Positions 1-64,000 of a stretch of DNA of 64,000 nucleotides are shown here, one piece after another. Position numbers and translations under genes: made by a program. This DNA comes from Streptomyces venezuelae (lineage in GTDB: Bacteria > Actinomycetota > Actinomycetes > Streptomycetales > Streptomycetaceae): assembly GCF_008642315.1 (NCBI RefSeq), contig NZ_CP029192.1, positions 2,356,001 to 2,420,000 of the forward strand. The letters run 5' to 3'. The notes under the pieces were generated by a model. The model did no database searches, was not told the origin of the DNA, and saw only the letters and a list, made by a program, of their open reading frames with translations. The number at the start of each line of letters is the position of its first letter. Within the stretch, counting starts at the first letter, position 1.

Positions 1-1808
1 CGAGCCGCCGCAGATACCGCTGGACGGGCGGCCGGATCAGCGACTACTGGGACGAGGTCTTCACCGCCGACGGCCTCGAACACCACGCCGCGCTCGACGA
101 CCAGTCCGCCTTCATCGCCAGTCTGGGCGGCAACCGTTCGGCCCGGATGCGCGATGTGCTCGGCACCATCCAGTCCGACCAGGACGCGATCATCCGCGCG
201 GGCTCCCGGGGGGCCCTCGTCGTCGACGGCGGCCCCGGCACGGGCAAGACCGTCGTCGCCCTGCACCGTTCCGCGTACCTGCTCTACTCCGACCCGAGGC
301 TCGGCCACGACCGCCGCGGCGGCGGGGTGCTCTTCGTCGGCCCGCACGAGCCCTACCTGGGTTACGTCGCCGACGTCCTGCCCAGCCTCGGCGAGGAGGG
401 CGTGCAGACCTGCACCCTGCGCGACCTGGTCGCCGAGGGCGCCGCGGCCGGCCCCGAGAGCGACCCGGACGTGGCCCGGCTGAAGTCGACCGCCGACATG
501 GTGAAGGCGATCGAGAAGGCCGTCAGGTTCTACGAGGAGCCGCCCACGGACGCGTACACGGCCTCGACGCCCTGGGCCGACGTACGGGTGAGCGCCGACG
601 ACTGGGCCGAGGCGTTCCGGGCGCCAGGTCCCGGCACGCCGCACAACGAGGCGCGGGAGCTCATCTGGGAGGAGCTGGCCACGATCCTCATGGACAAGCT
701 CGGCCTGGGCGAGGACATGGACGAGAACGAGGCCGGCGTCTCGTCCGAGCTGTTCCTGCGCTCGCTGCGCCAGGACAGGGAGCTGGTCACGACCCTCAAC
801 CGCGCATGGCCGCTGATCGAAGCCGCGGACCTCGTGTCCGACCTGTGGACGGTCCCCGCGTACCTGCGGATGTGCGCGCCCTGGCTCGACCGGGACGAGA
901 TCGCGACGTTGCAGCGCAAGGAAGCCCCACAGGCCTGGACGGTGTCCGACCTGCCCCTGCTGGACGCCGCGCGGCAGCGGCTCGGCGACCCGGAGGCGGC
1001 GCGGCGCAAGCGGCGCCACGACGCGGCCGTCGCCGCCGAACGGGAGCGCATGTCCGGCGTCATCGACGAGATCCTCTCGGCCGCCGACTTCTCCTCGGCC
1101 GGTGACGAGAGCGAGGGCGCGGTGCGGATGCTGCGCGGCAAGGACCTCCAGGACACGCTGATCGACGAGAGCGCGCTGCCCACGGAGGACCCGGACCGGC
1201 TCGCGGGCCCCTTCGTGCACGTCGTCGTGGACGAGGCGCAGGAGCTGACCGACGCGGAGTGGCAGATGCTGCTGCTGCGCTGCCCGTCGCGGAGTTTCAC
1301 CATCGTCGGCGACCGTGCCCAGGCAAGGCACGGCTTCACCGAGTCGTGGGTGGAGCGGCTGGAGCGGGCCGGCATCGACCGGGTCACGATGGCCGCGCTG
1401 AGCATCAACTACCGCACGCCGGAGGAGGTCATGACGGAGGCCGAGCCGGTCATCCGTGCCGAGATCCCCGACGCCAACGTCCCGACGTCCATCCGCGGCA
1501 GCGGCATTCCCGTCACCCACGGGTCGGTCGCCGAACTGGACTCGGTCCTCGGCACCTGGCTCGACGAGCACGCCGACGGCGTCGCCTGCGTCATCGGCGA
1601 CCGGGTCTTCCACGAGAAGTTCCAGGAGCGGTGCGAGGCGCCGTCACGCGTACGGTCGCTGACTCCCGAGCTGTCGAAGGGGCTCGAGTTCGACCTGGTC
1701 GTCCTCGTCGACCCGGAGACGTTCGGCGAGGGCGTCGAAGGCGCGGTCGACCGCTATGTGGCGATGACCCGCGCGACGCAGCGACTCGTGATCCTCACGA
1801 GCCGTTGA
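1..1808 (+). CDS. helR: HelR/HelD-like RNA polymerase recycling ATPase, 5'-truncated by the window
   Basis: The reading frame is open from base 3, so about 601 C-terminal residues are visible and the start lies outside the window. It is a superfamily 1 (UvrD/HelD-like) ATPase. Walker A reads GGPGTGKT just after a Q-motif-like stretch (IQSDQDAII), the Walker B-like segment is VVVDEAQELTD, and the C-terminus has the UvrD-type motif VAMTRATQRLVIL. The central part is long, charged and alpha-helical instead of a normal 2B domain, as in HelD proteins, which strip stalled RNA polymerase from DNA; the actinobacterial HelR branch also displaces rifamycin. Convergent with the amidohydrolase gene, 16 bp away. 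The assignment to HelR rather than another HelD-class ATPase is an inference from overall resemblance. Confidence 0.8.
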   Translation, partial: SRRRYRWTGGRISDYWDEVFTADGLEHHAALDDQSAFIASLGGNRSARMRDVLGTIQSDQDAIIRAGSRGALVVDGGPGTGKTVVALHRSAYLLYSDPRLGHDRRGGGVLFVGPHEPYLGYVADVLPSLGEEGVQTCTLRDLVAEGAAAGPESDPDVARLKSTADMVKAIEKAVRFYEEPPTDAYTASTPWADVRVSADDWAEAFRAPGPGTPHNEARELIWEELATILMDKLGLGEDMDENEAGVSSELFLRSLRQDRELVTTLNRAWPLIEAADLVSDLWTVPAYLRMCAPWLDRDEIATLQRKEAPQAWTVSDLPLLDAARQRLGDPEAARRKRRHDAAVAAERERMSGVIDEILSAADFSSAGDESEGAVRMLRGKDLQDTLIDESALPTEDPDRLAGPFVHVVVDEAQELTDAEWQMLLLRCPSRSFTIVGDRAQARHGFTESWVERLERAGIDRVTMAALSINYRTPEEVMTEAEPVIRAEIPDANVPTSIRGSGIPVTHGSVAELDSVLGTWLDEHADGVACVIGDRVFHEKFQERCEAPSRVRSLTPELSKGLEFDLVVLVDPETFGEGVEGAVDRYVAMTRATQRLVILTSR

Positions 1809-1824
1809 CGCTCCGCCACCTCGC

Positions 1825-3393
1825 TCACGACCCCGTCTCGCGCCCCTCCACGTACGTCGCCACCACCTCGATGTCGCCGATACGTGACGTGTCGACACGT
1901 CGAGGGTCGTCCCCGAGCACCACCAGGTCGGCGTACTTGCCCGGGGTGAGGCTGCCCAAAGTGTCCTCCCAGTGGCAGGCTCGGGCGCTGGCCACCGTGT
2001 AGGCGTGCAGGGCCTGGTCGACGGTGATGCCCTCGTCCGGGCCGATCGCCCGCCCCGACGCGGACGCGCGCTCGACCATGAACTGGACGGCCCGCAGCGG
2101 GGCGCCGTCCGTGACGGGGCGGTCGGAGCTGCCGACCAGCGGGATGCCGTGGTCGAGGAACGCGCGGCCGCGGTAGAGCCAGGGCGCCCGCTCCTCGCCC
2201 ATGATGTCCGCGTAGTCGTCGCCGAAGCTGTGCAGGAAGGTGGGCTGGACGACCGCGCTGACGCCGAGCCGCGCGAACCGCGGCAGCTGGTCCGGGCGGA
2301 TCAGGCCCGCGTGTTCGACGCGGTGCCGGGCGGTGGGCCGCGGCCGCAGGCGCTGGGCCCGTTCCAGGGCGTCCAGGGCGAGGTCGGCCGCGCGGTCGCC
2401 GATGGCGTGGACGGCGAGCTGCCAGCCCGCCAGATGCCCGTCGACGATCAGATCGGTCAGTGCGTCCGGGTCGTCCTGCAACTGGCCCGCGTGGCCGAGT
2501 CCTTCGTACGGCCTGCTGAGCGCGGCGGTCCGCGCCATCATGCCGCCGTCGGTGTACACCTTCAGCGCGCCCACGGAGAGCCAGTCGTCGCCGAAGCCGG
2601 TGCGCAGGCCCAGGTCGAGGGCCCTGGGAAAGCCGTCGTCCTGGTGCGCGGCGACCGGTCGGAGCCGTTCCGCGGCCACCATGAGCTGCACGCGCAGCGG
2701 CAGCAGCCCCTCCTCGCGGGCGAGTTGGTAAGCGCCGAGCTCGACCGGGCTGTGACCGAAGAGGGTGCCGCCGATGCCCGCCTCGGCGCAGGCGGTGACG
2801 CCTTCGGCCAGACAGGTCCTGGCGGCCCGCCCGATCGCCTCGGCCAGTTCGCGCTGGGAGTACGGCAGGCGCAGCGCGCGGGCCGCGCCCATCGCGCCCT
2901 CGGCGAGGAAGCCGTTCTCGTGCGGGGTGCCCGGCGGGAGCAGGTCGAGGACGGCGGAGTTGACGACACAGCCGTGTCCGGATTCGTGCAGGACGTAGAC
3001 CTTGTGGCCGTGGCTGACCGTGTCCAGTTCGGCGGCGGTCAGATGGCGGCCAAGGGCCCGCTGGTCGTATCCGGCGATGCTCAGCCAGGAGCCGGGCGAG
3101 CGTTCACGGGCCGCGGCCGCCGCCACGACGGCGAGCACGTCGTCGATCCTGGTGCGGCCCGCGATGCTCAAGGTGTCCTGCTTGAGCCCGGTCCAGGCCA
3201 GGTGCACGTGGGCGTCGACGAAGCCGGGCAGCACGGTGGCCCCCTGCAGGTCGATCACCTCACGTGCGGGCCGGGACGTCACGGCGGCGTCCAGGCCCGC
3301 GATCCGGCCCCGCCAGATGCCCAGGTCGTGGGCGACGGGGTGGTCCGGATCCATGGTGAGGAAGCGCGCGTTCGTCAGCCTCTTGCAGAGCAT
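1825..3393 (-). CDS. YtcJ-like metal-dependent amidohydrolase
   Basis: A 522-residue protein of the amidohydrolase superfamily (YtcJ / N-substituted formamide deformylase group, usually 500-550 residues). The metal-binding HxH of strand 1 is in GFVDAHVHLAW, later conserved segments include KVYTDGGMM, AVHAIGDRAAD, RHRVEHAG and GSSDRPV, and the C-terminal composite domain ends with GKYADLVVLGDDP. It probably hydrolyses an amide, formamide or cyclic imide in the cytosol; the substrate cannot be read from sequence. A GTG lies directly before the chosen ATG and could also start translation, with GGAGAGG upstream fitting either. It lies next to the siderophore locus, but its promoter has no iron box, so I do not count it as part of the cluster. 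Confidence 0.85.
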   Translation of the reverse strand: MLCKRLTNARFLTMDPDHPVAHDLGIWRGRIAGLDAAVTSRPAREVIDLQGATVLPGFVDAHVHLAWTGLKQDTLSIAGRTRIDDVLAVVAAAAARERSPGSWLSIAGYDQRALGRHLTAAELDTVSHGHKVYVLHESGHGCVVNSAVLDLLPPGTPHENGFLAEGAMGAARALRLPYSQRELAEAIGRAARTCLAEGVTACAEAGIGGTLFGHSPVELGAYQLAREEGLLPLRVQLMVAAERLRPVAAHQDDGFPRALDLGLRTGFGDDWLSVGALKVYTDGGMMARTAALSRPYEGLGHAGQLQDDPDALTDLIVDGHLAGWQLAVHAIGDRAADLALDALERAQRLRPRPTARHRVEHAGLIRPDQLPRFARLGVSAVVQPTFLHSFGDDYADIMGEERAPWLYRGRAFLDHGIPLVGSSDRPVTDGAPLRAVQFMVERASASGRAIGPDEGITVDQALHAYTVASARACHWEDTLGSLTPGKYADLVVLGDDPRRVDTSRIGDIEVVATYVEGRETGS

Positions 3394-3427
3394 CACGGGT
3401 GCCTCTCCACTCGTCGCAGAGGTGCGG

Positions 3428-3640
3428 TCAGCCCTCCACCGACGTGACGAGGGAACGCGGCCGCAGGTCCGTCCAGTTGGTCTCGATGTACTCCAGGCAG
3501 GCGTCCCGCGAGTCCTCGCCGAAAGCGGTCGTCCACCCGCCGGGCACCTCGGCGAAGGACGGCCAGAGCGAGTGCTGCCCCTCGTCGTTCACCAGGACCA
3601 GGAAGCGGCCGTCGGGGTCGTCGAAGGGGTTGGTGCTCAT
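3428..3640 (-). CDS. cchK: MbtH-like protein of the coelichelin cluster
   Basis: A 70-residue MbtH-family protein, the small chaperone that binds NRPS adenylation domains and makes them soluble and active. Family marks are complete: the N-terminal NPFDDPDG segment, the HSLWP box, PGGW, and the C-terminal [14 protein letters not shown]. It is transcribed away from the esterase gene, and the shared 92-bp spacer contains an iron box, so iron repression of both genes is expected. Its natural partner is the three-module NRPS of the same locus. The symbol follows the S. coelicolor coelichelin nomenclature from memory. Confidence 0.93.
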
Positions 3641-3664
3641 GTGTCAGTGCCTCCGTCAGGATGA

Positions 3665-3683
3665 TTAGGTTAGGCTCCCCTAA
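3665..3683. promoter_or_regulatory. Iron box (DmdR/IdeR operator) between mbtH and cchJ
   Basis: TTAGGTTAGGCTCCCCTAA matches 17 of 19 positions of the palindromic actinobacterial iron box TTAGGTTAGGCTAACCTAA. It lies in the short divergent spacer, so the iron-bound repressor would block both directions. A weaker half-site, TTAGCCTTAC, follows at about 3696-3705. Confidence 0.88.
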
Positions 3684-3732
3684 ATTAATGCGAGCTTAGC
3701 CTTACTTCCTTCCCTCTCACAAGGAGACGTTG

Positions 3733-4845
3733 ATGCGCCCCGCGGCCGACACCGGGAACGCCTTCGCCGAGTACGAACTGTCCGGCGAACCCGGCACCGA
3801 AGCCTTCTGGTCGGCTGCCCGGAGCCCGGTCGCCGTACCTGCCGACGACGGCGGTTGGCGGACCCTGTTCCTCTGGCGCGGGCACGGGCCGTCCCCCCGT
3901 ATCGCCTTCGAGAGCTGGTCGGACCCCGTGCCGCTGACCCGGTGGGCCGACACGGACTGCTGGTACGCCGAAGTGCGCATGCCCGCGCGGCTGCGTGTCA
4001 CCTACCAGATCCTCGTGGGAGAGGACGGCGAGGCGTACGCCGACCCGCTCAACTCGCACGGCGCCGGCGGCGACCGCTCCATCGCCGCGACCCCCGACGC
4101 CCCCGCCCAGCCCCACTGGCCGGCCGTCGCGGCCGACGACGCCCTCCCCCTGCCCGCCACCCGGATCCGCTGGGCCAGTCAGCGGCTCGGCGGGCGGCGC
4201 ACCGTACGGGTCCACGCGGTGGGCGGCGGCGGGCCGTTGGTGCTGCTGCTCGACGGGGACGACTGGCTCTACCTGCACCCGGCCATGACCGCCTTCGAGT
4301 CGGCCGTCGCCGCCGGTGAGATGGAGCCGGTCACCCTCGTCTTCCTGCCGTCCAAGGACAGGCTGGGCGAGTTCGGGTGCGACCCCGCGCTGTGGGAGGC
4401 GGTACGGGACGAACTGCTGCCTCTGGTGGCCGGGTGCGGCGTGCCCGCGGACCCGGGGCGCCTGGTGGTCGCCGGGCAGAGCCTCGGCGGGCTCAGCGCC
4501 ATGTACGCGGCGCTGGACTTCCCCGACCTGGTCTCCCGGGTGGCCTGTCAGTCGCCGTCGTTCTGGTGGACGCCCGACGCCATGGCGTCCGAGGACCCGC
4601 TGGGCGGCCCGGTCGGCGGCACCATCGCCGCGCGGCTGCGGCAGGAGCGCCCCGACCTGTCCGGGCTGCGCATCGCGTTCGACCTCGGCGAGCACGAGCC
4701 GCGGATGCTCCCGCACTGCGAGCTGACCGAGACGCTGGTCGAGGAGGCCGGTGCGACCGTGCGGGTCTCGCGGGCGCCCGCCGGCCACGACCGGGCGGGC
4801 TGGCGGCACCCGCTGCTCAGGGACGTCGCCTGGGCCCTCGCCTGA
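3733..4845 (+). CDS. cchJ: Fes-like siderophore esterase / thioesterase (coelichelin cluster)
   Basis: A 370-residue alpha/beta-hydrolase of the enterochelin esterase family. Residues about 30-140 look like the N-terminal Fes domain; the C-terminal half is the hydrolase, with the nucleophile in GQSLGGLSAMYAAL (Ser near 250), an acidic residue in FDLGEHEP and a late histidine in GHDRAGW (near 352). The NRPS of this locus lacks a terminal thioesterase, so this enzyme is the obvious candidate for releasing the peptide. An iron-recovery hydrolase role is the alternative. The start is ATG 6 nt after AAGGAG; a TTG codon just before it is less likely. Transcribed divergently from the MbtH gene under the shared iron box. 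Confidence 0.87.
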   Translation: MRPAADTGNAFAEYELSGEPGTEAFWSAARSPVAVPADDGGWRTLFLWRGHGPSPRIAFESWSDPVPLTRWADTDCWYAEVRMPARLRVTYQILVGEDGEAYADPLNSHGAGGDRSIAATPDAPAQPHWPAVAADDALPLPATRIRWASQRLGGRRTVRVHAVGGGGPLVLLLDGDDWLYLHPAMTAFESAVAAGEMEPVTLVFLPSKDRLGEFGCDPALWEAVRDELLPLVAGCGVPADPGRLVVAGQSLGGLSAMYAALDFPDLVSRVACQSPSFWWTPDAMASEDPLGGPVGGTIAARLRQERPDLSGLRIAFDLGEHEPRMLPHCELTETLVEEAGATVRVSRAPAGHDRAGWRHPLLRDVAWALA

Positions 4846-4866
4846 CCCACGTCACGGGACGGCCCG

Positions 4867-6570
4867 TCACCTCGCCACCGCCGCACAGTAGTCCTCGTCG
4901 GTGGCGAGAAGGTTGCGGTGGCTGTCCTCCGCGGTGATCACGCCTTCGTCCAGGACGAGCACCCGGTCCGCGGCGTCCAGCATGGCCGGGCTGCTGGTGA
5001 TCACGACGGTCGTGCGGCCCCGGCGCAGCTTCGCGACGTTCCGCGCGATGAGCTGTTCGGTGACCGCGTCGACGGCCGTCGTCGGATTGTGCAGGACGAG
5101 GACCTCCGTGTCGGCGGCCAGCGCGCGGGCCAGGGAGAGGCGCTGGCGCTGTCCTCCGGAGAGGTTGGCTCCCCGATCGCGTACTCCGTAGTCGAGGCCT
5201 TCGCGGTGGAGGGCCACCACGTCGGTGAGCATGGACGCCTCGACGGCCTCGGAGATCGTGCGGCTGGTGCCCGACGGGTCGATGTTCGAGCGGAGGGTGC
5301 CCGCGAAGATCTCCCCGTCGTACGGGTTGACCAGGATGTGCTCGCGGACCGCCTCGACCGACAGGTCCGCCATCTCCCGGCCGCTGACCCGCACCACTCC
5401 CTCGTACGCGTCCGGCGGCACGTTCATCGCGAGGACCGACGCCAGGTCGGCGACCGCGCGCGGCTGGTACCCGGCGATGGCCACGAACTCGCCCGCCGCC
5501 ACCGTGAACTTCAGCTCCCGCAGCGACCCGTACCGAACGGAGTCGATCTCCAGGTCCCCGCCGGGGGCCGGGCGTCCGGCTCCGGGATCCGTCACCGGCG
5601 GCGCGTTCAGGACCAGCGCCATCCGCTCGGCCGACGCCCGCGCGATCATCACGTACTTGGGCATCTCGGAGAACATCTTCAGCGGTTCCATGATGAACTG
5701 CGCCAGGCCGACGGCCATCACGAGTTCGCCGATGGTGATGCCGCCCTCGAACGCCAGCCAGCCCGCCGTCAGGGTGACCGCGGCCGCGAGGACCGCGTTG
5801 AGTGCCTGGGCCGTGCCCGCGTACACGCCGTTGACCTTGGCCACGGTGACCGACTGGTGCTTGGCCTCCGTGCTGACGGCCCGGTAGGAGCGGAACGCCG
5901 CGTGGTTGCCGCCGAAGCCGTGCAGCGGGCGCAGACCGCTGATCAGGTCGGCGACCTTCGCGCCGGCCCGCGCCACCCGGGCCTGCTGTTCACGCGTGCT
6001 GGACCCGATCCGCTTGGACATCACGCTGAGGATCGAAAGGATCGCGACGGTGCCCACGATCACGAGCAGCCCGAGCCGGTAGTCGGCCATGCCGAGCGCG
6101 ACCGCCGCGACGAGCACCGCGACCAGCGAGCTGATCAGCAGCGGCACCACCTCGATGATGTCGGCGGTCTGGTCGGCGTCCTCGGTGGCGATGGTCAGGA
6201 CCTCGCCGGACTTGAGGTCGACGTCCCTGGCCACCGGCTGGAGGCCGCAGGCGGCGACCTTCACGCGCCAGCGGTGCGCCTCGGTCGTGTTGGCCTTCTG
6301 CAGGACGCGCATCCCGAACCGCCACGACAGCGAGACCGTCGTGATGATCACGGCGAGCGCGCCGATGGAGAGCGCGAGCGCGCCGAGGGTCCTGTCGTCC
6401 TTCATCGTGTGCTCGACGATCATGCCGAGCGCGATGGGGAACGCCGTCTCGCCGGCCTGGTACAGGCCCATGAGGACGGTGCCCAGGACCATCGCGCCGA
6501 CGTTGCGGCGCAGGGCGGTCCGGAGGATGTCGGACCCCGGTCGGGGCCGCTTCGTGTCAGGAGTCGTCAT
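4867..6570 (-). CDS. cchI: Half ABC exporter with degenerate Walker motifs (coelichelin cluster)
   Basis: A 567-residue fused membrane-ATPase half transporter (type IV exporter fold). The first ~320 residues are transmembrane and the rest is the nucleotide-binding domain. The signature LSGGQRQRLSLARAL is intact, but the Walker A position reads GYQPRAVADL with no GKS/T, the Walker B region reads VLVLHNPTTAVD with the acidic pair replaced, and the H-loop region reads ITSSPAM with no histidine. Alone it should not hydrolyse ATP. CchG, encoded just upstream of the NRPS, has the opposite pattern, so the two probably form a heterodimer that exports the apo-siderophore. Its ATG shares one base with the NRPS stop codon (TGATG), so translation is likely coupled. 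Confidence 0.9.
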   Translation of the reverse strand: MTTPDTKRPRPGSDILRTALRRNVGAMVLGTVLMGLYQAGETAFPIALGMIVEHTMKDDRTLGALALSIGALAVIITTVSLSWRFGMRVLQKANTTEAHRWRVKVAACGLQPVARDVDLKSGEVLTIATEDADQTADIIEVVPLLISSLVAVLVAAVALGMADYRLGLLVIVGTVAILSILSVMSKRIGSSTREQQARVARAGAKVADLISGLRPLHGFGGNHAAFRSYRAVSTEAKHQSVTVAKVNGVYAGTAQALNAVLAAAVTLTAGWLAFEGGITIGELVMAVGLAQFIMEPLKMFSEMPKYVMIARASAERMALVLNAPPVTDPGAGRPAPGGDLEIDSVRYGSLRELKFTVAAGEFVAIAGYQPRAVADLASVLAMNVPPDAYEGVVRVSGREMADLSVEAVREHILVNPYDGEIFAGTLRSNIDPSGTSRTISEAVEASMLTDVVALHREGLDYGVRDRGANLSGGQRQRLSLARALAADTEVLVLHNPTTAVDAVTEQLIARNVAKLRRGRTTVVITSSPAMLDAADRVLVLDEGVITAEDSHRNLLATDEDYCAAVAR

Positions 6571-9500
6571 CAGTCGTCAGAGTTGTCATCGAGGTGGCGG
6601 GCAATCGCTTCCGGGGTTCGCAGGGTGAAGAGGTCGCGGATGGTGATCACAGGACCGTACTCGCGACGGAGCAGCCCGATCAGCCGGACCGCCAGCATCG
6701 AGTGTCCACCGAGGGACACGAAGTCGCTCACCGCGCTCACCTCGTCGTCGTCGAGGTCCAGTGCTTCGGCGAAGAACTCGCAGACCGTGGTCTCGGTCTC
6801 GGTCTCCGGGCCGCGCTCCCCCTCCGTGGTCAGCGCGCCGAGGGGCTTGGCCTCCGGCAGCGCCTTGGTGTCGGCCTTCCCGTTCACCGTGAGCGGGATG
6901 CTGTCGACCTCGGCGAAGTGCGTCGGGCGCAGGAAGTCCGGCAGGCCCGTGCCCACGTCGGCCGCGACGGCGGCCAGGTCGGCGCCGTCGAGCACGAGAT
7001 AGGCGGCGAGGCGGTACGCGCCGTCGACCTGCGGGTCCGGCTGGGCGACGGCGGCGGCGAACCGCACCGCCGGGTGCGCGGCGAACGCGGCCTCCACCTC
7101 GCCCAGTTCGACGCGGTGGCCGCGGATCTTGACCTGCAGGTCGGTGCGGCCCAGGTAGGTCAGGTTCCCGTCGGGCCTGCGGAACACCAGGTCACCGGTG
7201 CGGTACATGCGCTCGCCGGGGGCGCCGAAGGGGCAGGCGACGAAGCGGTGCGCGGTCTGCGCGCACTGGCCGAGGTAGCCGCGCGCGATGCCGACGCCCG
7301 ACACGTACAGCTCGCCGGGGACACCGTCCGGCAGCGGCCGTAGCCACGGGTCGAGCACGTACACGTCGGTGTTGTCGATGGGCACGCCCACCACCGGGTC
7401 CTGGCACTCGAAGGTGCCGACGCCGAGGGTGTTGATCGTGTACTCGGTGGGCCCGTACAGGTTGTAGCCGACCGTGCCCTCGGTCTCGGCGAGCCGCTGC
7501 CACAGGGTCGGTGTGACGGCCTCGCCGCCGAGCAGGACGAGGGCGGGGCGCCGCTCCGGCTGGTCGAGCAGGCCCTCGGCCACCAGCTGCTGCGCGTACG
7601 TCGGGGTGACGTTGATGACGTCGATCCCGTGCTCCAGGCAGTACTCGACCAGGCCGGGCGCGTCGCGGCGCAGTTCCTCGTCGCAGATGTGCACCTCGTG
7701 TCCGTCGGCGAGCCACAGGAGCTCCTCCCACGACATGTCGAACGCGAACGACACGGTGTGTGCGATCCGGAAGGTCCGGTGGCCGTGCTCGGCGAGGACC
7801 GGTTCGAAGATCCGCCGCTGGTGGTTGACGAGCATGTTGGTGAGCCCGGCGTACTCGGTCACCACGCCCTTGGGCTTTCCGGTCGATCCGGAGGTGTAGA
7901 TCGTGTACGCGGGGTGCCGCAGCCGGTCCGGGTCATCGGGGGCGAACGTCACGAACGGCTCGGCCGCGGGCAGCGGGCGGTCCAGCTCGATGAGGCCGTC
8001 GGTGGCGGCCAGGGCGCCGGCCAGCCGCGGGGAGACCGTGCTGACCGTGAGGATCGCGTCCGGGTGTGCGTCCTCGACGATCGCCGCGATCCGTTCGTCC
8101 GGGTGGTCGAGCTCCAGCGGTACGTACGCGGCGCCGACGCGCAGCACGGCGAACAGCGCCACGATCGAGTCGAGGGAGCGCGGTATCGCGAGCCCCACGG
8201 TCGTCTCGGGGCCGAGGCCGCGCCCGGCGAGCACGCCCGCCACCGCGCGGCTGCGGTCCCGGAGTTGGGCGAAGGTCATCGTCGAGCCGTGCGCGACGAG
8301 GGCGACCCGCTCGGGGTCACGGTCCGCGGCCCGGTCGAAACGGTCGACGACGGTGTCCGTGCCGACGTCGGTGCGCTCGGCGGGCTCGGGGGCGCGGCCG
8401 AGGCCGGGCAGCGCGCCGAGGGGGCCTGTCGCGCGGGCCAGGTCTTCGAGTACGCGTACGTAGTCGTCGAGGAGGCGGCGGGCGTCGGCGGTGTCTCCGT
8501 GGCGGTGCTCCAGCTTGACCGTGAGACGGTCGCCGGGCGTCACGACCCAGGTGAACGGGTAGTGCGTGGAGTCGTCGGCCGTCACGGAGGTGATGCCGTG
8601 CCGGGAGTTCATCTCGGCGAAGGCGTCCATGTCCAGGAAGTTCTGGAGCACGAACAGGTTGTCGAACAGGGTGTCGTGCCCGCTGGCCCGCTGGATCTCG
8701 CCGAGCCCGAGGTGCTCGTGCTCCATCGCCTCGACCCTGGCCGCCTGTACGGCCGACAGGTAGCCGCCGACGGTGTCGTCGGGCCGGGCCTTCGTCCAGG
8801 TCGGCACGGTGTTGAGGAGCACGCCGACGACGTCGGAGAGGCCCTCGCCGTCGCGGCCCGACACGGTCACGCCGAACACGGCGTCACTGCGGCCCGTGTG
8901 AGCGCCGAGGAGGAGGCCGAACGCGCCGGTGAGGACGGCGTTCAGCGTCACGCCGTGCTGCTTGGCCGCGTCCTTCAGGAGGTCGGACTGTTCGGTGGTG
9001 AGCCGGTGCACGAGCGCGGGCGGCAGGTCCTGCGACAGCGTCGGCGCGGGCCCTGCGAGCAGGGTCGGGCCGGTGACGCCCGCCAGGTGCTCCGCCCAGA
9101 AACGTTCCGACACCGCGGAGTCCTTGGCGTCGAGCGCCCTGGCGTACTCCTCGAAGCTCGGCGTGGCCGGGGTCGGGTCGAACGGCTCGCCGGCCACCGC
9201 GGCCTCGTACGCGTCGAACAGGTCGCGCAGCACGATCTCGCGGGACCAGCCGTCCCACAGCAGCAGGTGGTAGCTGAGCAGCAGTCCGTCGTGGCCGCCG
9301 GGCAGGCGGACGACGGTGAGGCGGATCAGCGGAGCCTCGGCCGGGTCGAATCCGGCGTCGCGGTCCCGGGTGCGGAACTCCTCGGCCTCGGCGTCGTCCG
9401 CGAGCTCCACCGTGCGGACGTCGACCCGTCGGCCGGCCTTGAGGACCTGGACCGGGTTGCCGTCGTCGTCGGTGGTGAAGCCGGCGCCGACGACCGGGTG

Positions 9501-12500
9501 CCGTGCGATCACGTGCGCCATGGCCTCGGCCAGCGCGTCGGTGTCGAGGCGCCGGTCGAAGGTGAACCAGCTCTGCGCGACGTAGTGTCCGGCCGCGCCC
9601 GCCATCTGCGCCTGGAAGAACAGGCCCCGCTGCAGCGGTGTGACGGGTGCGGTGCGCTCGGCGGTCGCGGAGGCGTCGGCGACGCGCTCCAGGGCGGTGA
9701 GCCAGTGCTCGGCGACGGCGTCGGGGATGCCGTCGGCGAGGGTGAAGGCGGCGTGCAGGCTGCCGGTGGCGTCGTCGGTCCAGGCGTTGACCTCGACGGC
9801 ATACGGGCTGCCCTGGTCGCCTCCGGTGACGTGCACCGCCTGCGACTCGCTGCCCCGGCCCAGGTAGTTGAAGAGGACCTGAGGGCGGCCGGTGAGCAGC
9901 GGCGCGGTCTGCGGGTTGAGGTACTTCAGCTGTCCGTACGCGATGTGCCCGCGCTCGTCCGGCTGGCGCTCGGCGACTTCGCGCGCGGCGGCGACGGGGT
10001 CGGTGTGCGCGGTGAGCCGTACGGGCGCGATGGAGGTGAACCAGCCCACCGTCCGGGTGTAGTCGTGCTCTTCGGAGAGGGCGACTCGGCCGTGCCGCTC
10101 CAGCTCGACCGCGAGGTCGGTGGGCGACGGCTGCACGTGGGTCAGGGCGGCGCGGAGCGCGCCGCACAGGAGCTCGGTGAGGCCGACGCCGAGGGCGGCG
10201 GGCGCGGTGCGGGTGAGGCGGTCGCTCGTCTCGGGCGGCAGGACGACGGTGGTCTCGCGCAGGTTTCCGCTGTCGCGGTCCGGCAGCAGCGCGGGCGCTT
10301 CGAGTGTGGTGATCCAGTGCGGGAGGCCGTCGATCGTCTCGTCGGAGGCGGCGCCGAGCGTCAGCGCGTCGGCGTACTCGGCGTAGGACGTGGTGGGCGG
10401 CGCCAGGTCCGCCCCGCTCATGGCGGTGGCCAGGTCGTCGAGGAGGACCAGCCAGGACACGGCGTCGACGGCGATGTGGTGCACGGTGACGACCAGAGTC
10501 CTGCCGGCCTCCAGCCACGAGAACGCGACGACGTCCCCGGTCCCCGGGTCGAGCCGGCCCGCGGCCTCGTCCGCGGCGGCCGTCGCGTCGGCCGCGTCGG
10601 TGCGGATGACGGCGACCTCGCGTGCGGGTTCGGTGCGCAGCGCCCACACGCCGTGCTCGACGCGCAGTCGCGTCCGCAGGGCCGGGTGGGCGGCCACGAC
10701 GGCGTTCGCGGCGTGCTCGGCGTCGGCGAATCCGGTGCCCTCGGGGGCCTCCAGGGTCCTGGCCTGGACGAACCGGTCGAGGGAGCCGCCCAGTTCGCGC
10801 TGGCGCAGGATGATCGGCGTCGGCGTGAGGGGGCCGTCCTCGCGGCGGGCGGGAGCCGGGGCGGAGGCGGGCACGCGGGGCACGCCGGCACCCACGTGCT
10901 CGGCGAGCGCGCGCGGCGTCCTGAACAGGAAGACGTCACGGGGCGCGATCGGCAGGCCGAGCGCCCTCGCGCGGTTGATCACAGTGATGGCGACGATGCT
11001 GTCGCCGCCCGCCATGAAGAAGTCGGTGTCCTCGTCCACGGCGGCGGAGCCGGGCAGCGTCTCGGCGAAGATGCCGACCAGGGAGGCGAGCGCGGAACCG
11101 CTCGCGGCGGTACCGGAGTTGTCGGCCTCCTCCGCGGCGCGCTCGGCCAGTGCCTTGCGGTCCAGCTTGCCGTTGACGGTGAGCGGCAGCGCGTCGACCG
11201 TGAGGACCCGGCCCGGCACCATGTGCACGGGCAGCTTCGCGGCGAGCAGGCCCGCGAGGTCGCCGGGGGCGCGGCCCACGACGTGCGCGACGAGGTGGTC
11301 GCCGCTGTCGGCGACGGTGACGGCCACGTCGACCACGCCGTCGAGCTCCCGGAGCGCGGACTCGACCTCGCCGAGCTCGATGCGGAAGCCCTTGAGCTGC
11401 ACCTGGTCGTCGGCGCGCCCGGCGAACTCCAGCTCCCCGTCGAGCGTACGGCGGGCGAGGTCGCCCGTGTGGTACATGCGGGACCCGTCGTCCGCGAACG
11501 GGTTCGCCACGAACCGGCCGGCGGTGAGGCCGGACCTGCCGAGGTAGCCGAGCGACACCTGGTCGCCCGCTACGTAGATGGCGCCGACGCGGCCGGGCGG
11601 CACCGGCCTGAGCCGGTCGTCGAGCAGGTAGGTGACGAGGCCGGGGATCGGGCCGCCGATGGGACTGACGTCCTGGCCGCGGGTGACGTCCTCGTCGGTC
11701 AGCACCCGGCGCGTGACGTGCACGGTCGTCTCGGTGATGCCGTACATGTTGACCAGCTCGGGCGACGCCGTGCCGTGCCGCTCGACCCAACCGCGCAGCC
11801 GCCCGAGGTCGAGCGCCTCGCCACCGAAGATGATCTTCCGCAGTGCGGGGAGGGGTTCGGCGGCGTGCCGGTCGGCCTCGATGAACTGGTAGAACGCCGA
11901 CGGCGTCTGGTTGAGCACGGTCACGCCGCGCTCGCGGACGAGCCGGTGGAAGTCGACCGGGGAGCGGGTCAGGCCGTACTCGGGCACCAGCAGCTCACTG
12001 CCGTGCGCCAGCGCGCCCCACAGCTCCCAGACCGCGAAGTCGAAGGAGAAGGAGTGGAACTGGACCCACACGTCGTGCGGCCCGAAGCCCATGTCGGGGC
12101 GGGTGTTGGCGAGCAGGGTGACGACGCTGGAGTGCGGCACGACGACGCCCTTGGGGCGGCCGGTCGATCCTGAGGTGTAGATGACGTACGCGGGGTCGTG
12201 CCAGGCGGCTTCGGGCACCGGCCCGGCGGCGTCCTCCGGCATCTCGTCCCCCTGGACGAGCACCCGGGCCGATACGCCCGCCCGCTCCAGCAGCCCGGTG
12301 AAGCGGTCGCGCTGCTCGCGGTCGACGAGGACGACCTGCGGGGCGGCGTCGGCCAGGATGTACTCCAGGCGCTCGTCCGGGTAGGCCAGGTCGAGCGGTA
12401 CGTAGGCACCGCCCGCGGAGACGATCGCGACCAGCGCGACGACCTGCTCCACGGAGCGCGGCACGGCGACGGCGACGCGCTTGCCGGGGCCGACCCCGGC

Positions 12501-15500
12501 GGCGCGCAGGCCTGACGCCAACTCGTTCTTGGCGTCGGCCAGTTCGCCGTACGTCAGCGACCTGGTGGTGCCGTCGAGTGCGCACTGGGTGACGGCGGTC
12601 GCCGCCGGGTCGCGGCGCGCGGCCGTGTCGAAGAGGCCGCCGAGGGTCGTCGGCTCGACGTGTGCGGGCCGCCGGGCGCCCTCGGGCCCCAGCTCGCCGA
12701 CCGGAGCGTCCGGGCGCGTGAGGAGGCCGGTGAGGGTCAGCGTGAAGGTGCGCAGGATGTCCTGGGCCGTGTTCTCGCCGACGAGCTCGCCGTCGTAGAT
12801 CAGGTTGAAGCGCGGACGCCCGTCGAGCGCGCGCTCCACGACGAGGGTGAGCGGGTAGTGCGGGGCTCCTTCGTTGACGAGGTCGGTGATGACGAGCTCG
12901 GCGTCGGGGGTCCGCAGGCTGTCCACGTCCGTCGCGACGTCGAACACCACGAGGGTGTCGAAGAGCGGCCCTGCGCCCGCCTGGCGGCCGATGCGCGCGA
13001 GCGAGACGTGCTGGTGCGGCAAGACGGCGCTCTGGTGCTCCCGCACCCGACCGAGGAGGTCGCCCGCGGTGGTCGTGCCGGTCCAACGGGCCCGTACGGG
13101 AATGGTGTTGATGAACAGGCCCACCATGTCGCCGATGCCGGGCACGTCCGCGTCACGCCCGGAAACCGTGGAGCCGAACACCACGTCGTCGGTGTGCAGG
13201 ATGCCGCCCAGCGTCACGGCCCACGCGCTGTGCACGGCGACGCTCAGCGGCACTCCGGCGGTGCGGACGGCGGCGTCGACGTCGACCTCGGCCTCGACGG
13301 CCGTGTCGGCGAACCGGTCCGACGGGGTGTGACCCTCGGCGACCAGTGAGGACCCCGGCAGCCCCGCGAGCTCCTCGCCCCACACCCGGTCGCTCTCGTC
13401 GTCGTCCCGCCCGGCGAGCCAGTGCACGTAGTCGGGGAAGCCGCCGACCGGGTACACGGTGCCCGGCGCGTGGTACTCGGCGAGGAGTGCGCGCAGCATC
13501 GGCGGCACCGACCAACCGTCGGCGATGATGTGGTGCACGGTCTGCACCAGGACGGCACGGTCGTCGCCCTCACGGACGAGCGTGTACCGCATCAGTGGCC
13601 CGGTGGCCAGGTCGAACCCGGCGCGGCGGTCCCGCTCGGCGAGGTCGCGCAGCTCGGCGCCGGTGATGCCGGGGCGGTCCACGGTCGTGAAGGGCGCCTG
13701 GACGCCGCTCTCCAGGACGGAGACCACGCGGCCGTCGGCGAGGGCCGTGAACCGCGCGGCGAGGTTCGGGTAGAGCGTGAGCAGCCGGGTCGCGGCGGCG
13801 GCGAGCCGGTCCGCGTCCACGGGCCCCTGCAGGGTGAGGAGTTGCTGCTCGACATACGCGCCCGCCGAGTCGTCGTCGAAGACCGAGTGGAAGTACAGGC
13901 CTTCCTGGAGGGGGGTCAGCGGCAGGACGTCCCGCAGCGCCGGGCCGTCCAGGCTGTCGACGTCGGCCTGGGTGAGCGGCACCAGGGGGAAGTCGCTGGG
14001 GGTGTGCCCGCCCTCGTCGAGCGCGGCGAGACCGGCGAGGGCGACGCGGAAGTAGCCGCCGAGCGTCGCGATGTCCTCGTCGGTGAACATGCCGTCGGGC
14101 CAGGAGACGGTGGTGACCAGTTCGTACTCGCCGCCGGCCGAGGCGGGTTCGGCGATGGCGTTGAACTCCAGGGCGCGCGGCAGGCTCATGTCCGGGTCGC
14201 GCTTCTCGCCCAGCTGGCCGGTGGCGCCCGTGAGCTGCCAGTGTCCGGAGGCGCCCGCGTCGAAGCGGCCCAGGTAGTTGAAGAGCACCTGCGGGGCGGG
14301 CGCGTCGAACCGGGTGTCGTGCAGGTAGCGCAGGGCGCCGTAGGAGATGCCGTTGCTCGGTACGCGCGCCAGGTCCTCCTTGACCGCCTTGAGGGCCGCG
14401 GCGAGGTACTCGGGGGCGGTGAGGTCGGGCGCGCCGCCCGGGTCCACGGCCACCGGGAACAGGGTGGTGAACCAGCCCACGGTGCGCGAGAGCTCCGGCT
14501 CGAAGCCCGCGGCGTCCGCCACGTGACGGCCCTCGCGGCCGTGGCCCTCCAGTTCGATGTGCGCGAACGTCTGGTCCTGTCCGAGGTCGCGGCGCCACCG
14601 GGCGAGGGCGACGGCGAGTGCGGTGAGGAGCACGTCGTTGACGCCCGCGTGGAACTTGGCAGGTATCTCGCCGAGGAGGGCGGCCGTGACCTCGGGGCCG
14701 ACGGAGACGGTCTGGATCCGCTCGCGTGCGACGGTGTCGGCGGCGGTCAGCGCGCGCCTGCCCACCGGCTGGTCGGTGCCCGGCAGGGGCCGGTGGAAGT
14801 AGTCGAGGTCCGCCGCGAAGTCCGCACGCTCCAGGAGCTGCGTCCAGCGCCGGAACGAGGTGCCGACCGGGGGCAGCTCGACGGGCGCGCCGGAGGAGAG
14901 CTGCCGCCAGGCCGTGGCCAGGTCCTCCATCAGGACCCGCCAGGAGACACCGTCGATCACCACATGGTGGACGACGACGACCAGTTGGTTCTCCGCGCGG
15001 CGCCAGACGGCGCGGAGCATCACGCCGTCGTCCGGGTCGAGACCGTCGGTGGCGAGCTCGACGCACGCGTCCAGCGGCCGGTCGCTCTCCTGCCACACGG
15101 GGGCGGCGGCGCGGTCGGCCTCCGGGATGTCGAAGCTCCAGCGGTCGCCGCGCACGAGCTTCGCGCGCAGCATGTCGTGCCGTGCGAGGACGGCGCCGAG
15201 TATCTGGTCGAGCGCCTCGGGGTTGAGTTCCTCGGGGGTGTTGAGGACGACCGACTGGACGAAGCCGTCGACGGCGCCGGTGGTCTCGCCGAGCCACTGC
15301 ACGATGGGCGAACCCGCGACGGCGCCGGTCGCGACGTCGCCGTGGTCGGCGGTGGAGACGTCCTCGCGGCTGGCGACGGCGGCCAGGGCGCCGACGACGC
15401 TGTGGGTGAAGATCTGCCGTGCCGTGACGTAGAGCCCGGCCTCGCGCAGCGCGCTCAGCAGCGAGATGGTCAGGATGCTGTCGCCGCCGAGCTGGAAGAA

Positions 15501-17519
15501 GTCCTGGTCGACGCCGACCTCGTCGAGCTGGAGGACGGCGGCGACCGCCGCGCAGACCACGCGCTCGTTCTCGGTGGCGGGCGGGGCGACGGCGCCGGTC
15601 GCGGTGGAGGGTTCGGGCAGCGCGTTGCGGTCGAGCTTGCCGTTCGCGGTGAGCGGGAACGCGTCCATCACGACGATGTGGGTGGGGACCATGTACTCGA
15701 CCATGTGGTCGACGGCCCACGCCTTGACCTCGTCGGCGCGCAGGCTCTCGCCGCCCGCGGGGATCACGTACCCCACGAGGTAGGTGCCGCCGGCCGTGTT
15801 CTTCTTGGCGACGACGCAGGTGTGGCGTACGCGGGGGTGCTCGGCGAGGCCGACCTCGACGTCCTCGAGCTCCAGGCGCATGCCGCGGATCTTGACCTGG
15901 TTGTCGGCGCGGCCGAGGAAGTCCAGGGAACCGTCGGGGGCGAACCGCGCGAGGTCGCCGGTGCGGTAGAGCCGGGACCCGTCCGACGCGAAGGGGTTGG
16001 CGACGAAGCGGGAGGCGGTCAGGCCGGGCGCGTTGACGTAGCCGCGCCCCAGGAGGAGGCCGCCCGCGTACAGTTCGCCGCCGACCCCGACCGGTACCGG
16101 GCGCAGCTCGTCGTCGAGGACGTACAGCTGGGTGTTGGGGTTGGCCCTGCCGATGGAGGTGGAGAGGCGCTCGGCCTCGCCCCGGTAGATGACGTGCGAG
16201 ACGCCGATGGTCGTCTCGGCCGGGCCGTAGCCGTGGTAGAGCGGGATGGCGAGCTGGGTGCGGAAGCGCTCGTACAGCTCGGGGGTGAGCACTTCGCCGC
16301 CGCACCAGACGTGGCGCAGGCTGTCGAGGCGGCCGGAGTCGCCCGCCATCTCCAGGAGCACGTCCAGCATGGACGACACGAGGTACGTGAAGGTGACGCG
16401 CTGTTCGGCGATGACGCCCAGCAGGTGGTGCGGGTCGCGTTCGCCGCCGGTCCGCAGGACGACGAGGCGGGCGCCGCTGACCAGGGGCAGGAAGATCTCG
16501 TTGATGGAGATGTCGAACGAGAGCGGCGCCTTGAACAGGGACGCGTCGTCGTGGCCGAAGTGCAGGATCTCGTCGACCTGCCAGAGCAGGCGCTCGCTGA
16601 TCGCCGCGTGCCGGATCATCGCGCCCTTGGGACGCCCGGTCGAACCGGACGTGAAGATCACGTACGCGAGCGAGTCGGCGTCCACGGCGACGTCGCCGCC
16701 CGTCGTGGGCAGGGCGTCGAACGCCCAGTCGGCGAGGTCGACGGCGACGGCTTCCGGCTCCTGCGGGTCGTGCTCGCCCGAGGAGTTGAGCTGCAGGACG
16801 ACGCGGGCGTCCTCGATGACGACGGAGCGGCGGGCCGCGGGCCACTGCGGGTCCAGCGGTACGAAGGCGCCACCTGCCCGGAGCACGGCGAGCAGGCCGA
16901 CGACCATGTCGGCGGAGCGGCCGAGCGAGATGCCGACGACCTGCTCGGGGCCGAGGCCGCGGGCGAGGAGGTGGTGGGCGAGCTGGGCGGACCGTTCGGC
17001 CGCCTCGCGGTAGGTCAGCGAGCGGTGCTCGTCGACGATGGCGACGGCGTCCGGCCTGGTGCGGGCCTGTTCGAGGAACATCTCGACGACGGTGGGGCGG
17101 ACCCGGTCCGCGTCGGTGTCGTTCCACTCGGCGAGGGCCTTGAGGCGTGACTCCGCGTCGTCCGGGCCGATGCTGCCGAGGGGCCGGTCGGGGAAGTCGG
17201 CGAGGTCGTCGAGTGCGCGCCGCGCGGTGTCGGGGTCGACACCGTCAGGGACAGGGACATGCCACCCCTCGGCACCTGCTTCCCGACTGCCGGGCCCGGA
17301 ACCGCCGTTGTCGACCCAGCCGAGGACGTCCGCGAAGAGCGTGCCCGGAGCGAGCTCGATGCCTTCGGGGCTGCGGCCGGTCGCCCAGTACGACAGACCG
17401 ATGGCGCAGGCCTCGGCGATGGTCCGGTCGGAGTAGTCGCCGGCACGCCGACGCACATCGGCCAGGCGGTCGGGGGTGAGCAGCGCGAGGCGAGCGCTCG
17501 GTTCCATCATCGAAGACAC
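6570..17519 (-). CDS. cchH: Coelichelin-type three-module nonribosomal peptide synthetase
   Basis: A 3649-residue NRPS. Approximate domain order: A1 150-640, PCP1 655-720 (LGGDSI), E1 735-1190 ([10 protein letters not shown]), C2 1195-1620 (HHIIADGWS), A2 1630-2130, PCP2 2145-2210 (GGDSIV), E2 2240-2600 ([10 protein letters not shown]), C3 2610-3040 (YHLLLWDGW), A3 3060-3560, PCP3 3575-3645 (GGHSML). Aligning the A domains by eye gives pocket residues DINYWGGIG for A1 (formyl-hydroxyornithine), DFWNIGMVH for A2 (the threonine code) and DMENLGLIN for A3 (hydroxyornithine), the set reported for coelichelin synthetase. E1 and E2 imply D-configured first and second residues. There is no C-terminal thioesterase; CchJ probably releases the product. 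The GTG start follows GGAAGGGA. In C3 the first His of HHxxxDG is Tyr, but the catalytic second His remains. Confidence 0.96.
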
Positions 17520-17538
17520 AGCGTCCCTTCCAGGTAAT

Positions 17539-17557
17539 CGCAGTTAGGCTAACCTAA
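17539..17557. promoter_or_regulatory. Iron box upstream of cchH
   Basis: Read on the minus strand it is TTAGGTTAGCCTAACTGCG, 15 of 19 matches, with an intact core. It starts 20 bp upstream of the cchH start, so the giant NRPS gene seems to have its own iron-controlled promoter and need not depend on read-through from cchG. An overlapping degenerate copy (17559-17577, 13 of 19) runs into the 3' end of cchG. Confidence 0.8.
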
Positions 17558-17568
17558 ATTAGGGTTGC

Positions 17569-19416
17569 CTAACTACCCTCTCGCCAGGCCCGCCACAGCC
17601 GCGCGTACCGACCGCCCAGAGCCACCAACTCGTCGTGGGTGCCCTGCTCCACCACACGCCCCGCGTCGAGCACGGCGATCCGGTCCGCGGCCATCGCCTG
17701 GGTGAGCCGGTGCGCCACGAACAACGTCGTACGACCCGCGCACGCGGCCAGCACGGCACGCTCCAGCTCGGCGGCGCCCTCGCTGCCCGCCTCCGCGGTC
17801 GACTCGTCGAGCACGACCACCGGGGCGCGGCCCAGCACGAGGCGGGCCAGCGCGATCTGCGCGATCTTGGTGACGTCCAGGCGTTCGCCGCCCTCGCCCA
17901 CCGCCGTGTGCAGGCCCTCGGGCAGCGCCTCGACCCAGCCGTGGGCGCCCACCGTGCGCAGCGCGTCCATGAGTTCGGCGTCGGTCGCCTTCGGCGCCGC
18001 GAGCCGCAGGTCGTCGGCGAGCGGACCGGAGAAGACGTACGTCTCCTGCGTCAGGATGCTCACCAGGGCCCGCGCCCCGGCCTCGTCGAGGCCGCCCAGG
18101 TCGTGCGCGCCGATGCGCACCGAACCCGTCTGCGGCGTCCCGATGCCCGCGATCAGCGCGGCCAGCGTCGACTTGCCCGCGCCCGTCGCCCCCACCAGCG
18201 CCAGCGAACCGCCGGCCGGGATCGTCAGGTCGACATCCCTGAGCACCGGTTCGTCGGTCCCGGGATAGGTGAACGTCAGCCCCTCCACCGTCACCTGATG
18301 CGGCACGGCGTCGGCCGCGGCGACGGACGTGTCACCCACGAGCCGTTCCTCCGCGGACTCCCCGAGCACCCCGACCAGACGGGTCAGGCTGGCGCCCGAC
18401 TTCTGCGCCTCGTCGAAGGTGAACATGATGGCGCCGAGCGGCGTGAACAGGCGGTGGAACATCAGCGGGGCCGCCGACACCTCGCCCAGACTGGCGGCGT
18501 CGGCCTCCAACAGGGCATATCCCACCACGAGGATGAGGACGAGCCCGATGAACTCGGCGCGGTTCTCCCGGCCCACGAACCGGCCGAAGAACCGGAAGAC
18601 GTCGATCCCGAGATTGCGCACCCGCCAGGACTCCGCGGTGACCTTCTCCCGGACATCGTCCTCCAGGCGGTACGCGCGTACGGTGTCGATCCCGTTGAGA
18701 CCGCTGATCAACGCCTGGGCGCGGTCGGCCTGGGCCACCCGCTGCTTGCGGTAGAGCGGTGCGGAGCGCGGCAGGTACCAGCGCAGGGCCAGCGCGTACG
18801 CGGGAAGCGCGGCGGCGCCCGCGAGGCCGAGCCGCCAGTCGAGGCCGAACATGCCGACCGTGGCGATGAAGACGAGCACGCCCGCCGAGAACACCGTGGG
18901 GATGGCCGTGCGGATGCCCTTGGAGAGCACGGCCACGTCGTCGCCGACCCGGGAGAGGACGTCTCCGCGGCCGACCTGTTCGATCCGCGCGCTCGGCATG
19001 CCGAGCACCGCGCGGACGGCGCCCTCGCGCAGCCGCGCGAGCAGATCCGCGCCGAGGCGTCCGATCAGATAGGTCGAGGCCGCGGTGGCCACCGCGCCGA
19101 GCAGCGCGGCGGCCCCCATGAGGACCCCGATCGTGACGAGGACCGAGCGCCCGTCCCCCTCGACCACTCCGTCGACCACCCGGCCGAGGAGCAGCACCGG
19201 CAGCACCTGGAGCGCCGCCCCGGCCACCGTGGTGAACACGGTGGCCGTCGTGAGCCACGGGACTTCGCGGCAGTGGGCCGAGACCCACCGGGTGGCCTCG
19301 CGTCCGGACGCGGTGCGCAGCGTCGCCGGGGCGGCGGGCGCCCCGGCGGCGGGGGCTTCGGTCGCGGACGTTTCGGCCGCGGGTGTTTCTGCGGTGGGTG
19401 TTTCGGCTGTGCTCAC
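17569..19416 (-). CDS. cchG: Half ABC exporter with intact Walker motifs (coelichelin cluster)
   Basis: A 615-residue fused membrane-ATPase half transporter. The nucleotide-binding domain has a normal Walker A (GATGAGKST), Walker B (VVVLDEST) and H-loop (LFVAHRL), but the ABC signature is lost: where LSGGQ should be it reads ERLDVTKIAQ. This is the mirror image of CchI, so the pair should make one productive ATP site (Walker A/B of CchG with LSGGQ of CchI) and one dead site. Expected role is export of desferri-coelichelin. It starts with GTG. The N-terminus is a low-complexity Ala/Thr/Glu/Pro repeat (TAETP, AAETS, ATEAP units, residues 3-30), probably disordered in the cytoplasm. It lies 46 bp downstream of cchF. 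Confidence 0.9.
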   Translation of the reverse strand: MSTAETPTAETPAAETSATEAPAAGAPAAPATLRTASGREATRWVSAHCREVPWLTTATVFTTVAGAALQVLPVLLLGRVVDGVVEGDGRSVLVTIGVLMGAAALLGAVATAASTYLIGRLGADLLARLREGAVRAVLGMPSARIEQVGRGDVLSRVGDDVAVLSKGIRTAIPTVFSAGVLVFIATVGMFGLDWRLGLAGAAALPAYALALRWYLPRSAPLYRKQRVAQADRAQALISGLNGIDTVRAYRLEDDVREKVTAESWRVRNLGIDVFRFFGRFVGRENRAEFIGLVLILVVGYALLEADAASLGEVSAAPLMFHRLFTPLGAIMFTFDEAQKSGASLTRLVGVLGESAEERLVGDTSVAAADAVPHQVTVEGLTFTYPGTDEPVLRDVDLTIPAGGSLALVGATGAGKSTLAALIAGIGTPQTGSVRIGAHDLGGLDEAGARALVSILTQETYVFSGPLADDLRLAAPKATDAELMDALRTVGAHGWVEALPEGLHTAVGEGGERLDVTKIAQIALARLVLGRAPVVVLDESTAEAGSEGAAELERAVLAACAGRTTLFVAHRLTQAMAADRIAVLDAGRVVEQGTHDELVALGGRYARLWRAWREGS

Positions 19417-19462
19417 ACGAAGACCAAGTCGAGCCGGGGACGGGGCAGGTGGAACGGCATTG

Positions 19463-20515
19463 CTACTCGACCGACTTGACGAGTTCGTCGATCGCGTACG
19501 GGAGGGACAGGACGGTGCCCTGCGACATGGCGGCGCCGACCGCCGGGCCCTCGCTGTCGAGCAGGTAGGACACGTTGCCCTTCTTCACCGCGTCGAGGTT
19601 GGCGAAGAGCTTGAACTTCATCAGCGCCGCGGTGTCGGCCTTGTCGTTGATGACGACGATGCGGTCGACGTCGACCAGGTCCGTGCGCTCGGGCGAGAGT
19701 TCGGTGGAGAACTTGCCGCCGGCGATCTTGTCGATCTTCGTCTGGTACGAGAAGCCCATGCCGGTCAGGAGCCGCCCGCGCACGTCCTTCGAGGTGAACG
19801 GGTTGATGGAGTCCTTGTACCAGGACAGGGCGACGGAGGTCTGGTTCGCGAACTTCGGGTGCGACTTCTTGGCCTCGGCGAGCTTGTCCTCGATGCCCTC
19901 GACGAGCTTCTTGCCCTCGTCCTCCTTGCCGAGCGCCTTGGCGATGTGCACCGCGTTGTCCTGCCAGGGGGCGCTGAAGAGCTCCTTCTCGCCCTTGGTG
20001 CGGCCCACCGTGGGGGCGATCTGCGAGAGCTTGTCGTAGGCGGCCTTGTCGATCTCGGAGTACACCGCGATGATCAGGTCCGGGCGCAGGGCGGCGATCT
20101 TCTCGTAGTTGGGGCCGGAGTCGCCGTTCTTCATGATGACGTCGGGCTTGGTGTCGCCCCACTTGTCCTTCACCCAGGGCCACTGGGTGTTGATGTCGGG
20201 GGACTTGCCCTCCGGGTTCGGGTACTGGTCGACCATGCCGACGGGCTTGGTGCCGAGGGCCAGGGCGGTCTGGTCGTCGGTGTAGCCGACGGTGACGACG
20301 CGCTTGGGGGCCTTGGTGACCTTGGTGGACCCGAACGCGTGCTCCACGGTGACCGGGAACGTACCGCCGGTGGCGGCGGCCGGGGCGCTGTCGTCCGCCT
20401 TGTCGTCCGAGTCGGAACCGCAGCCCGCGAGGAGGCCGACACCGAGCGCCGTGGCGGTCAGTACGGCCGCCAGCCGCCGGGGCTTCTTCGTGAGCGTCGT
20501 TCGGTGGAGGAGCAT
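19463..20515 (-). CDS. cchF: Ferric-siderophore-binding lipoprotein (coelichelin uptake)
   Basis: A 350-residue FhuD/FepB-type substrate-binding protein. The signal peptide ends with the lipobox LLAGC at about residues 23-27, followed by an acidic Ser/Asp/Ala linker, so it should be anchored to the outer face of the membrane. The mature part shows family segments such as KAPKRVVTVGYTDDQTALALG and the C-terminal SLPYAIDELVKSVE. It would capture ferric coelichelin and pass it to CchC/CchD/CchE. The start is the ATG preceded by AAGGGAA; an upstream in-frame start would put 18 residues before the signal peptide and overlap the promoter. An iron box lies about 70-90 bp upstream. Confidence 0.93.
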   Translation of the reverse strand: MLLHRTTLTKKPRRLAAVLTATALGVGLLAGCGSDSDDKADDSAPAAATGGTFPVTVEHAFGSTKVTKAPKRVVTVGYTDDQTALALGTKPVGMVDQYPNPEGKSPDINTQWPWVKDKWGDTKPDVIMKNGDSGPNYEKIAALRPDLIIAVYSEIDKAAYDKLSQIAPTVGRTKGEKELFSAPWQDNAVHIAKALGKEDEGKKLVEGIEDKLAEAKKSHPKFANQTSVALSWYKDSINPFTSKDVRGRLLTGMGFSYQTKIDKIAGGKFSTELSPERTDLVDVDRIVVINDKADTAALMKFKLFANLDAVKKGNVSYLLDSEGPAVGAAMSQGTVLSLPYAIDELVKSVE

Positions 20516-20586
20516 CCGGATTCCCTTGCTGTCGCGCTGACCGCTGCACCCCGGTCTCAGGGCAGCCAAACCTTATCCTGCGGAGA

Positions 20587-20605
20587 TGAGGTTAGCCTAG
20601 CCTTA
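20587..20605. promoter_or_regulatory. Iron box upstream of cchF
   Basis: TGAGGTTAGCCTAGCCTTA matches 16 of 19 positions of the iron box. It lies between the cchE stop and the cchF start, so the binding-protein gene has its own iron-responsive promoter. Confidence 0.82.
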
Positions 20606-20626
20606 CCAGACTGTTCCGCGGCGGGG

Positions 20627-21466
20627 TCAGTCGAGTTGAACGTGCGTACGGCCGATCGGCACGATCAGCGGGCGGTCGCCCACCGGGTCGTCCACGACCC
20701 TGGCGCGCAGCCCGAACGCCTCCTGCAGCAGCTCCGCGGTGATCACCTCGCGCGGGTGCCCCTGCGCGAGGATCGCACCCGCCTTCATCACGACGAGGTG
20801 GTCGCTGTAGCGCGTGGCCAGATTGAGATCGTGCAGCACCATGACCACGGTCCGGCCCGACTCGTGCAGATCGTCGACCAGGTCGAGCACGTCGATCGCG
20901 TGCGCCAGGTCCAGGTACGTGGTGGGCTCGTCGAGGAGCAGCAGGTCGGTGCCCTGGGCCAGGGTCATGGAGATCCAGACGCGCTGGCGCTGGCCGCCGG
21001 AGAGCGAGTCGACGGGGCGGTCCGCCAGGTCGGAGACGCCGGTCATGGCCAGCGCGCGCTCCACGACACCGGCGTCGTCCGAGGACCACTGGCGCAGCCA
21101 ACTCTGGTGCGGATGGCGCCCCCTGGCGACCAGATCGGCCACCGTCAGGCCCTCCGGCGCGACGGGCGTCTGCGGCAGCAGCCCCAGCTTCTTCGCGACG
21201 TCACGGGTCTTGAGCTTGACGATGTCCTGACCGTCCAGCACGACCGAGCCGCTGGCCGGCTTCAACAGCCGCGTCAGGGTGCGCAGCAGTGTCGATTTGC
21301 CGCACCCGTTGGGGCCGATGATCGTCGTGATCACCCCGGGCGGGATGGACACGTCGAGGTCGTCGATGACGGTACGGCTGCCGTATCCGACCGAGACGCC
21401 CCTGGCGGAAAGCCGCGCGGCGTCCTGGACCGCCGGCTCGATCTCGGTGATGTACTGAGCGACCAC
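20627..21466 (-). CDS. cchE: Ferric-siderophore ABC importer ATPase
   Basis: A 279-residue FepC/FhuC-type ATPase. Walker A is GPNGCGKST (near residue 45), the signature LSGGQRQRVWISM, Walker B LLLLDEPTTYLD, and the H-loop VVMVLHDLN. It powers uptake of ferric siderophore through the CchC/CchD permease pair. It starts at GTG (GTG-GTC-GCT) with a G-rich ribosome binding site, and a 19-bp iron box lies directly upstream, separating it from cchD. The gene is therefore both a possible read-through member of the cchB-C-D unit and separately iron-controlled. Confidence 0.93.
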   Translation of the reverse strand: MVAQYITEIEPAVQDAARLSARGVSVGYGSRTVIDDLDVSIPPGVITTIIGPNGCGKSTLLRTLTRLLKPASGSVVLDGQDIVKLKTRDVAKKLGLLPQTPVAPEGLTVADLVARGRHPHQSWLRQWSSDDAGVVERALAMTGVSDLADRPVDSLSGGQRQRVWISMTLAQGTDLLLLDEPTTYLDLAHAIDVLDLVDDLHESGRTVVMVLHDLNLATRYSDHLVVMKAGAILAQGHPREVITAELLQEAFGLRARVVDDPVGDRPLIVPIGRTHVQLD

Positions 21467-21480
21467 AAGCCCCCCTAATA

Positions 21481-21499
21481 TTAGGTTTGCCTCACCTTT
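21481..21499. promoter_or_regulatory. Iron box upstream of cchE
   Basis: TTAGGTTTGCCTCACCTTT, 15 of 19 matches to the iron box, placed 15 bp upstream of the cchE start and downstream of the cchD stop. Confidence 0.78.
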
Positions 21500-21524
21500 G
21501 TACCAGCTAATCGAGCCGAGCCTG

Positions 21525-22586
21525 CTATTTGAGGTTCGCCCGCACCAACAGGTAGACGAGGAAGGGGCCCCCGATCGCGGCGGTGACCACGCCGACGGGG
21601 AGGTTGTTCGGCAGCACCGCTCGCGCGACGAGGTCGGCGCCGATCAGGAGCAGCGCCCCGAACAGACCGGACGCGATCAGCGGCGGTGTCGGACGGCGCG
21701 TCAGACGCATCGCCACCTGGGGCGCCACCAGCGCGACGAACGGAACGGGCCCCGCCGAGCTCACGGCCACGGCCGCCAGCAGCACCGCGCACAGCAGCAG
21801 CACCGCACGGACCCGCCCGAAACGGACACCGAGCCCCGCCGCGATGTCGTCGCCGAGGTGCAGCGGCTTGAACTGGAACGCGGCCGCGGCCACGACGACC
21901 AGCAGGCCGAGCGAGCACCACAGCGCCACCCACACCTGGTCCCACGACCGGTTCTCCAGCGACCCGACCAACCACGCCTGGGCGCGGGCCACATCCCTGA
22001 TGTCGGCCGAGACGAGGAGCCAGGTCGTGATGGCCTGCGTCACGGCGCTCACCGAGATCCCGATGAGGATGAGCCGGAAGCCGTCGACCCCGCGCCGCCA
22101 CGCGAGGAAGTACACGAGCAGACCCGTGCAGAGCCCGCCGGCCAGGGCCGCGGCCGAGAGGCCGATGGAGTCGACGACCGCCGCGGCGGCCCCGCCCGAC
22201 ACCGTCACCGAGAACACCGCGACCGCGCTCGCACCGCCGGTGATGCCCAGGATGTCGGGGCTGGCCAGCGGGTTGCGCGCGACCGACTGCGTGATCGCGC
22301 CGGAGACGCCCAGCGCGATCCCCACCACGAGCCCGGCCAGGGCGCGCGGCATCCGCAGATCCATGATCACGAACTCGTCGACCTGCTCACCGCGGCCGAC
22401 GAGCGTGGCCATCACGCGGGAGAGGCCGATCGGGAAGTCGCCGATGCTGATGGACAAGCAGAACACCAGGAAGGTCGCCGCCGCGAGCACCAGCGTGACG
22501 AGGACGAGCCAGGGCCGCCAGACGAACGACAGCGGGCCGAGCCGCACGCCCGGCGTCAGTGCGGGCTTCACATCTGTCTCGCTCAT
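21525..22586 (-). CDS. cchD: Ferric-siderophore ABC importer permease
   Basis: A 353-residue FecCD-family permease with about nine to ten membrane segments; the family region SISIGDFPIGLSRVMATL is followed by PRALAGLVVGIALGVSGAITQ and the GITGGASAVAVF segment. It pairs with CchC as the heterodimeric channel for ferric coelichelin. The chosen ATG (start MSETDVKPAL) overlaps the cchC stop by 4 bp (ATGA), so the two are translationally coupled. The much longer open frame upstream is an antiparallel or off-frame extension through cchC and was discarded. Confidence 0.92.
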   Translation of the reverse strand: MSETDVKPALTPGVRLGPLSFVWRPWLVLVTLVLAAATFLVFCLSISIGDFPIGLSRVMATLVGRGEQVDEFVIMDLRMPRALAGLVVGIALGVSGAITQSVARNPLASPDILGITGGASAVAVFSVTVSGGAAAAVVDSIGLSAAALAGGLCTGLLVYFLAWRRGVDGFRLILIGISVSAVTQAITTWLLVSADIRDVARAQAWLVGSLENRSWDQVWVALWCSLGLLVVVAAAAFQFKPLHLGDDIAAGLGVRFGRVRAVLLLCAVLLAAVAVSSAGPVPFVALVAPQVAMRLTRRPTPPLIASGLFGALLLIGADLVARAVLPNNLPVGVVTAAIGGPFLVYLLVRANLK

Positions 22587-23641
22587 GCGTTCTTGAACTT
22601 TCCTCGCCAGACCAGGACCGCGAAGAACGGTGCCCCGAGCAGAGCCACGACGACACCGGCCTCCAACTCGCCGGGCCGCACCACCAGTCGGCCCACGATG
22701 TCGCAGACCAGCAGGACGACCGCGCCGAGCAGTCCCGCGTACGGCACCAGCCAGCGGTAGTCCGGTCCTGTGAGGTAGCGGGCCACGTGCGCCACCATCA
22801 GACCGAGGAACGCGATGGGGCCGCAGGCCGCCGTCGCCGCGCCCGCGAGCAGGGTGATGGCGAGGATGCCGACGGTCCTGCTGACCGCGATGTTCACGCC
22901 GAGCCCCCGGGCCACGTCCTCGCCCAGGTTGAGCAGGTTGAGGGCGGGCAGCGTGATCAGGGCGAGGACGAGACCGACCGCGATGAACGCGGTCACCGGC
23001 CAGATCACGTCGAAGTCGACGCCCGCGACGGAGCCCGCGTTCCAGAACCGCAGGGCGTTCAGCGACTGCGTGTCCGAGAGGGAGACGGCCGTGGTCATCG
23101 CCGCGAGGAAGACCGTGATGCCCTGCCCGGCGAGGGCGAGCGTCAGCGGATTGCCGGCCCCGCGCCCGATGCTCGCGAGGCCGAACACGACGACACCGGA
23201 GACGGCCGCTCCCAGGAAGCCGAACCACACGTACTGGAACGGGTTGGAGAAGCCGAACACGGCGACCACCGTCACCACGGCGAACGACGCGCCCGCGTTC
23301 ACGCCCAACAGGCCCGTGTCCGCGATGGGGTTGCGGGTGTACCCCTGGATCAGCGCGCCGCCGACACCGAGCGCGATGCCCGCCACGACGGCGAGCACCG
23401 TCCGCGGCACGCGCACGGTCTGCACGATCAGCCGGATCTCCGTGAGCCGCTGGTCGGACTCGGGTCCGGCGAACAGCCCGTGCCACACCTCGGCCGGGGT
23501 CAGTGCGCGCGCCCCGACGGCCAGCGACACCGCCGCCGCGATCACCAGGACCGCGGCGAGGATGCCCAGACCCACGACCCGCCGTCGACGGGACTCCGTT
23601 GCGCCCCTCGGCACGGGGCGCTCCACTGCAGTCGTGCTCAT
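22583..23641 (-). CDS. cchC: Ferric-siderophore ABC importer permease
   Basis: A 352-residue FecCD-family permease, paralogue of CchD. Hallmarks are VRVPRTVLAVVAGIALGVGG near residue 80, the NPIADTGLLGVNAGAS segment, and a C-terminal GxxxGxPFF-like region (LLGAPFFAVLVWRGKF). The start MSTTAVERPV precedes a charged cytoplasmic leader (ESRRRR) and the first hydrophobic helix. It lies 74 bp downstream of cchB, with no iron box in that gap, and overlaps cchD by 4 bp, so cchB-cchC-cchD look like one transcript. Confidence 0.92.
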   Translation of the reverse strand: MSTTAVERPVPRGATESRRRRVVGLGILAAVLVIAAAVSLAVGARALTPAEVWHGLFAGPESDQRLTEIRLIVQTVRVPRTVLAVVAGIALGVGGALIQGYTRNPIADTGLLGVNAGASFAVVTVVAVFGFSNPFQYVWFGFLGAAVSGVVVFGLASIGRGAGNPLTLALAGQGITVFLAAMTTAVSLSDTQSLNALRFWNAGSVAGVDFDVIWPVTAFIAVGLVLALITLPALNLLNLGEDVARGLGVNIAVSRTVGILAITLLAGAATAACGPIAFLGLMVAHVARYLTGPDYRWLVPYAGLLGAVVLLVCDIVGRLVVRPGELEAGVVVALLGAPFFAVLVWRGKFKNA

Positions 23642-23715
23642 GTCGACGTACGTTATCCCTTTGATCCGTTGTCCTTTTGATCGGATCGTGCCGTACGGCG
23701 GGTGGGGCCCGCGTC

Positions 23716-25068
23716 CTATCGCGCGGCGCTGCCCGTCTCGCCGGCGACCGGGCGGGCCTCCGCGGAGGCGGCGCCGCGCTCGCGCACCGAGTCCAGGATC
23801 TCGCCGACCCGGATCGCGATGTTGGACAGCAGCGACGACGTGATGCCGTGCGTGTGCTCCGTACCGCCCTGGAGGTAGATGCCGCACCGCAGGTCGTCGT
23901 CGGTCGCCACGCGGTAGTCGCGCTCGACGCGGACGCGGCCCTCGTCGTCGCGCAGGCAGCGGTCGGCGACCTCGCCGAGGAGGCCGACGGGGTCGGCAGG
24001 GCTGTAGCCGGTGGCGAAGACCACGACGTCGGCGTCGAGGGGGTTCTCCTCGCCGGTGACGAGGGACTTCACGGTGGCGCGGACGCCGTCCTCCGTCTCC
24101 TTGACGCCGGTGAGGCGCGAGATGTTGAGGAAGCGGAGGCGCTCGGTGCCGAGGACCTTCTCCCGGTACATCTGCCGGTACAGGTCGTCGATCAGGTCGA
24201 TGTCCACCACGGAGTAGTTGGTGTTGCCGTGGTACCCCATCAGCCGCTGCTTGACGTCCTCGGGAGCGTCGAAGTACTCGTCGACGGCGTCCGGGTCGAA
24301 GATCCGGTTGGCGAAGGAGCTGTCGTCCGCGGGGCTGTAGCCGTAGCGCGAGAAGACGGCGCAGATCTCGGCCTCGGGGAAGCGGCGGTGCAGGTACGCG
24401 ACGTTCTCGGCGGCGCTCTGGCCGGCGCCCACGACGACGAAGCGGGAGGGCGAAGTCCCCTCCAGGCCGTCGACCTTGGCGAGCAGCTCGGAATTGTGCC
24501 AGACGCGGTCCCCGCGCTCGATGCCCTCGGGCATGAGCGGGCGCAGGCCGGTGCCTATGACGAGGTTGCGTGCGCGGTGGACGGCGAGGCCCTCCGCCGA
24601 CCGGACGGTGACGTCCAGGTACTCGACCACTCCGTCCCGTACGAACGGCGTGACACCGACGACCTCGTGGCCGTAGGAGACCTGGTCGTCGACCTTGGCC
24701 GCGGCCCACTCCAGGTAGTCGTGGAACTCCACCCGCAGCGGGAAGAGGTTCTTGTGGTTGATGAAGTCGGTCAGGCGGCCCTTGCTCTTCAGGTAGCAGA
24801 GGAAGCTGAACTCACTGGTGGGGTTCCGCTGTGTCACCAGGTCCTTGAGGAAGGACACCTGCATGGTCGCGTCGTCGATCAGCATGCCGCGGTGCCAGCC
24901 GAAGCTCGACTGCTGCTCGAAGAAGTGAGCGGTGACCGTCTCCTCCCTGCCGACGCTCGCGTTGTGCTCGCTGAGCGCGATCGCCATCGCCACGTTGGAC
25001 GGGCCGAAGCCGATGCCAATGAGGTCGTGGACCAGTGGTGCGTCGTCGCCAGGAAGAACCTGTGACAT
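23716..25068 (-). CDS. cchB: L-ornithine N5-monooxygenase
   Basis: A 450-residue flavin-dependent N-hydroxylating monooxygenase (SidA/PvdA/IucD family, usual length 430-500). The FAD-binding motif is IGIGFGPSNVAMAIAL near residue 12, the NADPH-binding motif VVGAGQSAAENVAYL near 215, and the C-terminal ATGY motif is in VFATGYSPADPVG. It makes N5-hydroxyornithine, needed for both the first (then formylated) and third residues of coelichelin. A strong iron box lies about 87-105 bp upstream. It is divergent from cchA across a 305-bp spacer. Confidence 0.94.
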   Translation of the reverse strand: MSQVLPGDDAPLVHDLIGIGFGPSNVAMAIALSEHNASVGREETVTAHFFEQQSSFGWHRGMLIDDATMQVSFLKDLVTQRNPTSEFSFLCYLKSKGRLTDFINHKNLFPLRVEFHDYLEWAAAKVDDQVSYGHEVVGVTPFVRDGVVEYLDVTVRSAEGLAVHRARNLVIGTGLRPLMPEGIERGDRVWHNSELLAKVDGLEGTSPSRFVVVGAGQSAAENVAYLHRRFPEAEICAVFSRYGYSPADDSSFANRIFDPDAVDEYFDAPEDVKQRLMGYHGNTNYSVVDIDLIDDLYRQMYREKVLGTERLRFLNISRLTGVKETEDGVRATVKSLVTGEENPLDADVVVFATGYSPADPVGLLGEVADRCLRDDEGRVRVERDYRVATDDDLRCGIYLQGGTEHTHGITSSLLSNIAIRVGEILDSVRERGAASAEARPVAGETGSAAR

Positions 25069-25154
25069 GTCACTCCCATCGTGCGGGGAAGCCGCCTGTC
25101 AGGCGTGGGGGAAGGTACGGCAAGTGGGCACGCCGACGGGCGACCCACTCGAAC

Positions 25155-25173
25155 TTAGGTGAGCCTAAGCTAA
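25155..25173. promoter_or_regulatory. Iron box upstream of cchB
   Basis: TTAGGTGAGCCTAAGCTAA, 17 of 19 matches to the iron box, on the cchB side of the cchB/cchA divergent spacer (25069-25373). Apart from this box and the one at 25316-25334, I see nothing else coding in the spacer. Confidence 0.88.
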
Positions 25174-25315
25174 TCCGTGACGACTGTCGACCGGGCGAAA
25201 CGGACATGGGGGCATATCGGACGGGCCGTCGGCCCGTCAACTGGGGCGCGGAGTGGACGCGTTACGTGATGCCGGGCGAACGCACCGCACGGTACCGAGG
25301 GGGCGCATTGCGCAG

Positions 25316-25334
25316 TAAGGTAAGCCTTGCTTTA
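25316..25334. promoter_or_regulatory. Iron box upstream of cchA
   Basis: TAAGGTAAGCCTTGCTTTA, 13 of 19 matches. It is weaker than the others but correctly placed 40-58 bp before the cchA start, and the inner core GGTAAGCCTTGC keeps the two-fold symmetry. A GAGGAGG ribosome binding site follows at about 25360. Confidence 0.68.
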
Positions 25335-25373
25335 CTTATCGTCAGTCATTCCCTGCCCTGAGGAGGAACCCCC

Positions 25374-26321
25374 ATGCGGGTCGTCATGTTCGGTTACCAG
25401 ACCTGGGGGCACCGCACCCTGCAAGCCCTCCTGGACTCCGAGCACGACGTGGTGCTGGTGGTGACTCACCCCAAGAGCGAGCACGCGTACGAGAAGATCT
25501 GGAGCGACTCCGTCGCCGACCTCGCCGAGGAGCACGGCGTTCCGGTCCTGATCCGCAACCGCCCTGACGACGACGAGCTGTTCGAGCGCCTCAAGGAGGC
25601 GGACGCGGACATCATCGTCGCCAACAACTGGCGCACCTGGATCCCCCCGCGCATCTTCGGTCTCCCGCGCCACGGCACGCTGAACGTCCACGACTCACTG
25701 CTGCCGAAGTACGCCGGCTTCTCCCCGATCATCTGGGCGATGATCAACGGAGAGCCCGAAGTGGGCGTCACCGCGCACATGATGGACGACGAACTCGACG
25801 CCGGCGACATCGTCCGGCAGGAGGCGGTCGCGGTCGGCCCGAAGGACACCGCCACCGACCTCTTCCACAAGACCGTCGACCTCATCGCCCCGGTGACCAT
25901 CGGCGCGCTCGACCTCATCGCCGGCGGGCAGACCGAGTTCACCAAGCAGGACCGCTCCCAGGCGAGCTTCTTCCACAAGCGGTCCGCCGAGGACATCCGC
26001 ATCGACTGGACCTGGCCCGCCGAGGACCTGGAGCGCCTGGTGCGCGCCCAGTCCGCGCCGTACCCGAGCGCCTACGCCTTCCACAAGGGCAAGCGTCTCG
26101 AGATCGTCTCCGCGGTGGTGTCCGAGAACCGCTACGGCGGCACGCCCGGCCGCATCTTCTACCGCGAGGGCGAGGGCGTGGTGATCGTCGCCGGAGCCGA
26201 CGCGCGCTTTGGGCGCAACCACGGTCTGGCCATCACGCGCGTACGGACCGAGGACGGCCAGGAGCTGCCCGCGACGGAGTACTTCACCTCCATGGGCGGG
26301 TACCTGACGAGCCGTCCGTGA
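25374..26321 (+). CDS. cchA: N5-hydroxyornithine formyltransferase
   Basis: A 315-residue methionyl-tRNA formyltransferase-like enzyme. The N-terminal formyltransferase domain shows VVMFGYQTWGHRTLQ, the catalytic asparagine region IIVANNWRTWIP, the histidine in NVHDSLLPKYAG and the aspartate in DELDAGDIV; a C-terminal OB-fold-like domain follows (about 205-315). It transfers formyl from 10-formyltetrahydrofolate to N5-hydroxyornithine to give the substrate of the first NRPS module. The start ATG has AGGAGG 8 nt upstream. It is the last cluster gene on this side and is closed by a hairpin. Confidence 0.93.
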   Translation: MRVVMFGYQTWGHRTLQALLDSEHDVVLVVTHPKSEHAYEKIWSDSVADLAEEHGVPVLIRNRPDDDELFERLKEADADIIVANNWRTWIPPRIFGLPRHGTLNVHDSLLPKYAGFSPIIWAMINGEPEVGVTAHMMDDELDAGDIVRQEAVAVGPKDTATDLFHKTVDLIAPVTIGALDLIAGGQTEFTKQDRSQASFFHKRSAEDIRIDWTWPAEDLERLVRAQSAPYPSAYAFHKGKRLEIVSAVVSENRYGGTPGRIFYREGEGVVIVAGADARFGRNHGLAITRVRTEDGQELPATEYFTSMGGYLTSRP

Positions 26322-26331
26322 GCTGAGGCCT

Positions 26332-26368
26332 CAGGTCCCGTGCCACCCCCCTCCCGGCACGGGGCCTG
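26332..26368 (+). terminator. Hairpin terminator after cchA
   Basis: A 13-bp stem with one G-U pair (CAGGTCCCGTGCC against GGCACGGGGCCTG) and an 11-nt C-rich loop, beginning 11 bp after the cchA stop. No U-run follows, as is common in streptomycetes. Confidence 0.75.
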
Positions 26369-26378
26369 AACCCGGTCC

Positions 26379-26430
26379 AGGGCCTGTGCCGGGCGACGCG
26401 GGGCAGGCGGGATAACGGCGCAGGCCCTAG
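26379..26430. repeat. Short copy of an inverted-repeat element over the recQ stop codon
   Basis: Ends are 13-bp inverted repeats (AGGGCCTGTGCCG at 26379-26391; CGGCGCAGGCCCT at 26416-26428, one mismatch). The interior shares CGGGGCAGGCGGGA with the long copy at 34988-35197. The terminal GGCCCTAG supplies the recQ TAG stop (read on the minus strand at 26427-26429). It may be an internally deleted copy of the longer element. Confidence 0.7.
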
Positions 26431-28586
26431 CCCGCCGCCGCGAGCACCAGGGGCAGCACCTCCCCGCTGCCCGCCCTGCGCAGGAGGCGTGCGGCGACGG
26501 CCAGGGTCCAGCCCGAGTCGGTGTAATCGTCGACGAGGAGGACCGGGCCCGGCGAGGCGGCGAGCGCGGCAGCCAGCTCCTCGGGGACCGTGAACGCGTC
26601 CGACAACGCCCGCAGCCGCTGGGCGGAGTTGCTGCGGCGCGCCGTGTGCGCGCCGCCGGGACCCTCATACGCCAGCGTCCCCAGGAAGGGGAGGCGGCCG
26701 ACGGACGCGATCCCCTGCGCGAGCGAGCCGACGAGCTGCGGGCGGGAGAGCGACGGCACGGCCACGACGCCCACCGGCCGAGCGGCGGCATCCGCGGCAC
26801 CGGTCGCCCATCCCCCGCCGGAGCGCGCCCAGTCGGCGAGGACCGAGACCGCCGCCTTGAGCACGTCGTCGGGGACAGGGCCGTCCGGCGCGTTCTCGGC
26901 CAGCAGCGGGCGCAGCCGGTTGCCCCAGCCGATGTCCGACAGCCGGCCGAGCGCGCGCCCCGTGGAGCACTGCTCCTTGGCCGGAATGCGTCCCTTGAGC
27001 TCGACGCCCAGCGCGGCCATGCCCGTCGGCCACATCCGGCGAGGCTCGACCTCGACGCCCGGCCGGTCCAGCTCCTTCGCCGCGCCCGACAGGGCGTCCT
27101 CGGAGACGGACGCATCGGTCCAGGCGCCCGCGCAGTTGTCACACCTGCCGCACGGAGCCGCGCCCTCGTCGTCCAGCTGCCGGCGCAGGAACTCCATGCG
27201 GCACAGGTCCGTGCTCACGTAGTCCCGCATGGCCTGCTGCTCGGCCTGCCGCTGCCTGGCCACCCACGCGTACCGCTCGGCGTCGTAGACCCACGGCTCG
27301 CCGGTGGAGATCCAGCCGCCCTTGACCCGCTTGACCGCCCCGTCCACGTCGAGGACCTTGAGCATCGTCTCCAGCCGGGTGCGGCGGAGTTCCACCACGG
27401 CCTCCAGGGCCGGCACGGACAACGGCCGCCCCGCGTCGGCGAGCGCGGCGAGGGTCTGGCGGACCTGCGCCTCGGGCGGGAACGCCGTATCCGCGAAGTA
27501 GCGCCAGATGGCTTCGTCCTCCTTGCCCGGCAGCAGCAGCACATCGGCGTGCTCGACGCCTCGTCCGGCGCGGCCCACCTGCTGGTAGTACGCGATCGGC
27601 GAGGACGGCGAACCGAGGTGCACCACGAAACCCAGGTCCGGCTTGTCGAAGCCCATGCCGAGCGCCGAGGTCGCGACCAGCGCCTTGACCCGGTTCTCCT
27701 GGAGGTCGGTCTCGGCCTGGAGCCGGTCGGCGTTCTCCGTGCGTCCCGTGTACGACGCCACCTTGAAGCCGCGCTGCCGCAGGAAGGCCGTGGCCTCCTC
27801 GGCGGCGGCGACGGTCAGTGCGTAGATGATCCCGGAGCCCTGCAGTTCTTCCAGGTGCTCGGCGAGCCAGGCGAGCCGGTGGGCGGCGTCCGGCAGTTGG
27901 ACGACCCCGAGGCGCAGACTCTCGCGCTCCAGTGCGCCGCGCAGCACCAGGGCCTCACCCGCGCCGGTGCCGAGCTGCTCGGCCACGTCCGCCGTCACGC
28001 GCGCGTTCGCCGTCGCGGTCGTGGCCAGAACGGGCACGCCGGCCGAGAGCTCGGCCAGCATCGCCCGCAGCCTGCGGTAGTCGGGCCGGAAGTCGTGGCC
28101 CCAGTCGGAGATGCAGTGCGCCTCGTCCACCACCAGCAGACCGGTGGTGGCCGCGAGCTTGGGCAGCACCTGGTCGCGGAAGTCCACCGAGTTGAGGCGC
28201 TCCGGGCTGACGAGGAGGACGTCGGTCTCGCCGCGCTCGACCTCTCCGTAGATCGTGTCCCACTCCTCGGGGTTGGCCGAGTTGATGGTGCGTGCCTGGA
28301 TGCCGGCGCGTGCCGCGGACTCGACCTGGTTGCGCATCAGGGCGAGGAGCGGGGAGATGATCACGGTGGGGCCCGCGCCGCGGCGGCGCAGCAGGGCCGT
28401 TGCCACGAAGTACACCGCCGACTTGCCCCAGCCGGTGCGCTGCACCACGAGGGCGCGGCGACGCTCCTGCACCAGGGCCTGGACCGCCTGCCACTGGTCC
28501 TCGCGCAGCCGGGCCGAGCCCCCGGGGTCGCCGACGAGCTCGGCGAGGATGGCGTCGGCTTCGGTGCGGAGCTCCAGGGTGTCCAT
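26427..28586 (-). CDS. recQ: RecQ-family DNA helicase with C-terminal phosphoribosyltransferase-like domain
   Basis: A 719-residue superfamily 2 helicase. Walker A is RTGWGKS (near 57), the DExH box VDEAHCISDWGHDFRP (near 155) and the motif VI arginines are in QQVGRAGRG. A RecQ-type zinc site follows, with CRMEF and CGRCDNC at about 462-485. The last ~170 residues are not a normal HRDC tail: VLLVDDYTDSGWT near 683 is a PRPP-binding loop of the type I phosphoribosyltransferase family. Expected role is DNA repair unwinding; the added domain suggests nucleotide binding or a metabolic sensor. The start ATG is the one before DTLELRTEAD; the 33-residue upstream extension lacks conserved sequence. 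Its TAG stop lies inside a repeat element. Confidence 0.88.
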   Translation of the reverse strand: MDTLELRTEADAILAELVGDPGGSARLREDQWQAVQALVQERRRALVVQRTGWGKSAVYFVATALLRRRGAGPTVIISPLLALMRNQVESAARAGIQARTINSANPEEWDTIYGEVERGETDVLLVSPERLNSVDFRDQVLPKLAATTGLLVVDEAHCISDWGHDFRPDYRRLRAMLAELSAGVPVLATTATANARVTADVAEQLGTGAGEALVLRGALERESLRLGVVQLPDAAHRLAWLAEHLEELQGSGIIYALTVAAAEEATAFLRQRGFKVASYTGRTENADRLQAETDLQENRVKALVATSALGMGFDKPDLGFVVHLGSPSSPIAYYQQVGRAGRGVEHADVLLLPGKEDEAIWRYFADTAFPPEAQVRQTLAALADAGRPLSVPALEAVVELRRTRLETMLKVLDVDGAVKRVKGGWISTGEPWVYDAERYAWVARQRQAEQQAMRDYVSTDLCRMEFLRRQLDDEGAAPCGRCDNCAGAWTDASVSEDALSGAAKELDRPGVEVEPRRMWPTGMAALGVELKGRIPAKEQCSTGRALGRLSDIGWGNRLRPLLAENAPDGPVPDDVLKAAVSVLADWARSGGGWATGAADAAARPVGVVAVPSLSRPQLVGSLAQGIASVGRLPFLGTLAYEGPGGAHTARRSNSAQRLRALSDAFTVPEELAAALAASPGPVLLVDDYTDSGWTLAVAARLLRRAGSGEVLPLVLAAAG

Positions 28587-28852
28587 GCCTCCATGCAACC
28601 CGATGCCACTGACAATCGCCGAATCCGCCACGGGTCCCGCAGGACTCGAAGGCGGATCTTCTGGGCAGGTATATAGGCAGCGCACCGGCCGATAACGGCA
28701 TGTGATGCCGATTGTTCATTGCCGCCGACGGCCGCGACGGTGAGAATTGGAACCGCTCCCCGCGCGGCCCCCTGGTCCGGTAGGGCTGTGCCGTGGTGCG
28801 CTCCCCCGATCCGACCCCGCCCTCGTACGGGCGCGTAGCCGAAGGGAGGACC

Positions 28853-29512
28853 GTGACCTTCGGATTCGCCTCGTCCGGCGCGGCATCCACGCCGGGCTCA
28901 CCCGCGTCGGCATCGACGTCGCCCGAGTTCGCCCGCGACTCCGCCGACTCCGCCCACCGACTGGCGCGGATGCTGGAACCCTCCGAGTGGTCGGCGGCGG
29001 GGATCCCCCTGCTGCGCAACCCGCGCGAGGTCGTCAGCGGCCTGCACGCGCGCCATCTGCCGACCCCGGCGACGGCAGTCGTGGCCGTGCTCGATCCCGA
29101 CGAACGGCTGCGGGCGAGCGCCTCGTTCAGCCGGCGCGCGACAGTGACGGACGGCTGGGTCTTCCGCAACGCGCTGCTCACCCAGTTGCGCCGGGTCATC
29201 CCGCACGACCTGCGTCGCCGCACTCCGGTACGGACCGCCGTGCTGCTCTACTGCCGCGAAGGGGACGCCCGTTGGACCCAGGAGGACGGTGCCTGGATGT
29301 GGGGTCTGCGCGACGCCTGCACGCTGCACGGTCTGCGCTGCGGCGCGTACATCACGCTGACCTCGGACGGCTGGCAGGTGCTGGGCGAGGGACGCGGCGG
29401 CCGGCAGCCGAGCACCGGCTCACGGCCCGAGCCCTTCACCGGCACCGACCCATCGGCGATACGCACCGGAGGGGCCGCCTCCGATGTGCTGCGCCGCGCG
29501 GCGGCACGCTGA
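28853..29512 (+). CDS. Conserved hypothetical protein
   Basis: A 219-residue soluble protein that I do not recognise beyond a sense that it is conserved in Streptomyces. Residues 1-40 are Ser/Ala/Pro rich and probably disordered. The folded part runs from about RLARMLEPSEW to DGWQVL, alternates hydrophobic strands (TAVVAVLD, RTAVLLYC) with helices and is Trp-rich (DARWTQEDGAWMWGL). No signal peptide or membrane segment. I chose GTG at 28853 because GAAGGGAGG lies directly upstream; an in-frame GTG at 28793 would add 20 unconserved-looking residues. Divergent from recQ with a 266-bp spacer in which I see no clear regulatory site. Confidence 0.75.
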   Translation: MTFGFASSGAASTPGSPASASTSPEFARDSADSAHRLARMLEPSEWSAAGIPLLRNPREVVSGLHARHLPTPATAVVAVLDPDERLRASASFSRRATVTDGWVFRNALLTQLRRVIPHDLRRRTPVRTAVLLYCREGDARWTQEDGAWMWGLRDACTLHGLRCGAYITLTSDGWQVLGEGRGGRQPSTGSRPEPFTGTDPSAIRTGGAASDVLRRAAAR

Positions 29513-29678
29513 CACACGGTGCGTCGCCGAAGGCCCGCACCGCGCGTCACGGCACACGTCGACCATGACACCGTGCTCCCGCGCGGTCGGCGCCTGACGG
29601 CACCACCGCACGGTCCACAACGACTCCACGCCCGCTACGACCCCGCGTCGGCCATGCCTTCGGCCGACGGACGTCGTC

Positions 29679-30320
29679 TCAGACGCCCGCGCCCAGCATC
29701 GAGTTGATGCGCTGCGGATCACCGCAGACGATCAGCAGGGTGCCGGCTCGGGTGAGGGCCGTCGGCAGGGCCGCGACCGCGGTCTCCTCGCCGCCGTTGA
29801 GGGCGACGACGACCACGGGCCGGGACTTGGCACGATCCAGGGCGGCGGCGTCGGCGTAGAAGACGTCGTCGCCCGCGTCGTGCTGGGCCCAGTAGGAGGC
29901 CTCACCGAAGGACAGCTCGTGCGCGGCCCACGGGTGCGGGTCACCGGTGCTGATCACCAGGACCTCGCCGGGGGCACGCCCGGAGTCGAGAAGGAGGTCG
30001 ACCGCTTCCTCGGCCGCGTCCAGCGCGCCCTCGGCCGAGGCCGGGATCAGCTGGATCTGCGGCACCGATGCCGGGGCACCGGAAGCGGCGGGACCGGGGG
30101 CAGCCGGGGCGGCAGGCCCGGGCTTGGCTGCCGCGTCACGCGGCGTGCGCTGCGCGGGCGGCATCGGCCGGGCAGGACCCGGACGGCCGGGGCACGGCGG
30201 GGCCGCGGGACGCGGTCCGGGTACGGGGCGGGGGGTCGGCGCGGTACGGCCACTGGCCGGCGTGGCGCGGGGACCCTGGGCACTCTCGTGAATCTGAGGC
30301 TCCTCGGGAATGAGAGGCAT
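29679..30320 (-). CDS. Conserved hypothetical protein with proline/alanine-rich N-terminus
   Basis: A 213-residue protein. Residues 1-90 are a Pro/Ala/Gly/Arg-rich low-complexity region; residues 95-213 form an alpha/beta domain with repeating hydrophobic strands (EVLVISTGDPH, PVVVVALNGGEE, GTLLIVCGDPQRI). The C-terminal fold resembles a nucleotide-binding or helicase-accessory Rossmann-like domain, but no catalytic motif is present and I give no function. An open frame reaches 30605, but that would overlap rnhB; the ATG at 30320 (MPLIPEEPQ) avoids this. It lies 79 bp downstream of rnhB in the same direction, so the two may be cotranscribed. Confidence 0.72.
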   Translation of the reverse strand: MPLIPEEPQIHESAQGPRATPASGRTAPTPRPVPGPRPAAPPCPGRPGPARPMPPAQRTPRDAAAKPGPAAPAAPGPAASGAPASVPQIQLIPASAEGALDAAEEAVDLLLDSGRAPGEVLVISTGDPHPWAAHELSFGEASYWAQHDAGDDVFYADAAALDRAKSRPVVVVALNGGEETAVAALPTALTRAGTLLIVCGDPQRINSMLGAGV

Positions 30321-30399
30321 GAAGTGTTGTCTATCAAACGCCGATGCGACTCGCGTCGGCGGGTGGCACATGAGTGCGACGGGAAGGACCGGAAAAGCG

Positions 30400-31101
30400 T
30401 CAGAACTCAAAGCCGAGCTGACCCTCGATTTCCGGAACATTTCCGTCCGCCCAGCTGCGGGCCTTCTTGAGGTGCCGCCACTGGGGCAACGCATCAAGAT
30501 ACGCCCACGTGAGCCGGTGGTACGGGGTGGGCCCCCGCTCCGCCAGCGCGGCCTTGTGCACCGGCGACGGATAGCCGGCGTTGGCCGCAAAACCGAAGTC
30601 TGCATGTTCGATGCCCAGTTCGGCCATCATTTTGTCGCGCTGAACTTTCGCGATCACCGAAGCCGCGGCGACGGCCACACAGGATTGGTCGCCCTTGATC
30701 ACCGTACGAACCCGCCAGGGATTGCCGAGGTAGTCGTGCTTTCCGTCGAGGATGACCGCGTCCGGACGGACCGGCAGCCCCTCCAGAGCACGCACCGCGG
30801 CGAGCCGCAGAGCGGCCGTCATCCCCATGTCGTCGATCTCCTCGTGCGAGGCATGACCGAGGGCGTGCGCCGTGACCCAGCCCGACAGCTCCTCGGCGAG
30901 CGCGGTGCGCCGCTTGGGAGTGATCAGCTTGGAGTCGGTGAGCCCTTCCGGCGGCCTGCGCAGGCCCGTGACCGCCGCACAGACGGTGACCGGTCCCGCC
31001 CACGCGCCGCGCCCGACCTCGTCGACACCGGCGACGATCTTCGCTCCGGTGGTGGCGCGCAAGGAGCGCTCGACGGTGTGGGTGGGTGGTTCGTACGGCA
31101 T
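30400..31101 (-). CDS. rnhB: Ribonuclease HII
   Basis: A 233-residue RNase HII. The first two catalytic acids are in [15 protein letters not shown], followed by LTDSKLI, then [10 protein letters not shown] with the later aspartate, and [13 protein letters not shown], all typical of the family. It removes ribonucleotides and RNA primers from RNA:DNA hybrids. ATG start. The protein continues about 30 residues past the core with a Trp-rich tail. It lies upstream of the hypothetical gene ending at 29679. Confidence 0.95.
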
Positions 31102-31170
31102 GGCGGCAATAGCCTACGCCGCCGGGACCCGCCCGCGACACCCAGGCCCGCCCCTCGGCTCTCCGGACCC

Positions 31171-31785
31171 TCAGGGGCGCAGCATGGGAACCATCACCTG
31201 ATCGATCAAGGCCTCGAATTCCTCGTCGTCCCATTCACTGCCGCACACCTTCGAGCGGTACATCAGCATCGCCGGAATGACATCGCAGACGTACGCGTCC
31301 AGTCCCCCGGAACGCACCTCTCCACGCTCGATTCCGCGGCGTACGACCTCCTTGATCAACTGGACGCTCGGCTCGATGACGCCCTGGAAGATCACGTCAT
31401 GGAAGCGCTCGGCGGCCGCCGTGTCGCATTCGTGAAGCACCGCGCGCAGGGCGGAGCCGGTGCGCGAGAACATCGACACCCGCATCTCCTTGCACAGCTG
31501 CAACAGGTCCTCGCGGACGCTGCCGCAGTCCGGCGGGCTGTCGAGCCGGGGCAGCCCGGCCCGCAACGCGTCGACGACGAGGTCCTCCTTGGACGGCCAC
31601 CGGCGGTACACCGCGGCCTTGCCCGTCTGCGCGCCCGCCGCCACGCCCTCCATCGTCAGCCCGCTCCAGCCGACCGTGCTGAGCTGCTCCAGGGCGGCGT
31701 CCAGGATCGCCCGCTCCAGGACGGGCCCCCGGCGGCGCGGTGTCGCCGTCCGTGCGGAAACCGCGGACCAACGGGAAGTAGCCAT
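31171..31785 (-). CDS. TetR/AcrR-family repressor of the divergent MFS exporter
   Basis: A 204-residue TetR-family regulator. The N-terminal helix-turn-helix is clear (LERAILDAALEQL, GLTMEGVAAGAQTGKAAVYRRWPSKEDLVVDAL, residues about 22-70); the C-terminal ligand domain fits the TetR_C family. The ATG is preceded by GGAGAG at 6 nt. Two perfect palindromes in the spacer to the exporter gene are the expected operators, so it should repress the exporter and itself and be released by an exported drug or metabolite. Confidence 0.9.
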   Translation of the reverse strand: MATSRWSAVSARTATPRRRGPVLERAILDAALEQLSTVGWSGLTMEGVAAGAQTGKAAVYRRWPSKEDLVVDALRAGLPRLDSPPDCGSVREDLLQLCKEMRVSMFSRTGSALRAVLHECDTAAAERFHDVIFQGVIEPSVQLIKEVVRRGIERGEVRSGGLDAYVCDVIPAMLMYRSKVCGSEWDDEEFEALIDQVMVPMLRP

Positions 31786-31836
31786 CAATTTCTCTCCATA
31801 GAGCACACAAGGGAGGCAGAGAACAGAAGAAGGGTC

Positions 31837-31856
31837 AGTGAACGGTTGCGTTCACT
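31837..31856. promoter_or_regulatory. TetR operator 1
   Basis: AGTGAACGGTTGCGTTCACT: 8-bp arms AGTGAACG/CGTTCACT around a 4-bp centre. It lies nearest the regulator gene, so it probably serves autoregulation. Its centre is 49 bp from that of operator 2. Confidence 0.85.
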
Positions 31857-31880
31857 CAAGAGGTGTCACTACCGTCGTGG

Positions 31881-31910
31881 TTGACAGTGAACGGAACCGT
31901 TCACTAAGGA
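31881..31910 (+). promoter_or_regulatory. Exporter promoter with TetR operator 2 between -35 and -10
   Basis: TTGACA at 31881-31886 is a consensus -35. The second palindrome, AGTGAACGGAACCGTTCACT (31886-31905, 9-bp arms), starts at its last base and fills the spacer to a weak -10 near CTAAGG (31904-31909). Bound repressor would physically occlude RNA polymerase. The -10 is poor and its position is inferred from spacing. Confidence 0.8.
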
Positions 31911-31924
31911 ACTTGTGGGGGATC

Positions 31925-33484
31925 ATGACGACCACCTCTCAGCTGACGAAGAATCAAAAGCCCGGTACCGCCCGCCGAGAGGGGCACCCCGGCTTAGCAC
32001 TCACTGTCATCGCGGCCTGCCAACTCATGGTGGTACTGGACGCCACGATTGTGAATATCGCGCTCCCCCACATCCAGGGAGCCCTCAACTTCTCGACGAC
32101 CGACCTCACTTGGGTCGTCAGCGCATACACCCTCACCTTCGGTGGACTGCTGCTCCTCGGCGGCCGCGCGGGTGACATCCTGGGACGCCGCCGCGTGTTC
32201 ATGGCAGGCATCCTTCTTTTCACTTTCGCCTCGCTCCTCGGCGGATTCGCGCAGGAGCCCTGGCAGTTGCTCGCCGCCCGCGCCCTGCAGGGCGTCGGAG
32301 GCGCCATCGCCTCGCCCACCTCGCTGGCGCTGATCACGACAACCTTCCCCGAAGGCCCCGAGCGGAACCGCGCCTTCGGCGTCTTCGCCGCCGTCTCCGC
32401 AGGTGGCGGCGCCATCGGCCTCCTGGCGGGCGGCATGCTCACCGAGTGGCTCAACTGGCGCTGGGTCCTGTTCGTGAACGTGCCCATCGGCATCCTGATC
32501 GCCGTCCTCACCCCGCTCTACATCAATGAATCCGAACGCCACCCCGGCCGCTTCGACATCCTGGGCGCCCTGACCTCGACGCTCGGCATGGCCTCCCTGG
32601 TCTACGGATTCATCCGCGCCTCCGAAGAGGGCTGGCGCGACAGCGTCACCGTCGGTTCGTTCGCCGCCGCGGTCGTCCTGCTCATGGCCTTCGTGTTCAT
32701 CGAGAAGCGGGCCAAGGAGCCGATCACACCCCTCCGCATGTTCGCCGACCGCAACCGGTCCGGCACCTATGTGATCATGCTCAGCCTGGCCGCCGCGATG
32801 TTCGGCATGTTCTTCTTCATCGTTCTCTTCGTCCAGAACATCCTGAACTACACCCCGATCGAGGCCGGCCTGGCCTTCCTGCCGGTCACGGTGGTCATCG
32901 CGATCGGCGCCGGTCTGTCGCAGAAATTCCTCCCCGTCCTCGGTCCCAAGCCGTTCATGGTGACCGGCTCGGCCATCGTCGCCGTCGGCCTCGGCTGGCA
33001 GGCCCTGATCGGCCCCGACAGCTCGTACGTCGGCGGCGTACTCGGGCCCATGCTCCTCTTCGGCTTCGGCATGGGCCTGAACTTCGTGACCCTGACCCTG
33101 ACCGCCGTCTCCGGAGTCGCCCTCCACGAGGCCGGCGCGGCATCCGGCCTCCTCAACGCCACCCAGCAGGTCGGCGGCTCGCTCGGCCTCTCCATCCTCA
33201 CCACGGTCTTCGGCACGGCGAGCCGCAACGAGGCCGAGGACCAGGTCGCCGACTTCATGGCCCACGCCTCCCCGGAACAGAAGGCCGAGTTCGCCAAGAC
33301 CCACGAACTCCCGGCCCCCTGGAGCCACGAGATCCTGGCCGAGGGCATCTCCACCGCCTTCATCCCGGCCGCCGCCATGGCCGTCCTCGCGCTGATCACC
33401 GCGGCACTGGTGATCCGCGTCCGCAAGAGCGACCTCGACGCCCTGGCCGGCACGGCGGGCGCGGCGGGCCCTGCGGGCGGCTGA
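31925..33484 (+). CDS. MFS multidrug exporter, DHA2 (14-TMS) family
   Basis: A 519-residue EmrB/QacA-type major facilitator. The first helix carries the family motif LDATIVNIALPHIQ; motif A is GGRAGDILGRRRVF after helix 2; motif C-like sequence is AAVSAGGGAIGLLAGGMLTEW in helix 5. About 14 hydrophobic helices are spread over the length. It should use the proton gradient to expel a hydrophobic drug or metabolite. The start MTTTSQLTKN follows GGGGGATC; a longer frame from 31838 would begin inside the operator and was rejected. The last codons (GTAGAAGPAGG) and stop lie in a 24-bp direct repeat, a tandem duplication of the gene end. Confidence 0.92.
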   Translation: MTTTSQLTKNQKPGTARREGHPGLALTVIAACQLMVVLDATIVNIALPHIQGALNFSTTDLTWVVSAYTLTFGGLLLLGGRAGDILGRRRVFMAGILLFTFASLLGGFAQEPWQLLAARALQGVGGAIASPTSLALITTTFPEGPERNRAFGVFAAVSAGGGAIGLLAGGMLTEWLNWRWVLFVNVPIGILIAVLTPLYINESERHPGRFDILGALTSTLGMASLVYGFIRASEEGWRDSVTVGSFAAAVVLLMAFVFIEKRAKEPITPLRMFADRNRSGTYVIMLSLAAAMFGMFFFIVLFVQNILNYTPIEAGLAFLPVTVVIAIGAGLSQKFLPVLGPKPFMVTGSAIVAVGLGWQALIGPDSSYVGGVLGPMLLFGFGMGLNFVTLTLTAVSGVALHEAGAASGLLNATQQVGGSLGLSILTTVFGTASRNEAEDQVADFMAHASPEQKAEFAKTHELPAPWSHEILAEGISTAFIPAAAMAVLALITAALVIRVRKSDLDALAGTAGAAGPAGG

Positions 33485-33520
33485 CGCGACCAGCCTGGCG
33501 GGCCCTGCGGGCGGCTGACG
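33463..33520. repeat. 24-bp direct repeat over the MFS gene end
   Basis: Two perfect copies at 33463-33486 and 33497-33520 (34-bp period; each begins GGCGGGCCCTGCGGGCGG and ends with CTGACG) include the TGA stop and the preceding codons. The second copy is non-coding, so this looks like a recent tandem slippage duplication. Confidence 0.85.
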
Positions 33521-33658
33521 AGGCCAGCCTTCTGCGGCTGGTGGACGGCACCCTGCGGGGGCGGGTGCGCGTGTGGCGGCGGGCGCGGGTGCAGGCGCGG
33601 GTGCCCCGGGGGGGCGATGCACGTGCGCGGGTGCCGGGGGCGACGCACGTGCGGGTGC

Positions 33659-33713
33659 GGGTGCCGGGGGGCGATTGGCGTGGCGGACTGGGGCGCCACG
33701 CCAATCGGCACCC
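33659..33713 (+). terminator. Long hairpin downstream of the MFS gene
   Basis: A 14-bp perfect stem (33672-33685 with 33694-33707, 8-nt loop) extended, after a bulge of six G on the left arm, by GGGTGCC pairing with GGCACCC. It starts 175 bp after the stop, so a terminator role is plausible but unproven. Confidence 0.5.
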
Positions 33714-33801
33714 GTGCAGCTCCTGGCACGAGCGGGGGCGCTGGCACCAGGGGCCGCAAGCCATGGTGCGCCTGCCGCCATGGTGCGCCTACCGCGGGCC
33801 A

Positions 33802-33882
33802 CGGACGGCGAGTCACGGTGCATGGGTCAGGACAACGAGCCACGGTGGATGGGCCCGGACGGCGAGCCACGGTACGTGGGCC
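33802..33882. repeat. Three tandem 27-bp units (minisatellite)
   Basis: Units 33802-33828, 33829-33855 and 33856-33882 share the core CGAGYCACGGT. The third and first differ at only a few positions. The period is a multiple of three, so all frames stay open across it, which explains spurious open frames with nine-residue repeats. Confidence 0.85.
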
Positions 33883-33942
33883 ACACGGACCGGCGCCCGG
33901 GCTGCGCCCACCGCCCGCCGTGGGCCTGCCCCGAGCGAAGGG

Positions 33943-34851
33943 TCACCCCACCGCGTCGAGAACCCAGTCCGGCAGCGCCTCCGTCCGCTCCAGCCACTCT
34001 CCTGGCGGCGTGCCCTCCTCCGCGGAGGCGACGACACCACCGACGATGGCGCACGTCGTGTCCATGTCTCCGCCGACCCGGGCCGTGTCCCAGATCGCCC
34101 GCTCGTACGCCCCAAGCCCACGAGCAGCCGACCACAACGCGAACGGCACCGTGTCGTGGGCCGTCGTCCGCCGACCGCACCCGAGAACCGCCGCCACGGT
34201 CCCGGCATCGCCGTAGTCGAGCATGTCCCGCGCCCTCCGCAGCCCCGCCCCCACCGCACTGCGCGGCACCAGGTCGATCACGCCGTCGAGCAGCTCCTTC
34301 GGCGCGGGCGGCCCCGTCGGAGCGGCCACCAGCGCCGCGGCGGCGGCCACCGCCATCGCCCCGACGACGGCCTCACGGTGCTGATGCGTCGGATACGCCG
34401 AGATCTCCGCCTGGTGCGTCGCCTGCTCCGGGTCGTCCGCGTACCAAGCGCCGAGCGGGGCGATCCGCATGGCCGCGCCGTTGCCCCAGGACCCCTGCCC
34501 CTTGAAGAGCGCGGAGGCCAGCTCCCGCCAGTCCCCGCCTTCGCGGACCTGCCGCAGCAGCCGGTTCACGGCGGGCCCGTAGCCACGGTCGAAGTCATGG
34601 TGCTCCGCGAACGACAGGGCGAGAGCGTCCTGGTCGATGCGTCGGTGCTTGGCGAGGATGGCCAGTACCGAGCAGGCCATCTCGGTGTCGTCGGTCCACT
34701 GCCAGGGCGCGTCCGGCAGCTCGCGGCGCTTGAGCAGGGGGTAATGCGCGGGGACGAAGAACTGTGAGCCCAGCGCGTCCCCCACCGCCAGTCCGCGCAG
34801 GCTGGCCAGAGCGCGCTCGAGGCGCCGGTCGGGAGAGGAATCAGCGGTCAT
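33943..34851 (-). CDS. ADP-ribosylglycohydrolase family protein
   Basis: A 302-residue all-helical ADP-ribosylglycohydrolase (DraG/ARH family). The dinuclear metal site is visible: WTDDTEM near residue 52 and GDMDTTCAIVGG near 265, plus GSWGNGAAMRI in the middle. Members remove ADP-ribose from proteins or nucleic acids or cleave related N-glycosidic bonds; the target is not predictable here. ATG start. No partner ADP-ribosyltransferase is encoded nearby, so it may act on ADP-ribosylation made elsewhere. Confidence 0.92.
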   Translation of the reverse strand: MTADSSPDRRLERALASLRGLAVGDALGSQFFVPAHYPLLKRRELPDAPWQWTDDTEMACSVLAILAKHRRIDQDALALSFAEHHDFDRGYGPAVNRLLRQVREGGDWRELASALFKGQGSWGNGAAMRIAPLGAWYADDPEQATHQAEISAYPTHQHREAVVGAMAVAAAAALVAAPTGPPAPKELLDGVIDLVPRSAVGAGLRRARDMLDYGDAGTVAAVLGCGRRTTAHDTVPFALWSAARGLGAYERAIWDTARVGGDMDTTCAIVGGVVASAEEGTPPGEWLERTEALPDWVLDAVG

Positions 34852-34987
34852 CGCCCTGCCACTCTAATTCGTTGCCAACGGATCCAGCACCACTCAATCG
34901 GTTCCTCCGAGCCCGCCGGAACCGCCGGCCGGTGATATCCCGGTCACAGCTCCGGCCCCGGAGAGCCCTCACGACCTCCGAAGTCGC

Positions 34988-35197
34988 CTAGGGCCTGTGT
35001 CGGGAGTCCCGTCGTCCGCCCGGAGGGCGGGCCCCGCGGCGTCCGGCGCGTGCGATCGCAAGGCGCAGGGTCGCCCCGATACTGGTCGTACCGGGACGAC
35101 CCTCCAACGCCGCTGGGGGTCCCCCCGCGCCCTTCAGGCGTGGGGGAGTGCGTGCCGGGCGCCGCGGGGCAGGCGGGACTTCCGACACAGGCCCTAG
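34988..35197. repeat. Inverted-repeat element over the phosphatase stop codon
   Basis: A 210-bp element bounded by 24-bp inverted repeats (34988-35011 and 35174-35197, one mismatch; outer part CTAGGGCCTGTGTCGG). The interior contains further self-complementary GC arms and CGGGGCAGGCGGGA, also present in the 52-bp copy at 26379-26430. Its right end provides the TAG stop of the phosphatase gene. No open frame of its own is convincing; it resembles a palindromic REP or MITE-like unit. It fills most of the 342-bp gap between genes. Confidence 0.8.
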
Positions 35198-35853
35198 CCC
35201 GTGACGCCGTACGACTCGGGCTCACGCCAGCGTTCGAACGGCCGGTCCAACGTGTACTTGCCGTCGTCGCCGAGCACCAGCACCCTCATCTCCCCGTTGC
35301 CCGGGTTGGACAGCGACTCGAACTCGGCCACCGACCAGTGGAACCACCGCATGCAGAACAGCCGCATGGTGAGCCCGTGCGTGACCAGCAGGACGTTCGG
35401 CGGATGGTCCGGTGCTTCGAAGCTCCGGTAGAGGCTCTCCAGGAAGGCCCCCACCCTGTCGTAGACGTCAGCCCCCGACTCTCCTTGTGCGAAGCGGTAG
35501 AAGAAGTGCCCGTACGCGTCGCGGTACGCCTTCTGCAGCCGCACATCGTCCCTGTCCTGCCAGTTGCCCCAGTCCTGCTCCCGCAGCCTCGGCTCCTCCC
35601 GTACACGCACCAGCTCCGGGTCGAGCCGGAACGCCTGGAAGGTTTCGTGGGTGCGGCGGTACGGCGACACGTACACGCTCACGCGCTCGCGGCCGAGCAG
35701 TTCCCGCAGGTGTTTCCCCGTGTCTTCCGCCTGCGACCACCCCGTTTCGGTGAGCTCGAGAGCGTGATCGGGTTCGCGCTCGTACACGGTGTCGTCGGCG
35801 TTGCCTGCCGACTCGCCGTGCCTGACCAGGATGATGCGCCGCGGGCGTGCCAT
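35194..35853 (-). CDS. Histidine phosphatase (phosphoglycerate mutase-like)
   Basis: A 219-residue histidine phosphatase superfamily member. The phospho-acceptor histidine is in ILVRHGESAGNADD at residue ~11, arginine in VYVSPYRRTHETFQAF, and the second histidine in NVLLVTHGLTMRLF near 155. It dephosphorylates a small molecule or protein in the cytosol; family sequence does not define the substrate. ATG start; the TAG stop lies in the terminal repeat of the adjacent element. 34 bp downstream of the ABC-F gene, so the two may be cotranscribed. Confidence 0.9.
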   Translation of the reverse strand: MARPRRIILVRHGESAGNADDTVYEREPDHALELTETGWSQAEDTGKHLRELLGRERVSVYVSPYRRTHETFQAFRLDPELVRVREEPRLREQDWGNWQDRDDVRLQKAYRDAYGHFFYRFAQGESGADVYDRVGAFLESLYRSFEAPDHPPNVLLVTHGLTMRLFCMRWFHWSVAEFESLSNPGNGEMRVLVLGDDGKYTLDRPFERWREPESYGVTG

Positions 35854-35887
35854 ACGGAAACCCTAGATCGGGTCCCGGGTGAGCTGC

Positions 35888-37498
35888 TCAGTCGGGTAGC
35901 CGCCCGGACTCCATCCGGCGTATTCGGCCCGTGAAGCGCCGACGGAGCAATCGGTCGTGCGAGACGACGACCAGCGCTCCTGTCCACTGCTCCAGCGCCG
36001 CCTCCAGTTCTTCGACCAGACCCAGTGCGAGGTGGTTCGCCGGCTCGTCCAGCAACAGGAGATCGGCGGGTCTGGCCAGCAGGCGTGCGAGGGCCAGCCT
36101 CCGTCGCTGCCCGGCGGACAGTGAGCCAACCTGGACGTGCAGGTCACGTGGTCTGAACAGGCCGTAGGAGAGGAGCAGCTCCCGCTCCTCGTCGTCGGTC
36201 AGCCCGAGTCCCTTGCCGAAGGCTTCGAGGACGCGCTCGGTCGGGCGCCGTACCGATATCTCCTGCGCGAGATAGGCGATCCGCCCTCTGCGGACGACCG
36301 TGCCTTGGTCGGGTTGCAGCACCCCTGCCATGATGCGCAGCAGCGTGGACTTGCCGGCACCGTTGCCTCCGTGGATCAGCAGCCGATCGCCTGCCGAGAC
36401 GGTGAGCGACTCCACGGCGAGCCGCTCTCCCACCGTCACATCGCGCAGGCTCACCAGCTCACCTTGCGTCGCACCTGCCAGCGGGCGTGCCGTGAAGCTG
36501 AGCGGTTCTGGCGGGCGCTGCACCGGCTGGTCCCGCAGCCTTCGCAGTCTTTCCTGAGCGTTCCTGACCCGCCCCGCGACCGAGGCCTGGACCCGTCCGC
36601 CGGCTCGGTCGTACGCCATCTTGTTGTTGTCCTTCATTCCCCGGCCACCGGCCACCGCATGGGCAGTGGTCGCCATGAACTCCTGAAGACGACTCGTCTC
36701 CTCGCACCACTCCGCGTACTGCTGCTCCCAGCGCTGGCGGGCCGCGGCCCGTTCCGCGACCAGTCCTTGGTAGCCACCGCCGTGTCGCACCACCGACCGA
36801 CGGTCGGCGTCCACTTCGAGGATCGCGGTGGTCACGCGCTCCAGGAACATACGGTCGTGCGAGACCGCGACGACCGTCCCGCGGTGCGCGGAGAGGGCAG
36901 TCTCCAGCCAGTCCAGTGCACTCTCGTCCAGATGATTGGTCGGTTCGTCCAGGAACATCACCTCGGGTGCGGCCGCGATGAGGCAGGCCAGGCCGAGGCG
37001 GGCCTGTTCGCCGCCGGACAGGCTGCCCAGCACCCTGTCCCGGCCGATGTGACCGAGCCCCAGACCGTGCATCGCCTTGTCCACGCGCGCGTCCGCCTCA
37101 TATCCCCCGCGCAACTCGAAGGCGGTGAGCAGGTCCCCGTACTCACCCAGGTCACGCTCGCTCGCTGAACCGAGCTCCGCCTCGCGTTCCCGCAATCGGC
37201 GCTCCATCGAACGGAGTTCGCCCAGGGCGGCGTCGATGGCATCGCCGACGTGCCGGTCCGCGGGAAGCTGAGGAGTCTGCGCGAGCAGGCCGGCCCCTCG
37301 TTCGGCGACAGTGACCACCTCGCCCTCGTCGGGCCGCAGGTCACCGGACATCAGGTGCAGCAGCGTGGACTTGCCCGCACCGTTCTCCCCCACAACGCCT
37401 ATGCGTTCGCCCGGCCTGATCGCGAGAGACACCGCGTCGAGGATCAGCCGATCCCCACGGGCCTTGGTCACACCGTGCAGAGAAATCTGAGTAGGCAC
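35888..37498 (-). CDS. ABC-F protein, antibiotic-resistance/ribosome-protection type
   Basis: A 536-residue soluble protein with two ATPase domains and no membrane segments. Domain 1 has GENGAGKST, LSGGEQARLGLA and DEPTNHLD; domain 2 has GGNGAGKST, LSAGQRRRLALAR and LLLDEPANHLAL. The linker between them is long, charged and helical (about residues 215-310, including KDNNKMAYDRAGG), as in the Streptomyces group that includes TlrC, OleB, CarA and SrmB, which dislodge macrolides and related drugs from the ribosome. That drug class is an inference. Start is GTG; an in-frame TTG upstream adds nine residues. It is divergent from a TetR gene. Confidence 0.88.
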   Translation of the reverse strand: MPTQISLHGVTKARGDRLILDAVSLAIRPGERIGVVGENGAGKSTLLHLMSGDLRPDEGEVVTVAERGAGLLAQTPQLPADRHVGDAIDAALGELRSMERRLREREAELGSASERDLGEYGDLLTAFELRGGYEADARVDKAMHGLGLGHIGRDRVLGSLSGGEQARLGLACLIAAAPEVMFLDEPTNHLDESALDWLETALSAHRGTVVAVSHDRMFLERVTTAILEVDADRRSVVRHGGGYQGLVAERAAARQRWEQQYAEWCEETSRLQEFMATTAHAVAGGRGMKDNNKMAYDRAGGRVQASVAGRVRNAQERLRRLRDQPVQRPPEPLSFTARPLAGATQGELVSLRDVTVGERLAVESLTVSAGDRLLIHGGNGAGKSTLLRIMAGVLQPDQGTVVRRGRIAYLAQEISVRRPTERVLEAFGKGLGLTDDEERELLLSYGLFRPRDLHVQVGSLSAGQRRRLALARLLARPADLLLLDEPANHLALGLVEELEAALEQWTGALVVVSHDRLLRRRFTGRIRRMESGRLPD

Positions 37499-37633
37499 AG
37501 GAACCCCCGGTTTCCATCCACCCAAGCAAACGCAACGCCTGTCGCATTACGATGAGTGTGGCAGACTGGCGCAGCTAACGCAACCCGAGTAGCGATAAAT
37601 ATCCGGGCGATACGGCGGGGAAGGGACGGGTCG

Positions 37634-38497
37634 ATGAAGGACGAGACTGTTATTGCTGTTCAGGGCGGTGGAACACCGAGCGCGGGGGGACACGGCTCGG
37701 GGGAAGGCGGCTCAGACGGACGCGGCGCGGACGGACGCCGCTCGGGCGGACGACGAGACTCGGACGGTCCGAAGCAAACCGATCCAGCCGATCGGACCGA
37801 AAAGGCCGGGACGGAAACCGTCCCGGCCGCTTCGTCACCCCCGGCCGACCTGGCGGACTTCGCGGACCAGGTGGCCCCGGCCACCCCGTCCACCCCGGCC
37901 GCCCCAGGCACCCGTCGCCCCGGCGGCCGAACGGCCCGAACCCGCGCAGCCGTCCGCGACGCCGTACTGAGCGGCCTGGCCGACCACGGGTATCCCGGAC
38001 TCACCGTCGAATACATCGCCGACCACTCGGGAGTCCACAAGACCACGCTGTACCGCCGCTGGGGCGGCCTCGAAGGCATGGTCGCCGACGCCCTGGAAAT
38101 GGCGGGCGAGGACACCTGGACTCCGCCGGACACCGGCAGTCTCGAGGGCGATCTGCGGGAACTCGCCCGCGAAGTGGTCGAATCCTTCTCCGACGACGCG
38201 GCCGCGGCGGCCCCCACCGCCTTCGTCGCGGCGGCCTTCCAGTCCGCCCGGGCGGCCGATGCCCTCCACGCCTTCTACGCCGAGCGCTTCGGACGCTGCG
38301 AGGCGGTCGTCGAACGTGCCGTGGAACGCGGCGAGGCATCCCCGGACACCGACGCGGCAGCGCTCGTCCGTGCCGTCTCCGCTCCGCTGCTGCTCCGCGT
38401 CTTCATCACGCGGGAACCGGTCGACGCGGCACTCGCGGATCAGGCGGCGGCAGCGGCCATCGCCGCGACTCGCGACGGGGCGTTCGCTCGGCGCTGA
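37634..38497 (+). CDS. TetR/AcrR-family regulator with long disordered N-terminus
   Basis: A 287-residue TetR-family protein. Residues 1-100 are Gly/Ser/Asp/Pro-rich and probably disordered; the helix-turn-helix follows (RAAVRDAVLSGLADHGY, LTVEYIADHSGVHKTTLYRRWGGLEGMVADAL, about 112-160), then a TetR_C-type ligand domain. ATG start with GAAGGGA upstream. It is divergent from the ABC-F gene, so control of that resistance-type gene is the simplest hypothesis. The 135-bp spacer contains related GCAACGC/GCAACCC words but no palindrome clear enough to call an operator. Confidence 0.85.
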   Translation: MKDETVIAVQGGGTPSAGGHGSGEGGSDGRGADGRRSGGRRDSDGPKQTDPADRTEKAGTETVPAASSPPADLADFADQVAPATPSTPAAPGTRRPGGRTARTRAAVRDAVLSGLADHGYPGLTVEYIADHSGVHKTTLYRRWGGLEGMVADALEMAGEDTWTPPDTGSLEGDLRELAREVVESFSDDAAAAAPTAFVAAAFQSARAADALHAFYAERFGRCEAVVERAVERGEASPDTDAAALVRAVSAPLLLRVFITREPVDAALADQAAAAAIAATRDGAFARR

Positions 38498-38535
38498 GGC
38501 CCCAGCGGGACTGCCCCACCCGGATCAGGAAGGGG

Positions 38536-39141
38536 TCAAACCGTCCAGGACGGTTCCAACTCCACGATGTCCCCTGCGAGCGCGGCGACGTCGGCATCCG
38601 TCTGCGCTCGCAGCGAGAGGCGCTCCACCCGCTCGGCGCGGTATTTGCCGTGCTCGGCCGCCGACAACCACATGGAAAGCACCAGGAATTCGTACCCGGG
38701 CGCCTCGCCGAAGAGACCGCGCACCATGCCGGGCGAGCCGGCCATAGCGGGGTTCCAGACCTTCTCCTGCATCAGCGCGAAATGCTCCACCCGCGCCTCA
38801 CGGACCCGGCAGTGCGCGACGCGCACCACATCCACGTCGGTGAAGCGCGGCTCGAACCCGGTCTTCACGTCGAAACGGTGGTCGAAGAGTTTGGCGCGGT
38901 GGTCCTTGTAGGTGCCGGACTGCCCGGCGGCCAGCCGATCGTGGGAGCGGGCCATGAACGAGTCGTAGAAGGCTCGGCTCTCCCAGAACGTGAAGACATG
39001 AGCGACACCCTGCCGCCCCCGACTCCACCCCCCACCCTGTCCCCGGAACCCCGGCTCCCCCAAGAGCCCCGCCCACTTCCGCTGTCCTCGTTCGAACCCC
39101 CGACGATCGACCACGGAGCAGCGAATCCACTTGACCAGCAC
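38536..39141 (-). CDS. DUF4937 / YdbC-family protein
   Basis: A 201-residue protein with the N-terminal LVKWIRCSVVDRRGFERGQ typical of DUF4937. Two dimeric alpha/beta-barrel-like halves are suggested: residues 1-75 (ending VFTFWESRAFYDSFM) and 95-190 (VRVAHCRVR ... FLVLSMWLSAAEHGKY), the second like antibiotic biosynthesis monooxygenase/heme-degrading domains. Function is unknown. It starts with GTG and no strong ribosome binding site, so a start slightly downstream is possible. 33 bp upstream of the arylamine N-acetyltransferase gene end. Confidence 0.8.
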   Translation of the reverse strand: MLVKWIRCSVVDRRGFERGQRKWAGLLGEPGFRGQGGGWSRGRQGVAHVFTFWESRAFYDSFMARSHDRLAAGQSGTYKDHRAKLFDHRFDVKTGFEPRFTDVDVVRVAHCRVREARVEHFALMQEKVWNPAMAGSPGMVRGLFGEAPGYEFLVLSMWLSAAEHGKYRAERVERLSLRAQTDADVAALAGDIVELEPSWTV

Positions 39142-39174
39142 CGCGCCATCGTACGGCGCGGAGCACGGCCCGGG

Positions 39175-40005
39175 TCACGCTCCGGCGTAGTGCACCCGGA
39201 TCAGCTCTGCCGAGTCCTCGGCATCGAGTTCAATACCGAACTCGCGGTCGAGAACGCTCATCAATTCGCCCACAGGAACGCTTCGTTCGACCGTCGTGCC
39301 GTCAGGGAGGATCTGCGTGAACAGATCGCCGACGAGCCTGCGACGCACCTCGGATCCGGCCCTCTGCAACACCGGGCGGCGAATGAACGACGACCTGGGG
39401 TGGGTCGAGGTGTAGTGGTTCATCACTACGTAGTCGACCGGGAGGCGCCGCTCCTGGGTGTACGCGTAGAGGTCGAACCAGCCCTCGCCAGGACGCCATG
39501 TCCGCAGCACCAGGACGCCTTCGTCCTCATCTTCCTGGTGGAGGCTGAAACGCCACTCCCCTTGTTCCATTTCCACACCCGCGGACAGGGGAATCGGTTC
39601 GAGCAGCCCATCTGCTCCGAACCCGGTGTCGCAGTGCCACGCCCGGCCGTCCACCTCCACCCTGAGGAGCATGTGGGTCACCGCGCGCGTGGAGCTCGCC
39701 CCGGCCCTGACGCGCGCTCCGAGCCCGGCGACATCGAAGCCGATGCGTTCCAGGGCGGCCGCGAAGAGCAGGTTCTGTTCGTAGCAGTAACCGCCCCGCC
39801 GCCGACGCAACAGCTTGTCCTGTAGAGCGGGTAGATCCAGCGGAACCGGTCGCCCGAGCATCATCTCGAGGTTCTCGAAGGGGATCGCCGCTACATGCTC
39901 CCGGTGGAGCGTGCGCAGAGTCTCCAGGTCCGGCTCCGTCTTGCCCGTGTGCCCGAGCCTCGCCAAGTAGGCATCGATGTCGAGTTCTTCCCCGTTCCAT
40001 GTCAT
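39175..40005 (-). CDS. nat: Arylamine N-acetyltransferase
   Basis: A 276-residue arylamine N-acetyltransferase. The catalytic triad is visible: Cys in RRGGYCYEQN (near 72), His in RAVTHMLLRVEV (near 112), Asp in HCDTGFG (near 127). It transfers acetyl from acetyl-CoA to arylamines or hydrazines; in actinomycetes related enzymes also form amides in antibiotic pathways, but nothing nearby suggests that here. The start is the ATG of MTWNGEELD; the very long upstream frame runs antisense through terD and was rejected. Confidence 0.93.
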   Translation of the reverse strand: MTWNGEELDIDAYLARLGHTGKTEPDLETLRTLHREHVAAIPFENLEMMLGRPVPLDLPALQDKLLRRRRGGYCYEQNLLFAAALERIGFDVAGLGARVRAGASSTRAVTHMLLRVEVDGRAWHCDTGFGADGLLEPIPLSAGVEMEQGEWRFSLHQEDEDEGVLVLRTWRPGEGWFDLYAYTQERRLPVDYVVMNHYTSTHPRSSFIRRPVLQRAGSEVRRRLVGDLFTQILPDGTTVERSVPVGELMSVLDREFGIELDAEDSAELIRVHYAGA

Positions 40006-40197
40006 AGGTCCATGATCTCCGGGGACGCAGACCGGACCAACCAGGTTTGGGCGCGCCTCGGCTGCCCAGTCTCTGACCTGGGGCACTACGACGTTGTCCG
40101 TCGCACGTCGTAGCGTGTGCGTTACGCCACGGCGTGCACGTGGTGGAACAGGCCTGGTGCAGTCTCGGCGGCCGGGGCACAAGGAGGGGGAAGTCCA

Positions 40198-40725
40198 GTG
40201 AACAGTGTCCACAAGGGCATCAAGAAGGTCGAAGTCGGTCTCAAGTGGGACCCGAGCCCGGCCGGAACACCACCCAACGACCTCGACATCATCGCGGCGA
40301 CGTACGCGGCCGACGCTCCGTACGGCGCTCCTGTGTACCTCGTGCACTTCGACAGCCGCTCCCCTGACGGCACGATCACCCTCAACCGCGACAGCAGGAC
40401 GGGGCAGGGTTTCGGTTTCGACGAGGTCATGACGTTGGAACTGGACCGGCTCGGGCCGACGTTCACCCGGGTCGTGGTGGGCGTGGCCATACAGCAGGAG
40501 GCGGGACAGAAGGTGTTCGGCGACATCTCGAACGCCGCCTTCCGTATCCGCGAGGGCCACAACAACCTCGCGGAGAGCGACCTTTCGGACGTCGCTGGAA
40601 GCACGGCCGCGACGATCGCCCAGTTCACGCGGGACGAGGCCGGAGCGTGGTCGTTCCGCGGTCTCGTCCGGGGCTTCGACGCCGACCCGACGACGTTCGC
40701 GTCCCTGATGGGCAACGAGCACTGA
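40198..40725 (+). CDS. TerD-family tellurium-resistance-like protein
   Basis: A 175-residue TerD-domain protein. Family features are KVEVGLKWDPSP at the start, NDLDIIAATY (calcium-binding acids), FGFDEVMTLELDRL, then VVVGVAIQQEAGQKVFGDISNAAFRI. TerD proteins bind calcium and act in stress and envelope processes in streptomycetes; exact role unknown. Start is GTG with AAGGAGGGGG 7 nt upstream, a very strong site. It faces nrdJ across a hairpin terminator. Confidence 0.88.
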   Translation: MNSVHKGIKKVEVGLKWDPSPAGTPPNDLDIIAATYAADAPYGAPVYLVHFDSRSPDGTITLNRDSRTGQGFGFDEVMTLELDRLGPTFTRVVVGVAIQQEAGQKVFGDISNAAFRIREGHNNLAESDLSDVAGSTAATIAQFTRDEAGAWSFRGLVRGFDADPTTFASLMGNEH

Positions 40726-40844
40726 CCGAGTGGAACCCCGCTGGTCGGGATCGACGGCCGGGACCACCCCCCTGACGCATCCACCAACGCGGAAGAGGGT
40801 GCCGACCAATGGTCGACACCCTCTCTCAGCTGCGGCTCAGCGCT

Positions 40845-40879
40845 GTCCGGCGCGGGACGCTCAGCGTCCCGCGCCGGAC
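40845..40879. terminator. Bidirectional terminator between terD-like gene and nrdJ
   Basis: A perfect 16-bp stem with a 3-nt loop (GTCCGGCGCGGGACGC, TCA, then its complement). The genes converge on it and its stop positions are on either side, so it likely serves both. Confidence 0.9.
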
Positions 40880-40894
40880 GTCATCCGCTGGCTG

Positions 40895-43792
40895 TCAGCT
40901 GCAGCCGCTGGTGGAGCCGCAGCCCTCGCAGATGTAGCAGGAACCGGCGCGCTGCATCTTCGTACCGCAGGAGAAGCAGAGCGGTGCGTCGGCCTGGATG
41001 CCCAGCTGCATCTCCACGAGCTCAGCGCTGGTGTGTGCCTGCTGCGGGACCTCCTTCGCCGCCTCGGCCTCCGCCTTCGGCGTGGAGACCGCCTTCAGGG
41101 ACTCGGGCTGCCGCGGGGCGGACTGGGCCAGACCCTCGACGTCCACCTCGTCCTCGGCGGGCTCGTACGACCCGGTCTCGAGGTGACGCTGACGCTCCTC
41201 GGCCGAGTGGATGCCGAGCGCGGAGCGCGTCTCGAAGGGCAGGAAGTCCAGCGCCAGGCGGCGGAAGATGTAGTCGACGATCGACTGCGCCATCCGCACG
41301 TCCGGGTCGTCCGTCATGCCGGCCGGCTCGAAGCGCATGTTCGTGAACTTGGAAACGTACGTCTCCAGGGGCACGCCGTACTGCAGACCGACGGAGACGG
41401 CGATGGAGAAGGCGTCCATCATGCCCGCGAGGGTCGAGCCCTGCTTGGACATCTTCAGGAAGACCTCGCCGAGACCGTCGTCCGGGTAGGAGTTCGCGGT
41501 CATGTAGCCCTCGGCGCCACCCACCGTGAAGGATGTGGTGATGCCGGGACGGCCCTTGGGGAGGCGCTTGCGGACCGGGCGGTACTCGACCACCTTCTCG
41601 ACCGCGGCACGGATCGTGTCCTCGGTCTTCTCGGTGATCTCGGCCTTCTCCTCCTCCTTCTTCTTGGCGGAGAGGGGCTGGCCGACCTTGCAGTTGTCGC
41701 GGTAGATGGCGAGCGCCTTGACGCCCATCTTCCAGGCCTCGAAGTAGACCTCTTCGACGTCCTCGACGGTGGCAGTCTCCGGGAGGTTGACCGTCTTGGA
41801 GAGGGCGCCCGAGATCCAGGGCTGGATCGCGGCCATCATGCGGACGTGGCCCATCGCGGAGATGGAACGCTCACCCATGGCGCAGTCGAAGACTTCGTAG
41901 TGCTCGGGCTTCAGGCCCGGGGCGTCGATCACGTTGCCGTTCTCGGCGATGTGGGCGACGACCGCCTCGATCTGCTCCTCCTGGTAACCCAGGCGACGCA
42001 GGGCCTGCGGCACGGTGCCGTTGACGATCTGCATCGAGCCGCCGCCGACGAGCTTCTTGAACTTCACCAGGGCGAGGTCGGGCTCCAGGCCCGTGGTGTC
42101 GCAGGACATCGCGAGACCGATGGTGCCGGTCGGGGCGATGACCGACGCCTGGGAGTTACGGAAACCGTTCTTCTCACCGAGACGGACGACGTCCTGCCAG
42201 GCCTCCGTGGCAGCGGCCCAGATCGGCGTGTCCAGGTCGTCCATGCGGACGGCCGCGGCGTTGGCGTCGGCGTGCTGCTTCATGACGCGCTTGTGCGGCG
42301 TGGCGTTCTTGGCGTAGCCGTCGTACGGACCGACGACCGCAGCCAGCTCGGCGGAGCGCTTGTACGAGGTGCCCGTCATCAGCGACGTGATGGCACCGGC
42401 GAGGGCGCGGCCGCCGTCGGAGTCGTAGGCGTGGCCGGTCGCCATGAGCAGGGCGCCCAGGTTGGCGTAGCCGATGCCCAGCTGACGGAAGGCGCGGGTG
42501 TTCTCGCCGATCTTCTGCGTCGGGAAGTCCGCGAAGCAGATCGAGATGTCCATCGCGGTGATGACCAGCTCGACGACCTTGGAGAAGCGCTCGGCGTCGA
42601 AGGACTGGTTGCCCTTGCCGTCGTCCTTCAGGAACTTCATCAGGTTCAGCGAGGCGAGGTTGCAGGACGTGTTGTCCAGGTGCATGTACTCGCTGCAGGG
42701 GTTCGAGCCGTTGATGCGGCCGGACTCCGGGCAGGTGTGCCAGGCATTGATCGTGTCGTCGTACTGGATGCCGGGGTCGGCACACGCCCAGGCGGCCTCG
42801 GCCATCTTGCGGAAGAGCGACTTGGCGTCGACCTCCTCGATGACGTCGCCCGTCATGCGGGAGGTGAGTCCGAACTTGCCGCCCTCCTCGACCGCCTTCA
42901 TGAACGTGTCGTTCACGCGGACCGAGTTGTTGGCGTTCTGGTACTGGACGGACGTGATGTCGTCGCCGCCCAGGTCCATGTCGAAGCCCGCGTCACGCAG
43001 GGCGCGGATCTTCTCCTCTTCCTTCACCTTGGTCTCGATGAAGCCCTCGATGTCGGGGTGGTCGACGTCGAGGATGACCATCTTGGCGGCGCGCCGGGTG
43101 GCACCACCGGACTTGATGGTTCCGGCGGAGGCGTCGGCACCGCGCATGAAGGAGACCGGACCCGAGGCGTTGCCTCCGGAGGACAGCAACTCCTTGGAGG
43201 AACGGATGCGGGACAGGTTCAGGCCGGCGCCGGAGCCGCCCTTGAAGATCATGCCCTCTTCCTTGTACCAGTCGAGGATCGACTCCATGGAGTCGTCGAC
43301 GGCCAGGATGAAGCAGGCGGACACCTGCTGGGGCTGGGGCGTTCCGACGTTGAACCAGACCGGAGAGTTGAAGCTGAAGATCTGGTGCAGGAGGGCGTAG
43401 GCCAGCTCGTGCTCGAAGATCTCCGCGTCGGCGGGCGAGGCGAAGTAGCTGTAGTCCTCACCAGCCTTGCGGTACGTCTTCACGATGCGGTCGATCAGCT
43501 GCTTGAGGCCGGTCTCGCGCTGCGGGGTGCCGACAGCCCCGCGGAAGTACTTGCTGGTGACGATGTTGACCGCGTTCACCGACCAGAAGTCGGGGAACTC
43601 GACGCCACGCTGCTCGAAATTGACCGAGCCGTCGCGCCAATTGGTCATGACGACGTCTCGGCGCTCCCAGGCCACCTCGTCGTACGGATGCACGCCGGGG
43701 GTCGTGTGGATGCGCTCGATACGCAGACCCTTGCTGGCCTTGGAACCCTTGGCGCGGGAACCTCGTGCCGGGCCGCTCGTCGTCTCGGTCAT
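40895..43792 (-). CDS. nrdJ: Vitamin B12-dependent ribonucleotide reductase, class II
   Basis: A 965-residue adenosylcobalamin-dependent ribonucleoside-diphosphate reductase. Active-site and family segments include FNSPVWFNVG near residue 140, GGSGAGLNLS, SSGGNASGPVSFMRGADA, GGATRRAAKMVILD, and NPCSEYMHLDNTSCNLASLNL near 360. The C-terminus carries the zinc/redox tail CFSCGTKM...CYICEGCG. It makes dNDPs with or without oxygen. It follows nrdR after 137 bp with a small hairpin at about 43865-43894 in the gap. The NrdR boxes upstream of nrdR should control both genes. Confidence 0.97.
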   Translation of the reverse strand: MTETTSGPARGSRAKGSKASKGLRIERIHTTPGVHPYDEVAWERRDVVMTNWRDGSVNFEQRGVEFPDFWSVNAVNIVTSKYFRGAVGTPQRETGLKQLIDRIVKTYRKAGEDYSYFASPADAEIFEHELAYALLHQIFSFNSPVWFNVGTPQPQQVSACFILAVDDSMESILDWYKEEGMIFKGGSGAGLNLSRIRSSKELLSSGGNASGPVSFMRGADASAGTIKSGGATRRAAKMVILDVDHPDIEGFIETKVKEEEKIRALRDAGFDMDLGGDDITSVQYQNANNSVRVNDTFMKAVEEGGKFGLTSRMTGDVIEEVDAKSLFRKMAEAAWACADPGIQYDDTINAWHTCPESGRINGSNPCSEYMHLDNTSCNLASLNLMKFLKDDGKGNQSFDAERFSKVVELVITAMDISICFADFPTQKIGENTRAFRQLGIGYANLGALLMATGHAYDSDGGRALAGAITSLMTGTSYKRSAELAAVVGPYDGYAKNATPHKRVMKQHADANAAAVRMDDLDTPIWAAATEAWQDVVRLGEKNGFRNSQASVIAPTGTIGLAMSCDTTGLEPDLALVKFKKLVGGGSMQIVNGTVPQALRRLGYQEEQIEAVVAHIAENGNVIDAPGLKPEHYEVFDCAMGERSISAMGHVRMMAAIQPWISGALSKTVNLPETATVEDVEEVYFEAWKMGVKALAIYRDNCKVGQPLSAKKKEEEKAEITEKTEDTIRAAVEKVVEYRPVRKRLPKGRPGITTSFTVGGAEGYMTANSYPDDGLGEVFLKMSKQGSTLAGMMDAFSIAVSVGLQYGVPLETYVSKFTNMRFEPAGMTDDPDVRMAQSIVDYIFRRLALDFLPFETRSALGIHSAEERQRHLETGSYEPAEDEVDVEGLAQSAPRQPESLKAVSTPKAEAEAAKEVPQQAHTSAELVEMQLGIQADAPLCFSCGTKMQRAGSCYICEGCGSTSGCS

Positions 43793-43864
43793 GCCGCCTC
43801 CCTATATCAGGCTAAAACGCCCTGAAGTGCCACGTTGTTCCCATGGCACGGATGTGTGTCTGGT

Positions 43865-43894
43865 GTCGAGGGCACCCCGGAGGGGGCCCTCGAC
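43865..43894 (-). other. Hairpin between nrdR and nrdJ
   Basis: GTCGAGGGC pairs with GCCCTCGAC around a 12-nt loop. It could be an attenuator, a processing site or a 5' stability element; its position inside the operon argues against a full terminator. Confidence 0.5.
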
Positions 43895-43929
43895 AGGTCT
43901 GGTTCGCCGCCGGCCCGTCGGCCAGCCGG

Positions 43930-44475
43930 TCAGTCGGCGGCGGTGGCGGGCACCGGGACTTCGACAGTCCCTCCAGGCCCGCAGTCGTTCACGACGCGCT
44001 CTCCGCCCGCGTCGCGCGGCTCGGCCTCGAGCCGCTGTTCCCTCAGTTCCCCGATGGCGGCCTCGAAGTCCTCGAGCGAGTCGAAGGCCCGGTACACGGA
44101 CGCGAAGCGCAGGTAGGCGACAAGGTCGAGCTCCTGCAACGGGCCGAGTATGGCAAGGCCCACGTCGTGAGTGGTGAGCTCGGCGCTTCCGGTTGCCCGC
44201 ACCGCTTCTTCGACCCGCTGGCCGAGCAGAGCGAGGGCGTCCTCGGTCACAGGCCGTCCCTGGCATGCCTTGCGGACGCCATTGATGACCTTGGTGCGAC
44301 TGAAGGGTTCCGTCACGCCGCTGCGCTTGACCACCATCAGTGAGCACGTCTCCACGGTCGTGAAACGACGGGAGCAGTCGGGGCACTGACGGCGCCGTCG
44401 GATCGACGTGCCGTCATCAGTGGTGCGGCTGTCGACTACGCGGCTGTCGGGGTGCCTGCAGAAGGGGCAGTGCAT
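43930..44475 (-). CDS. nrdR: Ribonucleotide reductase repressor NrdR
   Basis: A 181-residue NrdR. The zinc ribbon is complete (CPFCRHPD...[13 protein letters not shown]) and is followed by the ATP-cone (residues about 48-136, [24 protein letters not shown]). The last 30 residues are a variable tail. With dATP bound it represses RNR genes. Two 16-bp NrdR-box-like sites lie upstream, so autoregulation of nrdR and nrdJ is expected. Confidence 0.96.
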
Positions 44476-44584
44476 GGAACTCCCAACCCTCCTTCACGGC
44501 ACGACTCATAAGCTTCAACGGGCCCTTGGGGCCCTCGAAGCAGCCCCAAGCATAGGCGATCCCGGAGCCCCTGAAAGACCAGGG

Positions 44585-44631
44585 ACCACAACTTCTGGGC
44601 TGCTGCCGCAATCCAACCACTAGATCTGGGG
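44585..44631 (-). promoter_or_regulatory. Pair of NrdR boxes
   Basis: ACCACAACTTCTGGGC (44585-44600) and ACCACTAGATCTGGGG (44616-44631) are identical at 12 of 16 positions and start 31 bp apart, three helical turns, the spacing expected for paired NrdR boxes. They lie 110-156 bp before the nrdR start in the promoter region. The rest of the spacer 44476-44970 holds the lexA control region. Confidence 0.72.
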
Positions 44632-44886
44632 TTTGGCCGCTTTTTCGACATCGCGCGTGTCGTGCCGCATCCCGTGACCCCGGACGCACCCGACGGCCAC
44701 ACGCGCCGCTCTGGACGGGGGCCGGTGCCGGATTGACGGGGTGCCGGGTGGCAGTATGGGAGCCCCACCAAGGGGCTCACTGTCCCGGCGGTGAAGCGTA
44801 CCGTAATGAACCGAATTGCCGTTCGGCCCGAGCGCTAGCCATACACCCAAACACATGATCACGGTAGGTAATCTCCGTTTTTTCAC

Positions 44887-44902
44887 TCGAACGTGTGTTT
44901 GG
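44887..44902 (+). promoter_or_regulatory. SOS (LexA) box upstream of lexA
   Basis: TCGAACGTGTGTTTGG fits the actinobacterial/Gram-positive SOS box TCGAAC-N4-GTTCGA, with GTTTGG as the second half. It lies 69 bp before the lexA start, supporting autoregulation. The right part, TGTGTTTGG, also has a perfect 9-bp inverted partner (CCAAACACA) at 44847-44855. Confidence 0.85.
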
Positions 44903-44970
44903 CGCAACCTTTCGAAAGCAACTACCGTTGGCTAGCTAGGGAGAGAACATCTCGAGAGGGGCCGACCGAC

Positions 44971-45756
44971 GTGACCACCACCGCAGACAGCGCCACCATC
45001 ACTGCCCAGGACCGCTCCCAGAGCCGACTCGAGCCGGTGCATGCCATGAATGACGCAGCCACGAACCAGGAGGGGCCCAAGCCCACTCGCTCCCTGCCGG
45101 GCCGACCTCCAGGCATCCGCGCGGACAGCTCGGGGCTCACCGACAGGCAACGCCGAGTGATCGAGGTCATCAGGGACTCCGTGCAGCGGCGTGGCTACCC
45201 GCCGTCCATGCGGGAGATCGGTCAGGCGGTCGGACTTTCCAGCACGTCCTCCGTCGCCCACCAGCTGATGGCTCTGGAGCGCAAGGGCTTCCTGCGCCGC
45301 GACCCGCACCGCCCGCGTGCGTACGAGGTGCGGGGCTCCGACCAGCCCAGCAGTCAGCCCACCGACACCACCGGCAAGCCTGCCGCGTCGTACGTCCCGC
45401 TGGTGGGCCGCATCGCCGCCGGTGGGCCGATCCTCGCCGAGGAATCGGTCGAGGACGTCTTCCCCCTCCCGCGCCAGCTGGTGGGTGACGGCGAGCTCTT
45501 CGTACTGAAGGTCGTCGGTGACTCGATGATCGAGGCCGCGATCTGTGACGGCGACTGGGTCACGGTGCGCCGCCAGCCCGTCGCGGAGAACGGCGACATC
45601 GTCGCCGCCATGCTGGACGGCGAAGCCACGGTCAAGCGGTTCAAGCGCGAGGACGGCCACGTCTGGCTGCTCCCGCACAACTCCGCGTACCAGCCGATCC
45701 CGGGCGACGAGGCGACGATCCTCGGCAAGGTCGTCGCGGTGCTCCGGCGGGTGTGA
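44971..45756 (+). CDS. lexA: SOS repressor LexA
   Basis: A 261-residue LexA. The winged helix-turn-helix begins after about 45 disordered residues ([53 protein letters not shown]). The self-cleavage Ala-Gly is in GRIAAGGPI (near 150), the nucleophile serine in GDSM (near 184) and the lysine in ATVKRF (near 221). The N-terminal extension is typical of streptomycete LexA. GTG start chosen because the extra upstream residues run into the SOS box. Confidence 0.95.
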
Positions 45757-45770
45757 CTCCGCCCCAGACC

Positions 45771-45805
45771 GGGCCCCGGAACCAACTGCGCCGGTTCCGG
45801 GGCCC
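45771..45805. terminator. Terminator between lexA and dinG
   Basis: A perfect 13-bp stem (GGGCCCCGGAACC and its complement, 9-nt loop) 15 bp after the lexA stop, between convergent genes. The rest of the 151-bp gap holds nothing else recognisable. Confidence 0.85.
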
Positions 45806-45907
45806 TGCTGCGTCTGCGACCGCCTGAGGTTCCTGAGGCGCAGGTTCCGCAGGGCGAAGCCGCCGGCCGAACCTCGTAGTAGAGCTCGGGCTCGATCCGG
45901 CGCGGGC

Positions 45908-47887
45908 CTAGGCCTCGGCCGCCTCGGCTGCCTTCGCCGCCGCGTCGATCGCCGCCAGCGAGCGTCGGGCCTGGTTGCGGTCCGTGGTGTACCAGAAGTC
46001 GGGCAGCGAGGCCCGCAGGTAGCTGCCGTAGCGGGCGGTGGCAAGGCGGGGGTCCAGGACAGCGACCACTCCACGGTCCCCGGAGGCCCGTACGAGACGG
46101 CCCGCGCCCTGGGCCATCAACAGGGCCGCGTGGGTCGCCGCGACCGCCATGAACCCATTGCCACCGGCATCGTCGACCGCCTTCTGGCGAGCGCTCATCA
46201 GCGGATCGTCGGGACGCGGGAACGGGATCTTGTCCATGATCACCAGCTGGCAGCTGGTCCCCGGCACGTCGACGCCCTGCCAGAGCGAGAGCGTCCCGAA
46301 CAAGCAGGTCTTCGAGTCGGCCGCGAAGCCCTTGATCAGCTCTCCCAGCGTCTCCTCGCCCTGCAGGAGGATCGGCATGTCCAGCCGCCCCCGCAGTTCC
46401 TCCGCCGCCCCCTGAGCGGCCCGCATCGAGGAGAAGAGACCGAGCGTGCGTCCACCGGCCGCCTCGATCAGCTCGGCGAGCTCGTCCAGCATGTCGCTGC
46501 GGGTGCCCTCGCGCCCCGGCCGGGCCAGGTGTTTGGCGACGTACAGGATGCCCTGTTTCCCGTAGTCGAAGGGCGAGCCGACGTCGAGCCCCTTCCACAC
46601 GGGCGCGTCGTCGGATTCGGTGCCCTCCGGGGCCAGACCGAGCGAGGCCCCCACTCCGTTGAAGTCACCGCCCAGCTTGAGCGTGGCGGAGGTGAGGACC
46701 ACTGAACGATCGGCGAAGAGCTTCTCCCTGAGGAGGCCCGACACCGACATGGGGGCCACCCTCAGGGAGGCGCCGTAGCGATCATGGCGTTCGTACCAGA
46801 CCACGTCGTACTCGGAGCCGTTCGTGATGCGCTCCGCCACGTCGTGGATCGACTCCACGGAGGCGAGAGCCTGCTTGCGGACCGCGTCCTCGTCCTGGAC
46901 CGACTTGTCCCGGGTCGAGCCGAGCGCGCTGATCACCGTGCGCGCGGCGTCCCGCAGGGCCATCAGCGCATAGCCGAGGTCCTCGGGGATCTCCTCCAGG
47001 CGGCCGGGCAGAGCAAGCTCCATCAGCCGCTCGAAGCCCTCCGAGGCGGTCTGAAGCTGGTCCGCCGCCTTCTCGTTGACCAGCTTCGCCGCGCGGCGCA
47101 CGGCACGATTGACCTGCCCCGGAGTGAGCTCCCCCGTGGCCACACCGGTGACGCGGGAGACCAGCTCGTGGGCCTCGTCCACGATCAGCACTTCGTGCTG
47201 AGGCAGGACGGGGGCACCTTCGATGGCATCGATGGCGAGCAGCGCGTGGTTCGTGACGACGACCTCGGACAGCTTGGCGCGCTCGCGGGCCGCCTCGGCG
47301 AAGCACTCCGCCCCATAGGCGCACTTCGAAGCTCCCAGGCACTCCCTGGAGGAGACGGACACCTGGGACCAGGCCCGGTCGGAGACCCCGGGGGTCAGGT
47401 CGTCGCGGTCGCCCGTCTCTGTCTCGTCCGCCCAGTCCCGCATCCGCAGGAGGTCCTGGCCCAGCTTGCTGGTGGGGGCGGCCGCCTCGAACTGGTCGAA
47501 AAGGCCCTCCTCCTCGTCCTGCGGCATGCCTTCGTGGAGGCGGTGCAGGCAGAGATAGTTCGAACGCCCCTTGAGCATCGCGAACTGCGGACGGCGGCGC
47601 AGCAGCGGATGCAGCGCGTCCACGGTGCGCGGCAGATCGCGCTCCACGAGCTGGCGCTGCAGGGCGAGAGTGGCCGTCGCGATCACCACACGCTCGCCGT
47701 GGGCGAGGGCCGGCACCAGATAGCCGAGGGATTTACCGGTGCCGGTGCCGGCCTGGACCAGCAGGTGGGAGCCGTCGTCGATCGCCTCGGCGACGGTCTC
47801 GGCCATGGACACCTGGCCAGGGCGTTCCGTACCACCGACAGCGGCGACGGCGGCGTGCAGGAGCTCGGGGAGCGAGGGCTTCGTCAT
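45908..47887 (-). CDS. dinG: DinG-family ATP-dependent DNA helicase
   Basis: A 659-residue superfamily 2 iron-sulfur helicase. Walker A is QAGTGTGKSLGY near 40, the Fe-S cysteines are spread around SRECLGASKCAYGAECF (near 180-196), DEAH is in LIVDEAHEL near 237, and the C-terminal motifs include ATHAALLMAQGAGRLVR. It unwinds damaged DNA, R-loops and G-quadruplexes. It is the first gene downstream of the siderophore genes (40-bp gap), so it may share their transcript, although no SOS box is visible just before it. Confidence 0.92.
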   Translation of the reverse strand: MTKPSLPELLHAAVAAVGGTERPGQVSMAETVAEAIDDGSHLLVQAGTGTGKSLGYLVPALAHGERVVIATATLALQRQLVERDLPRTVDALHPLLRRRPQFAMLKGRSNYLCLHRLHEGMPQDEEEGLFDQFEAAAPTSKLGQDLLRMRDWADETETGDRDDLTPGVSDRAWSQVSVSSRECLGASKCAYGAECFAEAARERAKLSEVVVTNHALLAIDAIEGAPVLPQHEVLIVDEAHELVSRVTGVATGELTPGQVNRAVRRAAKLVNEKAADQLQTASEGFERLMELALPGRLEEIPEDLGYALMALRDAARTVISALGSTRDKSVQDEDAVRKQALASVESIHDVAERITNGSEYDVVWYERHDRYGASLRVAPMSVSGLLREKLFADRSVVLTSATLKLGGDFNGVGASLGLAPEGTESDDAPVWKGLDVGSPFDYGKQGILYVAKHLARPGREGTRSDMLDELAELIEAAGGRTLGLFSSMRAAQGAAEELRGRLDMPILLQGEETLGELIKGFAADSKTCLFGTLSLWQGVDVPGTSCQLVIMDKIPFPRPDDPLMSARQKAVDDAGGNGFMAVAATHAALLMAQGAGRLVRASGDRGVVAVLDPRLATARYGSYLRASLPDFWYTTDRNQARRSLAAIDAAAKAAEAAEA

Positions 47888-47927
47888 AGCGCGACCACCC
47901 TACGGTGCCCCACTGACAATCCGCCGA

Positions 47928-49961
47928 TCAAGGTTGGTGGAGGGGGTTGCCCACGGTTCCGTGCACGGCGGCGTGCGGGCGCTGGGACCGGTCGCGGTAT
48001 CCGTCGAGGTGCAGGCGGTTCCGGTTCAGGCAGAGCCGCTCGATACGGGGGGTGAGCAGGTCGAACATCTCGTACCGTTCCTTCAGCTCGGGGGCGCGTG
48101 CCTGGTGCCGCAGGATCTCGGACCGCACGAAGGACCAGAAGTCGGCTTCCGGAACACCCAGTTGTTCCTCGCAGAGGGGCGCGAGATAGCGGAAGACGCC
48201 CACGAAAAGACCCGAGTGGATGAACTGGGTGAGGAAAGCGGGCGGCTCTGTGAGCAGTACGTCACGCACGTCCCCGGGCATCGCGTCGTGCTCGGGCAGC
48301 GGTACCGCGCTCACGTTGACGTCGTCCACGAAATCCTTCACGGCGAGCCGGACGGGCACGTCATTACCGTCGAAAACAACGATGGCGTTCTCCCCGTGAG
48401 GGGAGAACACCGTTCCGTAGCGGTAGAGAAAGTGCAGCAAGGGCGGCAGCAGTGCGGCGAAGAGCCGCCGCAGCCAGGCCTCGGGCGCCAACCCCGAGCG
48501 CTCCACGAGCTCGGCGACGAAGGCCCGGCCGCCGGAGTCGGTATGCGTGAGAGAGGCCAGGGTGCGGGCACGTTCACCGGGTGCAAGGTAGCGATGCAGG
48601 GGCTCTCGCCAGATGGCGCCGAGCAACTCTCTGTACTGATAGGGGACTTCAAGCAGCCCGTCGTACACGGGATGCTCGACGGCCACCGACGCCACCTCGC
48701 CGAGCAGGATGACCCCGCATTCGTCGCGCAGGAAGGGGTCGGCGTCCCGCAGCCCGTGCATCCAGGCGGTGACTGCGGGCGCGGCCACCGTGCGGCCGGT
48801 GGGCAGACCCCGCCACACGAGCGTGTTCAGGACCGACAGCGGAAGCTTCACGGTGTGCCGGTCGGGGCGGGTCGTATTGAGAAACGTACGGATGGACTGC
48901 TGAGGAAGGCGCAGGTCACCGTCACTGCAGAGCGGAACGATGGCATCCGCGGCAATGGACGGTGCGAAGAGCGGCAGCACCGTCTCGTCCCACTGCCAGG
49001 GGTGCACGGGCAGGTAGAGGTACTGCGCCGGGTCCAACCCGCGTGCGCGCAGTAAATCCGCGAAGACTGCCCGGATGTCGGCGGAGAGCTCGCGTGCGTA
49101 CAGCTGCGGGGCGGTGTCCAGCCCCGCGACGCCCCGGTACACGGCGAGGTCGGTGTGGACGGCGATCCACGGCAGCGTCGTGGAGCGGCGCGCCTCGGGG
49201 GCCCAACGGTCGGTGTCGCCGGCGGAGAACCCGATCCGCCCCTTGTTCAGGACGAGCCAGGGATGGCCCGTCTGATGCCCTTCGAGTTCCGCGTAGCCGA
49301 GATCGGCGAGCTGGGCCGCGCTGAGCGCCGTGTTGTCGATCTTGGCGTCGGCGCTGAGGGTGACGGTGAGCTCGCGGATGAGATGGCCGAGTGTGGCGCC
49401 GTCCAGGCCCAGGGTCCGGCGGGCGAGTACGAGGAAGCGCAGGGGGTCGCTCAATGCGAGGGCCGGCCCGTTGCCCTCGGTGAGGGTCAGGCCGGCCGGG
49501 TCCACATACCAGCTTCCGTACGATCCGCGGCGGGCGCGGAAGGTGAGCACGGTGCCTTGTCGATCCGGGGAGTCGTCGGTCCCGTCGGAGTCGCCGGCCC
49601 GGTGCGAACCGCCGTTCCCGTGCGAGCCGGCGGTCCCGTTCCTCTCCCCCACCGCATCGGCGACCTCGTCCTGCCTCCGCGCATCGTCCGCGGCCTCGTC
49701 CTGGTCGGCCGGTTCGAGATCCTGTCCGGCCGGTTCGAGCCGAAGCCGGTAGATGCCCGCCTCCCCGTCCCCGTCCCGGTCCCCCTCAGCCGCGGGCACG
49801 GACACCGGCACGGGCCGAATGATCTCCTCGTACGCGAACTCCCCGATCATCTTGGCCAGCAGTCGGCGCCCGGCCTCTCGCCATCTGTCCTGAGTCAGTT
49901 CGGGCGGGTCGTATAGCTCGATGGAGGGCCGGGGAATCGAGCTGGCGGACGGATTCGGCAC
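47928..49961 (-). CDS. IucA/IucC-family NIS siderophore synthetase, SPHGEN type
   Basis: A 677-residue NRPS-independent siderophore synthetase. The acyl-adenylation core is seen in RTFLNTTRPDRHTVKLPLSV, the active-site SPHGENAIVVF near residue 518, and the C-terminal FhuF-like region ending QARAPELKERYEMFDL. Residues about 75-135 are an inserted low-complexity stretch rich in Asp, Gly, Ser and Glu. It condenses a carboxylic acid (citrate or succinate class) with an amine or hydroxylamine using ATP. It is the last gene of a four-gene set, 44 bp after the acetyltransferase gene. Substrates are not predictable here. Confidence 0.9.
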   Translation of the reverse strand: MPNPSASSIPRPSIELYDPPELTQDRWREAGRRLLAKMIGEFAYEEIIRPVPVSVPAAEGDRDGDGEAGIYRLRLEPAGQDLEPADQDEAADDARRQDEVADAVGERNGTAGSHGNGGSHRAGDSDGTDDSPDRQGTVLTFRARRGSYGSWYVDPAGLTLTEGNGPALALSDPLRFLVLARRTLGLDGATLGHLIRELTVTLSADAKIDNTALSAAQLADLGYAELEGHQTGHPWLVLNKGRIGFSAGDTDRWAPEARRSTTLPWIAVHTDLAVYRGVAGLDTAPQLYARELSADIRAVFADLLRARGLDPAQYLYLPVHPWQWDETVLPLFAPSIAADAIVPLCSDGDLRLPQQSIRTFLNTTRPDRHTVKLPLSVLNTLVWRGLPTGRTVAAPAVTAWMHGLRDADPFLRDECGVILLGEVASVAVEHPVYDGLLEVPYQYRELLGAIWREPLHRYLAPGERARTLASLTHTDSGGRAFVAELVERSGLAPEAWLRRLFAALLPPLLHFLYRYGTVFSPHGENAIVVFDGNDVPVRLAVKDFVDDVNVSAVPLPEHDAMPGDVRDVLLTEPPAFLTQFIHSGLFVGVFRYLAPLCEEQLGVPEADFWSFVRSEILRHQARAPELKERYEMFDLLTPRIERLCLNRNRLHLDGYRDRSQRPHAAVHGTVGNPLHQP

Positions 49962-50005
49962 GGGGACTCCTCGGTGAGGGAACCGGATCGGGTCGAGCGT
50001 CGTTA

Positions 50006-50773
50006 CTAAGAGTGATCAGGCCAGAGCAGGGAGCGCAGGGCCCGGTCACGGACCATGAGAGCCGCGCGTTTCTCGGGCAGATCCACCTCCGCAAAGAAGC
50101 GGAAGCCGGCGCTCAAGAAAGCGGAGACGGAGGGGGTGTTGCGCAGGTCGGGTTCAGCCACGACGCGTGCGCAGGAAGGACGGTGGTCGAGCACCAGGTC
50201 GGCCACGGCTCTGAGCAACGAAGTGCCTAGGCCACGGCCGCGGTTGGCGACGCTGCCGATGAGGAGGTGGATGCCGGTGTCGTGCGGCCGCGAGGCGTAG
50301 TGCCGGGCCAGCGGATCCAGGTCCGCTCGGTACAGCTCCCAGTAGCTCATCGGCATCCCGTCCAGCACGCCCAGGCAAGGAACGCTGCGTCCGTCCCCGT
50401 CCAGCTGCGTCCGGAGGTGGGTCTCCGTCACGGCTTCGGGTCCGGCCAGTTCCCAGAAAGCGGCCACCGCAGGGTCATTCATCCAGCGGCTGATCACTGG
50501 GAGGTCACGTTCGAGACGTACGGGTACGAGTTGGAAGACACCGGCACCGGTGGTGACAGGGCCCCAGTCGCCGACGCCGTCCAGTAGATCGTCCTGCACC
50601 CCACCGATTCGCCGCTCGCCCTCTGCCATCAGGGCGACGAGCTCATCGGGCAGCCGCAGGTCGAGGGTGTCCGCGCAGTCGGCGCCGGTAGCGGCGGATT
50701 CGATTCCGGCGTTGAGTCCGGCATCAGGTCCGGCATCGATCCCGGTGTCGGTGCTCGCATCGGTGGGAGGCAC
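50006..50773 (-). CDS. AlcB/IucB-type GNAT acyltransferase of the NIS siderophore locus
   Basis: A 255-residue GNAT-family acyltransferase. The AlcB-specific region is visible as VISRWMNDPAVAAFWELAGP, followed by the acetyl-CoA loop RGRGLGTSLLRAVADLV and a core ending NTPSVSAFLSAGFRFFAEVDLPEKRAALMVRDR. Family members acylate N-hydroxylysine or related hydroxylamines. Residues 1-40 are a repeating Asp/Thr/Ala/Gly-rich segment (DAGPDAGLNAG). Start is GTG preceded by AGGAG at 7 nt. Between two IucA/IucC genes. Confidence 0.87.
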   Translation of the reverse strand: MPPTDASTDTGIDAGPDAGLNAGIESAATGADCADTLDLRLPDELVALMAEGERRIGGVQDDLLDGVGDWGPVTTGAGVFQLVPVRLERDLPVISRWMNDPAVAAFWELAGPEAVTETHLRTQLDGDGRSVPCLGVLDGMPMSYWELYRADLDPLARHYASRPHDTGIHLLIGSVANRGRGLGTSLLRAVADLVLDHRPSCARVVAEPDLRNTPSVSAFLSAGFRFFAEVDLPEKRAALMVRDRALRSLLWPDHS

Positions 50774-50808
50774 GACGTCGCTCCTGTCAGCAGAGGTGTG
50801 GCATGTCC

Positions 50809-52860
50809 TCAGGAATGGAGGGGGTTGGGAATGGTGACGTAGACGGACTGGGTGTCGACCGGGCCGACGAGCTCGTCGAGCCCGTGCAACCGGGTCAGCA
50901 AGTTGGCCTTGCAGCGCAGCACGGGTGAGTCGAGCAAGGTCGCGGGCAGCGAGGTACGCAGCTTGGCGGGGCCCGATGCCACATCGCCCAGGAAGCGACG
51001 GAAGGCGGCGAGCAGCAGACGTTCGTCCGCGAGCCGTTCGGCGCCGAGGGCTCCGATGAGGCCGAGGACGTTGTTGATGCCGAGGTAATAGGCGAACCGC
51101 TCGTCCGTCACCTCGTCGGATACGAACGTGTCGCTGTCCCGACCGATGCCGGGAAGTCGTCGTTCGAGTTCGGCGCGCCGAGACTCGCGGAAGTAGTAGC
51201 CCTGGTTGTCGCGGTACCGGCCGCCCACGGGCCAGCCGTCGGGGTCGAGCAGGAGGAGGGTGTTCTGCTGGTGCGCCTCCAGGGCGACACCCGCCTCGCT
51301 GTCCAACCAGAGCACGGGGCGTACGACGGTTTCCAGGTAACGCAGGAACCACTCGGTGGCAACCGCGCCTCGCGAACGCCCTGTTCGCCCGGCGAGACGG
51401 GTGACGGTTTCGCCGAGCCGGGAGTGCATCGCGTGACTGTCCTGGCAGGAGGGCAGTACCGAAGGGCGGGGTGAGACCAGTCCGGCGATGCAGGTGGCGT
51501 CGTCGCCGGGCTGGAAGGGGTTGTGCCGGATCATGACGTCGAGTCCGGGGACGGGCTCGCCGTCGGTCCCTGTGACGGCGAGCCATGCCGGGTCGCGGAT
51601 GACGTCGAAGCAGGGGTGGACCGACTGCCACTGCTCTGCGAGGCCGCTGCGGAGCAGCCGGTGGACCTCGACACCGCGGTGGAGTTCCTTGCGGAGATTC
51701 TCGCGACGGGAGTTGGTGATGCGCACGCCGAGCGACAGCTTCAGCATGGCGGCGGCGCCTGGGCGGTAGAGGGTACGGACGGAGGAGGTGGGGCGCCAGG
51801 GGGTGCCGTGAGTGCCGAGGTCCTGGAGCAGGCCTGCGTCGAAGAGCGCGGCGGTCGCGGGCCGGTGCCGGAGTTCACGGATCTGCCAGGGGTGCACGGG
51901 AAGGGCGGCGCGGCCGTCTGGGAGCGGCAACTCGGCGCCGACGAGCCGGGCGGCGAGCTGGTCGGCGGGGACGGTGCGGCCGCGCTCGGTCCATGCGGAG
52001 TCGGAAGCGAGTACGGAGCGGTCGACGGCCAACCAGTGGAGTGCGAAGGCGCCGCGCAACTCCGGTGAGTAGAGGCGGGATTCGGTGTCGGACAGGCCCT
52101 CACGGCTCTTGGGGGTCGGATGCAGGGGGTGCCCGAGGAGGAGGGACTGCTCGGCGGCGAGGAAGAGGTCGGGTTCGTCGGCGGGGCGGTCGCGACGGTC
52201 GGCGAGGAAGGTGGCCGTGCGCCTAACCGAGTCGGCCACCCGGCCGACGAGGTCGGCGCCGTCGACCGGCTCGGAGGTGGTGGCCGTGGTGCCTGCTGGG
52301 GCCGCGTGAACCGTGCCGGCCGCGTTGGCTCCGCTGGCCTCGCTGACCTCGCAGTCCGCGCTGACCGGTTCAGGTTCAGGGGAGGTGGCGGTCCTGGCCG
52401 TATCGTCCGACTCGGCGTGGGTCGCGCGACGGGCCGTTTCGCGGCCGAGGAGGGCGGCGACGGTGACGGCGTCCACGGGTGGGGCGCTCTCGGGGCCGTC
52501 CTCCAGGTAAGGGAGGCTGAAGCGGTGCCAGCCGGTGGCCGACCAGTAGTGCACGGGGACGAGGAGGGCCGTTCCGCTGGCCTTGAGGGGGACCCGAAGG
52601 ATGCCTTGGTCCGGAGCGGGGAGATTGTTCTCCCTGACCCAGCAGCGGAGAAGGTTCTCGACGGCCGCGGCCTGTGCGGCGATGTGCGGGTCGGGGTGTT
52701 CCAACAAGTCGGTGGATGCCCCGCGCAGGCGCTCGGCCTCCTGGCCGCCACCCTTCTGCCGGGGGACCGTACCGGACTCCGCCACCAGTGAGGTGTGCGT
52801 GCCGCACGCGCCTGGGGCGTCGGGTTGGGGGCGGCCTTCGGATGCGGGGGTGGCGTTCAA
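50809..52860 (-). CDS. IucA/IucC-family NIS siderophore synthetase, EAHQQN type
   Basis: A 683-residue NIS synthetase. It contains LPVHPWQIRELRHRP, SSVRTLYRPGAAAMLKLSLGVRITNSRRENLRKEL, and the active-site EAHQQNTLLLLDPDGWPVGGRYRDNQGYYF, different from the SPHGEN form of its partner. Start: I place it at TTG, 6 nt after AAGGAA; upstream frame is antisense to the aminotransferase. The first ~220 residues hold a Thr/Ala/Gly-rich insertion after GRETARRATHAESDD. It lies 103 bp after the aminotransferase and 35 bp before the acetyltransferase, so one transcript is likely. Substrates unknown; pairs of synthetases usually make unsymmetrical or doubly condensed products. Confidence 0.88.
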   Translation of the reverse strand: MNATPASEGRPQPDAPGACGTHTSLVAESGTVPRQKGGGQEAERLRGASTDLLEHPDPHIAAQAAAVENLLRCWVRENNLPAPDQGILRVPLKASGTALLVPVHYWSATGWHRFSLPYLEDGPESAPPVDAVTVAALLGRETARRATHAESDDTARTATSPEPEPVSADCEVSEASGANAAGTVHAAPAGTTATTSEPVDGADLVGRVADSVRRTATFLADRRDRPADEPDLFLAAEQSLLLGHPLHPTPKSREGLSDTESRLYSPELRGAFALHWLAVDRSVLASDSAWTERGRTVPADQLAARLVGAELPLPDGRAALPVHPWQIRELRHRPATAALFDAGLLQDLGTHGTPWRPTSSVRTLYRPGAAAMLKLSLGVRITNSRRENLRKELHRGVEVHRLLRSGLAEQWQSVHPCFDVIRDPAWLAVTGTDGEPVPGLDVMIRHNPFQPGDDATCIAGLVSPRPSVLPSCQDSHAMHSRLGETVTRLAGRTGRSRGAVATEWFLRYLETVVRPVLWLDSEAGVALEAHQQNTLLLLDPDGWPVGGRYRDNQGYYFRESRRAELERRLPGIGRDSDTFVSDEVTDERFAYYLGINNVLGLIGALGAERLADERLLLAAFRRFLGDVASGPAKLRTSLPATLLDSPVLRCKANLLTRLHGLDELVGPVDTQSVYVTIPNPLHS

Positions 52861-52963
52861 GAGGGCTTCCTTGTGAGGTTGTTCGGGTCTCCGTGTGGCG
52901 ACGCGGCCCGGGGCGTGCTCGGCGGTTCCTGTCCGGCAGGAGGGCTGCCCGGGCCCGTCTTGG

Positions 52964-54544
52964 CTATCTGGGGTGGGCGCGCGCCGCGGTGGCCAGCGCG
53001 TCGGCGAGGCGGTCGAGGACCGCGGCCGCCTGTTCGTCGGTGAGGGTGAGGGGAGGCAGGAGTCGTACGACGCTGGAGTGGCGGCCGCCGAGCTCGACGA
53101 TGAGTCCACGGCGCAGGCACTCGCGCTGCACGGCAGCGGCCAGTTCGGGCGCCGGGGGGTGAGGTTGTGCGGTGGGGGCGAGGTCGGTGAGGACGGAAGC
53201 GAGGTGCTCGTCTGCGTGTGCGGTCCCGGTGCGTACGCCTCCCGTGCGCGCCGGGCCCGTGGTTGCGGCGCCTGACGTTGTGGCCTGCGACGGGAGCGCC
53301 GTCGCCGGCTCGGTGTTCGCATTCACCAGCTCCACGCCGATCATCAGGCCCCGGCCGCGGATCTCGCCGATGCAGGGGTGATGCGCGGCCAGGGAGCGGA
53401 GCTGGGCGAGCATACGGGAGCCGAGGGTGGCGGCGCGTTCGGCGAGGCCGTTCTCGCGGACGTACGCGAGGGTCGCCGCGCCCGCCGCCATGGCGAGTTG
53501 GTTGCCGCGGAAGGTTCCCGCGTGGGCGCCGGGGGGCCAGACGTCGAGGTCGTCGCGGTAGACCACGACGGCCAGGGGCAGGCTGCCGCCGATCGCTTTG
53601 GAGAGCACCATGACGTCCGGGACGATGCCGCTGTGCTCGACGGCCCAGAAGGCGCCGGTGCGACCGACACCCGTCTGCACCTCGTCCGCGATGAGAGGGA
53701 TGCCGCGGGCGGCGGTGATCTCGCGCATCCGGCGGAGCCAGGCGTCGGGTGCGGGGTAGACCCCGCCCTCTCCCTGGACGGGTTCGAGGATCATGCCGGC
53801 GGGGGCCGGTACGCCCGATTTGGTGTCGTCGAGGACGTTTTCGGTCCACCGGGCGGACAGTTCGGCGCCCTGCGCGCCGCCGAGCCCGAAGGGGCAGCGG
53901 TAGTCCTGGGGGTAGGGCAGGCGCGCGACCCGGACGGTCGATGCGCCGCCGGACGCTTCGAGCGCGCCTGCGGTCATGCCGTGGTAGGCACCGGCGAAGG
54001 CGAGCAGCCCGTCGCGGCCGGTGGCCGCGCGGACCAGTTTCAGTGCCGCCTCCACCGCGTCCGTCCCCGCGGGGCCGCAGAACTGGATCCGTGCGCGGTC
54101 CGCCAGGCCGGGCGGCAGCGTGCGGAACAGCTCCGTGGTGAACGCGTCCTTGACCGGCGTCGCGAGATCGAGGACGTGCAGCGGGGCCCCGGAGTCGAGG
54201 ACCTTCCTGATCGCTTCGAGGACCACGGGGTGGTTGTGGCCGAGCGCGAGGGTTCCGGCGCCGGAGAGACAGTCCAGGTAGCGGCGGCCGTCGGCGCCCT
54301 CGATCGTCAGTCCGCGTGCCCGGACCGGGACGATCGGGAGGGCTCGCGCATAGGTGCGGGCGGCCGATTCGCGTGCCGCCTGGCGCCGCAGGATGCCCTC
54401 GTGGGCCGTGGTCTGCGCCGCGGGCCGCGCGGGCTGCGGTGTGCTCTGCGCGGGCGGCGCTGTGGACTGCGCGTGCTGCACCGCGGGCTGCGTTACGGAA
54501 TTCACTGCGGACGCCGCCGCGGGCGCAGGGTCGGTCACGGCCAC
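52964..54544 (-). CDS. Class III PLP aminotransferase, diaminobutyrate-2-oxoglutarate type, of the NIS locus
   Basis: A 526-residue class III (subgroup II) aminotransferase. PLP-site marks: GPAGTDAVEAALKLVRAATGRDGLLAFAGAYHGMTAGAL near 160, the aspartate in IADEVQTGVGRTG near 280, and the Schiff-base lysine in MVLSKAIGGSLPLAV near 300; later GTFRGNQLAMAAG. It best fits the diaminobutyrate-2-oxoglutarate aminotransferases of siderophore loci such as rhizobactin, which make a diamine from aspartate semialdehyde. No decarboxylase follows, so the diaminobutyrate would be used as such. Start is GTG 10 nt after GGGAGG. Residues ~405-455 are an inserted Thr/Ala/Gly-rich loop. Likely first gene of the operon. 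Confidence 0.85.
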   Translation of the reverse strand: MAVTDPAPAAASAVNSVTQPAVQHAQSTAPPAQSTPQPARPAAQTTAHEGILRRQAARESAARTYARALPIVPVRARGLTIEGADGRRYLDCLSGAGTLALGHNHPVVLEAIRKVLDSGAPLHVLDLATPVKDAFTTELFRTLPPGLADRARIQFCGPAGTDAVEAALKLVRAATGRDGLLAFAGAYHGMTAGALEASGGASTVRVARLPYPQDYRCPFGLGGAQGAELSARWTENVLDDTKSGVPAPAGMILEPVQGEGGVYPAPDAWLRRMREITAARGIPLIADEVQTGVGRTGAFWAVEHSGIVPDVMVLSKAIGGSLPLAVVVYRDDLDVWPPGAHAGTFRGNQLAMAAGAATLAYVRENGLAERAATLGSRMLAQLRSLAAHHPCIGEIRGRGLMIGVELVNANTEPATALPSQATTSGAATTGPARTGGVRTGTAHADEHLASVLTDLAPTAQPHPPAPELAAAVQRECLRRGLIVELGGRHSSVVRLLPPLTLTDEQAAAVLDRLADALATAARAHPR

Positions 54545-54923
54545 GACTGTTGGTCCTCCCGCTGGGGACGAATGCGGCCGTCCGGTGACGCCCAGGAGGG
54601 CGTCATGTGGGCGAACGCGCAGGCGAGTTGGGCAGGGGGATGAACGCATGCGGCGACTCCCCCGTACGTACCAACGACGAGAGGCCCGGCGGAACACGGG
54701 CAAGTGGAAGATCCTTGCCGTGACGGAACCGTTGCCCTTCCGTCGGCCGTCCCCAACGGCACCGGCATAGTGTGGGGGCCGTTCATCAGCGACAGGTGGC
54801 GCCGCTCCCCCGAGCAAACCCGAGCAAATCGAGCGAGGGGGTGCCGCACCGGTGGCAACGGGTGCTCCGCACCCGGATGTCCAGCACTTTGGAACAATTT
54901 CGAGGCCCAGGGGGAATCTCACG
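54545..54923. other. Divergent spacer between NIS operon and first peptidase gene
   Basis: About 380 bp. It holds the promoter motif at 54748-54772, and short inverted repeats (GGCAAG/CTTGCC and GACGGAA/TTCCGTC within 54699-54744). I searched it on both strands for a TTAGGTTAGG-like iron box and saw none. No gene is supported. Confidence 0.6.
54748..54772 (+). promoter_or_regulatory. Shared peptidase promoter motif, copy 1
   Basis: CGTCCCCAAC, 6 bp, then GGCATAGTG. The same words at the same spacing precede the second peptidase gene. It fits a -35/-10 pair of a non-housekeeping sigma factor, 152 bp before the gene start. Confidence 0.62.
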
Positions 54924-56153
54924 ATGCGACCCATACGTCCGCTCTTCGCTGTTCGCAGTAGGAGGAGCATGCGCTCCAGAACCTCCCCTGTGGCGGCTGT
55001 GGCGCTCGGCGCGGCGCTCGTACTGACCGCCACGGCCTGCGGTCCCAGCGAGGACAACGCCGGCGGTGACTCGTCCTCGGCCCAGCCCGGTGACAGCAAC
55101 GGCGACGACAAGATCCAGATCCCGGACGCCTGGAAGGACAAGCTCAAGGAGAACGGGATCGATCTGGACGAATGGAAGAACGGCGCCTGGAAGAACTGGA
55201 ACAAGGACGACTGGCTCCGCGAGGCCGGCGACTTCGTCAACCCGATCATCGAGGACCTGTGGGACCCGGACCGGATGCGGGACGCCGACAAGAACCCTGA
55301 CCGGGGCGTCGACGACAACGACATCTCCGGTGACCAGGGCGTCACCGACCCGACCCCCAAGCCAGTGGAGGCGGCCGCCGTGAAGGCGCCGTACCACGAC
55401 CAGGTCGCCGAGTCGGGCAAGCTCTTCTTCGACAGCCCCGAGGGTTCGATGGTCTGCTCCGCGACCGTCGTGAAGGACCCCGCCCACCCGGGCAAGTCCA
55501 ACATGGTGTGGACCGCGGGCCACTGCGTGCACGCGGGCGCCAAGGGCGGCTGGTACCGCAACATGGTCTTCGTCCCGTCGTACAACAACAGTGGCAAGTC
55601 GGTCGCCGAGCTGCAGAACGCCCCGAAGGAAGAGGTCGCTCCGTACGGCGTCTGGTGGGGCGACTGGGCGCAGACCTCCGACCAGTGGATCGAGCAGGGC
55701 GGCCCGACCGGCGGTGCGGGCGCACCGTACGACTTCGCGGTCATCCACGTGAAGCCGGAGAAGGGCAGTGAGGGCAAGTCGCTCGAGGAGACGGTCGGTT
55801 CCGCGCTCCCGGTGGACTTCAACGCCCCGGCCGTCCCGCAGATCGACACCATGACGGCGACGGGATACCCGGCGGCGCCGCCGTTCGACGGCCAGAAGCT
55901 CTTCCAGTGCGCTGACAAGCCGGGCCGGCTGTCGCTGTCGAAGCCCGACCCGACGATGTACCGCGTCGGCTGCACCATGACCGGCGGTTCGTCCGGCGGC
56001 GGCTGGGTCGCCAAGGGCCAGGACGGCAAGCCCGCGCTCGTGTCGAACACCTCCATCGGTCCGGTGACGGCGGGTTGGCTGGCCGGTCCGCGCCTCGGCA
56101 AGGAGGCCAAGGGCATCTACAGCGCGGTGAGCAAGAAGTTCGCCGACAAGTAG
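54924..56153 (+). CDS. Secreted trypsin-like serine peptidase, lipoprotein-like
   Basis: A 409-residue secreted protein. A signal peptide (SRTSPVAAVALGAALVLTATACGPS) ends in a poor lipobox, so lipid anchoring is possible but uncertain. Residues ~55-145 are a charged pro/linker region with the repeated DEWKNGAWKNW motif. The chymotrypsin-fold catalytic triad is visible: His in TAGHCVHAG (near 197), Asp in YDFAVIHVKPE (near 270), Ser in GGSSGGGW (near 355). It probably acts at the cell surface; substrate unknown. Its neighbour at 56387 is a close paralogue. ATG start after AGGGGGAA. Confidence 0.88.
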   Translation: MRPIRPLFAVRSRRSMRSRTSPVAAVALGAALVLTATACGPSEDNAGGDSSSAQPGDSNGDDKIQIPDAWKDKLKENGIDLDEWKNGAWKNWNKDDWLREAGDFVNPIIEDLWDPDRMRDADKNPDRGVDDNDISGDQGVTDPTPKPVEAAAVKAPYHDQVAESGKLFFDSPEGSMVCSATVVKDPAHPGKSNMVWTAGHCVHAGAKGGWYRNMVFVPSYNNSGKSVAELQNAPKEEVAPYGVWWGDWAQTSDQWIEQGGPTGGAGAPYDFAVIHVKPEKGSEGKSLEETVGSALPVDFNAPAVPQIDTMTATGYPAAPPFDGQKLFQCADKPGRLSLSKPDPTMYRVGCTMTGGSSGGGWVAKGQDGKPALVSNTSIGPVTAGWLAGPRLGKEAKGIYSAVSKKFADK

Positions 56154-56270
56154 GCGCGCTCCCACACGTCGACTGGTATGCCAGTCACCCGGGGGCAGGC
56201 CCAGGGCTGCCCCCTAGGGACTTCTGTACGGCGGCGGGGCGCCGGAAACCTTCACGCCCCCGCCGCCGTT

Positions 56271-56295
56271 CGTCCCCAACCCCACAGGCATAGTG
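56271..56295 (+). promoter_or_regulatory. Shared peptidase promoter motif, copy 2
   Basis: CGTCCCCAAC, 6 bp, then GGCATAGTG, 92 bp before the second peptidase gene. Identical to copy 1 in both words and spacing although the surrounding bases differ, so it was probably kept by selection after duplication. Confidence 0.62.
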
Positions 56296-56386
56296 GGGTG
56301 TTGCATCGACGCTCGACGCGGAGACCCGCGTCGACCGACATGACACGCACATGGCAGATTCACGTTCCATCGGGGGTAACAGCACC

Positions 56387-57598
56387 ATGCGTTCCACTCG
56401 TGCGCCGTTCGCGCGCAGCCGCGGACGGCGGGTGGCGCTCGCCGCCACCGGTCTCGCGGCCACTCTGGCGCTCACCGCCACGGCCTGTGGTCCCAGCGAC
56501 GACAAGGCGAGCGACAAGCCGGACGCCACCACGTCTCAGGGAGCCAACGGCTCCGACTCCGGTTCCGATGTCCAGCTTCCCGACGGCCTCGCCGACAAGC
56601 TGAAGGACAAGGGCATCGACCTGGACGACTGGAAGAACGGCGCCTGGAAGAACTGGGACAAGGGCGACTGGGTCCGGGAGGCCAAGGACTTCGCCAACCC
56701 GGTCATCGAAGGGCTCTGGAAGCCCGAGCGGATGCAGAAGGCCAAGGACCCGAACAAGACGATCGCCGCGAAGGACGCGACCGCCGATCAGGGCGCGACC
56801 GACCCGGAGCCGACGCCGGTCCAGGCCAAGCCGGAGAAGACGCCGTACCACGACAACGCCGCTCCGGTCGGCAAGATCTTCTTCGACTCCCCCGAGGGTT
56901 CGATGGTCTGCTCGGGCACCGTGGTGAAGGACCCGCGCGATCCCGGCAAGTCCAACCTCGTGTGGACCGCGGGTCACTGCGTGCACGCCGGCGCGAAGGG
57001 CGGCTGGTACCGCAACATCGCCTTCGTGCCCTCGTACAACGACCTGGGCAAGTCCGAGGCCGACCTGCGTAACGCGGCCCCGCAGGAGATTGCCCCCTAC
57101 GGCCAGTTCTGGGCCGACTGGGTCTCGACCTCCAACGAGTGGATCAACGGCGGCGGTCCGACGGGCGGCGCGGGTGCGACGTACGACTACGCCGTCATGC
57201 ACGTGAAGCCGGAGCAGGGCGACAAGTCCCTCGAAGAGACCGTCGGCAACGCGCTCGACGTCGACTTCTCGACTCCGGCCGCGCAGAGCGTGAGCTCGAT
57301 GGGCGCTTGGGGCTACCCGGCCGCTCCCCCGTACAACGGCCTGATCATGCACAAGTGTGTCGACAAGCCGGGCCGTCTCTCGCTCTCGCCGTCGCTGCCG
57401 ACGATGTACCGCATCGGCTGCACCATGACCGGCGGTTCGTCCGGCGGCGGCTGGTTCCGGGTGTCCGGCGGCAAGACCCGGCTCGTGTCGAACACCTCGA
57501 TCGGCCCGGCCGAGAACACCTGGCTGGCGGGCCCGCAGCTGGGCCGCGGCGCCGAGCAGGTCTACGACATGATGAGCAAGAAGTACGGCGCTCAGTAA
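56387..57598 (+). CDS. Secreted trypsin-like serine peptidase, lipoprotein-like (paralogue)
   Basis: A 403-residue paralogue of the peptidase at 54924-56153, with the same layout: signal peptide ending LALTATACGPS, the charged linker with DDWKNGAWKNW, and triad segments TAGHCVHAG (near 195), YDYAVMHVKPE (near 267) and GGSSGGGW (near 350). The linker lacks the paralogue's acidic run and carries more Ser/Gly. ATG start follows GGGGGTAAC. The strict conservation of the linker motif outside the catalytic domain suggests it has a role, perhaps in anchoring or inhibition. Confidence 0.88.
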   Translation: MRSTRAPFARSRGRRVALAATGLAATLALTATACGPSDDKASDKPDATTSQGANGSDSGSDVQLPDGLADKLKDKGIDLDDWKNGAWKNWDKGDWVREAKDFANPVIEGLWKPERMQKAKDPNKTIAAKDATADQGATDPEPTPVQAKPEKTPYHDNAAPVGKIFFDSPEGSMVCSGTVVKDPRDPGKSNLVWTAGHCVHAGAKGGWYRNIAFVPSYNDLGKSEADLRNAAPQEIAPYGQFWADWVSTSNEWINGGGPTGGAGATYDYAVMHVKPEQGDKSLEETVGNALDVDFSTPAAQSVSSMGAWGYPAAPPYNGLIMHKCVDKPGRLSLSPSLPTMYRIGCTMTGGSSGGGWFRVSGGKTRLVSNTSIGPAENTWLAGPQLGRGAEQVYDMMSKKYGAQ

Positions 57599-57651
57599 GC
57601 GCGCGGCCGCGCGGCCTCACCCTCGCGCGGCGCCACGGTCACTGACACGGC

Positions 57652-57687
57652 GAAGGCCCGCCCCCTTTGCGCAGGGGGCGGGCCTTC
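57652..57687. terminator. Terminator between second peptidase and hflX
   Basis: A perfect 15-bp stem (GAAGGCCCGCCCCCT and its complement, 6-nt loop) between convergent genes. Confidence 0.9.
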
Positions 57688-57733
57688 ACTTGTGCGCGTA
57701 CACCTGGCGCGCCGGTGCGTGGCGCGCCGAGGT

Positions 57734-59224
57734 TCAGTGCGCGGCCAGCACGTACGGAGCGAGCTCCGCGGCGAGTTCCTCGTGCACCTGCGCCTTGAGC
57801 AGGGTTCCGTCGGCGGTGTGCTCCTCGGAGAGCACCTCGCCCTCGGCGTGCGCCCGCGAGACGAGCTGTCCGTGCGTGTACGGAACGAGGGCCTCGATGT
57901 CGGCCTCGGGGCGCGGCAGCTCGGTGTCGATGAGCCCGAGCAGCTCCTCGATTCCGGCACCGGTCCGCGCGGAGACCGCGATGGCGTGCTTCTCGTTGCG
58001 CAGCAGCCGCTGGAGAACCAGGGGGTCCGCCGCGTCCGCCTTGTTGATCACCACGATCTCGGGCACGTCGGTCGCGCCCACGTCACGGATCACCTCGCGC
58101 ACGGCGGCGAGCTGCTCCTCGGGCACCGGATGCGAACCGTCCACCACGTGCAGGATCAGGTCGGAGTCGCCGACCTCTTCCATCGTCGAGCGGAAGGCCT
58201 CGACGAGGTGGTGCGGCAGGTGCCGGACGAACCCGACGGTGTCCGCCAGGGTGTAGACCCGGCCGCTCGGCGTCTCGGCCCTGCGGACGGTGGGGTCCAG
58301 GGTGGCGAACAGTGCGTTCTCCACCAGGACGCCCGCGCCCGTGAGGCGGTTGAGCAGCGAGGACTTGCCCGCGTTCGTGTATCCGGCGATGGCGACCGAA
58401 GGCACCTTGTTGCGCCTGCGCTCCTGGCGCTTGATGTCGCGGCCCGTCTTCATCTCCGCGATCTCCCGGCGCATCTTCGCCATCTTCTCGCGGATCCGTC
58501 GCCGGTCCGTCTCGATCTTGGTCTCACCGGGACCACGGGTGGCCATGCCGCCACCGCCGCCGCCACCCATCTGACGGGAGAGCGACTGACCCCAGCCGCG
58601 GAGCCTCGGCAGCATGTACTGCATCTGCGCGAGGGCTACCTGCGCCTTGCCCTCCCGGGACTTGGCGTGCTGGGCGAAGATGTCGAGGATCAGGGCGGTC
58701 CTGTCGACCACCTTGACCTTGACGACGTCTTCGAGGTGGATCAGCTGGCCGGGGCTCAGCTCACCGTCGCAGACGACGGTGTCGGCTCCGGTCTCGAGCA
58801 CGATGTCACGCAGCTCCAAGGCCTTGCCGGAGCCGATGTACGTCGCCGGGTCGGGCTTGTCGCGGCGCTGGACGACGCCGTCGAGCACGAGCGCGCCCGC
58901 CGTCTCGGCGAGAGCGGCCAGCTCGGCGAGGGAGTTCTCCGCATCCTGGACCGTGCCGGAAGTCCATACGCCGACGAGCACCACGCGCTCCAGACGGAGC
59001 TGTCGGTACTCGACTTCGGTGACGTCCTCGAGCTCGGTGGAGAGGCCTGCGACGCGGCGCAGAGCCGCGCGCTCGGAGCGGTCGAACTGGTCGCCGTCCC
59101 GATCTCCGTCGATCTCGTGGCTCCAGGCGACGTCCTCTTCCATCAGGGCATCGGCCCGAAGACCTTCGGGGTAGTTCTGCGCGAAGCTCTGTGCGTCCTG
59201 GGAAGGGGAAGAAGAGGAGGTCAT
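57734..59224 (-). CDS. hflX: Ribosome-associated GTPase HflX
   Basis: A 496-residue HflX. The N-terminal HflX domain carries GSGKALEL and ILDIFAQHAKSREGKAQVALAQ near 160-195, a glycine-rich loop (QMGGGGGGG) follows, then the G domain with GYTNAGKSSL near 282, the DTVGFVRHLP switch and VINKADAAD. It splits stalled 70S ribosomes under stress. Start is the ATG after TAAGGACC; an upstream in-frame start would add 21 residues. Confidence 0.95.
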   Translation of the reverse strand: MTSSSSPSQDAQSFAQNYPEGLRADALMEEDVAWSHEIDGDRDGDQFDRSERAALRRVAGLSTELEDVTEVEYRQLRLERVVLVGVWTSGTVQDAENSLAELAALAETAGALVLDGVVQRRDKPDPATYIGSGKALELRDIVLETGADTVVCDGELSPGQLIHLEDVVKVKVVDRTALILDIFAQHAKSREGKAQVALAQMQYMLPRLRGWGQSLSRQMGGGGGGGMATRGPGETKIETDRRRIREKMAKMRREIAEMKTGRDIKRQERRRNKVPSVAIAGYTNAGKSSLLNRLTGAGVLVENALFATLDPTVRRAETPSGRVYTLADTVGFVRHLPHHLVEAFRSTMEEVGDSDLILHVVDGSHPVPEEQLAAVREVIRDVGATDVPEIVVINKADAADPLVLQRLLRNEKHAIAVSARTGAGIEELLGLIDTELPRPEADIEALVPYTHGQLVSRAHAEGEVLSEEHTADGTLLKAQVHEELAAELAPYVLAAH

Positions 59225-59358
59225 TGGGTCCTTACGTCGATCCGTCGATGGGAAGGCGACGGATGCCGGATCCGTCACAGTCGACAACGCCCGATGCGGT
59301 CCGGAGATTCCCGGAACCTGCCGATCGTGCCCTGAGATGTCCCCGAGGGGATGTCCCT

Positions 59359-59407
59359 GACGGGCCCGTGCCGTCGACCTGACGATGGTTGCACGGCACG
59401 GCCCGTC
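59359..59407 (-). terminator. Hairpin between M1 peptidase and hflX
   Basis: A 15-bp stem with one bulged C (GACGGGCCCGTGCCGT with ACGGCACGGCCCGTC) and an 18-nt loop, 13 bp after the M1 peptidase stop on the minus strand. It is likely the terminator of the peptidase gene and insulates hflX. Confidence 0.68.
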
Positions 59408-59419
59408 TCGTCACCCGGG

Positions 59420-60904
59420 TTATTTCCCTGTCTTCCAGTCCGGATGCCCCGGCATCGGCGGCGTCTTCTTCCCGTAGAGCCAGCCGTCGAAGAATCCCGT
59501 GAGGTCACGGCCGGCGATCCGGGAGGCGAGCCGCACGAAGTCGGCGGTCTCGGCGTTGCCGTTGTGGTGGGCGCGGACCCAGCTTCGTTCCAGGCTCTCG
59601 AAGGCCGTGCGGCCGATCTTCTGGCGCAGGGCGTAGAGCACCAGGGCGCTGCCGTCGTAGACGACGGGGCGGAAGATGCTGATCTTCTTGCCGGGTGCGG
59701 GCGCCTTCGGCCTGGCCGGGGGCCCGCCTGCCGCGCGCCAGCCGTCCGACTGCCGGTAGGCCTGCCGCATCCGGTCGGCCAGGGGCTTGTTCGCCTTCTC
59801 CTCCGCGTAGAGGGCCTCGTACCAGGTGGCGTGGCCCTCGTTGAGCCAGAGGTCCGACCAGGTCTTCGGGCTGACGCTGTCGCCGAACCATTGGTGCGCG
59901 AGCTCGTGCACCATGATCGAGTCGACGTACCACTCCGGGAACTCGGGGCGGGTGAAGAGCTCTCTCTCGAAGAGAGAGAGCGTCTGCGTCTCCAGTTCGT
60001 AGCCGGTCTTGGCCCGGGCGATCAGGACGCCGTAGACCTCGAAGGGATAGCGGCCGACCTTCTCTTCCATCCAGCCGAGCTGCTCGGGCGTCTTCCTCAG
60101 CCACGGCTCCAGGACCTCTCGGTCCGCGGTGGGCACCACGTCGCGTACGGGGAGGCCGTGTGGCCCCTTCCTGTGCAGCACGGAGGAGCGGCCGATGGAG
60201 ACCTGGGCCAGCTCGGTCGCCATGGGGTGCTGGTGCCGGTACGCCCAGGTGGTGGCGGCGCCGTGCCGCGTCGCGCCGGCGGGGAGGCCGTTGGCGACCG
60301 CGGTGTACCCCTTGGGCGTGGTGACGCGGAACGTGAATTCCGCCTTGTCCGCCGGGTGGTCGTTGCACGGAAAGACCAGGTGGGCGGCGTCGGCCTGGTT
60401 GGCCATGGCGAGCCCGTCGTCGGTGCGCACCCAGCCTCCCTGGGTGCCCTTCGCGTACGTGGGGTCGCTGGTGTGACGGACGGTGATCCGCATCCGGTCG
60501 CCTCGTCCGACGGGCGCGGACGGCGTCACGACTAGGTCCTCACCACCGCTTTCGAAGCGTGCGCGTTCGCCGTTCACCTCGACGGAACGCACCTTGCCGT
60601 GCGCGAAGTCGAGGTTCACGCGGTCCAGGGCTTCGGTCGCCCTGGCCTCGATCTTGGTGACGGCGTCCAGCGGCTTGCGGTTGTCACCGCGGTAGGTGAA
60701 GGCGATGTCGTACGACTGCACGTCGTACCCGGGGTTGCCCAGGTGCGGGAAGAGACGGTCGCCGATGCCGAGCGGGGTGGCGGGCGAGGGTGCGCTCGCC
60801 GCGAGGAGAGCGGCGGACACGGTCGCCGCGATCAGTGCGGCGGTGGGACGAGCGGGACGGAGCGCCTTCGGCCCGGAGGCCGTGGTCCGAGGGATGAGCA
60901 GCAT
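59420..60904 (-). CDS. Secreted M1-family metallopeptidase
   Basis: A 494-residue protein with a signal peptide at about residues 1-45 (hydrophobic AALIAATVSAALLAAS). Zinc site is HELAHQWFGD near 333, with the third ligand in NEGHATWYE near 353 and a GEEDL/ YELETQTLS region in front. It is shorter than typical M1 aminopeptidases because the C-terminal helical repeats are reduced. It probably trims peptides outside the cell. I use the ATG at 60904; a TTG two codons upstream is possible. Confidence 0.9.
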   Translation of the reverse strand: MLLIPRTTASGPKALRPARPTAALIAATVSAALLAASAPSPATPLGIGDRLFPHLGNPGYDVQSYDIAFTYRGDNRKPLDAVTKIEARATEALDRVNLDFAHGKVRSVEVNGERARFESGGEDLVVTPSAPVGRGDRMRITVRHTSDPTYAKGTQGGWVRTDDGLAMANQADAAHLVFPCNDHPADKAEFTFRVTTPKGYTAVANGLPAGATRHGAATTWAYRHQHPMATELAQVSIGRSSVLHRKGPHGLPVRDVVPTADREVLEPWLRKTPEQLGWMEEKVGRYPFEVYGVLIARAKTGYELETQTLSLFERELFTRPEFPEWYVDSIMVHELAHQWFGDSVSPKTWSDLWLNEGHATWYEALYAEEKANKPLADRMRQAYRQSDGWRAAGGPPARPKAPAPGKKISIFRPVVYDGSALVLYALRQKIGRTAFESLERSWVRAHHNGNAETADFVRLASRIAGRDLTGFFDGWLYGKKTPPMPGHPDWKTGK

Positions 60905-61057
60905 GAACAACCGCTATCAGCGCGCGTCTTCCGCGTGGTGACGGCGCGCGCCGGGCCACTCGAACGAGTCGCCGTCGGGACGCCGTGCGTCCCCTCTCAG
61001 CACGCTTCGGCCGCCTCTCGGCAGGCTTCGGCCCCCTGCCGGCGAGCGTGCCGCTGT

Positions 61058-63211
61058 TCAGTGGGCGGCGGCCGCCGGATGCTGCGCGCGGCTCACGTCG
61101 TACACCCCGGGGACCTCGCGCATCGCGCGCATGAGCCCGGGAAGGTGTGCGGCGTCGGGGAGTTGGAGCGTGTACGTGTGGCGTACGCGCTGCTGGGTCG
61201 GCGGCTCCACGGTCGCCGAGATGATCGCCACGCCTTCGAGGGCGATCGCCTCGGTGAGGTCGGCGAGCAGATGCGCCCGGCCGAACGATTCGGCGATCAG
61301 GGTGACGCGGCACTCGGCGGTGTCTCCCCAACGCACGCCGATCTCCGGGCGCCCCACTTCTTTCATGCGCTCCACGGCGGGACAGCCGACCCGGTGGACG
61401 GTCACGACGCCGCCGCGGACGGCGAACGCGGTGACGTCGTCGGGTGGCACCGGCGTACAACAGCCCGCGAGGCGCACGCTCGCACCCTCGCGGTCCACGA
61501 CGGCGTTCGCCGCGGCGGGCCGCAGGGCCGCGGAGTCCTCCGGCTTGGGAACGCCCGCGGGGGTCTGCTGCGGGGGCCGCTGCGGGGACGACGTCGGCGC
61601 GGCCGCCGCGGGTGCCGGTGCGGGGTGGGTGGTGAGCCAGCGCCGGATGGCGATCCGCGCGGCAGGCGTACGCGCGTGGTCCAGCCAGTCGCGTGAGGGC
61701 CCGGACGTGGGGTCCTGGCTCATGAGCAGTTGGACGGTGTCGCCGTCCCTCAGGACCGTGCTGAGCGTCGCCAGGCGGCCGTTCACGCGTGCGCCGATGC
61801 AGGCGTGGGCGTCCTCGCCGTACTGGGCGTAGGCGGCGTCGACGCAGCTGGCGCCCGCGGGCAGGCCGAGCGTGCCGCCGTCGGGCCGGAAGACGGCGAT
61901 CTCGCGGTCCTGGGCGAGGTCCTCCCGCAGCGTCGACCAGAAGGTGTCCGGGTCGGGGGCGGCCTGTTGCCAGTCGAGGAGCCGGGAGAGCCAGCCGGGC
62001 CTGGTCGGGTCCACCCGCTCGTCGTCGGCGCCGTCGGACGGCTCCTCCGAAGGAGGAGCGTAGGGATTGTGCAGGGTGACGACGCCCGCTTCCGCGACCT
62101 GGTGCATCTGGTGCGTGCGGATGAGGACTTCGGCGACCTCTCCGTCGGACCGGGTCACGGCCGTGTGCAGCGACTGATAGAGGTTGAACTTCGGTACGGC
62201 GATGAAGTCCTTGAACTCCGAGACGACCGGGGTGAAGCAGGTGTGCAGCTCGCCCAGGACTCCGTAGCAGTCGGCGTCCTCGTTGACGAGCACGAGGAGG
62301 CGGCCGAAGTCGGAGGCGCGCAGTTCGCCGCGCTTGCGGTGCACGCGGTGGACCGAGACGGAGTGCCGGGGCCTGATGAGCACTTCGGCGGTGATGCCCG
62401 CGTCGCGCAGCACACTGCGCACCTCGCCCGCGATGTCCCCGAGAGGGTCGCCCTCGCTCTCGGCGTTGGCGGCGATCATGGCCTTGACCTGCGCGCAGTC
62501 CTCCGGGTGGAGGATCGCGAAGACGAGATCCTCCAGCTCGGTCTTGAGCGCCTGCACACCGAGGCGCTCGGCGAGCGGAATGAGCACGTCCCGGGTGACC
62601 TTGGCGATGCGGGCCTGTTTCTCGGGGCGCATGACGCCGAGCGTGCGCATGTTGTGCAGGCGGTCGGCGAGCTTGATCGACATGACGCGCACGTCGTTGC
62701 CGGTGGCGACGAGCATCTTGCGGAAGGTCTCGGGTTCGGCCGCCGCTCCGTAGTCGACCTTCTCCAGCTTCGTGACGCCGTCGACCAGATAGCAGACGTC
62801 GTCACCGAACTCGGCCCGCACCTGGTCCAGCGTGACGTCGGTGTCCTCGACGGTGTCGTGGAGCAGGGAGGCGGTCAGGGTCGTGATCTCCGCGCCGAGC
62901 TGGGCGAGGATCAGGGTCACCGCGAGCGGGTGTGTGATGTACGGCTCACCGCTCTTGCGCATCTGACCGCGGTGCGAGGACTCCGCGAGCACGTACGCGC
63001 GGCGCAGCGGCTCCAGATCGGCGTCCGGATAGTGGTTCCGGTGGGCCTCCGCCACATGGCCGATCGCGTCGGGCAGACGGTCCCGGGTGCCGGATCCGAG
63101 CAGGGCGGCCCTGCCGAGCCTGCGCAGGTCGAGACGCGCACGACCGCGCTTGCGCTGGACCCCGGGCACGGCGGGGACGGGCGTGGCAGGGTTCGTGGCC
63201 TCCGCACTCAT
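61058..63211 (-). CDS. rshA: RSH-family (p)ppGpp synthetase/hydrolase
   Basis: A 717-residue RelA/SpoT homologue; in memory this position corresponds to S. coelicolor rshA. The HD hydrolase domain is intact (SSHRGQMRKSGEPYITHP, LLHDTVEDTDVT, KLADRLHNMRTL). The synthetase domain is at about 265-390 but its first strand reads SDFGRLLVLV where the usual enzymes have DLVGIRVLV, so the arginine of that motif is replaced; the later VPKFNLYQSLHTAV motif is kept. TGS, zinc-finger-like (LAGCCTPVPPDD) and ACT domains follow. A Pro/Ala-rich linker lies near 510-550. ATG start MSAEATN. Confidence 0.9.
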   Translation of the reverse strand: MSAEATNPATPVPAVPGVQRKRGRARLDLRRLGRAALLGSGTRDRLPDAIGHVAEAHRNHYPDADLEPLRRAYVLAESSHRGQMRKSGEPYITHPLAVTLILAQLGAEITTLTASLLHDTVEDTDVTLDQVRAEFGDDVCYLVDGVTKLEKVDYGAAAEPETFRKMLVATGNDVRVMSIKLADRLHNMRTLGVMRPEKQARIAKVTRDVLIPLAERLGVQALKTELEDLVFAILHPEDCAQVKAMIAANAESEGDPLGDIAGEVRSVLRDAGITAEVLIRPRHSVSVHRVHRKRGELRASDFGRLLVLVNEDADCYGVLGELHTCFTPVVSEFKDFIAVPKFNLYQSLHTAVTRSDGEVAEVLIRTHQMHQVAEAGVVTLHNPYAPPSEEPSDGADDERVDPTRPGWLSRLLDWQQAAPDPDTFWSTLREDLAQDREIAVFRPDGGTLGLPAGASCVDAAYAQYGEDAHACIGARVNGRLATLSTVLRDGDTVQLLMSQDPTSGPSRDWLDHARTPAARIAIRRWLTTHPAPAPAAAAPTSSPQRPPQQTPAGVPKPEDSAALRPAAANAVVDREGASVRLAGCCTPVPPDDVTAFAVRGGVVTVHRVGCPAVERMKEVGRPEIGVRWGDTAECRVTLIAESFGRAHLLADLTEAIALEGVAIISATVEPPTQQRVRHTYTLQLPDAAHLPGLMRAMREVPGVYDVSRAQHPAAAAH

Positions 63212-63353
63212 GAGCACCTCCGGCTGCTTCGACCGGCGGTGTGCGGACGGCGGCGTACTCCGTCCGGGCCGGTGCTTGATGCTACCGAGCCCATCACGTG
63301 GCGCTGACCGCCTCTCGCCGAGCGTGAAACGGATCACCCATTCGAGCGACAGT

Positions 63354-64000
63354 TCATGCGCTTGCCGTTTCGAACCATTCGGACGCGATCTCGCCCTCCG
63401 CGACGATCACGGCTCCGCCCGTCATCTCGATCTCGCCGTCGGGCCGCTCGGTGATCACCAGGCGCCCACCGGGCAGATCGACGGTGTACGTGGCCGGGGT
63501 CCCGGTCACGGCCGGGTCCACGCCGTCCTTGCGGGCCGCCGCCACGGCCACGGCGCAGGCACCGGTGCCGCAGGAGCGGGTCTCGCCCGCGCCGCGCTCG
63601 TGCACGCGCATGGCGACGTGCTGCGGGCCCCGCGGGACGACGAATTCGACGTTGACCCCGTCCGGGTAGGCGGAGGCGGGGCTGAAGGGGGGTGCTTCGT
63701 AGAGGTTGCCCGCTTCGGAGAGGTCGTCGACGAAGGCGACCGCGTGCGGGTTGCCCATGTTCACGTTCCGCGCGGGCCATCGGTGGTCGCCGACCGAGAC
63801 GGTGACGTCCCCTTCGGGGAGGACCGCCTTGCCCATGCCGACGGTGATGTCGCCGCCGGACTCCTCCTTGGCGATGTGCACGGTCTTCACGCCACCGCGG
63901 GTGGCCACCGCCAGATCGCCTTCGGCGGCGTGCCCCGCGCGTTGCAGGTAACGGGCGAAGACCCGCACTCCGTTGCCGCACATCTCCGCGACGGATCCGT
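63354..64000 (-). CDS. dapF: Diaminopimelate epimerase, 5'-truncated by the window
   Basis: The C-terminal 214 residues are visible; the frame continues past the right edge. The two catalytic cysteines are in AEMCGNGVR and SCGTGACAVAVAA. It epimerises LL- to meso-diaminopimelate for lysine and cell-wall synthesis. It ends 142 bp upstream of the rsh start. Confidence 0.95.
   Translation of the reverse strand, partial: GSVAEMCGNGVRVFARYLQRAGHAAEGDLAVATRGGVKTVHIAKEESGGDITVGMGKAVLPEGDVTVSVGDHRWPARNVNMGNPHAVAFVDDLSEAGNLYEAPPFSPASAYPDGVNVEFVVPRGPQHVAMRVHERGAGETRSCGTGACAVAVAAARKDGVDPAVTGTPATYTVDLPGGRLVITERPDGEIEMTGGAVIVAEGEIASEWFETASA

Follow-up and report, generated by a model that had tools for sequence, protein, structure and literature searches.

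What would an NIS siderophore operon make when it encodes two synthetases, an aminotransferase and an acyltransferase, and neither a decarboxylase nor a hydroxylase? Such an operon lies in a 64,000-nucleotide stretch of Streptomyces venezuelae DNA, here called the window, where four minus-strand genes fill the whole space between a dinG-like helicase gene (45908-47887) and a divergent gene (54852-56153). The first gene, AT (52964..54544; 526 aa, GTG start), encodes a class III aminotransferase of the L-2,4-diaminobutyrate (Dab):2-oxoglutarate transaminase type. It matches PF00202 (288 bits) and TIGR00709 (473.7 bits, above the cut-off of 401.6), with PRK06938 as top match at 636.7 bits, below the cut-off of 671; by the latter two models, the Dab:2-oxoglutarate aminotransferase of schizokinen/rhizobactin-type pathways is present. 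A genome search at E 1e-60 gave one second AT match, at 38% identity. NIS1 (50809..52860; 683 aa, TTG start) is an IucA-type siderophore synthetase, type A by homology, carrying the EAHQQN motif and the PF04183 and PF06276 domains, with IucA (5jm7, E 1.2e-50) as its top solved relative and AcsD next. GNAT (50006..50773; 255 aa, GTG start) is an Acetyltransf_8 N-acyltransferase (PF13523, 162 bits) whose top solved relatives are MbtK, BH2621 and Rv1347c, with DfoC and NcdE also matching, and is predicted from its sequence to acylate a hydroxylamine. NIS2 (47928..49961; 677 aa, GTG start), with the SPHGEN motif and the same two domains, is an IucC/AlcC/DesD-type synthetase, type C by homology, closest among solved structures to DesD, AlcC, DfoC and IucC (E 1e-84 to 1e-98). 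The two form an IucA-like and IucC-like pair as in schizokinen/rhizobactin-type pathways, and are the only two PF04183 matches in the entire genome. The first-pass annotation had described a one-direction operon of these four genes, with gaps of 35-103 bp and a rhizobactin-like siderophore logic, and this description holds (gaps of 103, 35 and 44 bp in the order AT, NIS1, GNAT, NIS2).

Pathways of the schizokinen and rhizobactin 1021 type use a Dab aminotransferase, a Dab decarboxylase, a diamine N-hydroxylase, an acyltransferase and both IucA-like and IucC-like synthetases. The two enzyme types missing from the operon were found in the same genome, 4.26 Mb away, as a gene pair overlapping by ATGA at about G000:C1:6669447-6672352 (DEC and HYD). 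The top model for DEC is the RhbB-type Dab decarboxylase NF052646, although its 291.8 bits are far below the cut-off of 900, and its top structure match, 2qma, bears L-2,4-diaminobutyrate decarboxylase in its name. HYD matches PF13434 at 385.5 bits, and among solved structures it comes closest to 6xbb, the desferrioxamine-pathway 5o8p and the putrescine N-hydroxylase 7us3; judged by homology, it would supply the diamine N-hydroxylase that a schizokinen/rhizobactin-type pathway requires. PF13434 matches above 47 bits are limited in this genome to HYD and CchB, the latter (a CchB-like gene, 23716-25068) being the strong hydroxylase match nearest to the operon inside the window, as the first-pass annotation had noted. 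Because NIS1 and NIS2 are the sole PF04183 matches, HYD has no other NIS partner in the genome. The earlier statement that decarboxylase and hydroxylase are absent thus stands for the locus and falls for the genome. An unlinked monooxygenase, to be sought in the rest of the genome, was one of the two options then offered, and HYD is a candidate for it; the same annotation took a dedicated decarboxylase/monooxygenase pair in the flanks outside the window as evidence against its reading, and such a pair does occur outside the window, though at a distance of 4.26 Mb.

Relatives carry all six genes together. Eight complete operons, in the order AT-DEC-NIS1-GNAT-HYD-NIS2, were counted: five in one other family (L168, L169, L170, L171 and L181, family f3), with hflX and dinG-like flanks both visible in L170 and L171, and three in sister genera (L220, L222 and L223), where the operon lies between hflX and the dinG-like gene, the window's own slot. 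L167, for which a GNAT match was not found, was left out of this count. In the genus g27, AT-DEC are adjacent and separate from HYD in all nine genomes searched, and NIS1-GNAT-HYD occupies the ancestral slot in all three genomes read. Within the Streptomyces branch the DEC and HYD genes stand apart from the operon, mostly in one stretch with pepN. In trees of both proteins the split pair groups with the operon genes, away from DesA/DesB, and forms its own long-stemmed clade that also contains the linked pair of L228 and some second-copy genes. The split genes may have moved out of the window slot or may derive from a related cluster; AU tests neither rejected nor established a same-family origin (p 0.197 and 0.388). 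Across 296 genomes of the genus, 274 hold both DEC and NIS1, 11 neither, 10 NIS1 only and one DEC only, an association with a Fisher p of 1.3e-13, uncorrected for ancestry.

The operon and the pair also share the lack of a recognisable iron box. We scored sites out of 19 against a consensus, taking 13/19 as the threshold in comparing promoters. The interval that separates AT from the divergent gene (54545..54851) has no iron box, its top site reaching 11/19, which agrees with the earlier remark that none was visible; in the same window, the coelichelin-type locus has seven sites of 13-17. By this score a box precedes AT in all eight complete operons, whereas none of the 71 scorable Streptomyces AT promoters (of 80 named) reaches the threshold, a contrast that was unexpected. 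All nine AT-DEC sites of g27 have a box of 15-16. A single iron-regulated cluster is a usual if not strictly defining trait of schizokinen/rhizobactin-type systems; the eight complete operons apparently have it, and the genes here do not. Ancestrally, this family likely had one operon, controlled through an iron box, in the slot seen in the window. A regulatory site common to operon and pair was looked for and not found. The perfect inverted repeat GCGTACAGG-N8-CCTGTACGC before DEC was rejected as a shared operator, occurring among 50 upstream regions only in its own (L049) and in that of the close relative L234. The AT promoter does contain a conserved block, which could be the divergent gene's.

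We consider it very probable that the four window genes and the unlinked DEC-HYD pair constitute one six-gene pathway dispersed over two sites, with a citrate dihydroxamate as its product, either schizokinen or a compound closely related to it. Reading substrates from homology, we infer that AT would form Dab, DEC would convert it to 1,3-diaminopropane, HYD would hydroxylate one of the amines of the latter, and GNAT would acylate the resulting hydroxylamine; NIS1 may then couple one such unit to citrate and NIS2 add another. With acetyl as the acyl group, the resulting citrate bis-hydroxamate would be schizokinen. Since the missing enzymes are elsewhere in the genome and relatives have six-gene operons at the same slot, the product is likely of this known type, which narrows what the first-pass annotation had left as an unknown compound. 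Each of the six enzyme types of the schizokinen/rhizobactin 1021 set has a counterpart in this genome by homology, DEC being a candidate for the Dab decarboxylase, and the one-operon form of the relatives has the same gene set; the differences are the two sites, the missing iron boxes and the distant match to the RhbB model.

Other known systems fit less closely. Aerobactin is made from N6-hydroxylysine with no aminotransferase or decarboxylase; its iucABCD genes share the IucA-like and IucC-like synthetases and the acetyltransferase with our pathway, which differs in having both of the enzymes that aerobactin lacks. The desferrioxamine pathway (desABCD) consists of a PLP decarboxylase, a hydroxylase, a GNAT and a type C synthetase, all with counterparts here, but DEC and HYD fall in a clade apart from DesA/DesB. 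DesD was not found in this genome, where both PF04183 matches belong to the window operon; the des position has a hexosaminidase gene and, 183 bp away from it, a shortened desA-like gene, too close together for desBCD to fit in between. As for counterparts in other Streptomyces, we take lexA, nrdR and nrdJ to be the neighbours of both sco5799-sco5801 of S. coelicolor and a locus of S. tricolor HM10. The former is described as a putative siderophore cluster (PMC7324645) and the latter is called catechol-type (PMC9268400); as far as these descriptions allow comparison, gene content and neighbours point to the window's locus, with the difference that the window retains NIS2, which is missing in many Streptomyces. 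The catechol-type label does not fit these enzyme families.

An acyl group other than acetyl (longer, unsaturated, or two different ones) would turn the same six-gene pathway toward an amphiphilic relative of acinetoferrin, synechobactin or rhizobactin. MbtK, the top solved match of GNAT, is named a lysine N-acyltransferase and uses long-chain acyl groups, which favours this possibility; the next distinct match, BH2621, presumably comes from a Bacillus schizokinen-type cluster and argues against it. What has been reported from Streptomyces, by LC-MS of extracts and for three strains, is schizokinen itself (PMC11865988, PMC13136089), and we regard a non-acetyl product as rather unlikely. In these two reports, the cluster assignments for schizokinen are tentative or asserted, and establish no match to the window locus.

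It is quite improbable that the operon acts alone, with DEC-HYD serving something else and without decarboxylation or hydroxylation, to give a carboxylate-type siderophore that retains Dab by a logic like that of staphyloferrin or achromobactin. The locus by itself does lack both enzymes, and 10 of the 284 NIS1 holders have no DEC orthologue. However, DEC and NIS1 strongly co-occur, sister genera have all six genes in the same chromosomal slot, DEC-HYD would be left with no other NIS partner, and the GNAT, a PF13523 protein of the kind used for hydroxamate siderophores, would lack a hydroxylamine substrate; in contrast to the carboxylate systems, HYD, with its probable role in the pathway, is in the relatives' operon and kept elsewhere here. 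The retained Dab carboxyl group suggested by the first-pass annotation is set aside as unsupported: a Dab-decarboxylase-type gene is found in the same genome, tracks NIS1, and has homologues in the same-slot operons. That the locus is half-decayed, the Streptomyces branch having lost iron control and now making little or no product, would accord with the box missing at both sites, the 136 of 296 genomes without an NIS2-class match and the few NIS1 holders without DEC, yet seems very unlikely given that NIS1 is retained in 284 and DEC in 275 of the 296 genomes, that 21 of 23 motif patterns tried are present in the six proteins (one each unmatched in NIS2 and GNAT), that schizokinen is reported from Streptomyces, and that, according to PMC3610822, sco5799 and sco5801 transcripts rise in the second mycelium of S. 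coelicolor.

Where NIS2 is missing, a DesD-class synthetase is usually kept (129 of the 136 genomes; Fisher p 1e-7 over the 284 NIS1 holders), NIS2 states being set by E-value so that a few second copies of about 49% identity, e.g., in G018 and G035, count as NIS2. This suggests, through a weak association, a last step common to two pathways in such genomes. NIS2 changes state only three times on a 29-genome NIS1 tree, which leaves an independent-pairs test without power, and G115, G151, G203 and G282, where NIS1 and DEC occur with no NIS2 and no DesD-class match, count against the association; in G074, NIS1 stands alone. A tentative extension, which we think rather unlikely, is that the pathway of the Streptomyces branch no longer belongs to the iron regulon at all and works instead as a third siderophore system with different timing, and that in the species lacking NIS2, nearly half, DesD forms the last citrate amide bond, so that two siderophores use one synthetase.

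The locus is present in nearly every genome drawn from the genus, and its neighbouring genes alone reveal four of the six enzymes and miss two. Linking both sites opens to direct test whether a dispersed pathway is still one unit, what replaces iron-box control, and whether a synthetase can be common to siderophore pathways. The two distinct break patterns in related genera offer a natural test of the purpose of gene clustering. The link between the sites also gives a concrete product hypothesis and may explain the schizokinen in Streptomyces extracts.

The four genes reported in the first-pass annotation stand as an operon, AT-NIS1-GNAT-NIS2, all on the minus strand with gaps of 103, 35 and 44 bp. 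These are an aminotransferase (AT, window 54544-52964; Pfam Aminotran_3), an IucA-like synthetase (NIS1, 52860-50809; IucA_IucC+FhuF), an acyltransferase (GNAT, 50773-50006; Acetyltransf_8) and an IucC/DesD-like synthetase (NIS2, 49961-47928; IucA_IucC+FhuF). Against diaminobutyrate transaminase models, AT scored above the cut-off of TIGR00709 and reached 636.7 with PRK06938 (cut-off 671). The solved structure nearest to NIS1 was IucA (E 1.2e-50), followed by AcsD; nearest to NIS2 were DesD, AlcC, DfoC and IucC, and to GNAT MbtK, BH2621 and Rv1347c. We know of no catechols made by these enzyme families. Low-complexity stretches lie at about residues 414-465 of AT, 145-200 of NIS1 and 60-135 of NIS2, where alignments to relatives frequently break off or start. 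A dinG-like helicase gene and lexA flank the operon on one side, and two genes (54852-56153 and 56351-57598) followed by hflX on the other. A Pfam search gave no match for either of these two adjoining and similar genes, which by eye resemble secreted trypsin-like proteases with lipoprotein-type starts.

The suggestion that the product may keep a carboxyl group of diaminobutyrate, made on the missing decarboxylase, is not upheld, since a decarboxylase-hydroxylase pair lies 4.26 Mb away and homologues of both its genes are operon members in relatives. The genome is one contig of 8.94 Mb (window at G000:C1:2356001-2420000), in which PF04183 matched only NIS1 and NIS2. PF13434 gave eight matches, six at 21-46 bits and two strong, CchB in the window and a hydroxylase at 6.67 Mb; one of the six PF00282 matches lies directly 5′ of the latter. 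The decarboxylase (DEC, L047:14448-15914, 488 aa) and hydroxylase (HYD, L047:15911-17353, 480 aa) overlap by ATGA and are preceded by an aminopeptidase N gene. The best model for DEC was the RhbB Dab decarboxylase, at 291.8 far below the equivalog cut-off of 900, and its best solved structure was 2qma; those for HYD were 6xbb, 5o8p and the putrescine N-hydroxylase 7us3.

Five loci of another family, f3 (L168-L171 and L181), hold the order AT-DEC-NIS1-GNAT-HYD-NIS2. L172 and L182 read DEC-NIS1-GNAT-HYD-NIS2, where the L182 contig starts at DEC and a search of L172 for AT found no match; L167 reads AT-DEC-NIS1-HYD-NIS2, and a search there for GNAT likewise found none. In the window's own family, three sister genera (L220, L222, L223) carry the complete operon between hflX and the dinG-like gene, which is the place of the window operon, and both flanks recur in f3 loci L170 and L171. 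The three g16 loci (L217-L219) have AT-DEC-NIS1-GNAT-HYD in this slot, without NIS2. DEC-HYD lies apart from the operon in Streptomyces and nearby genera, and 17 of 20 such loci examined have pepN in the same stretch. A family-wide draw gave a HYD match at E ≤1e-105 in 118 of 121 genomes, exactly one in 108 of them; a few matches at 43-44% identity were DesB-like in appearance. Genus g27 has AT-DEC adjoining and apart from HYD in 9/9 genomes searched, and NIS1-GNAT-HYD in the ancestral slot at all three loci examined (L214-L216), two with NIS2. That the genes are retained under two different break patterns would be hard to account for if they no longer acted together. Some family genomes hold a second cluster or DEC-HYD pair (L174:5128-16312, L175:4713-15313, L176:5922-12781, L177:7010-9899 and L233); no GNAT match was found in L174, L175 and L233, and a strong iron box lies near the first gene in four of the five.

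In our first trees, split DEC and HYD grouped with operon DEC and HYD, apart from DesA/DesB. In later trees each fell in one clade with support 100, defined only after the first trees had been seen. This clade also includes the linked pair of L228, whose locus reads AT-DEC-HYD-NIS1-GNAT, together with the pair of L177; in the DEC tree it additionally has second-copy genes from L174 and L175. Window-type NIS1 and GNAT clustered with their counterparts from the in-place g16, g17 and g27 operons, and g15 and g18 fell outside. An AU test of trees constrained to keep the split genes with the in-place ones from the same family did not reject this constraint (p 0.197 for HYD, 0.388 for DEC), so relocation of DEC-HYD from the same-family slot is possible on these sequences; the pair may also be a replacement from a related, L228-like cluster.

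Iron boxes were scored as matching positions of a 19-position consensus; 300 background stretches reached at most 12. Seven iron-box-like sites (3665, 17539, 20557, 20587, 21481, 25155, 25316) at the coelichelin-type locus (window 3665-25334) indicate that the scan works in this genome, and that locus is probably the strain's iron-regulated siderophore. In 8/8 complete operons the 500 bp preceding the AT match contain a box of 13-16, one of 18 precedes it in L167, and g27 AT-DEC sites have one in 9/9 (15-16); boxes also occur at both L221 and L228, two of three second copies and two of three g27 NIS1 sides. The best scores at the window AT and own DEC promoters were 11 and 9. Scores of at least 13 were found at none of 71 scorable Streptomyces AT promoters (80 named), none of three further genus loci and none of three in g20/g29, and in DEC stretches at 1/39 in Streptomyces (L244, 14; some genomes are counted twice and L073 is a second-copy locus) and 1/9 in sister genera (L227, 15). 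None of the g16 operons has a box either (0/3), so box loss is not strictly coupled to splitting. S. coelicolor second mycelium showed raised sco5799 and sco5801 transcripts at 48 and 72 h (log2 +1.3 to +1.8) with listed coelichelin genes and desA down, all being up at 24 h (PMC3610822). High-copper spores gave -1.3 for sco5800 versus +0.5 to +1 for sco0493, sco2783 and sco2785, the text nevertheless calling siderophore genes down (PMC6414726). Both sources agree with separate control, neither dataset varying iron.

NIS2 is present in 19 of 80 named Streptomyces loci; in 59 others a dinG-like match follows the GNAT match by 67-507 bp. Among 296 genus genomes, each at least 98% complete, 160 have a NIS2-class match, 129 a DesD-class match only and 7 neither. 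Of the NIS1 holders, 42/158 with NIS2 and 5/126 without it have no DesD-class (second type C) match (p 1e-7), an association that ancestry could explain. Our genome fits this pattern, with NIS2 present and desD absent. Its des place (L297:6448-10686, G000:C1) holds a hexosaminidase gene, a shortened desA-like gene (403 aa) and a lipoprotein-type gene in the place of desE; the 183 bp between the first two leave no room for desB, desC and desD, and the whole-genome PF04183 search found no DesD. The locus is a remnant, and desferrioxamine is probably not made by this strain.

NIS1 occurs in 284 of the 296 genomes. With DEC orthologues defined at E <1e-80 (DesA-like paralogues fall at about 1e-65 to 1e-77), 274 genomes have both, 10 NIS1 only, one DEC only and 11 neither (Fisher p 1.3e-13, a figure that still includes shared ancestry); highly fragmented drafts account for some of the misses, though not all, G074 being a single contig. 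In the literature, schizokinen is reported from S. anulatus RLA103 with 'BGC 1.15' (PMC11865988) and tentatively from S. mutomycini SL02 and Streptomyces SL03 (PMC13136089), sco5799-5801 is called a putative siderophore (PMC7324645), and an aminotransferase/IucA/acetyltransferase locus on S. tricolor HM10 contig 28, apparently of the same kind as the window operon, is named catechol-type (PMC9268400). We recognised no open-access paper tying a window-type locus to an unlinked decarboxylase-hydroxylase pair, and earlier reports may exist elsewhere. Most likely, the window operon and DEC-HYD together make up a schizokinen-type pathway that is dispersed, occurs almost universally within the genus and is now outside iron-box control.
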